The translations under genes were made by a program, and so were the position numbers. This document shows positions 1 through 64,000 of a stretch of 64,000 nucleotides of DNA, in pieces. The notes below the pieces were generated by a model. It saw only the letters and a program-made list of their open reading frames with translations, did not search any database and was not told the DNA's origin. The number at the start of each line of letters is the position of its first letter. Within the stretch, counting starts at the first letter, position 1. Origin of the DNA: Heterostelium album PN500 (Eukaryota; Evosea; Eumycetozoa; Acytosteliales; Acytosteliaceae). The DNA lies in NCBI RefSeq assembly GCF_000004825.1, contig NW_008805078.1:958069-1022068 (forward strand). Reading direction: 5' to 3'.

Positions 1-1282
1 AACTTGAAGTTGGTCTTTCTTCTGAGACCAGACTTTGGTGATGTTTTGGCTCTCTATAAAATGATTAAAAAGAGAAAAACAAAGTTAGAATATTTATATT
101 CTTTATGTAATAGACTTTATATTATTCCATTTGAATAATAATTTGTAGATATACTCTTAGATATAGTTATAAATCATCTCTATATTTAAAGATATCTAAT
201 AGATAGTATCTTTTGTTTTCAATTGAGAATAATAAAAACATTGAACTCTAAGAGTAAAATCCATAAGATATACTACAAAAATGGATAAAATATATTTGAT
301 ATATTTTTAGAGATAGTTATAAAACTAAACTACAACTTATTGAAATTATATATAACTAAAATAGTACTACTACTATAATATACATTGTCTATTAAATAAA
401 TATTACCATTTTATCTTTTTATAATATAATATATTATAAATTGTGCTGTAGTTGTTATTTTTGAAAATCTAAAAAAAAACAAACCTATTTTTGAAAATAT
501 TCAAAAACAGTTTTTGTTTTAATAGATAAATAAAACTTCAAACACATTATTTGTAAAAATGATAATAGATAAGCTAATAACACATATAATAATAAATATA
601 AATTAAATATTTCTAAATAACTATATTGTAAATTTATAAAATAACTATAATAATAATAATTATAATAATACTGCTATAATATGTATAATGATATATAATA
701 ACAATAAATTGTAGTTGTAACTAGTTAAAACTTTGCTCTATGTACATACTGGAACGGCAGGCATTATTGGATGTCAACGAGTATGCGCACAAAAAAACTA
801 CTAAACTAAAATAATGCCACGAGCTCTTTCGTAGCTTGGTTGTCGACAAACCTGAAAAAAAAAATAATCAAAAAAAAAATTTAAAAAAATAGAAAAAAAA
901 AAAAAAAAACTAGAAAAAAATAATATTTTTTTGCCCAAGTCGACAGAACTTCAGAATGGTATTCCAACATTATGAGGAATCATATTCAAACGAATGTTAC
1001 TGTATGTGAATACATATGAATGAAGCACAAGAATGATATTAATATTTATATAGTGAGTGAACATCAATCTATTATTTAATTAATTCTCTTTTTTAAATGA
1101 AAACAAAAAACATTAAAAAAAATAGATGCAAGGATTTAAAATAAAATGATATAATCTATTCAAACAAAGAAAAAAAAAAAAAAAAAAAAAAATAATGATA
1201 AATAATAAACTTATTATTAAATAAATTGAAGAAAAGAGATTGTTTTGTTTTGTTTGTTTTTGTTTGCTATTTTTTTTTTGTT
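1..1282. other. A/T-rich intergenic DNA, no gene seen
   Basis: Almost entirely A/T with long A runs near 890-910 and 1170-1190. The one richer patch (about 735-850) contains the 9-base inverted pair GGCATTATT (near 761) and AATAATGCC (near 813). It has no open frame worth calling and no recognisable tRNA or snRNA signature. A small structured RNA there is possible but not supported further. Confidence 0.5.
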
Positions 1283-1671
1283 ATTTACAAAAAGTAAAGT
1301 TTATTTGGGGAGTTGGGGATTGGGTATGCACCGTCTGAGTAAGCCTCATTGAGTTGAGTGCTTTGACGACAAGAACTTCTTTACGAGGAACCATCGTGTA
1401 CAAGAGCACTTAATTGTATTATTCTATTACTATGACCAAGGTAACGACGACATTCGGCACTTGTGAACTCCAGTCTAGCTGGCGACCTTCTCCGTTGAAA
1501 CGAATGACATGAAATTCGAAGTTACAATGCAATCACTGCTGATAATTTCTATCGTAGGGTCTGAGGAATTTTCCCAAAGCACTATACTGTGTTATAGTCT
1601 GTTAGCTATATACCTATCGTTTGTCTTATGAACGATCCATTTGTGAGCTTTGATTACAATTCTATAGGTGC
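1283..1671 (-). pseudogene. Decayed coding relic, family unknown
   Basis: This is an island of balanced base composition inside A/T-rich DNA. Read on the minus strand it gives protein-like stretches (for example RYIANRL, then LWENSSDPTIEIISSD, then FNGEGRQLDWSSQVPN, then MVPRKEVLVVKALNSM). They lie in order but the reading is interrupted and no start codon or splice pattern restores one gene. The codon choice (CGT, GTC, ACC) resembles the real genes of the window rather than the spacer. I do not recognise the family, so it may be a dead host gene or a mobile-element remnant. Confidence is moderate that it was once coding and low on identity. Confidence 0.45.
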
Positions 1672-2292
1672 ATCCAAAGTTCAAAATGTGTTACTCATTC
1701 AAATTTTCAGCAGTGTTTGTTCGAACAATCGTGTTGAAAATCCAAAAAATAACAAAATTAAATTTAATCATTATTTTTTTTTTGCCAAAATGACCAAAAT
1801 TATTAACGTTACAAATATTTTTAGGAATGAGAAAATTAACTTTGTTTATCAATAAAATTTTATTCAACAATAATAACGTTGATGTGATTATTGATCATCC
1901 CAAAGTTTGTTTAAATTCTTAATCAAAATATTTTGTAAATTTTTTAATTTATTTGATCAATATTAAAATCAAAAAAAAAAAAAAAAAAAAAAAAAAAAAC
2001 GTTTGAACTATTTTAAAAGGAATACAATAAAAAAAGGTGACAAACAAAGTTGTAAAACAGGGAATTATATTTTTGCGCATAATCATACATAAAAGGTTAT
2101 GATGAATCTTGGTTTTCCAAGGGGGATTCTTGAAAAAATTTTTTTTTTTTATTTTTTCATTTTTTAATTTTTGATTATTAACAATATTATTCGCAAAAAA
2201 CTCAATTCCTAAATTTGTTTTTATTTAAATTATATTAATAATATAAATATCTTTTATATATTATTTTTATTATAAATAGATAAAATAAGAAT
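1672..2292. other. Intergenic; upstream region of the CTL-like gene
   Basis: A/T-rich spacer with a long A run at about 1972-1999 and T runs near 2139-2150. No gene is visible. A short plus-strand frame from 1628 overlaps the relic and has spacer-like composition. The last 100 bases before 2293 are nearly pure A/T, as is usual for dictyostelid leaders. Confidence 0.5.
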
Positions 2293-4029
2293 ATGGGTAA
2301 TTTAGATGATGATGTACCAGTTTCTGGTAATAATCAGTCTTACCAACAACTACAGCAGCCACCAGCTCAACAACAACCATACGATCCGCAACAACCAATG
2401 GTAGGAAATCCATACAATGGTAATCCGATTTACAATAGCTATTTCCCGCCACCCCAACAGCAACAACAACAACCACAACAAGGATATCAACAACCAATCT
2501 ATCAACCACCACAACAACAGCAACAACAACAACCAGCACCATACCAACACAACTACTATGCTGCACCAAATAACGGTGCCTATAATGTTGCACCAACCTA
2601 TCAGAATCAACAGTATGATGCCAATCAACCATTGCTCGGACAACAACAACAAGCACCACCACAACAAATGCCTGGTGCCGCTCCAGGAATGGTGCCAATC
2701 ATGATTCCACCACAGCAATTCGTCTACCATGAGACCGAAGCAAAGTTCCCAGTCGCACCAAAGCGTCAGGACGTTCTCTATACCGTCTTATTTGTTGTTC
2801 ATCTCACTGTTTTCGCTATTATTTTCTTTATCTCTCTCGGTAGACATCCATACTACTACTACTACAACTACAATTATTCCTACAGCTACGGCGGTGGATA
2901 CGGTCAGTTGATTTTGAGTTTATTTGTCAGTGTCGTTGTTTCTGCACTCTATATTTACGGTTGGTTGAAGCTGGCTCAAAACCATGCTCGTCCACTGATT
3001 CTCTACACCTTTATCGCCAACATCGTCTTGACAGCCGTTATGATGATCGTCGCATTCGCACTCGGTAACATCTTCCTCGGCATCATCTTGGTGATTAGTG
3101 TCGTCGTCTTGTTTGTCTTTTTCCTCGTGTGGCGTAAGAGAATCGACTTTACCGCCGCTCTCCTCACCACCTCTGTCCAGTTGCTACAACGTTTCCCAGC
3201 CGCCTTTAGAATCGGATTCTACTCGATGGCATTCAATTTCGTTTGGCTGATCCTCTGGACTGCCGCCGTCTCTAGAATCTACTGGACATTCTCCGATGCC
3301 GGCTACTACTTCCTCTCGATCTACATGGTGTTCTCCTTCTACTGGGTGACCAACGTCATCAAGAACGTCGTACACACCACCGTTTCCGGTTTGTTTGCAT
3401 CGTGGTACTTCCTCGACGGCTCTGTCGGAATGGGACCAAATCCAACACTCGGTTCGTTCCGTCGTGCCATGACTACCTCGTTCGGATCGATCTGCTTTGG
3501 ATCGTTGTTGATCGCCATCATCTCGACCATGCGTTACATGGCCAACCAATTGCAATCCTCGGACAACGGTCTCCTCAAGTTTGTCGGTTGCATCCTCTCC
3601 TGTATTCTCTCGATCATGCAATCGGTCGTCCAATTCATCAATGTCTACGCCTACACCCAAGTCGCCATCTACGGAAAGTCGTACTGCGACGCAGCCAAGG
3701 ACACCTTTGAGCTCTTCAAGAACCGTGGTGCCGACTTGGTCGTCAACGACAACTTTATCAGCACTGCTCTCTCAATGTCTGTCTTCCTTGCAGGTATGAT
3801 CGGTTGTATCTTTGGTGTGATCGTTTCGCAAATCGGATACAGCTCTGCCTACGGTGGTGTATTTGCCTTCTTCACCACCCTCTCATTTGTCTTGGTCGCC
3901 CTCGAAGTCGTCTACTCTGGTGTCGTCACCACCTTTGTTTGTTTCATGATGGAACCAAACATCCTCGCTCAAAACCAACCAGAGATTTACAACCTCTACA
4001 CCACCACCTACAACAAGTTAATTCTTTAA
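2293..4029 (+). CDS. Choline transporter-like (CTL/SLC44 family) membrane protein
   Basis: Single-exon gene of 578 residues. Residues 1-150 are a disordered Q/P/N/Y-rich tail (QPQQGYQQPIYQ type). From about residue 160 to the end there are some ten hydrophobic segments, and the C-terminal part (YFLDGSVGMGPNPTLGSFRRAMTTSFGSICFGSLLIAII, given here only as a region around residues 370-410) has the pattern typical of the SLC44 domain: a W-Y-F-x(2-3)-G turn followed by a G-S-x-x-F-G-S-L helix. Family members are plasma or organelle membrane proteins; some carry choline, but many protist members have no proven substrate. The start is the first ATG after an A/T-only leader. The Q-rich tail is a low-complexity expansion common in dictyostelids. 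Substrate is unknown. Confidence 0.85.
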   Translation: MGNLDDDVPVSGNNQSYQQLQQPPAQQQPYDPQQPMVGNPYNGNPIYNSYFPPPQQQQQQPQQGYQQPIYQPPQQQQQQQPAPYQHNYYAAPNNGAYNVAPTYQNQQYDANQPLLGQQQQAPPQQMPGAAPGMVPIMIPPQQFVYHETEAKFPVAPKRQDVLYTVLFVVHLTVFAIIFFISLGRHPYYYYYNYNYSYSYGGGYGQLILSLFVSVVVSALYIYGWLKLAQNHARPLILYTFIANIVLTAVMMIVAFALGNIFLGIILVISVVVLFVFFLVWRKRIDFTAALLTTSVQLLQRFPAAFRIGFYSMAFNFVWLILWTAAVSRIYWTFSDAGYYFLSIYMVFSFYWVTNVIKNVVHTTVSGLFASWYFLDGSVGMGPNPTLGSFRRAMTTSFGSICFGSLLIAIISTMRYMANQLQSSDNGLLKFVGCILSCILSIMQSVVQFINVYAYTQVAIYGKSYCDAAKDTFELFKNRGADLVVNDNFISTALSMSVFLAGMIGCIFGVIVSQIGYSSAYGGVFAFFTTLSFVLVALEVVYSGVVTTFVCFMMEPNILAQNQPEIYNLYTTTYNKLIL

Positions 4030-4736
4030 ATCAACAAAGCAAAAAAGAAATCAAACCACCACTTTTTATTTTTATTTTATTTAATCAATCAATTATCATC
4101 AAACACACATTTTCTTTTCTCAATCATCATCATCACTCATATTAATATTAATGTGTTAGCAATCAATAATAGTAATAATGGTCGACCAATCATTAAAAGC
4201 TAATTTAATAAATTTAACAATAATTATTTTGCTTATTAAAAAAACAAAATTTATAGATATTTTTTTATTCTCGGTTTATATTAATTTAGAAATATTTATT
4301 TTATTGATCCATTCATTTAATAGGAATTTGCATGTTTTTTATTTTTTCCGTTAATCATTTAAAAACTTTCATGTTTTTTGATATTTTCAAAAAAAATATG
4401 GGTGACTTGAGTGAAGAAGATGGGCTGTTCAGTTTTGACCAACACACACATTATATGACTTTTTTAACAACATTATTTATAATTTAAAAAAAAACAAAAC
4501 AAAAAAAACAAACATCAATAAATAATTATCTTCATAATGTAGTGTAAATAAAGATAGTTTTACATATTCATATTATTTATAAATATTTTTATATCAAATT
4601 AAAAAAATATTAAATAATTACTTTTCAGTTTTTAACCAGATATTTTTTTTTTAAAAAACAAAGATTATCTTTTAGAAGTTATCATCATTCATTTATAAGA
4701 AAGAACTATAGGATAAAAAGAAAAAAAAATAGAGAA
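4030..4736. other. Intergenic spacer, no gene seen
   Basis: A/T-rich spacer between two plus-strand genes. It holds the trailer of the CTL-like gene and the leader of the vWA gene. No open frame with coding composition and no structured element was noticed. Confidence 0.5.
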
Positions 4737-7221
4737 ATGACTCTATTTTCATGGTTATTGAATGGTGGTAGTGGTACTACTATTTCAGATCAATCATCAT
4801 CATCATCATCTAAACATTTGACAAAATCATCATCAAAACATGTTTCAAATCAAGTTGTTTTAGATAGTGATATTCAAGATGAAAGTGAAAGTGAAAGTGA
4901 AAGTGATAGTGATAGTTCATCTCTAGAGGACAACGATTACAATGACAATGATAGTATATATAGGGTGAAGCTATTGGAATCGATATCGGTATCACCTTTA
5001 AAGCTACAGAATTACATGACAATACCGAGAGACAACAGTACGATTCCTCTGGAGATGGTATTCTCATTCGATACCACCGGCAGAATGTTTAAGTTTTTCG
5101 AACGAATGAAAACTACGCCATTCAAAGACAGTTTGTTTCGTCTGTTTGAGATGATACCACTTCTGCGGATAGCGATCATCGCTCACGGCGACTATTGTGA
5201 CGACAACACTGAAACCAGTCATCCCTACAAATGCGCTATCTCCATTCTCCCGTTCACCAACGATTGCAACGAAATCATCGAGTTTATCAACAAAGTTGAA
5301 AAGACCGACGGTGGCGACGCACCAGAGTCCTATGAATACGTACTGAGAAAGTCACGTGAACTTCCATGGTCTACAAATTCAAAAAAAGTAAGTAGAAAAA
5401 AAAATAACAAAAATTTGAAGAAACAACAATTTGAAAATATCGGTTACTAAACTTTCAAATCAATCAATCAATCAACCAATCAAGGCAATTGTGTTGTTTG
5501 GAGACGATGTTCCACATCCACCAAGTTATACCGATCAACATTTGTATTGGAGAAACGAGTTGCATTTCCTGACAAAGATTGGTGTGAGAATGTATGGAGT
5601 GCAATGTATGCACAATATGCACTCACAGTTGTTCTACGAGGAGTTGGCAAGCTTGTCCGGTGGTCGATATATCCATCTTTTGCAGCCAACCGACATCGAT
5701 CCACTGCTGACACTGATATGTTTGCGCGAGAATGGATCGATGTGGCTGAATCGCTACCTTGAGAAGCACAACAACTTGCAGACCAACAAGGCATTCATCC
5801 AGCTCTTCTCCGATACATTTGTGCGTGAACGCGAGACACTCAATGTCAGATTCTCATGGTGGGATATCTCCAATGATACCGATCCCAACCCGAAATTCAT
5901 ATGGAACGATCGCTACAAACGCTTCGAAGTGAATCTCACCAATTTCATTGCACCCAAATTGAATTCACTCATACCAACAAACTCAAACACAACATCATCC
6001 TCATCAACATTTTCAACAACAACAATTCCAACCATTACAACAAAAACAACTATTTCCAATCGTCAACAACAACAACAACAACAAAGTTCAAACATGTTTT
6101 TATTTGATACAACACCATTAATATTTAATACATCTTCCATTGATTCAACACCCGCTTCCACACCTATGACACCTTATGCCAGCTATCGTCAATATCCACA
6201 GCTAAACTCAGTTCGTAGACAACCAATTTCAACACCAATCGCATCTAATATCTCACGACCGAATATCAACATCAGCAACAATCCACTCATTCGTCGTCAG
6301 CTAAAGATTGGTGTAGTAGCATCGCCCAAACAAAATTTAACAACAACAACAACAGCAGCAGCATCTAAAACAACAGCAAACAAAATAACAACACCCAACA
6401 AACAAACAAACTCGAGTAAAAAGAGAAAGTCATTTGAATCTGAAGAGGATGAGCAAGAGGAGGAAGACAACTCTTCAATCTCCACACAGTCATCCGATGA
6501 ATTCATAACAAGAGATCTATTTGGACAATCGACAGCAACACTGGTGGATTCCAACAGCAGCAGCGTCGACAATTTAAATCAACAAGGATCACTACTGGCG
6601 AATCATCAACATACAAAAGAATTATTATTTTTAGAGAAACCACCGAAGCCAATCATTTCTCAAGCACGCCAATCACCATCTTCATCATCTTCACCTTCAT
6701 CAGCAGCATCAACATCATCATTGATGGCAACACAGCCAACAACAGCAGCAGCTGTCACATCAACTACAACCACATCGACAACCACCACCACTTCACTTTT
6801 CACTGTAAATAACAATCATAACAACAACCACCAACATCATCATCAGATACAACAACAACAACAACATCAGAGTCCAACAAAGAACCGTGGTGCACCACTC
6901 GAACTGTCACCACCAAAAATCGGAAATTTCATTGCACTGAGAACGGCAACAGGTCATGACTTTGTTGTTGGTAAAGTACTGGGTTACTCTAGCAAAGATC
7001 CATCGGATCCAAAGCTAAAGTCAGTGGATGTCGTTCGATACCAATGTGTAGAGGATGATGACGATCGCTATTACATCGAGGGCAAAAAGCAAACCTATCA
7101 AATCGATGCAATACTTGGTAACATCACAATGAAAAACGACACAGCATCGAATCAATACCGATTAATCCTACCGAATCCAACTGCTCCTTCAAATACAACT
7201 CAATCTACTTTATCAATGTGA
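4737..7221 (+). CDS. von Willebrand A-like domain protein, low-complexity rich
   Basis: Two exons: 4737-5387 and 5485-7221, intron GTAAGT...CAAG, phase 0, 795 residues. The vWA-like fold spans about residues 100-340: a beta strand ending in VFSFDTTG (a D-x-T-x-type metal-site variant), then IAIIAHGDYCD, then in exon 2 AIVLFGDDVPHPP and the strand/helix MYGVQCMHNMHSQLFYEELA followed by SGGRYIHL. Joining the exons restores the domain, which supports the splice. Residues 1-70 are Ser-rich with an SESESESDSDS run. After about 400 the protein is mostly T/S/Q/N low complexity. A small folded C-terminal part (about 690-780, IGNFIALRTATGHDFVVGKVLGY start) is conserved-looking but unrecognised. Binding partner and function are unknown; a cytoplasmic or nuclear site is likely because no signal peptide is seen. 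Confidence 0.8.
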
Positions 7222-7699
7222 AAAAAATGATTGTCTTATTATTTAATTTTTAAAATAAAATAAAAAAAAATTATATATTAATTTGTAATGTTTCAATTGA
7301 TATCAATATTTATATTAAGAGTTTCAAATATATTTCCATATCTTTTCTTGTTAGCTATTATAAATGATTCGGCAGGTTAATATTTTTTATCATTGGAATT
7401 TGACCAGCAATTTTTACCAAACAAATCTTTGGAACATTCTTTATCGGTTAATTTTTTATGCTTTTTTTGTTTAAAATCTAAAAGCTGGGTATTGGTATGT
7501 GGGTGTCCAGTACTTTTTTTTTTTTTCAATTTGATTTTTTTAAAAAAAAAACAACGATGACAATGCACCTGATATTTTCTTTAATTTGATTCATACAGGT
7601 TTTAAATATTTTTGATTTGATTTTCAAATTTTATTTTGTTGTATAATTAATTTGTTTAAAATATTTATAATATAGATATATAATATATATAGAAGAAAA
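7222..7699. other. Intergenic spacer, no gene seen
   Basis: A/T-rich spacer with T and A runs near 7505-7550. The 63-residue minus-strand frame here is built from homopolymers and is not coding-like. Confidence 0.5.
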
Positions 7700-8378
7700 A
7701 TGATGAAACTATTATTTGTTACCATCGTATTGGGATTGTTATTCCAAGTCTCATTCGGTACTGAAACTGCAAAGTAAGATTGAACTGAAACACAAAAACA
7801 AATGAACATGATTAAAATGATACTAACTGTCAAATTAAAGGTTCAATGGTACAGTTGAGGAAAGAGTTAGAAAGGAATTGGAAGTTTGGGAGAATAATTG
7901 GAGTGGATTCCCAATCAATTGTAGACGTATGGTTGATACACTCTCGGCTGACGGTGTCATTGAGTACCCAGCCGGAAAGAACGTCATCGGTGGTGGTCAC
8001 AAGAGAATCTTTTCGCGTTGTGAGAAGTTCATCATTGAGAACTTTAACCAAATGCAAACCTACATCACTGGACCAGCCCATGTCGTTGGTTACAACGCTG
8101 CCTTTGAGCGTACCACCCTCTTTATGACCAAGAACAACTGCCGTCTCTACTCCAGAGGTATCGTCACCATCCAATACGACAAGGATTTCAAGATCAAGGT
8201 TTTGAAGGACTTCTTTGACGCCGACGAATTGGTTGCCAAATACCAATCATGCCAATTCCCAGACACTCCATTGCCAGATCACATGGCCGGTGCCGAAGAC
8301 ACCAAGGTCGAAGAGGTCAAGGTTGAAGAAGTCAAGGTTATTAAGAACGAAGAAAAGTCTGTCAAGGATGAGTTATAA
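7700..8378 (+). CDS. ER-retained NTF2/SnoaL-like protein with C-terminal KDEL
   Basis: Two exons: 7700-7773 and 7841-8378, intron GTAAGA...AAAG, phase 2, 203 residues. Exon 1 encodes a clean signal peptide (MMKLLFVTIVLGLLFQVSFG). The mature part from about residue 26 begins with an acidic helix and a W-E-N-N-W turn. It then shows the helix-sheet order of a SnoaL/NTF2-like cone fold, including VGYNAAFERTTLFMT and CRLYSRGIVTIQYD as paired strands and a closing KIKVLKDFFDADELVAKY. The tail is a charged KVEEVKVEEVKV repeat ending exactly in KDEL, the canonical retrieval signal for the ER lumen. Together these place a small luminal ER protein. NTF2-like folds are used both as enzymes (isomerases, cyclases) and as binding modules, so the activity cannot be assigned. 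Confidence 0.85.
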
Positions 8379-8555
8379 ATAATATAAATCAAAACTATAT
8401 AATATAATAATAAAATAAAATAATATTTATTAAAAAAAATTACTTAAAAAAAAGTAGTGTTTTTAGTCATAAACAACACTTAAGTGTGTGATCAATCAAC
8501 AAATTAATATATTAGGAAATCGGATTGATCAAGATATATATAATATCTATTTATA

Positions 8556-10138
8556 ATGAGTAACAGTGATAATGATGAAGTTATAAATTTTAATATTTTT
8601 AGAGAGAATAAAGTTAATAATTTTGTAAAGGGTATAAAGTGGTCTCCCGATGGTTCTTGCCTACTTTCAGCAACTGAAGATAGACAATTAAGATTATATG
8701 AATTAAAGTATGTAAATCTAATTACTAAATTACATATAATAATAATTATTTTATTAATGTTAATCTTTCTTAAAGTACAGATGTTCAAAATGGTAAACAT
8801 TCATTAAGGCATGTGTTTGATGTTAGGGAGTATGATACTATTTATGACTTTTGTTGGTATCCATACATGAATTCAACGTTACCAGAAACATGTCTATTCG
8901 CTTCGTCAAGTAGAGACTCTGCTATTCATCTATGGAATGCATTCAATGGTAGTCTACTATGTTCATACATACCATGGCAAGATGTAGATGATATAGAGTC
9001 ACCTATATCAATACAATTTAGTAATGATGGTAAAAAGTAAGTTGTATTTACCAGTTTCGAGTATAGTGTAATACAAGTAGCATATTAACAATCAACAAAT
9101 AGAATATATGGTGGTTTTAAAAAGAGTATAAAGATATTTGATATTGAAAGACCTGGATCAGAGTATGACGAGTTTCCAACATGTATAAAACGTGGACATA
9201 GACAATCAAAGAAAGATTACTTCCCAGGTTTACCTGGAATTGTCAGTTGTATAGAGTTTGACCGATCGAATCAAAGTGGTTTCTACGCAGTTGCGACATA
9301 CAATGGAAATATAGGGCTGTTTGATGCCGCAAGTGACCAGCTTGTCGATATCTTGCCTTATCCTCGTGGTGCACCCGTTCGTGGAATTACACAGTTGAAG
9401 TTCTCACCGGATGGCACTCATCTTTATGCTGGCTACCGAAGGTCAGAGTATATCATTGGATGGGATCTGCGACAGACCGTCGCAGTAGAGACACACCAAT
9501 TGTTGAGAACAGTCGATAGCAATCAAAGGTATCAATTCGACATTGGATTCGGTGGTCGATATCTCATCACCGGTACACAAGACGGACATCTAATGACATA
9601 TGATCTTCATTCCTCTCCAACCTCATCGACATCCTCTACACTTGTACACAATCAACAACTTTCACAACAGCAGTGTATCAATTCTGCTTCTTTTCATCCA
9701 TCATTATCAATCATTGCAACTTCATTTGGTGAGAGACAATTTGAATTTGAGTCAACAAACACCAATAGCAATAATAATCACAATAACAATGGTAACCAAG
9801 ATAATTCAATTTACAATGATATTAGTTTAATACCAGCAATAACTCTCTATAGTAATACCCATTGTTTTAATTTTCTCATTCAAAACATAACTAGTATTGA
9901 TAATAATCATAGTTCTTTCTATAGTAATAATAATAATAGTGATATAACTATGAGCACAGATAATAATAGCATAACACAATTACAAGAGCAAGTTCAAATA
10001 GTTGATCAAAAACATGTTGAAAAAGTAGAATCTTCTAGTTCTGATAATATAGTAATACAACTAGATCATCAACAAAAAGAACAAGAACAAGAACAACAAC
10101 AAATAGAATCAATAAACAATAATAATAATAGTTGTTAA
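8556..10138 (+). CDS. wrap53: TCAB1/WRAP53-like WD40 protein (telomerase Cajal body protein 1)
   Basis: Three exons: 8556-8707, 8776-9036 and 9103-10138, both introns phase 2, 482 residues. WD40 blades are visible: GIKWSPDGSCLLSATEDRQLRLYEL (blade 1 region), FCWYPYMNS...FASSSRDSAIHLWNA, IYGGFKKSIKIFDI, GIVSCIEFDRS...AVATYNGNIGLFD, ITQLKFSPDGTHLYAGYRRSEYIIGWDLR and FDIGFGGRYLITGTQDGHL. The block ending in a WDLR after a YAGYRRSEYI stretch, followed by an N-Q-R-Y-x-F-D-I strand, is characteristic of WRAP53/TCAB1, which binds the CAB box of scaRNAs and telomerase RNA and directs them to Cajal bodies. After the propeller the last about 130 residues are N/Q/S low complexity. Exon joins restore blades 1 and 3. 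The gene faces the decarboxylase gene tail to tail with only 120 bases between. Confidence 0.85.
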
Positions 10139-10258
10139 TTAAGTAATAGGTTATACTTTTGTTTACATATTAATAAACATCTTATTTATTTATATAAATA
10201 GATAATAAATATTAATTAAAGTTATTCTGTAAAATAATAATGATTTTGTACAATGTTT

Positions 10259-11635
10259 CTATAATTTAAGGTCAAAGTCTAGTGTTCTAAATAAATCATC
10301 GTAAGTTTCAGCACGACGAATACACTTGATTTGATCACCCAATAGGATATACTCTGCAGAACGTAGTTTACCGTTGTAGTTGAAACCCATTGAATGACCA
10401 TGTGCACCAGTGTCGTGGATAATGATGACGTCGTCACGACTGATCACTGGGAGCTCACGATCCACTGCAAACTTATCGTTGTTCTCACAGAGTGATCCGA
10501 CTATATCGTATTTCTTGGTGGTTTGATCATCTCTCTTCTCAGAGTCCAACACCGACATATAGTGATAAGCATTGTACATTCCAGGTCTCATCAAGTTGGC
10601 CATACAAGCATCGACACCAATATACTCACGATAGATCGACTTTGAATGAATTGCTTTGGTGACCAATACACCATATGGTCCGGTAACGACACGTCCACAC
10701 TCTGTAACGATGCTTGGAAGTTGCTTCAACTGAGCTGGCACCACGATCTTTTGGAATTGGCCATCGATCAATTGAGCGAGTCTGTAAAAGTCGACGGCAG
10801 TCTGGTCGAGACGATAGGGAATACCGATTCCACCACCGAGATTCACCATTTCAAAGCCGATATCTAGTTTCTTGGCGACCGCTACCAGTGTCTCAAAGAG
10901 AAGAACGGCAGTCTCCTCGAAATACTCCAATTTCAACTCGTTGGAGGCAACCATGCAGTGCAATCCGAATCTGCTAACACCAAGACTCTTGAGTTTGGCG
11001 TAGGCTTCAAAGAGTTGTTCTCCAGTCAATCCGAATTTGGCTTCCTGTGGCTTACCGATGAAGCAATTGCCATTCTTGAGTGGACCTGGATTGTATCGGA
11101 GTGACACCATCTCTGGCATCTTTCCACCCAATGCATCGTGCAAGTAATCGATCTGTGTAATATCATCCAAATTAATGGTTGCACCCAATTCATATGCCTT
11201 TATATATTCTGACTTTGGTGTATTGTTACTGGTGAACATAATTTCATTTCCTTTGAGTCCGACTATAAATAATATTTGGGCAAAAAACATTAATATTTTA
11301 TGTTATTTTTTTTGTGGGGAAAAATGAAATTGTGTGGTGATTGGTGATGACCTACCTTTTTCAGCTAACAATAACTCTGCAAGTGAGCTACAGTCGACAC
11401 CCATGCCAATGGATTTCAAAAGTGAGAGAATATGTGGATTTGGTGTAGCCTTCACTGCGAAAAAGTTGGTATAACTCGGAAAATATTGTCTGAAGGCACT
11501 TAGCATTTTCTTTCCATTCTCTAATATTCTATCACCGTGATACAAGTGGAACGGAGTAATATTGTCAGCTGTCACAATCGATTTCTTGATCTCCTCTGAT
11601 GAGAATATACATTGTTTTTCAGAAATTGGTTGCAT
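10259..11635 (-). CDS. lysA: Diaminopimelate-decarboxylase-like PLP enzyme (group IV decarboxylase)
   Basis: Two exons on the minus strand: 11635-11356 and 11262-10259, intron GTAGGT...ATAG, phase 1, 427 residues. The alanine-racemase-type barrel carries the PLP lysine in FFAVKATPNP (about residue 60), the phosphate-binding loop VNLGGGIGIPY (about 210) and ECGRVVTGPYG. The C-terminal sheet domain has VGSLCENNDKF, with the catalytic cysteine, and HDTGAHGHSMGFNYNGKLR. These last two blocks match diaminopimelate decarboxylase better than ornithine or arginine decarboxylase. That enzyme makes lysine from meso-diaminopimelate. A frame extends upstream to 11725, but its extra 30 residues are homopolymer-derived, so the ATG at 11635 is preferred. 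As dictyostelids are thought to lack the rest of the bacterial lysine pathway, either a different substrate or acquisition from bacteria is plausible (inference). Confidence 0.85.
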
Positions 11636-12405
11636 TTCTTTGTTTTTTTTTTTTGTTTTTAAAAGAGTATTTATTAAAGATAAGTATATACTAATAATTA
11701 TAAATAGAACAAAAAAAAAAAACAAAGTTATTTAAAACAACGTTTAAGATGATTGTACACAAATGATGAAAAGTCTTATCGTTGACAATTTATACATGCT
11801 TAAAATTTTGTACAAAAAAAAAAACAAAAAAAAAATTAAAAAATCTAAAAATCTTTTGATGAGTTTTTAAAACAGCTGCAAATTTAACCTGATCTTATCA
11901 GACACTTTTTTAAAATTTTTTTAAAATTTTTTTTGCAATTCTAATTCCGGTCATTTTGATGACTGATCCTAACCTAAGATGAACATTTTTTTAATTCCTC
12001 TCGAACAACCCAATGAAAATTCCAATTAATTATAATCGGTATTTTAAACTTTAATAACTTAACAATAGTAAGATCCCAAAAGTGAGCACAATGATCATCT
12101 AAAAACACCATTATTTATTTTTATTTTTTTTTGTTCCTGAGATTCCCCAAAAAAATAAGCATCCATCTTTTCTTTTTGTTAGTTCCTGGTCAAAAAATTT
12201 AAATAAATAGAAGAGTTTAAACTTCTCGAATTGAATTATCACTTTAATTTTGACACCATAATGTAATTACAATATAAATAGAATTGAAAAATTATTTATT
12301 TTTAATTCAATAAATTGATATTATTTTATGTAGATTTTTTGATGATCTCGAATATAAATTTATGTTTCTATTGAAATAATAAACCTAGATATATCTGGAT
12401 ATCTT
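11636..12405. other. Intergenic spacer, no gene seen
   Basis: A/T-rich DNA upstream of the decarboxylase gene and downstream of the four-TM gene. No coding-like frame or repeat beyond homopolymer runs. Confidence 0.5.
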
Positions 12406-13277
12406 TTAAATTGGCGTATTCCAAATTAACATTTGTTCATCATCGATTGGTTTGTACTTTCTTCTCTTTTCTTTTCGGAGAGTGATTACCCAAACAATGA
12501 TAATGCCGATAAGATTGAGGAATCCACAAATGGTGATGACTACCCATCCTGTGTAAGGTTGCCAACCAACAGTCTCTAAGGTGGGCTCAGCGAATGAATC
12601 ACTAGTACTATTACTATTCTTTCTTATGAATCCTTTGTCATCCGGCAAAAGATCACATCGCAAAGGTATCTTGTCTGATTTTGCTTTGCAATCCTATAAT
12701 TTAATAATAATTAAAAATTTATCAATTGAAATCAATCAATCAATCAAAAAAAAAGTTAATAAAGTAAATAAAATGTGAAATAAATTATAAAGATATACTT
12801 ACATCTTCAATGGTATGCATGATTCTTGTGAAATAAATAATCGATACAGAGACAGAGATGAACGAAGCCACAGAGAATAGACGTGATGTACGTGGAACGA
12901 GTGACGACGACTTCTTAAAACCGAGCAATAGGATACTATGGAGAAGAATGATGACGACTACACACACTAAAGACAGAGTCATCAATGCAATACACAGCTG
13001 CAACAAACTGAGTGTTTTCTCCATGTTATCAAATGATTCAACACTGGACATTGTTGAATTTATATTCTTAAAATCATTGTAATAGAAATAGGTCTTATTG
13101 CCTCCACCCCAAAAAATCCTGAACCAATAGACTTTAATAATAAGAAAAAATATAGTATCATAAGTATAATATCATTCATTATAATTATAAAGTTATATTA
13201 CCTTGATAGCTTGCAATATAGAGACAAAGTATCATTAAGAATACAAACAAAGGAAGTAAATTAAAGTATCTATTCAT
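12406..13277 (-). CDS. Four-TM membrane protein, unknown function (three exons)
   Basis: Minus-strand exons 13277-13202, 13131-12803 and 12693-12406; introns phase 1 and 0; 230 residues. TM1 is at the very N-terminus (LLPLFVFLMILCLYIA). An outward loop of about 45 residues carries Y-W-F and GGGNKT (possible N-glycosylation at N-K-T). TM2 (LLQLCIALMTLSLVCVVVII), TM3 (LFSVASFISVSVSIIYF), a second loop with two Cys (DCKAKS, LRCDLLPDD) and TM4 (GWVVITICGFLNLIGIIIVW) follow, with a basic cytoplasmic tail KEKRRKYK. The topology is claudin/tetraspan-like (both ends inside, two outer loops), but I see none of the diagnostic claudin or tetraspanin motifs. Exon joins are supported by GTAAT/GTAAGT donors, TTAAAG/TTATAG acceptors and an open frame throughout. 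Function unknown. Confidence 0.7.
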
Positions 13278-15277
13278 TTCTTTATAAATATATATATATT
13301 ATTCTCAAATGATAATGATGTATATGTTTAAGAGATTTGAAGAGATGTAATTTTTGATTTGATAAACTGAAAGAAGGGTGAGAATTATAAAGATTAATAG
13401 GTGTTATTAAATAGATAAAGTGCTGATTGTTATATAGATGATAGATATTTAATTGTTATTATTTTATTTTTTGATATTATTATTATTATAGATTGATAAT
13501 GATGAAACGTTATAAAGTCACCCTTCTTTTTTGTTAAGGTAGGTTAGTGGATTGACAGCTTGTCTTTGAAATGGCATGAAGAATAGGCAAACAAAGAATC
13601 GTTATTCAACGGTTGAACTTCTCAGTTTGCAATGATAGGAATGCTTTTGAGTAGTAGCTCCTTGATATGGTGGTGTTTAAAATAAAAATTTAAAACTTGG
13701 TGTGTTTGTTTTGATTTGTTGTGTGATGAGAGATGAAATGATTGCTATCAATGATATTTATTCAACAACTGTTAATTTTAACAAAAGAGTTCTGTCAAAA
13801 TAGGAATAAGAGTACAATACAAAAATAAAAATAATAAAAATAAAAGTTAAATAAAATATTTTAGATATTAATAGTCTTGATTGTAAATAAATATATAATA
13901 AAGAATGATTAAACAAAGTAAAAAGATATTTTAACAATGCCAAAAATCAGTTTTTATTGGCGATCTATTTTTTTTTTTATTCAAATTTCATATTTATTTG
14001 CACAATATTGTTCAAACTATTTTTGTGGTCAACATCTCATAAAGTAAATAGGATAAAAATCGGATACAAATATTTAAAAAAATAAAAAATTGGATTTTAA
14101 ATAGTTAGGTTATAATGTTAGGTAGTACTTATCATCTCTAATTGCCAAGAAATAAATATAATTTGTATTAAAGATATTTATATAGTTAATTAAAATATAT
14201 TATTATTTTATTTGATAATGTTCATAAGAAAAATAAAGAAATGTCTGTATTGGTTCGAAGGTTGAAATTTGATATATATTAAGACATTACAACTAAACTT
14301 CAATGCTTTTCACAACATAGCTAGCTTACTGATGAAAAAGTGATCTTATACAATTATTTATCGCTGATCATGAATACTCATTCTAATTTTAACACACTCT
14401 CTAACAAAAATCACTGTGTTTTATAGTAAAAAACAAACATTTTGTTTGAGTACATAAACTTGAAAAAAAAAACAACAACCATATACCTATCACTAAACAA
14501 ATAACTATAGTTGATTACATACCACATGTAGTGTTTTTTTCATTTATTTGTTTTTTTTTGTTTTTTTTTGTTTTTTTTTTTATCATACTTTTATTGTTAC
14601 CTCTATCACTACTACTACTACTATGAAGTGAATAAGATAAAATGTAATCAAAACTCATTGAGTTAAAAAATAAAATACATTTGTTGGTGATCACTTCATT
14701 ACTGTACCTAACTTTTTTAATCGAAATTCCACCACTCATCATCATTCAAAACACATTCATTTCATTTACAACAATCAGTTTTCTGATTAACATATTTTAA
14801 TTTCACAATGCGGTCAATCCTTATTTTGTTGAATGAAAATTAAGTTGCAATAGTATTTATAGTGAAACAGCTGTTACCATTTGATGAAAAGAATTGTATT
14901 TCTGCTATATATATGTGTGTGTGAATGAGTGTTGTTTTTACATGCTACAATAATTGAACAAGTAACACATTATTCATATGAATTTTAATATCATTATAGT
15001 ACAAACAAAGGGTTATTATTAATATAAAAGGTTTGGTCTTAATGCGAGTGATTGTTCAGCAAAATTTTCATTTCCAAACAATATAAACAAGTTGTTGAAT
15101 CATATTTTATTTCTATCTATCTGCTTTTTTTTTTTTTTTTTTAATTGGAAAATATTCTACTAAATCAAACAAGGTAATCTAAACCAAGTTTAGAGTTTAC
15201 TTATCCAAGTCAATCCTTAAACAACAACAACAACCCAACACCGTTAAAATTCTTCAAACAAAGAATCCGATTCAAAA
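13278..15277. other. 2-kb gene-poor A/T-rich interval
   Basis: No supported gene. Short frames at 13758-13943 and 14515-14745 on the minus strand have spacer composition and are rejected. A slightly richer patch near 13540-13680 has no open frame of note on either strand. The last 100 bases are the leader of the small secreted-protein gene, with CAACAACAACAAC before the ATG. Confidence 0.45.
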
Positions 15278-15526
15278 ATGAAGATTATACTTGTCATTTT
15301 CGCATTGATCTGTCTGACAATGGTAATGGCCGATGTCATCATACCGACTTGCTCAAACACATGTCAGACCGGTGTATACCAACAGATGTACAATTTCTGC
15401 TATTCGCTGACCAACCCTAGTAGTGCGCGTGACTACTGTATGAGTGGTCTTCCTTTCCTTAAATCTATCGAAAGCTCTCCAAGATCCTACAGAGCCAATT
15501 GTAATGACCTGTGTGAAACCTTGTAA
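15278..15526 (+). CDS. Small secreted cysteine-rich protein (82 aa)
   Basis: Single exon. Residues 1-18 are a typical signal peptide (MKIILVIFALICLTMVMA). The mature part of about 64 residues has six cysteines spaced C-x3-C-x11-C-x12-C-x20-C-x3-C, that is, a CxxxC pair near each end and two single cysteines between. This spacing suggests a compact disulfide-bonded helical hairpin. There is no TM segment or ER-retention tail, so secretion or delivery to phagosomes or lysosomes is expected. I do not recognise the family. The leader and codon use look like a normal expressed gene even though both flanks are gene-poor. Confidence 0.8.
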   Translation: MKIILVIFALICLTMVMADVIIPTCSNTCQTGVYQQMYNFCYSLTNPSSARDYCMSGLPFLKSIESSPRSYRANCNDLCETL

Positions 15527-15702
15527 TCTTTTACTAGGGATACATGAAAAAGACACAACAACAATTAAACCACAACAACCTAAATATTTCCATCTTTATT
15601 ATTATCGATATCTAAAATTAAAAAATTAAATAAAGTAGTATTTGTTCAAAACAATAGTTTTGAAATTTAAATAAAAGAAAATAAATTATAAGTTATTTAT
15701 GT

Positions 15703-16179
15703 TTTTGTTTTAGAAAACTTTACAAACATTTTACTTCTTCCGTACCTCTATCTTCCCAATGTTTAGGATAAAAAAGTGTGGATCGCAAGATGTCTTCGAA
15801 TCTCTCCAAATCAATTCAGTGAATTTTACTTTTACTATCTGTTTATGAAAGTTCTAATCAGATAGATGCTATAGAATTCTAATGGTAATTATCCTTTCTT
15901 TCAATTGGTTTTTTCGTCAACTTCCTTTTTCTTATTTTCTTTTCTTTCTTTTTTTTTCTTTTCCATTCCTAATTCATAAAATAAGGAGAGGATGAATTTT
16001 TCGACTTTATAGATACCTACTTGATTAGCAGATCCAGTACCTCTGGTATGCAGCCAACAGATCCTTTGAATAGTTTAGAAACCTGCCTTAAACAATTCAA
16101 GAAGAAGTGTATATTGGAGTCAGCAACTAAAACTTCTAACTTCTCGAAGATCTCCTTAAAACCAAATCTGTTAATCTAG
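15703..16179 (+). pseudogene. Coding-like fragments, possible dead or unmodelled small gene
   Basis: Two coding-like stretches sit in spacer DNA. The first (about 15759-15845) reads MFRIKKCGSQDVFESLQIN. The second (15991-16179) reads DEFFDFIDTYLISRSSTSGM and continues to PTDPLNSLETCLKQFKKK before a stop. Both have protein-like composition and lie in the same direction, with 145 bases of spacer between them that could be an intron, but no convincing donor and acceptor join them in frame. No family is recognised. It could be the 3' part of a decayed gene. Confidence 0.35.
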
Positions 16180-17359
16180 CGGTGAATTCTTTTTTATTAT
16201 TTTCATTTACATTATTAATTCTACTAGAGAATAGAAACTTATAAATTATGGTTCACTATAAAAGAATAGTATAATTGATATGAATAAGGGCTTAAACAAA
16301 TAAATAAGATAAAACACATACCAAACAGAATCAAAATTTGGAGAATATTAAACTAAAAGAATCAACTACTAAATTAAAAGTTCTATTCGAAGCCATACTA
16401 AAGTAATATAATGAGATAAATACCTTCTACTAAATTATATATCCTATATAAAGGAATATGATAAGATTTTATTCAAATTAATATTAATTTATAAGATAAA
16501 AGTTTTAGATCAATGGTAAATGATTTCGAATGTTTCCTTGCATCTTATTGTCTTTCCTATATTTAATTTATTATTTCAACCGTTACCTCAGATTATGTTT
16601 GGAGTATTCTAAACTTATCTATATTCTTCAAGGGATCAATAAAAATAATTTATCAATATAATATTTCATTGATTATTATTAGTTCTTATTCTTCTTAAAA
16701 GGATAGATATGCTTTAAAAAAACTAATACTTACTCTTTTATGAAAACAATAGTTTTTATTAAAAATAAATTATTTCGTTGTCAATAGAGAAAGTTAATTG
16801 TTGATATATCTTCACTCAAAACTAATATTTTATCTTCTACTATCAGAAATAACTTTCTTAGGTTAAATCAAAAAATTTCATAAATATATCTTCATCAAAT
16901 AAAAATAGAAAATAATTGTAAAAACAATTCTATAATTAATTTATTTATATTCTTTTTATATTCTTTAGAAATAAATAATTGGATAGATTGATATGGAACT
17001 AATTTTTATACTTCGTACCTATCAACGTGTGAAGTTTCCTATTTAAATTCAGCTTCATGGAATTAAATAAATACGTTGTCAAATATCATTAAATCTTTGA
17101 TTTTAGAAGATACCATTTTACTTTTACAATAAAAATATTACGATTTGATTCAACTCTAATTTTATTTTTTTATTTTCTTTTCTGTTGTACATCAATCACC
17201 TTCCACCATTAAAAATTTAATTATTTTTTGTATTTTTTTAAAACTACTATTGATTCCTTTTAATTTTTTTTTTGGAGATTTTTCTTTTCTTTTTAGTGAA
17301 AAACAAAAAAATAGACTGGTTCCTTCATCAATTCCATTTTTAGAGGTTCACATCATTCA
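16180..17359. other. A/T-rich interval, no gene seen
   Basis: Degenerate A/T-rich DNA between the coding fragments and the large hairpin. All frames are short. No terminal repeats or other element boundaries were noticed. Confidence 0.45.
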
Positions 17360-17495
17360 TATTTTCTCTTGATAAAGATTTCTGGTATCGACGTAGACAT
17401 CACATTTTTAGTTAAAATAATGAATAAATATAATAATGAATAACTAAAAATGTGATGTCTACGTCAATACCAGAAATCTTTATAAAGAGAAAATA
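17360..17495. repeat. Large near-perfect inverted repeat (55-bp arms, 26-nt loop)
   Basis: The left arm 17360-17414 and right arm 17441-17495 are reverse complements with only two mismatches in 55 positions; the spacer 17415-17440 is 26 bases. The arms include GATTTCTGGTAT, GACGTAGACATCACA and TTTTTAGTTA. The arm sequence is not the simple A/T repeat of the spacer, so chance is excluded. If transcribed on either strand it would fold into a long hairpin. It lies 107 bases before the start of the GT31-like gene. Candidates are a small-RNA (miRNA/siRNA-type) precursor, a MITE-like foldback element, or a cruciform regulatory element. Confidence 0.9.
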
Positions 17496-17602
17496 CTTTA
17501 TAGAAATTCAGTTCTAAAATATTTTTATTCTTCTATCTATCAAAATTATTACTTTTATATTTTTAATTTTCTTTGTAAATTAATTATTATTCTATCAAAA
17601 AT

Positions 17603-18364
17603 ATGTATATACTATCCTCTAAAAAATATCAAAATAAATTAATTTTATTATTTATTTTATGCTTTCTATCTTTAATTTTATTCTCTAATATAAATAGTTT
17701 ATCTCCAACCAATAAAACATTGGATCATCCTGTAACACATCTATATAATATTACTAGTTATTCACCCATTACCATTCTTGTTCTTACTTCAGATTCTAAA
17801 AAAGATAGTAGAACTAAATTAATTCGACATACATGGGGAGGTAAAGCCAAACTTCGAGGATGGAAAGTGTATTATTATTCTGAGAGCGACCAGGAGTATC
17901 CTTCGGATACTATTGCTTTAGGATGTAGCCAAAACGAAGATACTAAAAAGTGGAGAGCTCTTTTACATGCCAGGGATTGCTCTGTTCAACCATCCAATTT
18001 CTATATTCTAGTGAACGATACCGTAACTTTAAATATTGGAGAATTATCCAAAAAGATAGAGGAACTCTCGGAAAAGCAACCATTGGTTTATGGACAATGT
18101 ATTACTGTCGATTGGAAAACGAAACCATATTGTGGAGGTGGTGATCTAACTATTTTTAACAGAAAAGGATTAGAATTAATAATGAAAATGTTTTTAAGTG
18201 GAGAATGTAGAGAGTATAATAGTAGATCAGATTGCTTCTATGAAACTAATATAAAGTATGATTTAGGATTCGGTACTTTTCCAGAATCACCTACAACTTT
18301 AAAACACTTTTTAAATAATAATTTATCTTTTCAAATATTAAATATTGAAAATCTTATTTATTAA
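17603..18364 (+). CDS. GT31/fringe-like type II membrane glycosyltransferase
   Basis: Single exon, 253 residues. A short cytoplasmic basic end is followed by one TM anchor at residues 12-31 (LILLFILCFLSLILFSNI), giving the type II topology of Golgi glycosyltransferases. The luminal part begins with SPITILVLTSDSKKDSRTKL-I-R-H-T-W, which matches the GT31/fringe opening (a TILVLTS strand followed by R-x-x-x-I-R-x-T-W). It continues with a YILVNDTV strand at the place of the D-x-D metal motif and a YCGGGDLTIFNRKG block like the acceptor-side C-G-G-x-G of fringe and core-1 galactosyltransferases. Only one Asp remains in the metal motif (N-D instead of D-D), so activity is uncertain. At 253 residues it is shorter than the usual 300-370. 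Codons here are more A/T-rich than in neighbouring genes. Donor and acceptor sugars are unknown. Confidence 0.75.
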   Translation: MYILSSKKYQNKLILLFILCFLSLILFSNINSLSPTNKTLDHPVTHLYNITSYSPITILVLTSDSKKDSRTKLIRHTWGGKAKLRGWKVYYYSESDQEYPSDTIALGCSQNEDTKKWRALLHARDCSVQPSNFYILVNDTVTLNIGELSKKIEELSEKQPLVYGQCITVDWKTKPYCGGGDLTIFNRKGLELIMKMFLSGECREYNSRSDCFYETNIKYDLGFGTFPESPTTLKHFLNNNLSFQILNIENLIY

Positions 18365-19276
18365 TTAATAAATAATATATTATATTTCAAATTGGATAAC
18401 AATTATAAAATTTTTATTAGTTAAACTTCTTGTACTTTTTGTTCCTTTGATTTTTTTAGATGATCTCTATTTGGCCCATATCACTACAATTTCAGTTTGA
18501 CCATTTTTTTAAAAGTGCTTACGTAGAACATATAAAATTATGATAAAGATCTCCTTGGTTGAAATAAGTTACATTGTTTCAATCTTAATTAACATGTTTT
18601 TAAATCGTATAATAATTATTGTTTTTTCAGATCAAACCATCCCACTTTTATCTGAAAAATTGTGAAACGTTGTTTTTTTTTTTTGTAAAAGAAACACTTT
18701 TTTTCCATTGTACCAAATCATTAATGATTTATTAAGTTCTTAATCTTTCAAGAAATGATACTTAAAATAAAATATATTCACTTTGAAATCTCTACAATTT
18801 CGATAAAACAAAAAATCATATCAATAAAAGGTTATATATGTTAAAACGTAGCTTTTCGTAAAAAAAAAAAAAAAAAAAATAACTATTAGATGATTTATCT
18901 TCATTATCATAAAAATGAATACAGGAAATAGATGAACCAAATCTATGATTTATCTAACTTTGAATCGAATAGTTGAGGTTGTATACATTTTAGATATATT
19001 GTTGGTGTTTGTTGTCTGAGGAAATTATATAATTTCTAAGTTTCAATAGATATACACTCAATTCTTTTATCAATTATATTAACATATTATTTCAATTTTG
19101 TTTGGAATAATCGTCAGTGTCAAGGAAGTTCAAAAAAAAATGAAAAAAAAATAATTTGATTTTTTTAATTTTTATTTTTGAGTGTAATTACGTTTGGTGA
19201 TAGTTTTTTTGTGAATTTTTTTACATATTTTTTGATCAAATCATATTTTTAATATCAATTAAATAAATAAATAATA
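18365..19276. other. Intergenic spacer, no gene seen
   Basis: A/T-rich DNA with an A run at about 18860-18878. No coding frame or RNA gene was recognised. Confidence 0.5.
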
Positions 19277-19853
19277 ATGGCAGGTCAATATTGGAGATTC
19301 GCTGGTCTTACATACCTTGAATATATCAACCTTTCTGGTTCACATCTTCGTAACTGTTTGAAGGAGCCATTCAAGGCTGCCGCCAAGAACAGAGAACAAA
19401 TGTTTTCAACTTACACCACCTACCAAAACGGAAAGGAACTTAGCTCCAGTATGTCTTTGTTTTTGACTCTACTTCGCTTCACTTCACTACACTTCACTAC
19501 ACTATCTATTCAGCTCAGTCAACACCTTTATATCTATTACGATCATATTCTTTGAATGATTAACCAGCAATATTATAAAAAGAATGTTTATATTTGCGAA
19601 CAAACAGCTGCAAAACCACACATTATTCTATCAAATAATATTTAGATTTACATTAGCTATAGATTTGGAATTATCATATTATTTAGACAAGATGTTAAGT
19701 GTATTGATTATCACTTTAATAGATTATTAGAAGATTTATATCATATATATATAAACAATTTAAAATTATTATCTTAACATCAAGAATACTAATATGTTTA
19801 CTTTAACTATAGTTACCCTTTCAATGCCAGATCTTGCTGCCCCAAAGAAATAA
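19277..19853 (+). CDS. atp5E: Mitochondrial ATP synthase F1 epsilon subunit
   Basis: Two exons: 19277-19448 and 19813-19853, phase 1, 70 residues. The opening MAGQYWRFAGLTYLEYINLS matches the eukaryotic epsilon-subunit signature (a short N-terminal loop, YWR-x-AG-L-x-Y-x-x-Y). It is followed by the basic helix LRNCLKEPFKAAAKNREQMF. This small protein sits in the F1 central stalk with gamma and delta. The spliced tail reads ITLSMPDLAAPKK and ends in AAPKK; family members are about 50-75 residues, so the length fits. Without splicing the frame runs into intron sequence (a repeated CTTCACTACA motif). The intron is 364 bases, several times longer than most here. No cleaved presequence is expected for this subunit. 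Confidence 0.9.
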
Positions 19854-20275
19854 ATTATTAATTCATCATACCGTTATAGATAGTTATAGTTATAGTTAAC
19901 CAACCAACAAACAAACAAACAACAAAAAAAAAAAAAGAAACGACGACATATCGATATGTGAATTCATTCATTTTTATTATAAATAGTGAATAAAGTTTAT
20001 TGTAAAATCATTAAAGACAAACTTAGATAGAAACAGATTAACAACTATAATCAATAGATCTCTTTATTTTGGTTATTTAACTATTTATTTATTTATTAAA
20101 AATAATAGATATTCAATTACAATATTGTATTGTTGATTTATTTATATATTGTTTTTTTTTACAGAGTTTTATTATAATTTAAATTATGACTAATGATTTC
20201 AAAAGTTAAGTTGACTTATAGTAGTAGTGGTAGTTGGTAGTCAACAAGTTGGTAGGGAGGTGGTTGATTACATTT
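19854..20275. other. Convergent intergenic spacer
   Basis: A/T-rich DNA between the 3' ends of the ATP synthase and lipase genes. No gene seen. Confidence 0.5.
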
Positions 20276-21505
20276 TCACTCGTTATGTTGTGAATTTGGG
20301 AAATACTTTTGTATTAGCGATACGACGGTTGGGTACATTGTGATGTGAGCATCTAATGCCCAGACATAATCGAGGTGTGCGTAGTCGGCAATCTTTTGCC
20401 AGTAGATCAGTGACTCTGCAGGCAATACATTGACAAGATCCTGGACGTCTACAGGGTCAGCAAGCTCATCGAGACCACCAGAGAACAGAGCGATCTTCAC
20501 ATTGGTTGGGAAGTTTGAGACGTTGTAGATAGGTGGGTAAAGCTGATGATAGTGCTCCATGTTTCCAACGGGGCCATGGTCGAACATCTGTAGTTGTTTG
20601 TTACGAACATCCTGTGCCCAGTGTCTGATGTTCTGCACCGACGTTCCGGCTGGCTCGTGTCCAGCAACCACCGGCATTCTACTGTCGTTGAAGGCACCAC
20701 GGTGTTTTCCACAGAGGAATTCCACAACGGTTGCGCAACACTCGTCGCACTCCACACAAAAGTCGATAAAGATTTCACGCAGCTTCTCGGGTGTTGGCAG
20801 GAATCGGTTCTCGCCAAACACCTCCAGTAGTGTATCGATGTGAAGTTTCGCCAGTTCGGCCAGCCCGTTGTTAGTGATGTGTGTCACGTTTCCGACTGGT
20901 CCGACGCCGATAAAGAGTGGCGCCCACTCGGCCAGCGACGAATTGACGGTGTATCCGATGAATGCTTGGATCGTGCCTTCGGAGTGGCCAACATATGGCA
21001 GTGTAGCAAACCCGGTAAACTCACGGATATAGTTGATGGTGGCAGGCATGTCGAACCATCCCATCTCATCGAATGAGAATCGCCAAAACTCTGGCGATGT
21101 TATTGGGAGGCTGGTGTGGTTGGTGCTGTAGGTGTTTCCACGATTGTTTCCTAGCCAGACGTCATAGCCTGCATCAGCGAGGATATAGGCGAGTGACTCT
21201 GATGGCTCGTTGATAATCCATGTGATTGAACTGTCGAGAAGACCGTGCTGAAGCAACACCGGTTGTTTCGGAGTGGTCGGCGAAGCATTGGATCTACCAT
21301 TTCGAATTCTGAAAACCTGCAGAATATATCCATCTACTGTTGTCACGAAATGATTTTCACACGGATAACCATGAGCATTTACAATTTCCATGAACGATCT
21401 ATTCTCATCGGGATCGCCTCCAATCGATGGAATCGAATCCGAAATTGCTACATCTGCAATTATTAAAAATAATAATAATATTAAAACATTGATTAATTTT
21501 ATCAT
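20276..21505 (-). CDS. Acid lipase (gastric/lysosomal lipase family), secreted
   Basis: Single exon, 409 residues. Signal peptide at residues 1-22 (MIKLINVLILLLFLIIADVA). The alpha/beta-hydrolase lipase lid region YPCENHFVTTVDGYILQVFR (about 48-67) and oxyanion stretch VLLQHGLLDSSITW follow. The nucleophile elbow is GHSEGT (Ser near residue 173, with Glu in place of the common Gln). The acid is in SGGLDELADP and the histidine in YAHLDYVWALDAH. All three catalytic residues are present. Cysteines in the cap (CVECDECCATVVEFLCG) suggest extra disulfides. The family hydrolyses triglycerides and sterol esters in lysosomes or outside the cell; for a phagotroph, digestion of bacterial lipid is likely (inference). 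Length is as expected (about 400). Confidence 0.92.
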   Translation of the reverse strand: MIKLINVLILLLFLIIADVAISDSIPSIGGDPDENRSFMEIVNAHGYPCENHFVTTVDGYILQVFRIRNGRSNASPTTPKQPVLLQHGLLDSSITWIINEPSESLAYILADAGYDVWLGNNRGNTYSTNHTSLPITSPEFWRFSFDEMGWFDMPATINYIREFTGFATLPYVGHSEGTIQAFIGYTVNSSLAEWAPLFIGVGPVGNVTHITNNGLAELAKLHIDTLLEVFGENRFLPTPEKLREIFIDFCVECDECCATVVEFLCGKHRGAFNDSRMPVVAGHEPAGTSVQNIRHWAQDVRNKQLQMFDHGPVGNMEHYHQLYPPIYNVSNFPTNVKIALFSGGLDELADPVDVQDLVNVLPAESLIYWQKIADYAHLDYVWALDAHITMYPTVVSLIQKYFPNSQHNE

Positions 21506-21933
21506 TTGTTTTAAAAATTATTTATTTAATATTATTATATATTTCTATCAAGTTATATATATTTATTTATAACAATTATAATACTTATAATAGAATAAAG
21601 TAAAAATACAAATTACACAAAATTGGTGAGAAATTAAAGTGTGGTAATTAACTTTTGACTTTTTTGCAATTCCCAATTTTTTTTATGCGCAAGCACACAG
21701 AACCTGTATGGAAAATTTCAATTTTTTTAAATTTCAAAAAATCTTTTTGTTATTTTTCAATCACACCAATAATCAATAACCAAATCATTTTGAAAATCTT
21801 TGCATATCTTTTATCATCAAAATAAAAAATATTATATATTATGTTTTAACAAAAATTGACTAAATTCTATTTATTTTATTAAAAAAATAAAAGATTGTTT
21901 TAAATATTAAAGGTATTTGTATTTATTACTATT
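21506..21933. other. Intergenic spacer, no gene seen
   Basis: A/T-rich promoter-side DNA of the lipase gene and trailer of the next minus-strand gene. Nothing else recognised. Confidence 0.5.
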
Positions 21934-22745
21934 TTAAGCAGTTGGTGGAATCGGTTTATTATTTGGAGATGGTGTGTTTGTTGTTTCAGGGTAGTTGAAA
22001 GGATTGTCTTTTGATGAATAGTCAGTCTTTTCTAACTCAGCAGCACTCTCGGCATCCTTTTGATGCTTTTCGCTTGAAGTTGGTTTTGGAGTTGAACAAG
22101 CATGGAATATAATAACCATTAAAAATACACCCAAGAATATACAATCTATAATTCCATCAGCTCTCAACAATGAGTGAAACAATGAAGTATTTCCCTATAT
22201 ATTATATATTATTAGAAAAATCAAAAAGATAATTGTTTAATTTTTGTTTAGCAAAAAAAAATAAAAAAATATACTTACACATGATTTAGACTCCTTTAAC
22301 AACTCGGAAATCATAAATAATGTAATAGAGACAGCATAAAATATAATTAATGATGCATATAATATTGTCTTTTTCTTTTCCAATCTATTAAAATAAATTA
22401 TTAGATCCAATGTTAATTGGTTTCTATAAAAGTATACACTTACATATTTTTCTTAAACTTATAATGGAATACGAATCCATAGACAAAATTACCAATGAAT
22501 AGGATCAAATAAAAAATTAAAAATATCAAAGATTGCGCACAATCTGATGTCCAGTGAACCGCCAACAACACTATGGTAATAACAAAAATAAAACTATTAC
22601 ATAAAATAGTCCAAACTGGTATCCATGGAAAATTCTTCCATCTTTTTTTTATTTTCAAAATATAATAAAATTAATAAATATTGCTTTACTGTATCTTTAT
22701 ATTTATAAAATAATATTACCTTTCATTGTCGAAATTAAATGCCAT
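21934..22745 (-). CDS. Four-TM membrane protein, unknown function (four exons)
   Basis: Minus-strand exons 22745-22720, 22641-22444, 22384-22279 and 22194-21934; phases 2, 2 and 0; 196 residues. The assembled protein starts MAFNFDNERWKNFPWIPVW. It has four TM segments: WTILCNSFIFVITIVLLAVHW, LIFLIFYLILFIGNFVYGFVF (both about residues 18-65), ILYASLIIFYAVSITLFMI (after the basic KFKKNILEKKK loop) and IIDCIFLGVFLMVIIFHAC. The 55-residue hydrophilic tail contains NPFNYPETTNTP. All splice junctions have GTAA donors and TAG/AAG acceptors, and the frame stays open across four exons, which supports the model. The overall plan resembles the four-TM gene at 12.4 kb, but I cannot show homology by eye. 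Function unknown. Confidence 0.7.
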
Positions 22746-23270
22746 TTTTTATATAAATAAATTAAAGTTATAAATTATAATAGAATCGTTCCTATAGTAT
22801 AATAACAAATGTATTTAGTTTTTTCTTTCTATTGAAATCATAAAAATTGTTTTTTTTATTATTTCTTTTCTAAAACCTTTATAATGTCAATATTTGGATT
22901 ATCTATCTTGACTTGTCAATTTTACAAAAATCAATATTCCGTTTTTCATTATATTTAATAACAAAATGATTAGATTATTTTCACACTCCATTACACAAAT
23001 AATCACATACACACACCACTATGAAAAAAAAAATAATAAGTCATTATTTTTTGATAATTAATCTGATTATTTTGTTTATTACAATATTTTAGAGTAATAA
23101 GATTAATTTATCGAAAATGGATTGAATGTCATTTAATGTTGTTGTATGTTCAAGCAGTGACAACACCCACACAATTATTTTTTTCTATATCAAGATAGAT
23201 TTTGTAGTTGTGATTCTGACTATTTTGTTACATTTCATTAATGTCAATAATATAACATTGATAACAATAA
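22746..23270. other. Intergenic spacer, no gene seen
   Basis: A/T-rich DNA upstream of the four-TM gene and downstream of the TP-rich gene. No coding frame found. Confidence 0.5.
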
Positions 23271-24233
23271 TTAATAATCCGAGTTGAAAAGTAAAGTTGT
23301 TGAATCTGATGTGATTTCACTATATTCATTTTGTTCTACTTCATTGATGTTGTATTTGTTTGTTGTGTCAATTGTTTTTCTCTTTCTGTGTGGTACTCTG
23401 TTCTATATATTTATATACATCAATGATTTAGAATTTTTAGGTCATGTATTATTCTAATTTTTATATCTTACCTCATTAAATTTAACTAAACCAATCCAAA
23501 ACTTTTGAAATCTCTCTACTATGTCATGTTGCAATCTTTTCTCTTTTGATAATCTACAAAATATTGAGTAAACAGTTCGAAGAATGACCACCTTTTGAAT
23601 GTACTCATTTCCATCGAACCAATGTTGTCTAAACCATTCTCTGACAAGTGGTTTCTTTTGATGAGTCTCTGATTCAATAGTATCAATATCATGAACACTC
23701 AGAACAAGCAAACACTATTAAAATATTAAGATACAAAAAATCATTAAAAAAGAAAATTAAATAAATTTAATACAAACCTTTTCAGTAATATCTTTAAGTT
23801 CACTGATGGATGGTATCAACTTTGGTGGAGAATGAACATTCTTTCCAGTGTTGATGTTTGTAGTAGTGTTTGGTTGAGGATCGGTGTCTGGTGTAAACAA
23901 AGCAAACAACCGTTGGGAAGATGTATCTTTCTTCAAACTGGAGTAAGGTGTTTGATATTCATTATCATTATTGTTGTTTCTTGGTGTGAGATAATATGGT
24001 GTTTTATAAATTGCAGTATTAACACTAGAGACAGAAGAGTGTACAAGTGAGTCTGTAGAAGGTGTTACAACTGATGATTGTTGTTGCGGCAATTGCTGAA
24101 CTCTCTCAAAATTTGAATGATAAGGTGTGGAGGGTGTAGATGGGTGTTGATATCTCTTCATAAAAGGATGAGGAGTATCCTTTCTAAATTTATTTGGTAT
24201 ACTCTCTTTCTCATTCTCTTTATTGCTATCCAT
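23271..24233 (-). CDS. TP-rich nuclear-type protein, unknown (three exons)
   Basis: Minus-strand exons 24233-23778, 23714-23472 and 23402-23271, all phase 0, 276 residues. The N-terminal half is disordered and rich in S/T-P sites (HPSTPSTPYHS, KTPYYLTP, YQTPYSS, FTPDTDP), the minimal phosphorylation motif of cyclin-dependent and MAP kinases. The second exon encodes a helical part: LVREWFRQHWFDGNEYIQ and VYSIFCRLSKEKRLQHDIVE. The third exon supplies a basic patch HRKRKT that could act as a nuclear signal. The first donor is GTTTGT (weaker); the other is GTAAGA. I do not recognise the family. The third exon rests on splice signals and a 43-codon open frame only. An E2F-type site and a 20-base palindrome lie upstream. 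Confidence 0.6.
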
Positions 24234-24396
24234 ATTTAAACAAAACTTACCAACAACAATCTTTATTTGAAGATATATCTATATTTATATATGTATATAT
24301 CGAATCTAAAGATTAGTAGAATGTGGTTATCATTGTGTTTTAACATAAATGTAACAATAAAACTAAAAGAAATAAATTAAATTAAATAAATAAAAA

Positions 24397-24416
24397 AAGA
24401 ACAACATGTTGTTCTT
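24397..24416. promoter_or_regulatory. Perfect 20-bp palindrome upstream of the TP-rich gene
   Basis: The two half-sites are AAGAACAACA and TGTTGTTCTT, a perfect inverted repeat with no spacer. It lies about 165 bases before the start codon at 24233 (minus strand). The size and symmetry fit a dimeric DNA-binding protein site. This is inference from the sequence only. Confidence 0.4.
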
Positions 24417-24515
24417 CTATTTTCTACGAAATATATCCTTAAAAGGAAAATGTGGTAACCAATGTTGTAGTGGTGGTGAGTGGGAAGTGAAGTGTGGGGT
24501 GAATTATTATTCTTA

Positions 24516-24525
24516 TTTTTGGCGC
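24516..24525. promoter_or_regulatory. E2F/DP-like site TTTTTGGCGC
   Basis: Matches the E2F consensus TTTSSCGC (with S=G) in otherwise A/T-rich spacer, 283 bases upstream of the TP-rich gene. E2F/DP sites drive G1/S genes in most eukaryotes. A GC-rich octamer is rare in this spacer, but a single match is weak evidence. Confidence 0.35.
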
Positions 24526-24676
24526 GGTCAACAGTAATAAATATATTTAATTAATTAATTATTAAAAAAGAAAACAAGAATTTGTTTATTATTTCTTGAT
24601 ATAAATAAATAGTTAATGGTTTAGTGGGTGGCGTATTATTATAACAAAGTTTGTTTTGGATAGATCGTTCACTTTT

Positions 24677-24902
24677 TTACTTTTGGTCGTTTGGAAGTGA
24701 ATTTGGTTTTTGATTGTTCATTTGATAACGAATGTCGACCCTCGAGAATGAAGGATTGAATCGAATGGTTTTACGTGTACCTGCTTTCATTGTTGTTATC
24801 GATGCAGGTATATTTAAATTATTAGTTTCATTTGGTAATGGAATTGAAATTATATTATTATTATTATTACTATTATTATTTGATGATGCGTTATTATTAT
24901 TA

Positions 24903-24954
<52 letters not shown>

Positions 24955-27900
24955 GATGACGGAATGATGTTTGAGGAGTTGATGGTGGTGAAAATTTGAA
25001 TGGTAAAATACTGGAACCTCTAGTTGTGTTGGAAAGATGTGATTGGTCGGTACCCAGGAACGAGGAGTCTGAGCTTTGACGTTTGGCATGCACTCTGATC
25101 TTGGACTTGCGAATGTCGTCGGCGCGATTCGTCTTGGATGGAATCTGGTCGAGATAGAGGTCGGGTGTGCCGTGCGAGCCAATATCGAGAGCGGGCGATA
25201 TAAACAAACTGCTGCCACTGTGGTTTCTGCGGAGTCCGCGAACCGATGCCTTGGCTTTCTGCTCGTTGAGCTCGTGTTGCATCAGCATGTGATTCAACTG
25301 ATGTATGATCTGGTCGAACTGTGGACGCTTCTCTGCCGATTCATCCCAGCACTGGCGCATCAGTGTGGAATACTCGTCGGGACACTCCAACGGTACCTCT
25401 GGACGTCGGCCATTGAGAACCTGTCGTTCGATCTCACAGTTGAAGGTGATGTCGTCGTATGGCAGTTTTCGCGTGATCATCTCCCATAGAATGATTCCGT
25501 AGGAGTAGACGTCGCATTTCTCAGAGTAAACGGAGCCGTTGATTACTTCAGGTGCCATCCAGAGTGTCGTTCCCTTCTTGGCGTCTTTCACATCGGATCC
25601 GCCAGCGGGACCAAAGATTCCAGTGAGACGCGACCTGTTGATACAAGTGTTGAAATCCGCTACTTTGATGTGTACGCTGGCTTTCAGTGAGAGCGAAGCC
25701 ACTAGAAGGTTGGGTGACTTCAAGTCGAGATGCCAGATGCCAAGTGAATGGAGATAGTGTAGTCCTTGTGCAATGTCCAGTGCCATTCTCAACACCAATT
25801 TGTAGGGAATGTCGACAATGCGATCGGCAAGCACGTCCATTAGATTTCCACCTGGAAGATACTCCATTACGATTGCCCAGTTTCCAATCTTTGTACAACC
25901 ACCGACATACTTGACAATGTTGGGGTGATTCAACATACTGAGAACTTTGATTTCACTGTAGAAATCTTGGATCATCTCGGCCGATGGCTCAACGAATTGA
26001 TGAAGTTTCTTCACTGCAACCATAATGTTGGAATCCGAAGGATTACGACGCAACCAATTACCCTTTTCATAGCTAACACGTGTCAAGTGACTCTTTAAGT
26101 TGTTAGTGGAAATGAGTGCACGGTAGACATCACCGGCAGCACCAGTTCCTAGCATATCTTGCACAGTCAACTCTGCATCCAAATCGATCTCTTTGTTTCC
26201 AGGATGTATATTCTCACACTTGATTCTCACCAATATGAAATGAACTTCACGTTGATTGATAATGAGTTGAATTACCTCTTGAATCTCAACCTGTTCGAAA
26301 ACGGTGAGTGAACACTTGACGTAGAACCATTCGCCTTTGGCAAGTGTTCCATTCGTGGGAACCAGTGAGAGTTGGAATTGGTTGGGACGGCAATTCGATT
26401 GGTGAAAGTGGAAACGGATGTCGGTCTGACCGGAATTTGAGATGAGAAACTTCTCGGTCAGCAGTTGGTAGATGTTCGCGGACTGGTCGGCTTGACGTCC
26501 GAATGTCAAGGCGTACTTGGACACTTTGACGCCAGAGTGTATGTATCGCGGGATCGAGTCGTTATTGATCTTTGGATTGAGGTTCTGCCCACTGGAGATC
26601 ATGGTGTGTGCCATCTCCTGGAGTCGCTTCATAATGGCGGGCTTCTCACGGATCAGATCATACATTGTCGCTTGCTCCGAGTCATTCAGACCCATGCCAT
26701 TGCAAGCGCGTAAAAACAATGGAAGATAAGGATCAGAGTCGACCCTGCAGAACAACGTGAAATCACCGCCACCTTTAACATGAACGGTACTATAGATGTC
26801 GGTCTGTACCGGTTCGTACACTAACAACTCTACCGAAATCGTTAGAACCTCTCCAATTGCAATGGTTCCATTCGATGGTATGAAATTGAGTGTATAACTA
26901 ATATCGAAAGGTGACAATATTTCAAAAGCAATAGGACATTCACCTAAATTTGAAATTTGGAAAGAATCTTTCGCTAAATGATGTACTAATATCTTTGGTT
27001 GTTTTGGATTATTATTATTATTATTACTGTTGCTGTTATTGTTAAATTTATTATTATTATTATTATTATTACTTATTAAAACAGGTGAAATAGGTGGTGA
27101 TTCAGGTGATTGATGTTGACTGATGGCAGTTGGTGAATTGGAATTGGATGTAGAATTTGAGGAGGACGAAGAAGAGGATGTCGATGATAAAGAAGAAGTT
27201 GGTGATAAATGTGTCACCGGTGAATAGAATGGAGATGATGTCGCTTTTCTCATATTCAAGGCTGCATTTGGTGGAGAATCTACAAAAGATAACTCTGGAA
27301 CATTTAAATTGCCATGAGTAAAGAAGAATTTACGTTTAGAAAGTGAAACTTTTATCATATTATTAACTGATTCCATTGAGAATCTCCTATTTAATAAAGT
27401 TGGTGATTGTGTAAATGAATCCCTAAAATAATAATTAATAATAATAATAATAATAATAAGTTTAATAAACAATCATAATAAATTAATAATTATAATAACT
27501 TACTTTCTTTTCCAACCAGTTGCCATATCTTTCAAAGAATTATTGATTTGATCAGAGATTGGTTTTCTGTAGATCGGTTGTGGTTGTGTGTTGTTCGAGT
27601 TGGAATTTGAGTGGTTGGCAATGGTTTCTCTGATCTTTTCGATCCATTTCTTCTGATCGAATATGGTTTGTGCGGAAATGTAGTAGATTCTGTTTTGTGG
27701 TGGCGATGGCAGTGCCGATGAAGTTGGCAGACAGCCGTAATGACCGACGTCGTCGTCGGCATAGTCGTATCTTCGAACGGGACTGGTCGACATCAGCTGT
27801 GCCAATCCAGCAGAGTTAGTCGATTGCGGTGGCGAAGTGGAGAGTGGTGATGACGATCCACTGCTACCGGTAGAACTCTTTAAATCTAGATGAGGGTTGA

Positions 27901-28258
27901 TCGCAAAGCAATACTTTCTATTCTTAACGTCGATCTCTGTAATCTCTATGTCCTTATTCAAATAGATGACACCACGTGGCCGTTGTTTCTCCCAATTGAC
28001 ATTGGTAACATAATACGACAGTGTATCTTTTTTCAAAATGAACCATCTTATTTTCCCTGCAATAGTTAGTTTAGGTAATTAGTAAACTACCCACTTTTTT
28101 TTTGTTTTCACATTCAGCTTAGCTTGAATAATCCAATCTGTTAACACCTTACAATTATGAACAGTTCCACCTTGTTTAGTAAGAAAACCACTATATAATA
28201 CTTTATCTGTTGTTGTCACTGTTGTTGTCGTTGTTGTTATTGTATTATTTTCATCCAT
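24677..28258 (-). CDS. PH-domain TKL-type protein kinase with MSP/Ig-like repeats
   Basis: Minus-strand exons 28258-28153, 28056-27504 and 27422-24677; phases 1 and 2; 1134 residues. A PH domain covers about residues 18-175: YSGFLTKQGGTVHNW spans the first intron, then KIRWFILKKDTLSYY, and IFDQKKWIEKIRET forms the C-terminal helix with its Trp. An N/S-rich linker is followed by two similar beta-sandwich repeats (about 370-450 and 525-620, each with an SNG/TNGT-turn and a V-F/Y-E-x-V-x strand), like MSP/ASH domains. The kinase domain lies at about 635-930: glycine loop GTGAAGDVY, VAVKKL lysine, catalytic loop HLDLKSPNLLV, VADFN, and the WMAPEV/DVYSYGIILWEM block typical of TKL kinases. Two unusual residues stand out: Leu replaces Arg before the catalytic Asp (non-RD), and DFN replaces DFG. 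The tail has a poly-Asn tract. Likely a membrane-lipid-recruited signalling kinase. Confidence 0.9.
24890..24955. repeat. ATT/AAT trinucleotide tract encoding poly-Asn
   Basis: A nearly pure trinucleotide run inside the last exon of the kinase gene, interrupted by a single GTT (near 24905). On the coding (minus) strand it gives about 22 Asn residues. Such in-frame expansions are common in dictyostelids and length-variable. Confidence 0.85.
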
Positions 28259-29215
28259 TTCTTTTTATATTATAATAAATAATAATAAAAAATATATTCA
28301 AAAATATAAATAGAAATAATACACTACTTTTAAAAGAAAAGTGAGATGAGTGACAGCAAACTTTTGAGAGATTGTGAGGTGAGTGAGTGTGTGATGTATA
28401 TTAATTAATTAATGTTGATGAAGTTGATGTCTGTTGTATGAAGTAAGGTGATGATTTAATTAAATATTATAATATTATAATTTTTTGTGAGAAAGTAGCG
28501 ATTGGCGAATGAGAGTGCAATGTTTGTTTGTTGGATGGACTAACTAAAAAGAAAGAAAGATCGATAAAGCGAAATCGAGTGTTGAATTGTTAGGAGAGGT
28601 TCATCAATTAAGAAGATAGAATTAACACCAGAGTACTGTGTATGCTATTTTTATCTAATTATCTAATTCTAATGGATGGATGCAAAAGAAAAAAAAAAAA
28701 AAAACTAACTATAGATATGAAGGTGGATGTGTGCAAACAAATGCAACTCTACTCAAAAACCTAAACTACAACAACAATACAATGCTTGTTCTATCTTTTT
28801 CTTTTTCTTTTCTTTTAATTTGAAAAGAATGAAAGGTGTTGATTGATAATGTTAGATGGTTGCAATAAGAATGGTTGTTTTTTTTTTTTTTTGTTTTTTC
28901 TGATTCTTTTTTTGATGATTTTGTCAAATCGAATGGAATGAACTATGGCTATAATGGGTTGGAGGGAGGTTTTTTTTGTTTTTAATTAAACATTATTGGG
29001 ATTAACAAAACTAATACTAAATGATTTCGAAATTTGGTAAAAACATGATCAAAAAAAAAGATCTTTGATTTTTGTTCAATTTTTTTTTTTTTTTTTGAAA
29101 TATGATCAAAAAATTAATTGTTAAAAAATTTTTTTTTATTTTTATTTTGAAAGATGCTTTTTTATTTAATTTTGTTTTATTTATGCTATTAAATATTATT
29201 GATATAATTATTTTA
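28259..29215. other. Intergenic spacer, upstream of the kinase gene
   Basis: A/T-rich with A and T runs (about 28686-28703, 28877-28892, 29079-29096). No supported gene. The 89-residue minus-strand frame at 29017-29286 is the trailer of the transporter gene plus homopolymers. Confidence 0.5.
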
Positions 29216-30172
29216 TTATGATTTTGGTCTACTTGCTTCATAACGAATTTGACTGTACCAAATGACACCAATAATGGCAATACCACAACCGATTGCGTTG
29301 AGGAAATTGACCTCGTTCTTGAAGATCAAAATGGAAATGGTGATACTGAGAACCACTTTAAGATTTCCACTTACGGTGTAGGTCAGTGGCGAGGTGTATT
29401 TGATCACCAGGAAAGTAAAGACGTTGAGGAGGAATGCAATGATTCCACTGGCAATCAAAATCAACAGAGGTCTAACCGTTCCATAGCCATCCCAACCCTC
29501 TTGAATCAACGGGAATTCGTGCATCAGTGCTATTGGGGTGAGTAACATCAGTGAGTATGGCGCCATATAGTAGAGCAGGTTGATAGCATTCATCTGTGAG
29601 GACATCGACAGTCCCGAGACGATGGCGAACAACGCCGAGATGACACTGGCCAGCAGCGCCGCGTAGAATCCGGTGGCGTTGTAGTTCACCTCGGAGAAAG
29701 ACGCCAAGCAGACACCGCCAACAATTGGAATCATCGAGAGGTAGGTGTTGCGTGAGAATCGCTTCGAGAAGAACACGGTTTGCAGAGTGACGGTGAAGAG
29801 CGGCACCGACGACTTGACGGTCTGCATGAAACTTACGGGCACCCAACGCAAACTAACGTTGCCCAGAACGATATTGGTTGCAAAGATTGCTGCCAGCGGC
29901 AATATGTTCTTCAGCTGTTCCTTCCATGAGACTTGCACGAGCGGTGTCATCTCAAAGACACGCAACACCATGAACGAACCAATACTGCACACCAACATAT
30001 GGATGGCAGTCAGAGACACTGGATAATTAAAATGTAGTACTACATAAATATATTTATTGAGAATCAATGTACTGATATTCAATATGAACCAAGTTGCCAA
30101 TGAAATTATTGCCAAATTTGAATTTGATATATTTCTAACCGAGTTTTTTATCCAATGACATATTTCATGCAT
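29216..30172 (-). CDS. Drug/metabolite superfamily transporter (SLC35/triose-phosphate translocator type)
   Basis: Single exon. I prefer the second ATG (30172; MHEICHWIK, 318 residues) because the ten codons upstream (from 30202) are lysine/isoleucine-rich leader-like sequence; the longer form cannot be excluded. Ten TM helices are visible. Family landmarks are ILNISTLILNKYIY in the first helix (N-K-x-Y), NIVLGNVSLRWVPVSFMQTVKSS (the N-x-S-L-x-x-V-x-V-S-F-x-x-x-x-K-x-x segment of the SLC35E/TPT group) and the second-half repeat VIKYTSPLTYTVSGNLKVVL ahead of FKNEVNFLNAIGCGIAIIGV. Members exchange nucleotide sugars or phosphorylated sugars for nucleotides or phosphate across Golgi, ER or plastid membranes. 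With no plastid here a Golgi/ER site is expected. Substrate is not assignable. Confidence 0.88.
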   Translation of the reverse strand: MHEICHWIKNSVRNISNSNLAIISLATWFILNISTLILNKYIYVVLHFNYPVSLTAIHMLVCSIGSFMVLRVFEMTPLVQVSWKEQLKNILPLAAIFATNIVLGNVSLRWVPVSFMQTVKSSVPLFTVTLQTVFFSKRFSRNTYLSMIPIVGGVCLASFSEVNYNATGFYAALLASVISALFAIVSGLSMSSQMNAINLLYYMAPYSLMLLTPIALMHEFPLIQEGWDGYGTVRPLLILIASGIIAFLLNVFTFLVIKYTSPLTYTVSGNLKVVLSITISILIFKNEVNFLNAIGCGIAIIGVIWYSQIRYEASRPKS

Positions 30173-31658
30173 TTTATTTATTTTTTTTGTTTCCAAAATC
30201 ACTAATAACTAAACTATCTAATTTTTATTATCTTTTATCTATATATATATATATTAAAATATCTAAATTATTTATTTAATTATATATTCGGACAGTAAAA
30301 AAATAAAAAATAATAATAAAAATAAAAAAATAGAATAGTATTGTACAATTATAGATATTAATTGTTTTTTGTATTAACTTGATGATTTATTTATTTAATC
30401 TATCTAATAATAAATAATTTAATCGAATAAACTAATTAATCAAATAGGCAGAGCAACCAAAACAGTGAGTTCAACTTTATTGGTAATGTAATATTGATTA
30501 GTGATTGATGGTCTGATTCATTGTATAATTAATTTGTATATACTATTTTTTTGTAAAATAACAATGGATATGTTGATAGAATTTAGTAATATAAGATCAT
30601 TTTTCAATACTTTTCACTAAAACTACTCAAAACAAATTATATTTGTATATTTACTAAACAAATTAGAGAATATCTGATGTATTTTTTTCTGTCTAACCAC
30701 ACTCCCACTCATCAAAAATTCACACATTAAAATATCAAATTATAAATATACACACACACACATCAATCAAATAAATAAGAATTACCACATAATCTGTTGT
30801 ACATATTTATAATTCATTAATAAAAAAAAAACAATAAATAAAAATAATAAAAACTAAAATAAAAAAAAAGAAATTAGTTATTGTTATTAATTATTGTAAT
30901 TATTATTATTTGTTTGTTTGGTTTATTTTGGTTTTACATATAACAATTCTGAAATCAACGTGTTTTTGGTCGATAATTTTAAATCGCTTAAACCAATTTT
31001 TTTCTTTTTTTTTTTGTTTAGCACTGTTTTGCAAATGGGTTGATGTTTTTACCTTTTTCTGTACCGACATCTCATTTTTATATGACATGATCTTTATGTT
31101 TTTTTGATTTTTTATTTAATTATTTGAAAAAAAAAAGGAGCGAGATCTTTTTTGTGATGGGCACATAATCAAATTAAAAACAACCCTAAGTCTAAAATAA
31201 ACAACAAAATATATATTACTTTTAAAAATAGTTTTGTTATAACAGGTAGGTTACAATGTCCTTTGCTTTAAAGATAATCAAATATATATTTATATATATA
31301 ATCAAATTTAGTTTTTAAAAAAATAAAATAAAATAAAAATAATAATTTTTATCCAAAAGTGGTAATTGACAGTTTTTATTTTACTGATGTTGTTTGACAT
31401 ACAGTAGTTAATTTGGTATTGTCATTAAAAGCAAAACACTTTTTTTTTTTTGTTGTTTATTTTATATATCCAATTATCATTCACCACAACAGATAATTAT
31501 ACATTATACTGTTTAAATTTAAACAGTAACTTTTTTATTTTATAAAATTCAACTTAATATATATTAATAACATAAAGTTTCAAACATTTGTAAATTAACA
31601 TTATTTTTTATTTTCTAAAAAACTAACTAAAACAAAATAATAGAAATTTAAAAAAATT
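30173..31658. other. Divergent intergenic region (1.5 kb), no gene seen
   Basis: Lies between the divergent transporter (minus) and exchanger (plus) genes and presumably holds both promoters. A/T-rich with several A and T runs. Two mutually overlapping short frames at 30906-31107, one on each strand, have no coding character. Confidence 0.5.
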
Positions 31659-33464
31659 ATGAAGATTCAGACAATAATTGTATTGTTGTTTGGACTTTTG
31701 GTTGTTACAAGTGGACGACATGTAAAATCAGACCACAACAACAATGCTTTAGTTTTCAGTTTGAAGGGATCACCCTATACCGTTTCCAATGTTACCGATT
31801 GCTCTGATTGTGCAGCGATCGACAATAGCTATTGGTGTGACGACAGATCTCTTTGTTTGATCGATGTCGATGGCAATGCAACCATCTCAAGCTTACCGCT
31901 TTGTAAGAATGGTTACTGCAGCGGCGATTCATGTCGTTGTGAAACCGAGTGTCTCAATTCGATCTGGCCATGCAGTGGTACTGTCGTCGGTATGTTGATT
32001 CTGATGGCCGGTTATGGTGTCATCTTGGCGTACGGTGCCAAGCTTATTTCCGACGGTTCCGAATTGCTACTGGAGATTCTCGATCCCGGTATCATTGGTG
32101 GTCTGCTTCTCCCGTTGCTCTCTGCATTCCCTGATGCCGCTATCATCGTTGTTTCCGGTGCTTTCAGTTCGCAAGCAATGGCACAGGCACAGTTGAGTGT
32201 TGGTCTAGGTACTCTGGCCGGTTCGACAGTGATGTTGCTTACCATCCCTTATTCGGCAAGTTTGTTGCTGGCTCGTTGTGATTTGCGCAATGGCTATGCA
32301 GTCGATGGTGTCTGTACTTCTAGAAGTTTGACAAAGACCGGTGTCACTGTCGACGATGATACTCCACTGAATGCAAAGATTATGATGCTAACATCAGTCA
32401 GTTATCTCATTGTACAAGGAATTGCATTTGCCTATCTCAAAGATCCAGATTCAGGTAAGCACGTCGAGAAATGGTTTGCGTTGGTTGGATTCATTGTGTG
32501 TCTTGTATTCTTGGTTCTCTACTGTACCTATCAAGTGGTATCTCCAAAGTTACAAGAGAAAAAGATGGCTGAAGCCAAGCGTAAATACATGCTCAACCAA
32601 ACCATACATCATTTCCTTCATAATCTCACAAAGAGAAGATTCCCATCGGCATCAACAGCAGCAGCAGCAGCAGCAACATCAAGTAACAACAATAACAACA
32701 GTGAATCAAATGCTGAATCCGGTGAACAATCACCATTGCTTCATTCAGAGCATCAACATTTACCAGTGGATGTCAAGGGTATTGGATTAAAGTGGAAGGC
32801 AAAAGCCAAGGCAAAGGTTGCAGAACGTGAAGAAGTCACTTCAATTCAGGTCGAAGAGAAGAAGGATGAAGACGATGAAGAAGAGGAGAATCAGGGACCA
32901 GTCACACCGGAGGAACGCAAGAAGATTGCCTTAAAGGCAGCCGTTCTTTTGGCAATCGGTTCGGTGATGGTATCTGTTTTCTCAGATCCAATGGTTGATG
33001 TTATTACCGATTTCGGTAACAAACTCAATATCAAACTCTTCTACATCTCATTCATTGTGACACCATTCTGTTCGAATGCCTCTGAGCTTATCAGTTCGCT
33101 TATTTTCGCATCAAAGAAGCGTAAAGCCAACTCATCCCTTACATTCTCTGCACTCTACGGTTCCGCCACAATGAACAACACAATGTGTTTGGGTATCTTC
33201 TTTGCACTCGTATTCTTCCGTAATTTAACTTGGGAGTTCAGTGCCGAGACAGTTACAATCCTATTCGTAACATTGTCAGTTGGTATTATTGGTGCAACTC
33301 GTAAAACAATGAGTAAGTAACATTATCATTATAATTATTAGTTTAGCGCTAACTTTGTTTATTTTTTTTTTTTAGAATTTTTCTGGGCACCAACCATCCT
33401 TTGTTTGTACCCATTATCATTATTATTGGTATACCTCTTAGAACAGTACGCTCATTGGCAATAG
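31659..33464 (+). CDS. Sodium/calcium-exchanger family membrane protein with Cys-rich N-domain
   Basis: Two exons: 31659-33312 and 33376-33464, phase 1, 580 residues. Signal peptide at 1-19 (MKIQTIIVLLFGLLVVTSG). Residues about 45-110 form a luminal or extracellular Cys-rich region (DCSDCAAIDNSYWCDDRSLC), resembling a PSI module. The two exchanger repeats follow: GGLLLPLLSAFPDAAIIVVSG with TLAGSTVMLLTIPYSASLL in the first, and FVVTPFCSNASELISSLIFA-type sequence (read as FIVTPFCSNASELISSLIF) with ALYGSATMNNTMCLGIF in the second. These correspond to the alpha-1 and alpha-2 ion-binding repeats, with P-D and S-E acidic positions. Between them is a long charged loop with E/D/K runs. The second exon adds the last TM helix and the ending AHWQ. 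Likely a Ca2+ (or other cation) exchanger in an acidic compartment or plasma membrane; the exact ion is unknown. Confidence 0.88.
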
Positions 33465-33640
33465 ATTTATAAGTTTCCAATATTTAATAATAATAATAAA
33501 CCGAAATACTCCCCTCCCCTCTTTTTTTTAATAAATTACCTATGAGCATTCATGATTATTTAACTTTTAAAATATACACAAGAGATAAATTTTGATATTA
33601 GTTGTTCAAATTCTTTTTACAATATTCTTTATTATATATA

Positions 33641-35397
33641 TTATTGAAGTAATTTTTCAACTATTTCTCTTTTTACATCATTTGAATAGACTTTTCTTGT
33701 AAAGTATTTGTCGTGTCCTTTAACAAGTAGATCAACTTCTTCACTTGATACTTCCAATCTCTGTTTATTCCATGGTATAAATCTATAGTTATATCCTAAG
33801 TTTTGATAATCATTTCATTAGTACTTGATTGTTCTTATTGCTAATTGTAATTAGTTTTGTTGTACTTACTGAACCATAACATGTTATTATCGATCCATTC
33901 TGATTTAGCGATTTGGAAGTAACTTTCGTCTGGAATAAAAGAGAACTTCATAGAGAAAAGACGTTCCAGAGGTTTAACATTGGAGATGATATACTTTGCA
34001 AACTGTCGAGTAATGAAATGCCATTGAGAACCTTCTTCATATCCTTTTCTATTGATACTATTCATGAGATCGTTGGCATCTCCACAAGTAGCATTATGAT
34101 CACCTTTATTAACATAAAATTTAATTTCTCCAACTGATTTTCCACATTGAACAAATGTTCTCTATTTTAATTACCAATTAATTAGTTAATTAAAATTAAA
34201 TCTATTATAATAGTAGTAGTATTTTTCTTACATTTAATCTATTATATCTTGGAAAATCATTCTCTATATAATTTGAAATCAAATTATCTTTTGTATGCAA
34301 GAAATTCTCTAGTTTGGAAATGTTTCTTATTGGAAAGTCATTTAAACTTAAATTGATGACATGCGAGAATATTGATTTGCTCTCAGTTGTTGATTCTTTC
34401 TCAAGCATCATATCGAACAATTTGGTGATGCCAGCGATCTCTGAATAAACCAATCCAATAGAACCCCAACCATTCTTGAATCTGTTCTTCAGTATTGCAA
34501 TATTCATATAGTCTCTACCAACTATGTCCTCAACCAAATAGAATAAATCTTCTAATTTCTCTTCATTTTCATAACTTCCATCAACTATAAATTAAAAAAA
34601 AAGAATATTAATTAATTTTAGAAATTATCTATTGTAATTATTATAAAAAAACACACATACCATGAATAACATAATAATTATGAGGTTGATAAATATTTTC
34701 CAATAGTAGTTGTATGGAGATTAAATCGATATCGTGCACCAGAATTACGAAAGCAAGAGAATTTCCAATGGCTTCGTTAAACTTATGGTAGGAATGATGG
34801 TTGTATTTCAAAAGATATTCACCTTGATTGTTTTTGAACAGATAGTTGAGCAAGACAGCATCGTTGGTGTCCCACGGTCCGTAGGTCTTGAGTAGTTCAC
34901 TAACTATTTTATCATCGCTATAGTTGAGTTGTTGTTGTTGTGATCTCTCAGAGATCTTCATGTACAATTGGTTGTTGGAACGGTAGCTACTCCAACTACA
35001 CAGTGCCTGAGGATAGTTTTCCGGTGCACACTTTTCGATATCGGTCATCTTGAAATCGTTCTCTTTATATTGGTAGGCAATGGAGACCTTTGATGATTGG
35101 CGACTCGAATCGGCTGCTGGTTGTGGCTGTGAAGGTGGCGAGTCACTGTCATTCTCGAGACTGACAAACTCACTGTATATATGATCGTCTTCGGTGAACT
35201 TCTCACAGTGTGGGCCAATAAAATTCGGTGGACATATACAACCTTCAATCTTGGAAAATATTCCACCATTCACACATTTATTCGAGAAAAGTGGTGAGAT
35301 CTGAGGTGATGACAATGTTGATAATGACAATAATGATGAACATGATACTATTGTTACAAATATTAATGATAATAGTAAAAAATATTAATATATTCAT
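33641..35397 (-). CDS. GT14 (core-2/I-branching type) glycosyltransferase with EGF-like module; frame broken in signal peptide
   Basis: Minus-strand exons 35397-34661, 34584-34232, 34161-33870 and 33795-33641, introns phase 1, 0 and 1. From the EGF-like part on, the frame is open: CVNGGIFSKIEGCICPPNFIG-type EGF (C-x6-9-C-x-C-x8-C), then the GT14 domain with SLAFVILVHDIDLISIQLLL, YVIHVDGS across intron 1, INLSLNDFPIRN and GSQWHFITRQFAKYI, and the end FTRKVYSNDVKREIVEKL. The only ATG upstream (35397) is one base out of frame with this. The shift lies in a run of six T shortly after the start. With five T the first residues become MNILIFLLLSLIFVTIVSCS, a textbook signal peptide, and the gene is 511 codons. 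Either a sequencing error or a recent null allele. GT14 enzymes add GlcNAc or xylose in the Golgi. Confidence 0.8.
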
Positions 35398-36181
35398 GGT
35401 AGTTGTTGTTTGTTTGTTTGTTTGTATTTTATTTATTTTTTGTAATGTTAATTTATCGATATTATAAAAATAAAATAAAAAACTATTATTATTATTTATT
35501 TATTTATTTTTTTACAAAAAATGTATAATAATAAAATAAAGATAGATGGTTGTCTACTGAATTCGTTTCCTATCTATTGAAATGAATGAAATGATGTAAT
35601 AGTTTACTTACATATTCATAGTCAATAGATTACAATTCCTTTTTATACCAAGTCATTAACAATTCACACCACCAATCAATCAATCAATCAGACTACAAAC
35701 CATTAATTATCATTAACAAAATATTTTGTTTTTTATTTTTATTTTTTTGTGTGTGTATGATTGTGGTAACAATATAAACATTAACACAAAAAAAAATTCA
35801 AAATAAATAAATTAAATGATAAAACAAAAATATCATTTTTTTTTATTCAGTCAGATGTTGAAGTTAAAGTATTATTCTATTTTTAGAATGGTTTATGATT
35901 TGTGTATTCTAATTTAGAATTTTTTGAAATAGGAGAACCATTATTAATTCGATTTGTTTAATTAGATAAGATAATAACGGTAAGAAAACAGAGAAAGTTC
36001 TATTATGATTGAAGAGGAACATACCTATCACAATTCTAGATAAATCTTATTTAATATAATTATAACTAATATGATCATAACTGTCTTTTTTTCTTTTGAA
36101 AATGGTGTGATCCCTATGATTTTTTTAAAAATAAAAAACATTAATCAAAGGAACAAAATTAATCATATATAATTAAAAAAA
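35398..36181. other. Divergent intergenic region, no gene seen
   Basis: A/T-rich DNA between the GT14 gene (minus) and the mutarotase gene (plus). Contains a (GTTT)n stretch near 35409-35425. No coding frame. Confidence 0.5.
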
Positions 36182-36685
36182 ATGGTTAAATCATTTGCAC
36201 AAGCATTGGATCTAAAGAATGATGCAGAGTTGATCGAAGAGTATAAAAAGTATCATAAGAGTGTTTGGGTAGAAGTAAAGAATGCTTTGAAATCAATAGG
36301 TATTACAAAGGTATGATTTATACTGAACTACTTATTATTAGCACTATGTTAATCAAACATATTTGAATTAATCAATAGATGAAGATATTCTTGGTTGGAA
36401 ATCATTTGTTTATGTATTATGAAGCTGAAGATGATTTTAGTCCTGAGCGTGATTTCCAACGTTACACTGATCTAACACCACGTGCCAATGAATGGGATCT
36501 CTTAATGAGGTAATAATCAATCTAGTATAGTATGAATTCAGATCTCTATTAACATCATCTATTTAATATTGTTATCTAAACAACAACAACAACAACACTG
36601 TAGAAAATTCCAACAAAAGATATCAGAGGCTAAAGAAAGTGATTGGTGGGCACCAATGGAAGAGGTGTTCGATTTAAATTGGTAG
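36182..36685 (+). CDS. L-rhamnose mutarotase-like protein (RhaM/DUF718 family)
   Basis: Three short exons: 36182-36310, 36379-36509 and 36604-36685; phases 0 and 2; 113 residues. The joined protein shows the family order: AQALDLKNDAELIEEYKKYH (in which Y21, Y24 and H25 match the Y-x-x-x-H region), VWVEVKNALKSIGITKMKIF, a HLFMYYEAEDDF strand, and the closing W-W-A-P-M-E-E-V-F block. Bacterial RhaM interconverts alpha and beta anomers of L-rhamnose as a dimeric ferredoxin-like fold. The length (about 104-115) fits. The introns, codon use and A/T leader are normal for this genome, so it is a settled gene even if it came from bacteria. In an amoeba it may handle rhamnose from digested bacterial surfaces (inference). 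Confidence 0.88.
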
Positions 36686-37121
36686 ATTTAAACAATAATA
36701 CTGTTGAATACTGCTCTCTGTACCCTGTAATAATTAAAACACAAACCTATCAATCAATCAATATGTATTAATAAAGAAATAATAATGTGTGTAATTGTAT
36801 CTTTTATGAACAAATAAAAAATAATAATAAAGTATAACAGTGAATCATTACTCATAATAATTAGCTAACACAACAATACCATAATAATAAAATAACAAAA
36901 CAGCTTGCAATGATAATGATTAGTCATGATTTAAGCAAAAAAAATAAAATAAAAATAAAAATAAAATAATAATTATAAACACTTTTTACAATTTATTTGT
37001 AATTATTAAAAATTTAATATATTTTATTTTTCATCATATGTAATATTAGTTAGTTGTATATATATATATATGTAAATATAAATAAAATAGTATAAATATA
37101 ATTAATATAAGTAACTTTTAA
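36686..37121. other. Intergenic spacer, no gene seen
   Basis: A/T-rich DNA between two plus-strand genes, with a TA repeat near 37057-37071. No gene. Confidence 0.5.
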
Positions 37122-38984
37122 ATGATGTCAGATATTTCTCATAATTTTGTAAATAATAATAATAATAATAATATAGACGATGAGATAATAAATGATATAA
37201 AAGAAGTAGAAGAGGAAAAAGAGGAAGTAAAAGATGATAATAAAATAAAGGTTGAAAGCGGAGGAAAACGAGGTGATATTGGTGATGATATAAATGTGGA
37301 AGAATATGAAAATAGTTTGATTGATGACGGTGGTTATACATCAACGCCATCACCATCACATTCAAGTGCAAACAGTTTTCAATATAGTGGTGTACCTATA
37401 CCACCTTTCAACAACAGCAATAACAACAACAACAACAAATCTAATTCCCCACCTACACGACCTTCTGCCACACCTACAGTAGACACTAGCATCAATTTCG
37501 AATTGCCATCCTCTGCAACTGTATTGCATTCACCTTTTACAAATTCAACAAGTAAGTAATAATTACATTATACCTGTATTTGAATCAATCGGGATTGAAT
37601 CGACTAACCAAACCATTATTTAGTTATATTAGTGGGATCAGTACATGTACATCAATCTAGTTCCGATGAGGTGTCGGATATCATCAGTAAATGGAGACCG
37701 GAAACAGTCTTTATAGAACTTTGTAGAAGTCGTGCTGGATTGGTGTTGAATAGTATGGATTCATCAAAGATGACATATTACAATAATCAGCAGCAATCGG
37801 ACCACAAGTCACCTCAGCGATATGTAGAGACATTTGAGCCGAGTAACATCTATAGTAATAGGAATTTTAGTAATAGCAGTTTGAACAAAGGAATAGATAA
37901 TGATACCGATGGAAATGAAGAAGAAGATGATGATGATGAAGACGATGATGACGAACAATATGAAGATGTAGAGGGTGACGATGAGAATGAAGAGACAACA
38001 ACAACCGATAGCAATCCATATCAAGATTCAAGTCAAGATGATAATAAAATTAATAGTAAAAATAGAAACACAAATAATCAGATATTATATTATAGACATA
38101 AATTAGCACAAATACAACAACAACAACAACAACAGAATAAACAATTACAGCCACAGCAACAGCAACAACAAGATGGAAATAATAGTACTACAAGTTCGAA
38201 TAGTGTAAATAATAATGATACAGATGCAGATGATGAATATTCAAATGAAGATGATTATTCAACACCGAATACTACTACACCTCCAACACCTGTTGATCAT
38301 GATCAGAGTGAGAAGGGACCGTCTTTCCAGGATATCATAAAGACGATCAAGCAAGAGGGACTGCCAGGTCTGTTGCACGTCCTCATGGCAGAGATGATCA
38401 GGAAGGCCGGAAATCAGAGCAAGGTCGGTCCGGGTGCAGAGTTTATCACCGCCTTTATCGAGTCGAAAAAGATTGGCGCGAAAATAGTACTTGGCGATCG
38501 CCTGGTGGAGATCACGCTGCAGCGTGTCTGGAACTCACTGACGCGTTGGGAAAAGATCAAATTTGTATTCTGTTTGTGCATGGCGTCATTCAGTGAAGTC
38601 ACTCAGCAAGATATCGACGCACTGAAAAACAGCGACGATCGACTGGTGATGGAGTTGCTCGATGAGTTCAAAGAGAAGTTCCCGTCGGTCGTACAGACCA
38701 TTGTTACCGAGCGTGACCAGTACATGGCTGCACGACTCAGACTGTGTCCTGGCAAGAAGATTGTTGCCGTCGTTGGAAAAGGTCATGTCAATGGCATCAT
38801 TCGTGAGTGGAACAACTACCAGATCAATTTACACGAGTTGGAGTCACCACATGTCATCAGAAAAGAACCACAACCATCAAATTCACTTTGGATTGCTAAA
38901 TGGGCAACTTTAATATTAATACCAATAGCATCTGCACTATATCTACTAAATAAGAGATATTGGCATTTCCCAACAACCTATTAA
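37122..38984 (+). CDS. TraB-domain protein with C-terminal membrane anchor
   Basis: Two exons: 37122-37551 and 37624-38984, phase 1, 596 residues. The intron splits the start of the domain: exon 1 ends NST and exon 2 gives IILVGSVHVHQSSSDEVSD, followed by FIELCRSRAGLVL, the V-G-x-x-H-V and E-L-C-x-x-R motifs of the TraB/PrgY/GumN family. Low complexity occupies about 1-140 and 230-375 (acidic E/D runs, Q runs, TTTPPTP). The second half of the domain (about 380-555) includes QDIIKTIKQEGLPGLLHVLM, GAEFITAFIESKKIGAKIVLGDR and KKIVAVVGKGHVNGI with the conserved G-K-G-H. One TM helix near the C-terminus (WATLILIPIASALYLL) suggests a tail anchor; the human relative TRABD localises to mitochondria. 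The molecular activity of TraB domains is unproven (a metalloprotease-like role has been proposed). Confidence 0.88.
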
Positions 38985-39669
38985 TAATAACAAACATAAA
39001 TAACATTGGATATAATAATAATAGATAAAAAAAAAAACCAACCAACTTGATTTATAAAAACAAACAAACAAACCAAATCAAATCAAATCACACACTAAAT
39101 ATTTTTAGTAATAAATAATATATAATTATGTAAATATATTTAACAAATTAAAAATTATTATGAAACAAATGAGATATAGGATTTGGTTTAATACTGTTCT
39201 TAACTCTTTTTCAAAACCAAACTTTAGGCTATTTACAAAAAAGAAGATTGTATTCTTCTAATTATTATACATCTTGATTCAAACTAGATGGATTAATTTT
39301 CAAACCTCTTGATATTTGTAATGAAATTGATCTCGATTGATCTGATTACACGAGTATAAAATAATCATTCTACTATTCACTTCTCTGATAAAATATCCAA
39401 CACTTTTTAAGATTTCTCTTTACAAAAATTAAATAAAAAATCTTATCTATTGTGTAAATGACCTTTTTTTGCATACTCTCCGAATTTCTAAAATATCTTC
39501 AATGATTAGAAAGAGCAAAGATATTTGCAAATATCTTTCTAATAATTTGCAAAATCATAAAAATCTCCCCAAAAAATTTGATTAATTTTTTTATTATTAT
39601 AAATAACATTTTTGAATTAAGATCTTAAAGTATCTTTTTCTATTGTTTTTTTGTAAAGTGATCCTTAAA
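38985..39669. other. Intergenic region upstream of ComC-like gene A
   Basis: A/T-rich spacer that holds the palindrome at 39517-39538. About 60 bases before the ATG match the region before the second ComC-like gene (both contain GATCTTAAAGTATCTTTTTC). No gene. Confidence 0.55.
39517..39538. promoter_or_regulatory. Perfect 22-bp palindrome upstream of ComC-like gene A
   Basis: Half-site AAAGATATTTG meets its exact reverse complement with no spacer. It ends 131 bases before the ATG at 39670. A near copy lies upstream of the tandem paralogue (44711-44730), where only the two central bases differ from symmetry. Conservation of both arms in duplicated, otherwise diverging spacer suggests a binding site. 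Confidence 0.5.
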
Positions 39670-42600
39670 ATGAAAATTCATAAATTTATAAATATTACTA
39701 TTTGTACATTTTTTTTGTTGGGTAAATATTAATTAAATAATAAAATTCTAATAGATTCTAAATTAATACAATTTAAAAAATAAATAAAGATATAATAAAT
39801 GGTGCTGTCCTATTAGAATATAGTATTGGACGTCCAATCCCAATAAAAGATGAACAAAATAAATGTTTTTTTACATTCTCTGTTCTAGTATCTCATCCAG
39901 AACCATTAGGTGCTACTGATTTCACAATAAATTTACCTTCATATTCTCAATTGTTCTCAACTCTAGTTTCATGGGGTATCAATAGTACAATTCAGTTGTT
40001 TAATTTTCACACATTTCAAGATTATGTTGCAACAGTTGATCTTGGTCTCATCATAAATACATCGTCAGGTCCAGTTCCGATTACAGTTCCTGGTTTTAAA
40101 TGTTTAGGTATGTTATATTTAAAGAAAACTACTATATTATATATTCTTTTATTAATAAAAGAAAACACTCTTTTAGATTTCGATATAAATAGTTTTACTC
40201 TTAAGAAAATAGGTAGTCCACAAATGCACTCAACCAAAAATATTTTTGTATTTTTGGAATATGATTTTTCCCAAGCATCACTTCTTATTAATAGTTACAT
40301 TGAAATCTCGTGCACAACAATAACTCCATTTGTTTGTTACTTGGCACCTGTTAATCAATATCCAAATGTACAAATTTTGTATATTAGTATAAACAAGGAT
40401 TTTTTGACACTTCCTGAAGAAATACCTATAACTTTAACTCTTCGAGGCCAAGATTTAAAATTTAATGTTTCAAATATATTCCCATATAATGGTAAGTATA
40501 ATTAAAATAAATCAAATTAATGATTTTAATTGAATTAAAATATATTTTTTTTAGTTACTAGAACTTCAGTTGTTATAAAAGAGATTGAATACCCTCCATC
40601 CGGTGCAAATCTAACTCAAGATTTTCAATTATTATATTATGATTTGGTTAGTTATTTATTCATAGAGAATTCCAATTCATTTTTTTATATAATGAATTTT
40701 GGCTATGGTCAACCAGTATTTCAACCATATATTCTTTTACAACAAAATCAAACTCATTCAACCTATTTCCAAAAAATGTCCTTCCAAACTATTGCTACCG
40801 GTACATTAATTCCAGTGATGCTTGATAATAGGATTACCAATATATCTAGTGATTATAATTCAACAAACCAAAATACATGTAAGATAGATTTTTTTTCGAT
40901 TGTATTGTGTTATTTCATTTAATAGGTTGGGTTTTGTTTTTGCAGCTTTTTTTGAATTCTCGCATTATTTTTGCAAAAGCACACAAAAGCTACGCAAAAT
41001 TTTTTCATTTTTTGGGGGATGGATAAAATGAAATTCCACATTTAATTTATATTTGAATAACAAATATTAATAATTTTTTTTTTTTAGATATAAATTTACC
41101 CCTTAATTCATCAATTGGTTATGTTCCGAATTTAGATTGTTACTTAGGATATTCTTCTTTTGAAATGCCAATGATTTCAAAACCAGTTATTAGTACACCT
41201 TATTCTTTCAATACCTATTTATATTTTCAAAATCCATACCCATACGCTTATTCGAATGGTTCTTTTACATACTCTGGTGTTTTTCCTCTTAGCATGGAAT
41301 TTCAAACTGATTCAGTTTTTATAACATATACCCCAGGAGGAATATCAACCATAAATATATCTAAAATCAGAAAAAGTAAATAGTACAAAACAAAATATTG
41401 ATCAACATTAGTTAACATTTTTTTTTTTTTCGGTTTTATTTTAGCGAGTAATATAGTGTTATATGATGTTACATATGGCAAAGCACAATGGTATTCTTTC
41501 ATGGCTAGACTTAATATCTCTTCAGTGTGTCAAGTTACTGCTATACAAATAGGTGGTTCTAGCTTTATGCTTACACCACTTATTTATGGAGATTATTATA
41601 ATGGTATCTATGAATTTGAAGTAGCTCCCAGCACTACTTTAAATGAGTATAAAATTACCATTAATGATGCTTGCTCTAGGCAGTCTATATTCACCAGCTC
41701 CTTGTTATATGTACCTGTTCAAGGACAGAGTTCACTTTTGTATTTTCCAGAAAATGTTGAATGTAAGTAAATCAATAAATTTGAGTGGTTTATCTTTTGT
41801 TATTAATATAAAATATCATTTTATTCTAGTTCATATTGACATAAGGAACATTACTTATTTCAAACTATCGAGAAATGTGTTTGATTTAAGCAATGGTGAT
41901 GTAAATGGAACACTCTATTTTAATTTGAGCCACCCAGTCAAGGAAATGGAGCCTATGTTTGTCATTTCTTACCTTTCTTCTACCTTTTATGGAAAGTATG
42001 ATTCCAACTTGAATTTATATATAATCGACTTTACAATTCCCAAAGGAATGATGCCTGGTAAAATGTACTATGGTATTGATGTACTAGTTACAGTTATAGA
42101 ATCAACAATGTTGGAATCATACTTTAATGATAGTGTTGCAATAACAGTTACAAATTCAGGTAAATATAAAATATTAAAGATTAAAAATTAATGAACAAAG
42201 ACAATAACCAACCAATTTTATTATTTAATAGCCGGTGATTTTATGGATCCAATTCTAGAAGAGATTCATGCATTCCCAAATAACAATTACAGTATTGGTG
42301 AATCAGTTGTCGAAGATATCGGATGGAATTTAAGAATCACAGACTTCCCAAATGGATTTTCATTTGGAACTTTGGATATCATTTCAGATCATGATTTATT
42401 ACCAATTAAAGTAAACTTTAGTGGACAATCATCTCGTATTTCAGGAAATGAATTTGATGGTGTTTATGCCATTAGATTTTCAGTGAATGGTACATGTCGA
42501 ACCCAAACCTATACAATTGCAAATGTTCTATTATATGATAATTTTGCCTATAAAAGTGAATATCTCTCAAACATGAACCCATTGACATCGATTTTCGGTT

Positions 42601-44489
42601 CACAATATGCTGATCAACTAAAGTTACAACTCAATTGTTTGACAAGTAAGTTTAATTTATCCACTTTATTCTACAAATAATATTTATTCTAATAATATTA
42701 TAATTTTTTATTAAAGGTATGATTGATAATGATGCACCAATTATGACAACATTTGACTTTTCACCAATCTCAGTTGATGTTGGTTCACTCAACAGAAATA
42801 TTAAATTTTCAATGAAAATTAAAGATGTTGGACCATCTGGATTGTCACTGAGACACTCTCCAATAATTCAATTGGCATCAGATAATGCAGATTTAGTTCA
42901 AGTTACAATGAATTATATATCTTCGATAAATGGAGAATATGTTTTCGAATCTCAATATCAATTACCATATGGTTTTGGAATGAATGTGATCACCGTTAGT
43001 ATCTTTGGATTGGTTGACAATTTCAAAAACTATCGAGGATACAACACTTTTGACTTGATGAACAGTACATCTTTATGGCCATATTCAATTCAAAGAACAA
43101 TGACTTTAACCAATCCAATTTTGGAAAGAGCCTTGAAATTGACAAACAAAGGTGGAGTTTTATATGTATATGGAAGAAATTTTGGATTGGATTCATCTGG
43201 ATTTTCGACTACCATCAACTTCCAAGATGGGAAAGGATTTTTAAATGTTGAATTCGATTCTTTCTTTGCAACCATGTTAAAGTTTAATAATATTCCACCA
43301 ATTTCATCAAATAATATATCAATGATTGTCACAAAGAATGGAATCAGTTCGAATGAATTAATCATACCAATTGAGAATGCAAATCCAAACCCAAGCAACA
43401 CACCTACACCTACGGCCACTCCATCAACAACACCACAACCACAAAAATGTCCAGGAACACCAGAATGTAACAACAATGGACAATGTATCAACTCAATTTG
43501 TAAATGTTATGATTCTTGGTATGGTCCATCATGTTCTTCAAGTATGTATAACTTATCTTTTTACACTTAATTGTAAATTAATTTTAATTAAATATCTATT
43601 ATTTTTAGAAATAATAATAGTACCGATTCCACCAGCATATCCAGAACCAATAACAGGAATAAATATAACAGAATCTGGAAGTTTAATCACAACATCGATC
43701 GAAATCATTGGAGTCAGAGAATTGGATGCAACAATGAATGTTGTTCAATCATTCAACATCAGTAAATGGAATTTCACAGATCTCAGCACAACATCGAGCA
43801 ATCCAAAGTATTTCTATTCAACTCAACTCAACCAAAGATCAACATTATTGAATGTATCGATTGAATACTTCAAAAACTCAGGTAATATCACATTTGCAGG
43901 CGAACAACTCTTCATTCCAGCTTCGACAATCAAATTCTCAATGAATATGAGTCATTATGATTTCAAAGACCAAACGAATCTCATTCAAATATTGATGAAA
44001 TCATCGATTCAAACCGATAACTCTGATGCTTGCTCATCGGCTGGTGTTGGTATTGTCGATAAGAATGTTCAATGGATCAAATTGAATGTTGATGAAAGTA
44101 GTCTTTATGGAAGATTTTTGTCGAAAGGTGTCATAGACAACAGAGTCAGTACCATTCAGAATGTCATTATTGAAGATGAAGACGAAGATCAAACCAAACA
44201 AATGAGATCGGTAATCGTTGGTATCATTTGTTCATCATTTGAAGATTCTATCAATTTAGACCCTGATTTCTCGAATCTCATTGATGTCGGATCTTCAGAC
44301 ACCTCTGATTTCATTTGTTCATCTTCAAACAAGTTAAGTAATGGTGCAATTGCTGGTATTGTTGTTGGTGTTATTGTTTTAATCTCCATCGTTGTTGGCT
44401 CTGTTCTTTACATCAGAAAAAGAAAGAAGTTCAAAGAACAAGAATTAAGAATGAAGCAAAGATTATCAAACTTAAATAAAGATCTCTAA
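39670..44489 (+). CDS. ComC-like EGF/IPT cell-surface protein, tandem copy A (ten exons)
   Basis: Exons: 39670-39721, 39790-40107, 40177-40491, 40555-40878, 41088-41375, 41445-41762, 41830-42159, 42232-42645, 42717-43541 and 43609-44489; all nine introns are phase 1; 1354 residues. Exon 1 encodes the signal peptide (MKIHKFINITICTFFLLG). Exons 2-7 each encode a beta-rich module of about 96-110 residues. Exon 9 holds an IPT/TIG-like sandwich (LTNKGGVLYVYGRNFGLDSS, about 920-1010), a PTPTATPSTTPQP linker and one EGF-like module (CPGTPECNNNGQCINSICKC). Exon 10 ends with a TM helix (GAIAGIVVGVIVLISIVVG) and a short basic tail RKRKKFKEQELRMKQRL. This order matches the dictyostelid ComC/EGF-like receptor-type proteins, cell-surface proteins tied to cell-cell signalling or adhesion. 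A ligand cannot be assigned. Many N-x-S/T sites suggest heavy glycosylation. Confidence 0.88.
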
Positions 44490-44933
44490 ATAAAATAATC
44501 ATTAATATTCTTATTCATCGCTAACGTTTTATTTTGTTACGAAATCAGATCGATCGAGCAGTTTTTTTATTTTACAAAATTTGAATAAATTATTTATCAT
44601 TCTGATATTCGTTTCTCTTTTTAGATTTCACTTTACAAAAAAAAAAAAAAGAAACATTTAATAAATTCATTTACTTATAGGAGTAAATCTCAAAATATCT
44701 TTAAAATAGAAAGATATTTACAAATATCTTCCAAAAAAAAAATCATAAAAATCCAAACATTGAATAAATCTAATTCTCTATTTTTTTATTAAAAGATACT
44801 TTTATTTATTAGCTGTAACCTTTTTTTTATTTGATTTAATTTATTTAAAATAAATTTTGAACAAAACAAATTTTTAAGATCTTAAAGTATCTTTTTCTAT
44901 CTTTTTTGTGTAAAGTTTAAGAGATCTTTAAAA
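44490..44933. other. Intergenic region between the tandem ComC-like genes
   Basis: A/T-rich spacer carrying a palindrome (44711-44730) and a leader block duplicated from gene A (GATCTTAAAGTATCTTTTTC at 44878-44897). No gene. Confidence 0.55.
44711..44730. promoter_or_regulatory. Palindrome upstream of ComC-like gene B
   Basis: Arms AAGATATTT and AAATATCTT around a two-base AC centre; the counterpart of the perfect palindrome upstream of gene A. It lies about 200 bases before the ATG at 44934. Confidence 0.45.
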
Positions 44934-47900
44934 ATGATTATTTCTAAATTTATAAATATTATTATTTGTGCATTTTTATTTTTCGGTAAATTTAATAATT
45001 CTAAATATTTAAAAATTAATAAAATTAATAGTTCAAAAATAATAAAGGTTATATAAAAGGTGCTGTCCTCTTAGAGTATAGCATTGGTAGACCTATCCCA
45101 ATAAAAGATGAACAAAATAAATGTTTATATTCCTTCTCTCTTCTTGTGTCTCATCCAGAACCTTTAGATCCAACTGATTTCACCATCAATTTACCTTCTT
45201 CTTCAATATTAGTAGCCACTTTAGTTACAAGGGGTGCCAATAGCACTATTCAGTTGTTTAATTTTCAAACATCTCGAGATTATGATATCGCCGGTACAAT
45301 CGATCTTGGTTTCATTATAAATACATCATCTGGACAAGTTACAACAACAGTTCCTGGTTTTAAATGTCTTGGTAGGTCTATTTATATAATTAAAGATAAA
45401 TAATATTATTTTTTATTAATAAAAGAAAACTCATTTAGATTTCGATATAAATAGTTTTACTCTTAAAAACATAGGTAGTCCGCAGATGTATTCGACCAAC
45501 AATATATTTGTATATTTGGAATATAATTTTACTCAAGAACTTATCAATAGCTACGTTTCCATCACGTGCACTTCAATAACACCATTTGTTTGTTCCTTGG
45601 GACCTGTTAGTCGATCACCAAATGTACAAATGTTATTCGTTGGCATAAATAAGGATTTTTTAACACTACCTTCAGAGATACCAATCACTTTAACTCTTCG
45701 AGGTCATGAAATTAAATTTAATGTTTCAAATATATTCCCATATAATGGTTAGTATAATGAAAAGATAAAATTATAAACTTACTAATAGAATGATAAATAA
45801 TCTTTTTTTCTAAACTTACTCATATTTTAGTGACTAGAACTTCAGTTGTTCTAAAAGAGATTGAATACCCTCCATCTGGTGCAAATCTAACACAAGACTA
45901 TCAAGGATTATTTTATGATTTAGTTAGTATATTGATGGTCGAGAATTCCAATTCGTTGTTTTATATAAATAATATGGGTTCAGGCAGTGCTGCATTTCAA
46001 CCATATATTCTTTTACAACAAAATCAAACACATTCAACCTATTTCCAAAAAATGTCCCTCCAAACTATTACATCTGGTACATTTCTTCCCGTAATGATAG
46101 ATAATAGGATTACCAATATATCTAGTAACTATAATTCAACAAACCAAATTACATGTAAGTTTTTTTATACTATTGTATTTTATCAATTTTATTAAAAATA
46201 AATTGTATTTATAATATTGTTTTAGATATAAATCTTCCACTTAATACATCTATTGGTTACGATCCGATATTAGATTGTTATCTAGGATTTTCTACTTTTG
46301 ATATGCCAATGATTGCCAAACCAATTATAAGTACAGTTTATTCTTTCTATACCTATTTATATTTTCAAAATCCATATCCCTACGCTTCTCCAAATGCTGG
46401 CTCTTTTACATATTCTGGTGTTTTTCCTTTGAGCAAAGAATTTCAATCAGATTCTATGTTTATCATGTACACTCCAGGAGGGTCATCATCAATTAGTTTC
46501 ACTAAAACCCCAAAAAGTAAATTTTTAAAACAAACAATTGAAAATTGATCAATCACTTACTTTTATTTATTTATTTTAGCAAGTAATATTGTTTTAAATG
46601 ATGTTACATACAGTAAAGTACAATATTTTTCTGTCATGGCTCGAATGAATATCTCTTCATCATGTCAAGTTGCTTCTGTATATGTAGGAGATTCTGGTAC
46701 TGCTATCACAGCACTGGTGTATGGAGATAATTATAATGGTATCTATGAATTTGAGTTGGCTCCCATGACTACTCTAAATGAATATACAATCACTATAAAT
46801 GATGCATGCTATAAGCAGGCTATATTCACTAGTTCCTTGCTTTATGTCGCTAAACAAGGACAGAGTGCACTATCGCATTTTCCAGCAAATGTTGAATGTA
46901 AGTAAATGAACCACTAACATCATACTTTTAGTAATTAATAATATAAAATATCATTATTATAGTGTATATTGATATTAGAAATATTACATATTTCAAACTA
47001 TCGAGAAATGTGTTTGATTTAAGCAATGGTGATGTAAATGGAACACTCTATTTTAATTTGACAAATCCACTCAAGGAATTGGAACCGATGTTTGTCATTC
47101 CATACCTTTCTTCTCAAAATATAGGAAAGTATGATTCCAACTTGAATTTATATGTAATCGACTTTACAATTCCCAAAGGAATGTTACCAGGCAAGATATT
47201 ATATAGTATTAATGTACTAGTTGCTCAAATAGAATCAACAATGTTGGAATCATACTTTAATGATAGTGTTGCAATAACAGTTACAAATTCAGGTAAATAT
47301 AAAATATTAAAGATGAAACATTAATGAACAAAGGCAATAACCAACCAATTTTATTATTTAATAGCCGGTGATTTTATGGATCCAATTCTAGAAGAGATTC
47401 ATGCATTCCCAAATAACAATTACAGTATTGGTGAATCAGTTGTCGAAGATATCGGATGGAATTTAAGAATCACAGACTTCCCAAATGGATTTTCATTTGG
47501 AACTTTGGATATCATTTCAGATCATGATTTATTACCAATTAAAGTAAACTTTAGTGGACAATCATCTCGTATTTCAGGAAATGAATTTGATGGTGTTTAT
47601 GCCATTAGATTTTCAGTGAATGGTACATGTCGAACCCAAACCTATACAATTGCAAATGTTTTACTTTATGACAACTTTGCCTATAAAAGTCAATCTCTTA
47701 CAAACATGAACCCATTGACATCGATTTTCGGTTCACAATATGCTGATCAACTAAAGTTACAACTCAATTGTTTGACAAGTAAGTTTAATATTATCAAATT
47801 CAATCAATCAAATACTAATATTATAATTTTTTATTAAAGGTATGATTGATAATGACTCTCCAATTATGACAACATTTGACTTTTCACCAATCTCAGTTGA

Positions 47901-49602
47901 TGTTGGTTCACTCAACAGAAATATTAAATTTTCAATGAAAATTAAAGATGTTGGACCATCTGGATTGTCACTGAGACACTCTCCAATAATTCAATTGGCA
48001 TCAGATAATGCTAATTTAGTTCAAGTTACAATGAATTATATATCTTCGATAAATGGAGAATATCTATTTGAATCACAATATCAATTACCATATGGTTTTG
48101 GAATGAATGTGATCACCGTTAGTATCTTTGGATTGGTTGACAATTTCAAAAACTATCGAGGATACAACACTTTTGACTTGATGAACAGTACATCTTTATG
48201 GCCATATTCAATTCAAAGAACAATGACCTTAACTGAACCCATCTTGGAATCTGCCAAGAAATTGACAAACAAAGGTGGAGTTTTATATGTATATGGAAGA
48301 AATTTTGGATTAGATTCAACCGGATTCTCAACTACCATCAACTTCCAAGATGGGAAAGGATTTGTAAATGTTGAATTCGATTCTTTCTTTGCAACCATGT
48401 TAAAGTTTAATAATATTCCACCAATTTCATCAACTAATATATCAATGATTGTCACAAAGAATGGAATCAGTTCGAATGAATTAATCATTCCAATTGAAAA
48501 TGCAAATCCAAACCCAACTAACACACCTACGGCCACTCCATCAACAACACCACAACCACAAAAATGTCCAGGAACACCAGAATGTAACAACAATGGACAA
48601 TGCATCAACTCAATTTGTAAATGTTATGATTCTTGGTATGGTCCATCATGTTCTTCAAGTATGTATAACTTTTTATCCATTTTTTCATATATCTAATTAA
48701 CCAACTATCTTCTATTTTTAGAAATAATAATAGTACCGATTCCACCAGCATATCCAGAACCAATAACAGGAATAAATATAACAGAATCTGGAAGTTTAAT
48801 CACAACATCGATCGAAATCATTGGAGTCAGAGAATTGGATGCAACAATGAATGTTGTTCAATCATTCAACATCAGTAAATGGAATTTCACAGATCTCAGC
48901 ACAACATCGAGCAATCCAAAGTATTTCTATTCAACTCAACTCAACCAAAGATCAACATTATTGAATGTATCGATTGAATACTTCAAAAACTCAGGTAATA
49001 TCACATTTGCAGGCGAACAACTCTTCATTCCAGCTTCGACAATCAAATTCTCAATGAATATGAGTCATTATGATTTCAAAGACCAAACGAATCTCATTCA
49101 AATATTGATGAAATCATCGATTCAAACCGATAACTCTGATGCTTGCTCATCGGCTGGTGTTGGTATTGTCGATAAGAATGTTCAATGGATCAAATTGAAT
49201 GTTGATGAAAGTAGTCTTTATGGAAGATTTTTGTCGAAAGGTGTCATAGACAACAGAGTCAGTACCATTCAGAATGTCATTATTGAAGATGAAGACGAAG
49301 ATCAAACCAAACAAATGAGATCAGTTATTGTTGGTATCATTTGTTCATCTTTTGAAGATTCTATCAATTTAGACCCTGATTTCTCGAATCTCATTGATGT
49401 CGGATCTTCGGACACCTCTGATTTCATTTGTTCATCTTCAAAAAAGTTAAGTAATGGTGCAATTGCTGGTATTGTTGTTGGTGTTGTTGTTTTAATCTCC
49501 ATCGTTATTGGCTCTGTTCTTTACATCAGAAAAAGAAAGAAGTTCAAAGAACAAGAATTAAGAATGAAGCAAAGATTATCAAACTTAAATAAAGATCTCT
49601 AA
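44934..49602 (+). CDS. ComC-like EGF/IPT cell-surface protein, tandem copy B (ten exons)
   Basis: Exons: 44934-44985, 45048-45371, 45439-45747, 45831-46154, 46226-46516, 46580-46897, 46963-47292, 47365-47778, 47840-48658 and 48722-49602; again nine phase-1 introns; 1353 residues. The domain order is identical to copy A: signal peptide (MIISKFINIIICAFLFFG), six module exons, an exon-8 module, IPT/TIG-like plus EGF-like (exon 9), TM and basic tail (exon 10). Exons 2-6 differ from copy A in many residues, whereas exons 7-10 are almost the same. One donor is GTTAGT (after exon 3). The Thr/Pro linker before the EGF module is two residues shorter. Same orientation and 444 bases of spacer, so an unequal-crossover type tandem duplication. 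Confidence 0.88.
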
Positions 49603-49721
49603 ATAAAAAAATCATTAATATTCATGTTGGTTTTTATAAAGATTGAAAGAAAATAAAAGAGAGATCTCTTTTTTTTTTGTTTTTTTTTATCAAATTTTAA
49701 ATATTATTAATAATATAAACA

Positions 49722-50535
49722 ATGCAAACACATTTAACCTGGCAACAGTTTAAATTACAATGTGAGAGACTCATTGAGTTGGTAAATCAATATAGAGGTA
49801 GTGGTATTCAACAAAATGAAAATCAAGATAGTTTTAATTGGTATTGGTTAGAAACTGATGATCGTGGAACTGGTTGTTTGGTTTTAAAGTCTATAAAGAC
49901 AATCAACACCGAACTACCACAACAAATCAATGTTTCTAATAATAAAGATATTGATATTGAAAGTGAACTGGAAGAAAATGATATTCAAACTATTAATAGT
50001 TCGAACGAAAGAGACATAACAACAAGTAAATTAAATCAAAAGTTCGTTCATTATGAATATCATATTTCATTTAGTGTATCATATCAAGTACCTGTATTAT
50101 ATTTAAATGTATACAATAGCGATTCTTCATTCATTAAATGGGATGATATCTGGAATCTATTACCACTTTCAAGCTACGATAAATCTAACCTTTCATCAAT
50201 ACCTTGGATATCACAAGTAGTATGTAAATTGATAATAATAATGATGTACATCATTTAAATAATCTATTAAACTAATAAACAAAACAATAATAATAATAAA
50301 GGATCACCCATTATTAGGTATACCATTTTATCAATTACATCCGTGTGAGACAGCAAATCTTATGAATCAAGTATTAGCTAATAATAATATAGTTGATGAT
50401 GATAAATGTTCGACAACAATAACAACACAAAATCATGAAAATGACTATCTTTTAAGTTGGTTATCAATAGTTGGTCCATTAGTTGGTATTAGATTACCAA
50501 AAGAGATATTAATATTAAATAAAAATCTAAAATAA
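49722..50535 (+). CDS. atg10: ATG10, E2-like enzyme of the ATG12 conjugation system
   Basis: Two exons: 49722-50219 and 50302-50535, phase 0, 243 residues (the exon could end at 50216, one Val fewer; GTATGT after 50219 is the better donor). Blocks in order: FNWYWLETDDRGTGCLVLKS (about 40-60), a low-complexity insert, HYEYHISFSVSYQVPVLYLNVYN (the core E2-like strands) and, across the splice, HPLLGIPFYQLHPCETANLM, where the Cys of H-P-C is the expected thioester cysteine. ATG10 accepts activated ATG12 from ATG7 and passes it to ATG5. The end DYLLSWLSIVGPLVGIRLP fits the family C-terminus. Length is a little over the usual 160-220 because of the insert. Confidence 0.9.
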
Positions 50536-50677
50536 ATTGATATTAAAACATACTTTGTCTATATTTGGTTTGTCATGCACGAAGTCGAGTGTTTCGTGTG
50601 TCGACAAAAATTTAAAATTAATTGATTCGTCTTTGTATATTTAATTTCTGTATTACTATTATTATTATTTACTAATA

Positions 50678-52040
50678 ATGTATAAAACTGAAGATGATAA
50701 TAGCAGTAACAGTAGTAATAAAGGTGATGGTGCATCATCGAGTAAACAACAAAAAGCACCATCAGAATATATGAAAGTACAGAGAATGTTTAGACAGCAA
50801 ACAAAGAATGAATACGGTAGATCTATTCCGAAACACAAGAGAGCACCAATCGATTATTCATCGGTTCTCGACTATAGAAATATAGATTCAAATACCGAGG
50901 TTAACAAAGAGCGGATCATCGATTGTACGCAGAGTCTATTCGATTACTCTAGTGTCAGTAGTGATACCTCTTACTATTCACATCCATCGACATGGCGTGT
51001 CTACGGCTTGAAAGACTATCCTGGATTCTATTTCATCCCATCGGTATTCAATGTCAAACAACAGAGAAAATGGATAAAAGATGCATTGGAACACTACGCA
51101 GAGCCACCCAACAACACAAACCTGAACATCTTTTACGGCGAAGTCAAAGATCTTTGGAGTAATGCACAATCAGAATATATAGAGTTACACGATCAACTTG
51201 CTAAACAACTATCATTAAACGATAATGATGAGAATGTTAATGAACAACAAGGAGAGGAAGTAGATAAAAAGAAGAGACCACTTGATAAGAATGGTGAAGA
51301 ACTACCAACCTATAGAACACTTTTAGATAAACTTGCATGGGCAACACTTGGTTATCAATTCCAATGGACACCAAGAATATATTCCGAGGAATTTCACGAG
51401 GCTTTCCCTCAAGGTAATGTGCAGATATTGATCATTAATCATCTACCTTCAATCTATATATAATTAACACAAAATGCTGCTTATTCTAATAGATTTACAA
51501 GATCTTGTTACACATATTGCAAAAGCTACGAAATACGATCCTTATGTACCTGAAGCTGCAACCATTAATTTTTATAGTGAAGGTTGTTATGTTTACTAGT
51601 TTGATGATACATTTGTTGTTTATAAACTATTAATTAAATATTAATATTATTATTATTATTATTATTATTTGTAATCTCTAGATTCAGTAATGGGTGGTCA
51701 TCTTGATGATGCAGAAGAAGAGATGGAGAAACCGATTATATCGATAAGTTTTGGTAGTACAGCAGTATTTTTGATGGGTGCAGAGACTAGAGATGTTCCA
51801 CCAATACCTATATTCATTAGAAGTGGTGATATCGTTATTATGGGTGGTAGATCACGTTATTGTTATCATGGCGTTGCTAGAATAGTAGAAGATTCATTCG
51901 ATGCCGGTCTTTTAGTTGACTCTAAAGAAGACGATCAATATAGTTGGCATGTACACTGGATGAAAGAAAAGAATAGACGTATCAATATAAATACAAGACA
52001 AGTATTTAAAGTACCAAGACAAGGTGAAAAAACAACATAA
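50678..52040 (+). CDS. alkbh1: ALKBH1-type Fe(II)/2-oxoglutarate dioxygenase
   Basis: Three exons: 50678-51413, 51493-51582 and 51682-52040, both introns phase 1, 394 residues. Motifs: [28 protein letters not shown] (N-terminal helix region), [20 protein letters not shown] and [38 protein letters not shown] (the latter built by exons 1-3; region only). The iron site is H-x-D in GGHLDD and the distal His in [18 protein letters not shown] supplies the 2-oxoglutarate arginine. All are intact. ALKBH1 enzymes demethylate tRNA (m1A, 5-formylcytidine formation) and have been reported to act on DNA. An E/K-rich insert (about 180-210) is species-specific. The second donor is GTTGTT, unusual but the only one keeping the catalytic exon in frame. 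Confidence 0.9.
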
Positions 52041-52097
52041 TAAATAAATATAATAATAAGTTAAATAATAATTTTATTTATCTTCTTTATTGACATC

Positions 52098-53402
52098 TTA
52101 ATCTTCCTCCTCTTCTTCTTCTTCTTCATCTTGTAATGATCTATTCTTTTTAAGTTTGAATGTATCTGCATCTTCAACATCGAATACAGTGGCCACTCCA
52201 TTCTCATCGACACGACACTCTACATTTAGTGTATCAACAAAGAATCCCCAACTTTCATATGTTAACTTTTTCTTTCTATAAATCGATCTTGGTTCATTAA
52301 GTAGAATCTCTATAATTAGATCTTTTACTTTGTTTAATTGTTCATCTATACTATTATTATTGGCTATTTTACTTTGTTCTATACCTAATGATTTCAAACC
52401 AACAGTTGATAATGTTTTGATTATACCATTGATTGCTTTATCGGAGAATACAATCTCTTTGATATCGCTCTTGGAGTTGACCCATTCTGGTATGGTTGCA
52501 TTTGGTTCACTATCGAACTTCGGTATGTATGGTTTGATATCGACGATAGGTGTTCCATCGATCATGTCGATTCCACTCAGATAGATAGTATCGTAGTCAA
52601 CTCTATCCAACTTGCACATCGTCATACCAATAGGAACCAATCTATGAGGCGTACGACTAGCTAGAACACCAACTCTTCGACCATTCAACATCGGTGGACT
52701 AACCATTACTTGTGAAGGTGGATATCTATTCTCTTTTAAATAAACATAATCTTTCTTATTATAATATTTTGATTTCGATGATAATGTTGAATTTGTTGAT
52801 TGTGATTGTTGTTGTTGTTGTTGTAGTAGTTGTTGTTGTTGTTCATCTTGTGGTTGTTGTTGTTGAGATTGTCGTTGTTCTATTCTTTTATAATTGTTGT
52901 GAAACCAAAATAATATCCATACGTGACTGAAATCCGATAGACCTTTTAGCAGAGAGTCAGCATGTCTCGAGAGAATTTTGATTTTAGCAGTGCTGGTGGG
53001 TGCTAATCTTCCTTGACGTGGTGCACCATTCTTGTTTGGAAAGGTAGACTCTGCATAGCCTATCGGGTCAAATGAGATGGTATCTTGTTTCTCGTTTTGC
53101 AATGACAATTGCTCTGCCTCTCTAATATAATTCAAATTGGTATTTACATCTACTTTGAATTGCTTTTTCTTTTTTCTTTTAAATGTCAATATTTGATCTT
53201 TATTTATATTTTTATGATTACTATCGTTAATACTAGTAATATCATTGTTGCTATTATTACTCTTTGATAATGATGATATCGAATCTACTATTGTATTTGT
53301 AGTTGATACACTACAAAAAGATAAATGTGTAACTCTACATGATAAATATCTATTGTTATATACTAATAATTTAGATAGATTATTTAATTTAGTTTTAAAC
53401 AT
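52098..53402 (-). CDS. trmo: TrmO-like tRNA N6-methyltransferase (UPF0066/YaeB family)
   Basis: Single exon, 434 residues. The opening about 35 residues are basic and hydroxylated without acids (MFKTKLNNLSKLLVYNNRYL), like a mitochondrial presequence. The TrmO beta-barrel spans about 112-300: DPIGYAESTFPNKNGAPRQG, LKGLSDFSHVWILFWFHNN, then after a poly-Q insert VMVSPPMLNGRRVGVLASRT, PHRLVPIGMTMCKLD and LSGIDMIDGTPIVDIKPYIP. TrmO adds the N6-methyl of m6t6A37 in tRNAs reading ACY codons using S-adenosylmethionine. Both signature blocks (R-x-G-x-F/L-A-S/T-R-x-P-x-R and D-G-T-P-x-x-D-I-K-P-Y) are present. The tail ends in an EEEEEEED run. It shares a 288-base divergent promoter region with the B-box gene. 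Confidence 0.9.
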   Translation of the reverse strand: MFKTKLNNLSKLLVYNNRYLSCRVTHLSFCSVSTTNTIVDSISSLSKSNNSNNDITSINDSNHKNINKDQILTFKRKKKKQFKVDVNTNLNYIREAEQLSLQNEKQDTISFDPIGYAESTFPNKNGAPRQGRLAPTSTAKIKILSRHADSLLKGLSDFSHVWILFWFHNNYKRIEQRQSQQQQPQDEQQQQLLQQQQQQSQSTNSTLSSKSKYYNKKDYVYLKENRYPPSQVMVSPPMLNGRRVGVLASRTPHRLVPIGMTMCKLDRVDYDTIYLSGIDMIDGTPIVDIKPYIPKFDSEPNATIPEWVNSKSDIKEIVFSDKAINGIIKTLSTVGLKSLGIEQSKIANNNSIDEQLNKVKDLIIEILLNEPRSIYRKKKLTYESWGFFVDTLNVECRVDENGVATVFDVEDADTFKLKKNRSLQDEEEEEEEED

Positions 53403-53690
53403 ATCTAATTCTCAAAAATCGAATGTCGTCAATCAAAAAAAACAGACGAATTATGCCATGGGAAATTTCTTAAAATCGATAAATATTATTATAATTGAAA
53501 TTATTATTAATTAGATTATATTTATCTTCATTTGAATATATTTATTAAGTTAAAAAACTATCCTAGATTTTGAGAAATTTCAAAACTTGGTTGTTTCCAA
53601 AAAACAAAAGAATAGGATTAGCCTGTAAAAAAAAAGGTGATCATTATCTTATCATTAATATTTTTGCAATTTTATTATTTATAATTAATT

Positions 53691-55310
53691 ATGTGTTTAC
53701 ATAATAAAACAAATTTAATTATTTGTAGAAATTGTTCTATTACAATATGTGATGATTGTGTTAAGAATGATCATCATGGTCATTCAATCATACAGTCGTT
53801 AGATTACAAACAAAGATTGAATGATCTTTGGAATGCTTTGAATCTACAATCGGATGCATATCAATACTCTGTGGAAAAGGAAAAGGAAATAACTTCACAC
53901 TATGAGAATCTACATCGCTTACTGGCAACCGAAGAACATAACCTAAAGAAACCAATAGTAGAACAAAAACAACAATCAGAACAAAAGATAGATAACATAC
54001 TCTCAGAGATTCAAACAATAAATCATTTGATCGCTTCGACAACAACAACAACAAGTCTATCACCTACCACTATCACTACACAAACTTCTCCGGATATAGA
54101 TCAATTAGAATCAGATTTTTCAGATTCAAATAATCTCTATCAAAGTAGAATAGAATCTATTGTCAGTACAATCAAAGAATCGAGTGGAATCAATCAATTG
54201 CTATGTAACCGAAATTTGATAGGCGGCGGCGGTGGCAATACCAAACAATTGACGATTTCAGAGTTGCTGGAAACGATGCAACAAACAAAAACACTCGAAC
54301 CTCCAATCTTTCACGAAATAAAAGTGGATATCGATAAGATGTCGTCACTAAGAAGTCAGCTAAGAGATTCAATTAGAGCTGTTCCTGTTCCATCGAAGCA
54401 GCTGTTCACTACCTTTAAACCGATGAAATTCGACGATCGTAAAGAGAAACATATGATCTTTTCGATTGGTGCTCGTGGCAATGATATCTCCATTTTTAAT
54501 CCTTATATTGACATGGAAATACGATCGCTAAGTAATGTAAAGCCACCCACGACACTCCCATTGAACGACTCTCTATATTCAATGGTTAAGCTTGGAATGG
54601 ATATCTATTTGTTTGGTGGTGTAGATTCCTCAAGCTTTTGTTTATACAATCCACCCACTCAGAGTTTCTTACCACTGTCTGTAAACGGTGATTATCATGT
54701 TGCTGGCAGTAAGAATCTGTCGGTATGTTACGATGGAATTAGATTTATTTATCTGGTCGGTGGACAACTCGTTGGCAACCTACTGACTAGAATCGATCGT
54801 TACGATACCCATCAAATGCAATTCGAATCGTTTGCAAATCTAGGGAATCCTACTCAACTGGCCTATACTTTTGTGCGTGGCAATCGGTTGTTTGTCGTCG
54901 GTGGCTGGGATGGATATGGTACCAACTACAAATCGATCACAACCTATAACTTGGACGATAGAGAACAGCAACCAACGGTAGTTGAAACCAACATTGGAAC
55001 AACGGAAAACATCCTATCGTACTGCTACGATAACAACGATAACCTCTATTTCATCGATGCTCAATCGAAACTCTTTAGATACTCACTCACAGCGGACACC
55101 GCCGACAAACTAGTGGAATTGGCATCGCCGAAACTAAGAATGCTACACCGATACTCATTGCTTTACAACGACAATCATCTTTACTTTATGGGTGGAATCG
55201 AAAATGGTAATCTCGTCTACTCAATCGATGACAATCAATGGGTGCTAACTGACAACGACAAAGTAATCAGATCGACAACTGGTTCTGTATTTTTTACACA
55301 ATATAACTAA
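53691..55310 (+). CDS. B-box zinc finger plus beta-propeller (Kelch-like) protein
   Basis: Single exon, 539 residues. A B-box zinc finger sits at the extreme N-terminus: MCLHNKTNLIICRNCSITIC then DDCVKNDHHGHSI, with C-x2-H, C-x2-C, C-x2-C and H-x-x-H ligands. A coiled-coil region (about 60-115, QSDAYQYSVEKEKEITSHYE with E/K/Q heptads) and a second helical stretch to 230 follow, and then a six-bladed propeller from about 250 (MVKLGMDIYLFGGVDSSSF, RFIYLVGGQLVGN, NRLFVVGGWDGYGTNYKSI, HLYFMGGIENGN), the G-G repeats of Kelch/galactose-oxidase type. This architecture is a large dictyostelid-specific family of unknown role. No RING finger precedes the B-box, so it is not a ubiquitin ligase by itself. 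It ends 66 bases from the convergent methyltransferase gene. Confidence 0.85.
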   Translation: MCLHNKTNLIICRNCSITICDDCVKNDHHGHSIIQSLDYKQRLNDLWNALNLQSDAYQYSVEKEKEITSHYENLHRLLATEEHNLKKPIVEQKQQSEQKIDNILSEIQTINHLIASTTTTTSLSPTTITTQTSPDIDQLESDFSDSNNLYQSRIESIVSTIKESSGINQLLCNRNLIGGGGGNTKQLTISELLETMQQTKTLEPPIFHEIKVDIDKMSSLRSQLRDSIRAVPVPSKQLFTTFKPMKFDDRKEKHMIFSIGARGNDISIFNPYIDMEIRSLSNVKPPTTLPLNDSLYSMVKLGMDIYLFGGVDSSSFCLYNPPTQSFLPLSVNGDYHVAGSKNLSVCYDGIRFIYLVGGQLVGNLLTRIDRYDTHQMQFESFANLGNPTQLAYTFVRGNRLFVVGGWDGYGTNYKSITTYNLDDREQQPTVVETNIGTTENILSYCYDNNDNLYFIDAQSKLFRYSLTADTADKLVELASPKLRMLHRYSLLYNDNHLYFMGGIENGNLVYSIDDNQWVLTDNDKVIRSTTGSVFFTQYN

Positions 55311-55376
55311 CTAATTAACAAATCAAATAACAAACCAACCATATTATTACGTAATAAAACTAGTTTCTATAATAAT

Positions 55377-56585
55377 TTAATTCTTTATAAATTTAGATTG
55401 AATAAATATTCTATCCATTTGATTCTTTTGTTTTCTGTTTACAACTTTCTTTTCTACCAATATATTCTGATCTACTCTAAATCTATTATTCGATGTGTAT
55501 AGTTTCTCCATTAATTCTAATGATAAGTAAGTTAAATTAGTTAGCTTGTTACAATATATAGTTTGTTTTGGTTTAGTTTAGTTTTAAACTTACCTAATGA
55601 AAAATAATATGCTCGTGTTCCATCATGTCTAACATGGAAGTTCTCTCCGAGTTTAGATGCGTGCTTCTCGAATCTAGACTGAGCCATGTCGTTCTCAGCG
55701 TAGTCACGAATCAGTACTTTGCCACCGGGTTTCAGCACACGATGACACATATCGACGACATTGTCAAAACTGGAGGGATCCATCGCCGACAGCACGAAAA
55801 TGATCACTACTAGATCGCATTGACCGAACGGTATGTACGATGGCAGCTTATCAGAGTGTTCCGTTGCACTGAATACAAAACTGTGACAACGGTTATGATA
55901 GGCCTGATTGTTCTCTACCTCTTTGGCAAGCAAACCGACTGCATGCGACGAGAAATCAAAGCTATAGAAACAGAGTCGATCGTTCAACTCTAGCAGTGGC
56001 AGCGTTGTGTTACCAACGCCACAACCAATCTCAAAGCAATTGAGATACTCTTTTCCGTCGTCAGGCTTACTCAGAAACTCTGGAAACTCTCTGACCAACC
56101 AATGTCTATCTTTGAAAAAGTTTGCATTGTTCTTCTTATAGAATTTATTCCAATATTGATCTGCATTCTTTTCATATTTTTCTATAAATATTTATATAGG
56201 AAATAAATAAACAAATAAATGTTAATTATTATTATTATTATTATTATTATATTAATAAATGTTAGTTAATTTGTTTATTTTGTTCATACATATATTTCAT
56301 TAAATTAAATTTGAATGAAGAATCAACAATGTCGATATTTTTCGATTTTTGATTAGATATTGAATTGTATTTATTTTATTTATTGTTGTTGTTGTTTTTG
56401 TTCATGTTCATATTATTATTACCAATTAGATGTGGAGATATTAAATCAGATTGATCTTTCTTTATATAACCATACAATCTTGCATATCCCAATGCATCAT
56501 CTGTAATATTATATCCATCAACAATATTTTGATCTCTAATTGAAAGTTTAGAAATATCTAAATCATCTTTATTATTACTACTCAT
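55377..56585 (-). CDS. METTL2/6/8-type tRNA N3-methylcytidine methyltransferase
   Basis: Minus-strand exons 56585-56423, 56181-55594 and 55516-55377, both introns phase 1, 296 residues. Splicing joins ...DLISPHLI to EKYEKNADQYWNKFYKKNNA and then NFFKDRHWLVREFPE, the K-F-F-K-D-R-x-W-L hallmark of this family. The SAM site is EIGCGVGNTTLPLL (motif I), with FYSFDFSSHAV, DLVVIIFVLSAM and LKPGGKVLIRDYAENDMAQ after it. The third exon supplies the family ending FSLELMEKLYTS...VNRKQKNQMDRIFIQSKFIKN (a VNR-x(4-6)-M-x-R-x-[FW]-I-Q-x-K-[FY] block, described by position). It makes m3C at position 32 of threonine, arginine or serine tRNAs; which of these cannot be told. The first exon alone looks like an isolated 69-codon ORF, and the 241-base intron is longer than most. 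Confidence 0.9.
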
Positions 56586-58131
<1,546 letters not shown>

Positions 58132-58220
58132 AACAAAAAAAAACCAAATAAAACCTTGTCATATAATTAAAATAACATGTAATTTGTGACCATTTAAAGA
58201 TATATATATATATTCTTTAT

Positions 58221-61200
58221 TTATTTCTTATTGTTGATCATTTGTTTGGTGTATTCCCACATTAAAATTGAACCGCTAACATGTACATTGAGTGAACGAA
58301 TGATACCTAGCTGTGGAATCTCTATACACTTATCCAAGAGGTTGATATACTCTGTTGGTATACCTTCTTTCTCTTTACCAAGCAGTAGAACAGCTTTCTC
58401 TGGGAATTTATATTCATTGAGTTGCGAGCTAGTCGAAGTCTGTTCGACACCGAGCAGAGTGTATCCTTCTTGTTTCTTTGAGAGTAGATACTCACGTAGC
58501 TGATGTTCCTCTACCTCTGTCATTGGCAACCAACGTTCGGCAGACACAGAGATCTGTTGGAACATTGGATCGTTTGCAACCTTCTTCTTGCTCACCACCA
58601 ACGACTCGACATTGAAGATCTCACTGGTACGTGCCAGACCAGCAAGATTTGGAATCTTATCGACAAAGGTTGCAACAATAATCAACTGTTGACGAGTACG
58701 TGCCATGATATTATAACGAGTTTCATCTTCAACATCGTTCCATGGTAATATCTTCTTCTGATATCCAACCACTTGGTTAGCGCCACTCGATTCGATATAG
58801 TCGTCTCCATCGATCTTTGATTCCTTTCCTTCTTCATCATCTTCTTCATCTTGAGAAGTAGATTCTGTTGTTGTTGTTGTTGCTGTTGACTCTACTCTCG
58901 ACTTTAGTAGAAGGAAGTGACGAAGTTGTGCAGTGAGTGGAGAGTGTTGAACAATGTGGTCAACAAGAAACTCAAAGATACCGGGTGCAGATATTTCGCT
59001 CGACGACAACTTCTCGAGTGATGGGATATCGTAGAATAGATTAGTAAAGTCACAGGAACTCTTGAGACCCTCGTCATTCAACGAGAGATGTGCAACGTGT
59101 CGCTCCAACGATTTGGAAGTCTGTGTGTTGTTATGGATGTACCACTCCAAGTGCTTGAGATAGTCGAGTACCGATTGGTCGAGCTTGCCAACGAGATGCT
59201 TAGAATTGATAATCTTTATAACCATACCGATTGCAGCGTTTCTAACAGACAAATGATGAGAAGAGCACAACGCCATGATCTTACTGAAAATAATATTACA
59301 TAGTTGGGCATCCTCTAGATACAACATCATATTACCAACAGTAATAATAATAGATGTAACAATATCACCTCTTTCATTTATTTTATCTAATAATCTGTAT
59401 ACATATAGTTAGTTAATAATTATTAAAGTTTTAAAAATAAAAAATAATAATAACATACGGAATGAAATGAGATGATACTAAAGATTGGAATCTTGTTACT
59501 AAATTAATAGTGAATATATTGATGTATCTTCTTGTCGATGGTAGATTATAGGTGAATATAATGTCTGTAAGTTTCTTTCCAATCTCTTTCATGCTAGTTG
59601 GTACCATATATGGTGCTAATAAGCATAGAATTTGCCATATTCTAATCTATAAATAGTAAATAAAATAAGTTATTATAATTAGTTAATATATATATATTAT
59701 ATATATAATATAAATAAAAGTAATTGTTTTAATTATTTGAGTTACTTACTCTCTTTCTATGTGGTTGTGTATTGATTAGATGTTCAATTTTCTTTGTGAA
59801 TTCCTTGGTCAAATTGATATCGATAAGATGATTGGCAAGTGTGTTGGTGAATTCTAAATACTTTGATTTGTTACTATTCTCTACTGTTGAAAGAGTAGCC
59901 ATCTTCTTGATGAATGTAGCAACAACTGCTCTACCAAAGACATCTTTCAATGGAATAGCACCAACTCCAAATCTAATTTCATCGACCTCATTTTCATATG
60001 TTGCTTCAATACCCATATCTAATACAAATGTTGAATATCCACTAATATATATATTAAATTAGTTAAATTAATATCAATATCATTACCATTACTATTTTTG
60101 ATATAAAACAAACACTTACATCATTGGATCATAGAATTGAGTGGATGTCTTCTCATTGTTCTCCCATTCATCGTCTTTTCTAATTGGACCAAAGATGATC
60201 GATTGATAGATTTCATCGATGTAGTAGAGCGATATCTCTGGTTGTTCGATCCACACAGGACTGCATTTCAAGAGTAACAGATTCATCAGACCCATAATAG
60301 ACTCTGAGAGGTTCAGTACCAACTTAAAGTATTTCTTTAGGATATAGTGGTGACTTGTCTCTTCGCTGGTGGGTAGGTGTGAGAGCAATGCCGGTGAGAA
60401 TGTCAATTGTATGAATGCAGCCATCGATGTAAAATGTGTGTCATTGGCAGAGGCATAGGCAGACGATACGATACGCTCAACAACATCAAGATTGAAATCA
60501 CCATTCTCGTCATTCTTGGCAAACACAAGCAGAATCTGTGCACAATCGAGGATTGCTTTAATACTGAATCGATTCGATCCACTGATGGCATCGATTACAA
60601 CTTCTAACAATTCATTTGAATCTTCTAAATTCTTTAATTTACCGGACTATTTTAAAATTAAATATGTTTGTTTGTTTGTTAATAAACAAGTTTGATACAA
60701 CAAAGCTATTATAGCTAGATAGTTACATCTTGTAAGATTGATAAGATATTTCTTATACATTTCCATTTGATCTTCATAAAGTAGGCTAATGTTGTACCCC
60801 ATGATGATCTATCGATAATTTAAATAATTGTTGGTTATTAAGTTATTAAGTTATTAAGTTATAAAGATAATAATAGTATATTATACTTACGCATTTAATC
60901 CAGTATCTTCAGAGTTATCTTGTGGTCTTAATAATGTAATTGGTAGATAGATTGTTATAATCTTTTGTAAATGTTCAAATGAGTAGAGTTGATGAATCTT
61001 TCCAAATAGGCCATAGAGAGACTGGAACATATTGATTGTCTTGATTTGGTCAGACCATAATTTAGAATTGGTTGGTCTGAAGCTCTCTAACTTTTCAATA
61101 TATTGATTCAAAAGTGTTTGATCAACAATGTCAACAATGAACGATACAATAGTTGCTAAAGAATCACCAAACTCTAACTTTACAATATTATTACTAATAC

Positions 61201-63723
61201 TATTATTGTTACTTAGAATATCCTAAATATAATTATAGTTAGTTATATATAGTTTTGTTTAAAGTTTTAACTAAGCACTTACATGATTAATTATATATCT
61301 TATCAAGTTATTGGCAAAGTCGATATCGTTTGATTGAAGTAGTGTTTTAATATTGTTAGATTGTTTAGTTGATAATGAGTTGGATAGTACTGTCGCCAAT
61401 AATAATAGATTATTGATTGTTTGATAATTAAGTGGTTCGTTATTGTTGTTATTTAGTTGAATATGATTTATAATGTTATTCTTGATGATTGAATCGAATC
61501 TCTCTGATGATGTATAGATTAACATTCTAGAGAGCATATAACATCTACTTTTCATTGCGACAAATGAATCACCATAACTTAATACATCTAAACTACCATC
61601 CTTACAATTCAACTCGATCTCCTTTACGATGTTATCTGATAACCAACTACCATTATGATTAACACTCGAAAATCCAGTGTTCAACCATTTTCCAATTGAT
61701 TCATTACACTCTGGTACTGTATGAATCTGCATAGGAATAGAGTATAACACCTTTGTTACATTGCTAAATGATAAATCATCTTTAATTGATAAAGTAACTA
61801 ATATCTCTATAGTATATTTATATATCTTTGATCTATGTAAGTGATTCCTAAAGTATATTAAACATAAACAATATTAGTTAATTATATATATATATATAAT
61901 AATAATAATATTAATCAATGTATTTACATTCTTCTTGTTATCTCTAATAAATTAAGTAATTGATCGATATTCTTATCGTTAAGGAAACATAGTTGTAGGT
62001 TGTTTCTATTGGTGTTGGATTTAGAGATAAACGAGAGTATCGACATTGTGAATGCCGAAAAGTATTCGGTAGAGGAGATAACATTGAGTAGTTTGGAAAG
62101 GAACACTGATTGGAGGTCGGTGCTAAGTGAATTGTAGTAGGTTTCAAGGAAGTATTGAATCGATGGATGAATACGATCTTCGGTGATACCACGATACAAA
62201 ATGGTGTTGGTGATGGCACGAATCAACGTGCCAAAGATAAACTCCATCGGTAGCTTTGGAATGTATTGTGTGGAGTTCAAAATCTCTAGAACCTGTGCTT
62301 TAATTACCGCTGGATTCTCGTGTAGCATGACACGTTGGAACAGGATGTCGAGCCATGCGAAATGCAGTGGCGACTGGTGCACGATGAGCGAGTCGATCTC
62401 ACGCCAAACCGGTGCGATCAAATGAACATTGAATTCATCGAGTGTCTCGTTGATCAAGAAGAACGTATCCCATTGCTTCTGGAGTTGTTCCGATTCCTCT
62501 GCCGACCAACGGAAGTATTCAGACCAACAACGATTAGGCGCATCCACGCACGTATTTTGTGTTTCATCGATCGATCGTTTGATTGTCTTTTTCAAGAGGT
62601 AGTTCGAACGTTTTCTTATGAGTGGATCGGCGTCGATGAATCCTTGAATTAGATATCTCCAGAAATCCGGTGAGTAAGTGAGGTCGACGATGCTGGACGA
62701 GAAGAATGTATCGTATTGACGTGCGAGAATCTTAAAGGCGTCGGACTTTATTTCATGCTCGGCAATAGTAAACATCTTCATAACGGTGGATACTAACGAT
62801 TGGCACTGAGCTACACTCGAACATCTGAGCAACGACGGTAACAGTGTGACAATCAACGATTGTCTTTGCTCGACATTGTCAGACATCAACAAAGGTGTCA
62901 ACAATTGTTGTTCGTAAACAACATCTACAAACTTCCTAATAGATAAACTACTGGTAGTTTGGTTATTCTGGTTGAGTTGACTATCGATTAAACTACTAAG
63001 AATTGTATATAAAATATTTGAATTCTTTATATTATTTGCTGTTACTTTTGTTGTTGTTGTTGTTGTTTCTGATGATTGTTGTTGTTGTTGTTGTTGATCT
63101 AAATGATAATGATGATCATTATGCTCATTACTTGTTGTTAATGATATCAATGATTGTTGTAATTGTCGAATAAGAGAACCAGTGAATTCATCGTCCGATA
63201 CTCTTAACAATGTGTTCGATAGTAAGTTAGATATCAAGACAATGATTGATTGTGAACTACTTGCTACACCACTGTTTAATTGTGCAAGTACAGTAATATA
63301 GATATCTATTACATTTGAGGATAGTTGTTTATTGCTATTGTTATCTGTTTGAGATGATGTTAATCTCTTTACAAGTGAATCTAATGAATGTAATAATAAT
63401 TGAAGATAAAATGATTGTTTAACTTGTAATTCATTATTAATATTATTATTATTATTGTTATACTGTTTAAAAGTAGATAATATTGATTGTTCGATTTGAT
63501 TAATATAGTTTCTTAGAGTTTCGTTTTGATGTGTAGCGGTGGTTGTGGTGAAGAGTGATGCAGAGAATAAAGATTCGATAAAACTAATAAAGATAAGATC
63601 GACACTTGCAATATCAATAATCTTTTGTTGTGAATATTGTTCTGCAATAGAATCGGAGAATCTATTCAATTGATTTAAAATAAAGCTATTTGAATTGGAT
63701 ATATAGATATCTGTGTCACCCAT
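58221..63723 (-). CDS. tarbp1: TARBP1/Trm3-like tRNA guanosine-2'-O-methyltransferase (SpoU family), eight exons
   Basis: Minus-strand exons 63723-61928, 61847-61283, 61222-60891, 60808-60727, 60646-60120, 60041-59750, 59646-59459 and 59394-58221; 1651 residues, close to human TARBP1 (about 1620). Residues 1 to about 1440 are a long helical-repeat region with hydrophobic helices and few motifs, as in Trm3. The catalytic SPOUT domain is the last about 170 residues: PNLAGLARTSEIFNVESLVV (opening, after the VDKI strand), KAVLLLGKEKEGIP (motif 2) and IEIPQLGIIRSLNVHVSGSILMWEY (motif 3, the knot). Conserved N, R, E and S-L-N-V residues are intact. The enzyme methylates G18 in tRNA D-loops. An acidic E/D linker and T/S run precede the SPOUT domain. 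The ATG at 63723 (MGDTDIY) is preferred over 63753, whose extra residues are leader-like. All eight joins keep frame. Confidence 0.9.
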
Positions 63724-64000
63724 TCTTTCTTTCTTTCTAATAAAAATAATCACTCGTTTTTTTTTTTTTTGACTTTCGTTTTTTTGTTTTCATAGTTCTA
63801 AAAAAAATTGATCAATCATTGTTGTTTTTTTGTTTTTTGTTTTTCTATTTTAGATCTAAAAAATAATGATTGATTTAACTCAATTTTTTTTTATTTTTGT
63901 TTGAAGATCTAGAAAAAAATTTAAACAAATTAGAAAGTATTTATGTCGAAGACATTTTTAAGAAATTTGTACTGTACTTCCTGTAAAGAATGAGGAGACA
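63724..64000. other. A/T-rich window edge; possible start of a plus-strand gene
   Basis: Mostly A/T homopolymer spacer. From 63943 a plus-strand frame reads MSKTFLRNLYCTSC before a stop, with GTAAAG after CTTCCT as a possible donor. It could be exon 1 of a gene continuing beyond the window. Weak evidence. Confidence 0.25.

Follow-up and report, generated by a model that had tools for sequence, protein, structure and literature searches.

A long, near-perfect hairpin in a dictyostelid genome as a possible young small-RNA precursor

Is a long and almost perfect hairpin in a gene-poor interval of a dictyostelid genome the precursor of small RNAs, a foldback element, the leader of the neighboring gene or an inert product of duplication? 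This question is raised by positions 17360–17495 of the 64-kb window (the whole stretch of DNA that was analysed, to which all coordinates refer unless another locus is named). The 5' arm (17360–17414, + strand) pairs at 53 of 55 positions with the 55-nt 3' arm (17441–17495, + strand), and the two arms enclose a loop of 26 nt (17415–17440) with 8% G+C and an AATAAA at 17423. The mismatches on the + strand are G·A (17371/17484) and C·A (17389/17466). On the − strand the C·A mismatch turns into a G·U pair, so that 54 of 55 stem positions are paired if G·U is counted. The arm coordinates, the arm length, the 26-nt loop and the two mismatches reported by the sequence-only reading were reproduced exactly on re-examination. 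The fold that it had recommended was computed for 17340–17515 and gave −72.8 kcal/mol on the + strand (z −14.6) and −80.5 kcal/mol on the − strand (z −17.1), with none of 200 shuffles being as good on either strand. The higher stability of the − strand fold counts against a precursor read from the + strand.

When the window is scanned for inverted repeats, the hairpin scores 65.8 and the runner-up 23.6; 100 dinucleotide shuffles of the same 64 kb gave a mean of 19.0 (sd 1.6) and a maximum of 24.0. The wider scan covered 264 kb, namely the window together with 20 stretches of 10 kb, all on contig C3, and took the best five repeats from each of the 21 sources. Among these the hairpin is the second. 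The first, with a score of 95.2, is a CAA/CAG-rich inverted repeat in one of the sampled stretches (L033, arm at 4272–4353 with its partner downstream, 82-nt arms, 134-nt gap), and the best other non-simple inverted repeat in the 264 kb scores 34.6. The hairpin is beyond a chance fold; it is locally outstanding and ordinary in kind. Another stretch (L037) holds a non-repetitive and fairly G+C-rich inverted repeat of 31 nt (1132–1162 and downstream, 127-nt gap), and neither a tRNA nor an Rfam family at gathering score was found in L037. At Rfam gathering scores the 20 stretches of contig C3 contain one tRNA and nothing else. The window itself also harbors a tandem duplication at approximately 39667–49000 with a period of ~5.1–5.3 kb; its 14 aligned blocks are 77–98% identical, with the highest identity toward the 3' end.

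The arms contain 29% and 26% G+C, as compared with 8% in the loop, 23% in 17000–17359 and 13% in 17496–17602. Both values lie below the mean of 31.96% for the 200 kb of the 20 sampled stretches. The "mixed base composition" ascribed to the arms at first sight therefore holds in relation to the loop and the flanks, which are poorer in G+C, and does not hold in relation to the sampled stretches, with their mean of 32%.

A young MITE-like foldback had been proposed as the main alternative, with dispersed copies and target-site duplications as its marks, and neither of the two was found among the matches listed for the assembly or at the flanks. The assembly that was searched comprises 32,926,113 bases in 39 contigs. 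A DNA search of these 32.9 Mb with the hairpin returned its own locus only, in both orientations, among the matches listed. When up to 3 mismatches were allowed, the arm's outer 26-mer and middle 25-mer recovered just the two arms among the matches listed (control 0). The inner 21-mer, at the same tolerance, recovered the two arms and at least 5 other sites, whereas its reversed control gave at least 11. With a covariance model built on the hairpin, nothing but the hairpin itself was recovered on both strands of the 264 kb, and no diverged relatives. The flanking direct repeats are at most 2 nt long when the ends are taken symmetrically and 5 nt when any offset is allowed; of 300 random sites with this geometry in 12000–20000, 204 are flanked by a repeat of 5 nt or more.

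Some features do lean toward an element. Terminal inverted repeats are present by construction, and the palindrome starts and ends with TA, as a TA-targeting element would, a TA duplication here being indistinguishable from the palindrome's own ends. In addition, the outer 20-mer has, with up to 2 mismatches, at least 16 other sites in the assembly against at least 6 for the control. This word is, however, AT-rich, and any two of the extra sites are more than 50 kb apart; therefore, no second element of the hairpin's size is among them. A MITE or foldback transposon, possibly its sole surviving copy, is thus a very unlikely explanation, and a dispersed MITE family is unsupported: no other copy appears among the matches listed, no target-site duplication is evident and the symmetric repeat measures 2 nt. 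Two other origins were also considered. No similar place in the assembly, among the matches listed, supports a derivation from part of a target gene in inverted orientation, and the region 17300–17560 is without a match in phage records.

The reading that we tentatively prefer, although we hold it a little below even chances, is that the hairpin is the precursor of a young miRNA or hairpin-siRNA which arose as a single-copy inverted duplication. A recent duplication of this kind would yield the 55-bp near-perfect RNA hairpin; the hairpin would be transcribed, most likely from the + strand, by a T-tract promoter just upstream, and a Dicer-like enzyme would cut the stem into one or two duplexes of ~21 nt. 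Its youth is suggested because only 2 of 55 positions are mismatched. For this locus we infer the transcription, its strand, the dicing, the loading and any target alike. In favor of the precursor are the high stability, the near-perfect arms, the second copy not found in the assembly among the matches listed, the arms being less AT-rich than the flanks, and the RNAi domains encoded in the genome. The latter comprise Piwi matches at two loci (C4 and C11) and four RNase III matches arranged as two adjacent pairs (C17 and C7), which we read from the sequence as two putative Dicer-like loci.

The criteria published for miRNA precursors include a folding energy below −0.2 kcal/mol/nt and pairing of at least 60% of the duplex (PMC6161686). 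The 136-nt hairpin at 37 °C has −0.53 kcal/mol/nt on the + strand and −0.57 on the − strand, and its pairing amounts to 53/55 and, with G·U, 54/55, respectively. The same source also names at least 10 reads per arm, 2-nt 3' overhangs, uniform 5' ends and loss in a Dicer-like mutant among its criteria (PMC6161686). In Rfam 15 no family reaches its gathering score at the hairpin, and a known RNA family was accordingly rejected at the curated score. Below the gathering scores, 15 of the 18 rows in 17150–17650 are miRNA models; the lowest E-value is 2.3e-8 and the best score 49.5 bits, where the gathering score is 139.7. We read these matches as a reflection of the shared hairpin shape.

Several observations count against the precursor. 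No near-complementary target stands out in the assembly among the matches listed for three arm-tiling patterns with up to 3 mismatches. The length of 136 nt exceeds the usual 75–125 nt. Furthermore, the hairpin lies outside the open reading frames found, whereas the published miRNAs of Polysphondylium pallidum, the probable source species, are reported as mostly intronic (PMC11014262). Loose intron motifs (five GTA-type donors in 16001–17359 and two AG sites in 17496–17602) settle nothing on an intron location.

The precursor reading can be set against what has been described in related organisms. An Amoebozoa survey reports miRNAs in 6 of 6 dictyostelids, mostly unique to each species; in its account dictyostelid miRNAs are mostly single-locus, those of Amoebozoa have a lower A+T content than intergenic DNA does, and precursors of unusual length that are nearly free of mismatches are taken as newly evolved (PMC11014262). 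These newly evolved precursors resemble our hairpin in their unusual length and in having 0–1 mismatch in the duplex. They differ from it in exceeding 200 nt and in being accompanied by reads, whereas the present hairpin is 136 nt long. It may already be included in the miRNA tables of this survey (2024). Among the titles listed for P. pallidum small RNAs and for endogenous hairpin RNAs in Dictyostelium, none concerns the hairpin locus.

The nearest system in layout is the ddi-mir-1177 locus of D. discoideum. There, too, a single hairpin precedes a protein gene, whose start codon follows the stem-loop after 361 nt (107 nt here), and upstream of the hairpin a T tract is followed by a G at a distance of 116 nt from mir-5p (here 86 nt from the arm) (PMC6161686). 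In contrast to our locus, both 5p and 3p reads of mir-1177 were mapped, mir-1177 is DrnB-dependent and its capped start was mapped after 26 T (PMC6161686); here the tract has 10 T. In mir-1180 and mir-7102 one stem gives rise to two adjacent duplexes, for which the 55-bp stem has room as well, but both of these are intronic and have mapped reads (PMC6161686). The sequence-only reading had proposed a small-RNA precursor; the energy, the pairing, the RNAi domains of the genome and the mir-1177-like layout are all compatible with this proposal.

The T tract mentioned above, T10-G at 17264–17274 (+ strand), is a weak candidate for the transcript start region. It is the only run of at least 8 T before a G on the + strand of 16500–17650, and no such run was found on the − strand of 17200–18000. 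In D. discoideum, G residues following 21 and 26 T have been described, and many protein genes, too, have a T tract in front of them (PMC6161686). In the AT-rich parts of the window, 7.1% of positions have a tract of at least 10 T followed by G in the 150 nt upstream; for all + strand positions the value is 2.6%. Because of the former frequency T10-G points to + strand transcription only weakly, and it may have arisen by chance.

Class I RNAs and other DUSE-driven ncRNAs of dictyostelids have their DUSE promoter ~60 nt upstream of the start. The three-C DUSE consensus is absent in 16800–18000; the P. pallidum form is the two-C one (PMC7919456). The sequence ACCATTAA at 17205–17212, with 62 nt between its end and the G of the T10-G tract, faintly resembles a two-C DUSE. 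The window also contains an RNase MRP RNA gene (1326–1674, − strand; Rfam RF00030, 72.5 bits against a gathering score of 50), for which inspection by eye gave no CC motif ~60 nt upstream. Elsewhere in the assembly U2 snRNA matches are found at 8 places on C8, C9 and C13, several of them close together (four on C8 within ~77 kb), and U6 matches at 2 places, both on C27.

The hairpin could instead act through the gene that follows it. The ATG of an open reading frame for a 253-aa Fringe/GT31-like protein (17603–18364, + strand; assigned by the reading frame, paralogue matches and Pfam) is separated from the hairpin by 17496–17602, that is, by the 107 nt already given in the sequence-only reading. 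Matches of this protein elsewhere in the assembly are found on C11 (34% identity) and, in two pieces, on C7 (41% and 38%). With the Pfam Fringe model (cut-off 21), one paralogue (L003) gives 44.4 bits and the first exon of the other (L004) 31.3 bits, as compared with 16.4 bits for the window protein, for which a domain search returned nothing at E 0.001. The GT31-like label is therefore weak for the protein itself and good through its paralogues. Among 250 candidates from the protein database the only homologue was the window's own entry. Both paralogues have VDDDA where the window protein has VNDTV. DxD is the metal-binding motif of Fringe/GT31-type transferases, and because of this replacement the window protein is, as judged from its sequence, probably not an active transferase but a pseudoenzyme.

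A hairpin located in the 5' UTR of this gene could hinder translation, or it could let Dicer cut the mRNA and thereby lower the gene's expression. The gene lies on the same strand as the T10-G tract, and the pri-mir-1177 transcripts of D. discoideum extend into the gene behind the hairpin and build up when DrnB is missing (PMC6161686). The authors of that work nevertheless ascribed to that downstream gene a promoter of its own (PMC6161686). Furthermore, the paralogue loci are without a comparable hairpin (L003 has 0 and L004 has 6 inverted pairs of at least 25 nt, of which the first listed has 39 nt and 77% identity), and the AATAAA in the loop at 17423 could end a transcript before the gene is reached. 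We consider such a structured leader unlikely. A combined possibility, which we regard as quite improbable, is that a newborn species-specific miRNA locus lies in the read-through path of a decaying Fringe/GT31-like pseudoenzyme gene and that dicing of the leader would also set the expression of this gene.

The strongest competitor of the precursor reading is an inert inverted duplication, formed recently in one step by template switching during replication or by a small duplication-inversion, which is either untranscribed or not diced and will decay. We regard it as a serious possibility, almost as likely as the precursor. The near-identical arms and the second copy not found among the matches listed also suit it, and perfect hairpins have been described to arise by template switching (PMC8794818). 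The surroundings are an AT-rich interval with no ATG-started open reading frame of at least 80 aa in 15527–17602, no target stands out for the arms and no RNA family is recognized at the curated score. Just upstream, at 15278–15526 of the gene-poor interval, an 82-aa open reading frame is seen which by eye has a signal-peptide-like start and several cysteines. Against the inert duplication speaks the score of 34.6 for the best non-simple inverted repeat in the 200 kb outside the window, as compared with 65.8, which indicates that such hairpins are not common; this argument is limited to 200 kb of one contig and is compatible with a few hundred such hairpins genome-wide. An assembly artefact, with one read folding back on itself, appears less likely in view of the two mismatches in 55 positions.

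If small RNAs are made from the hairpin, it would add another young miRNA to a lineage in which miRNAs turn over rapidly, caught while its arms are still almost identical, and would help to show how such genes arise. If none are made, it would illustrate the kind of raw hairpin that could give rise to miRNA genes.
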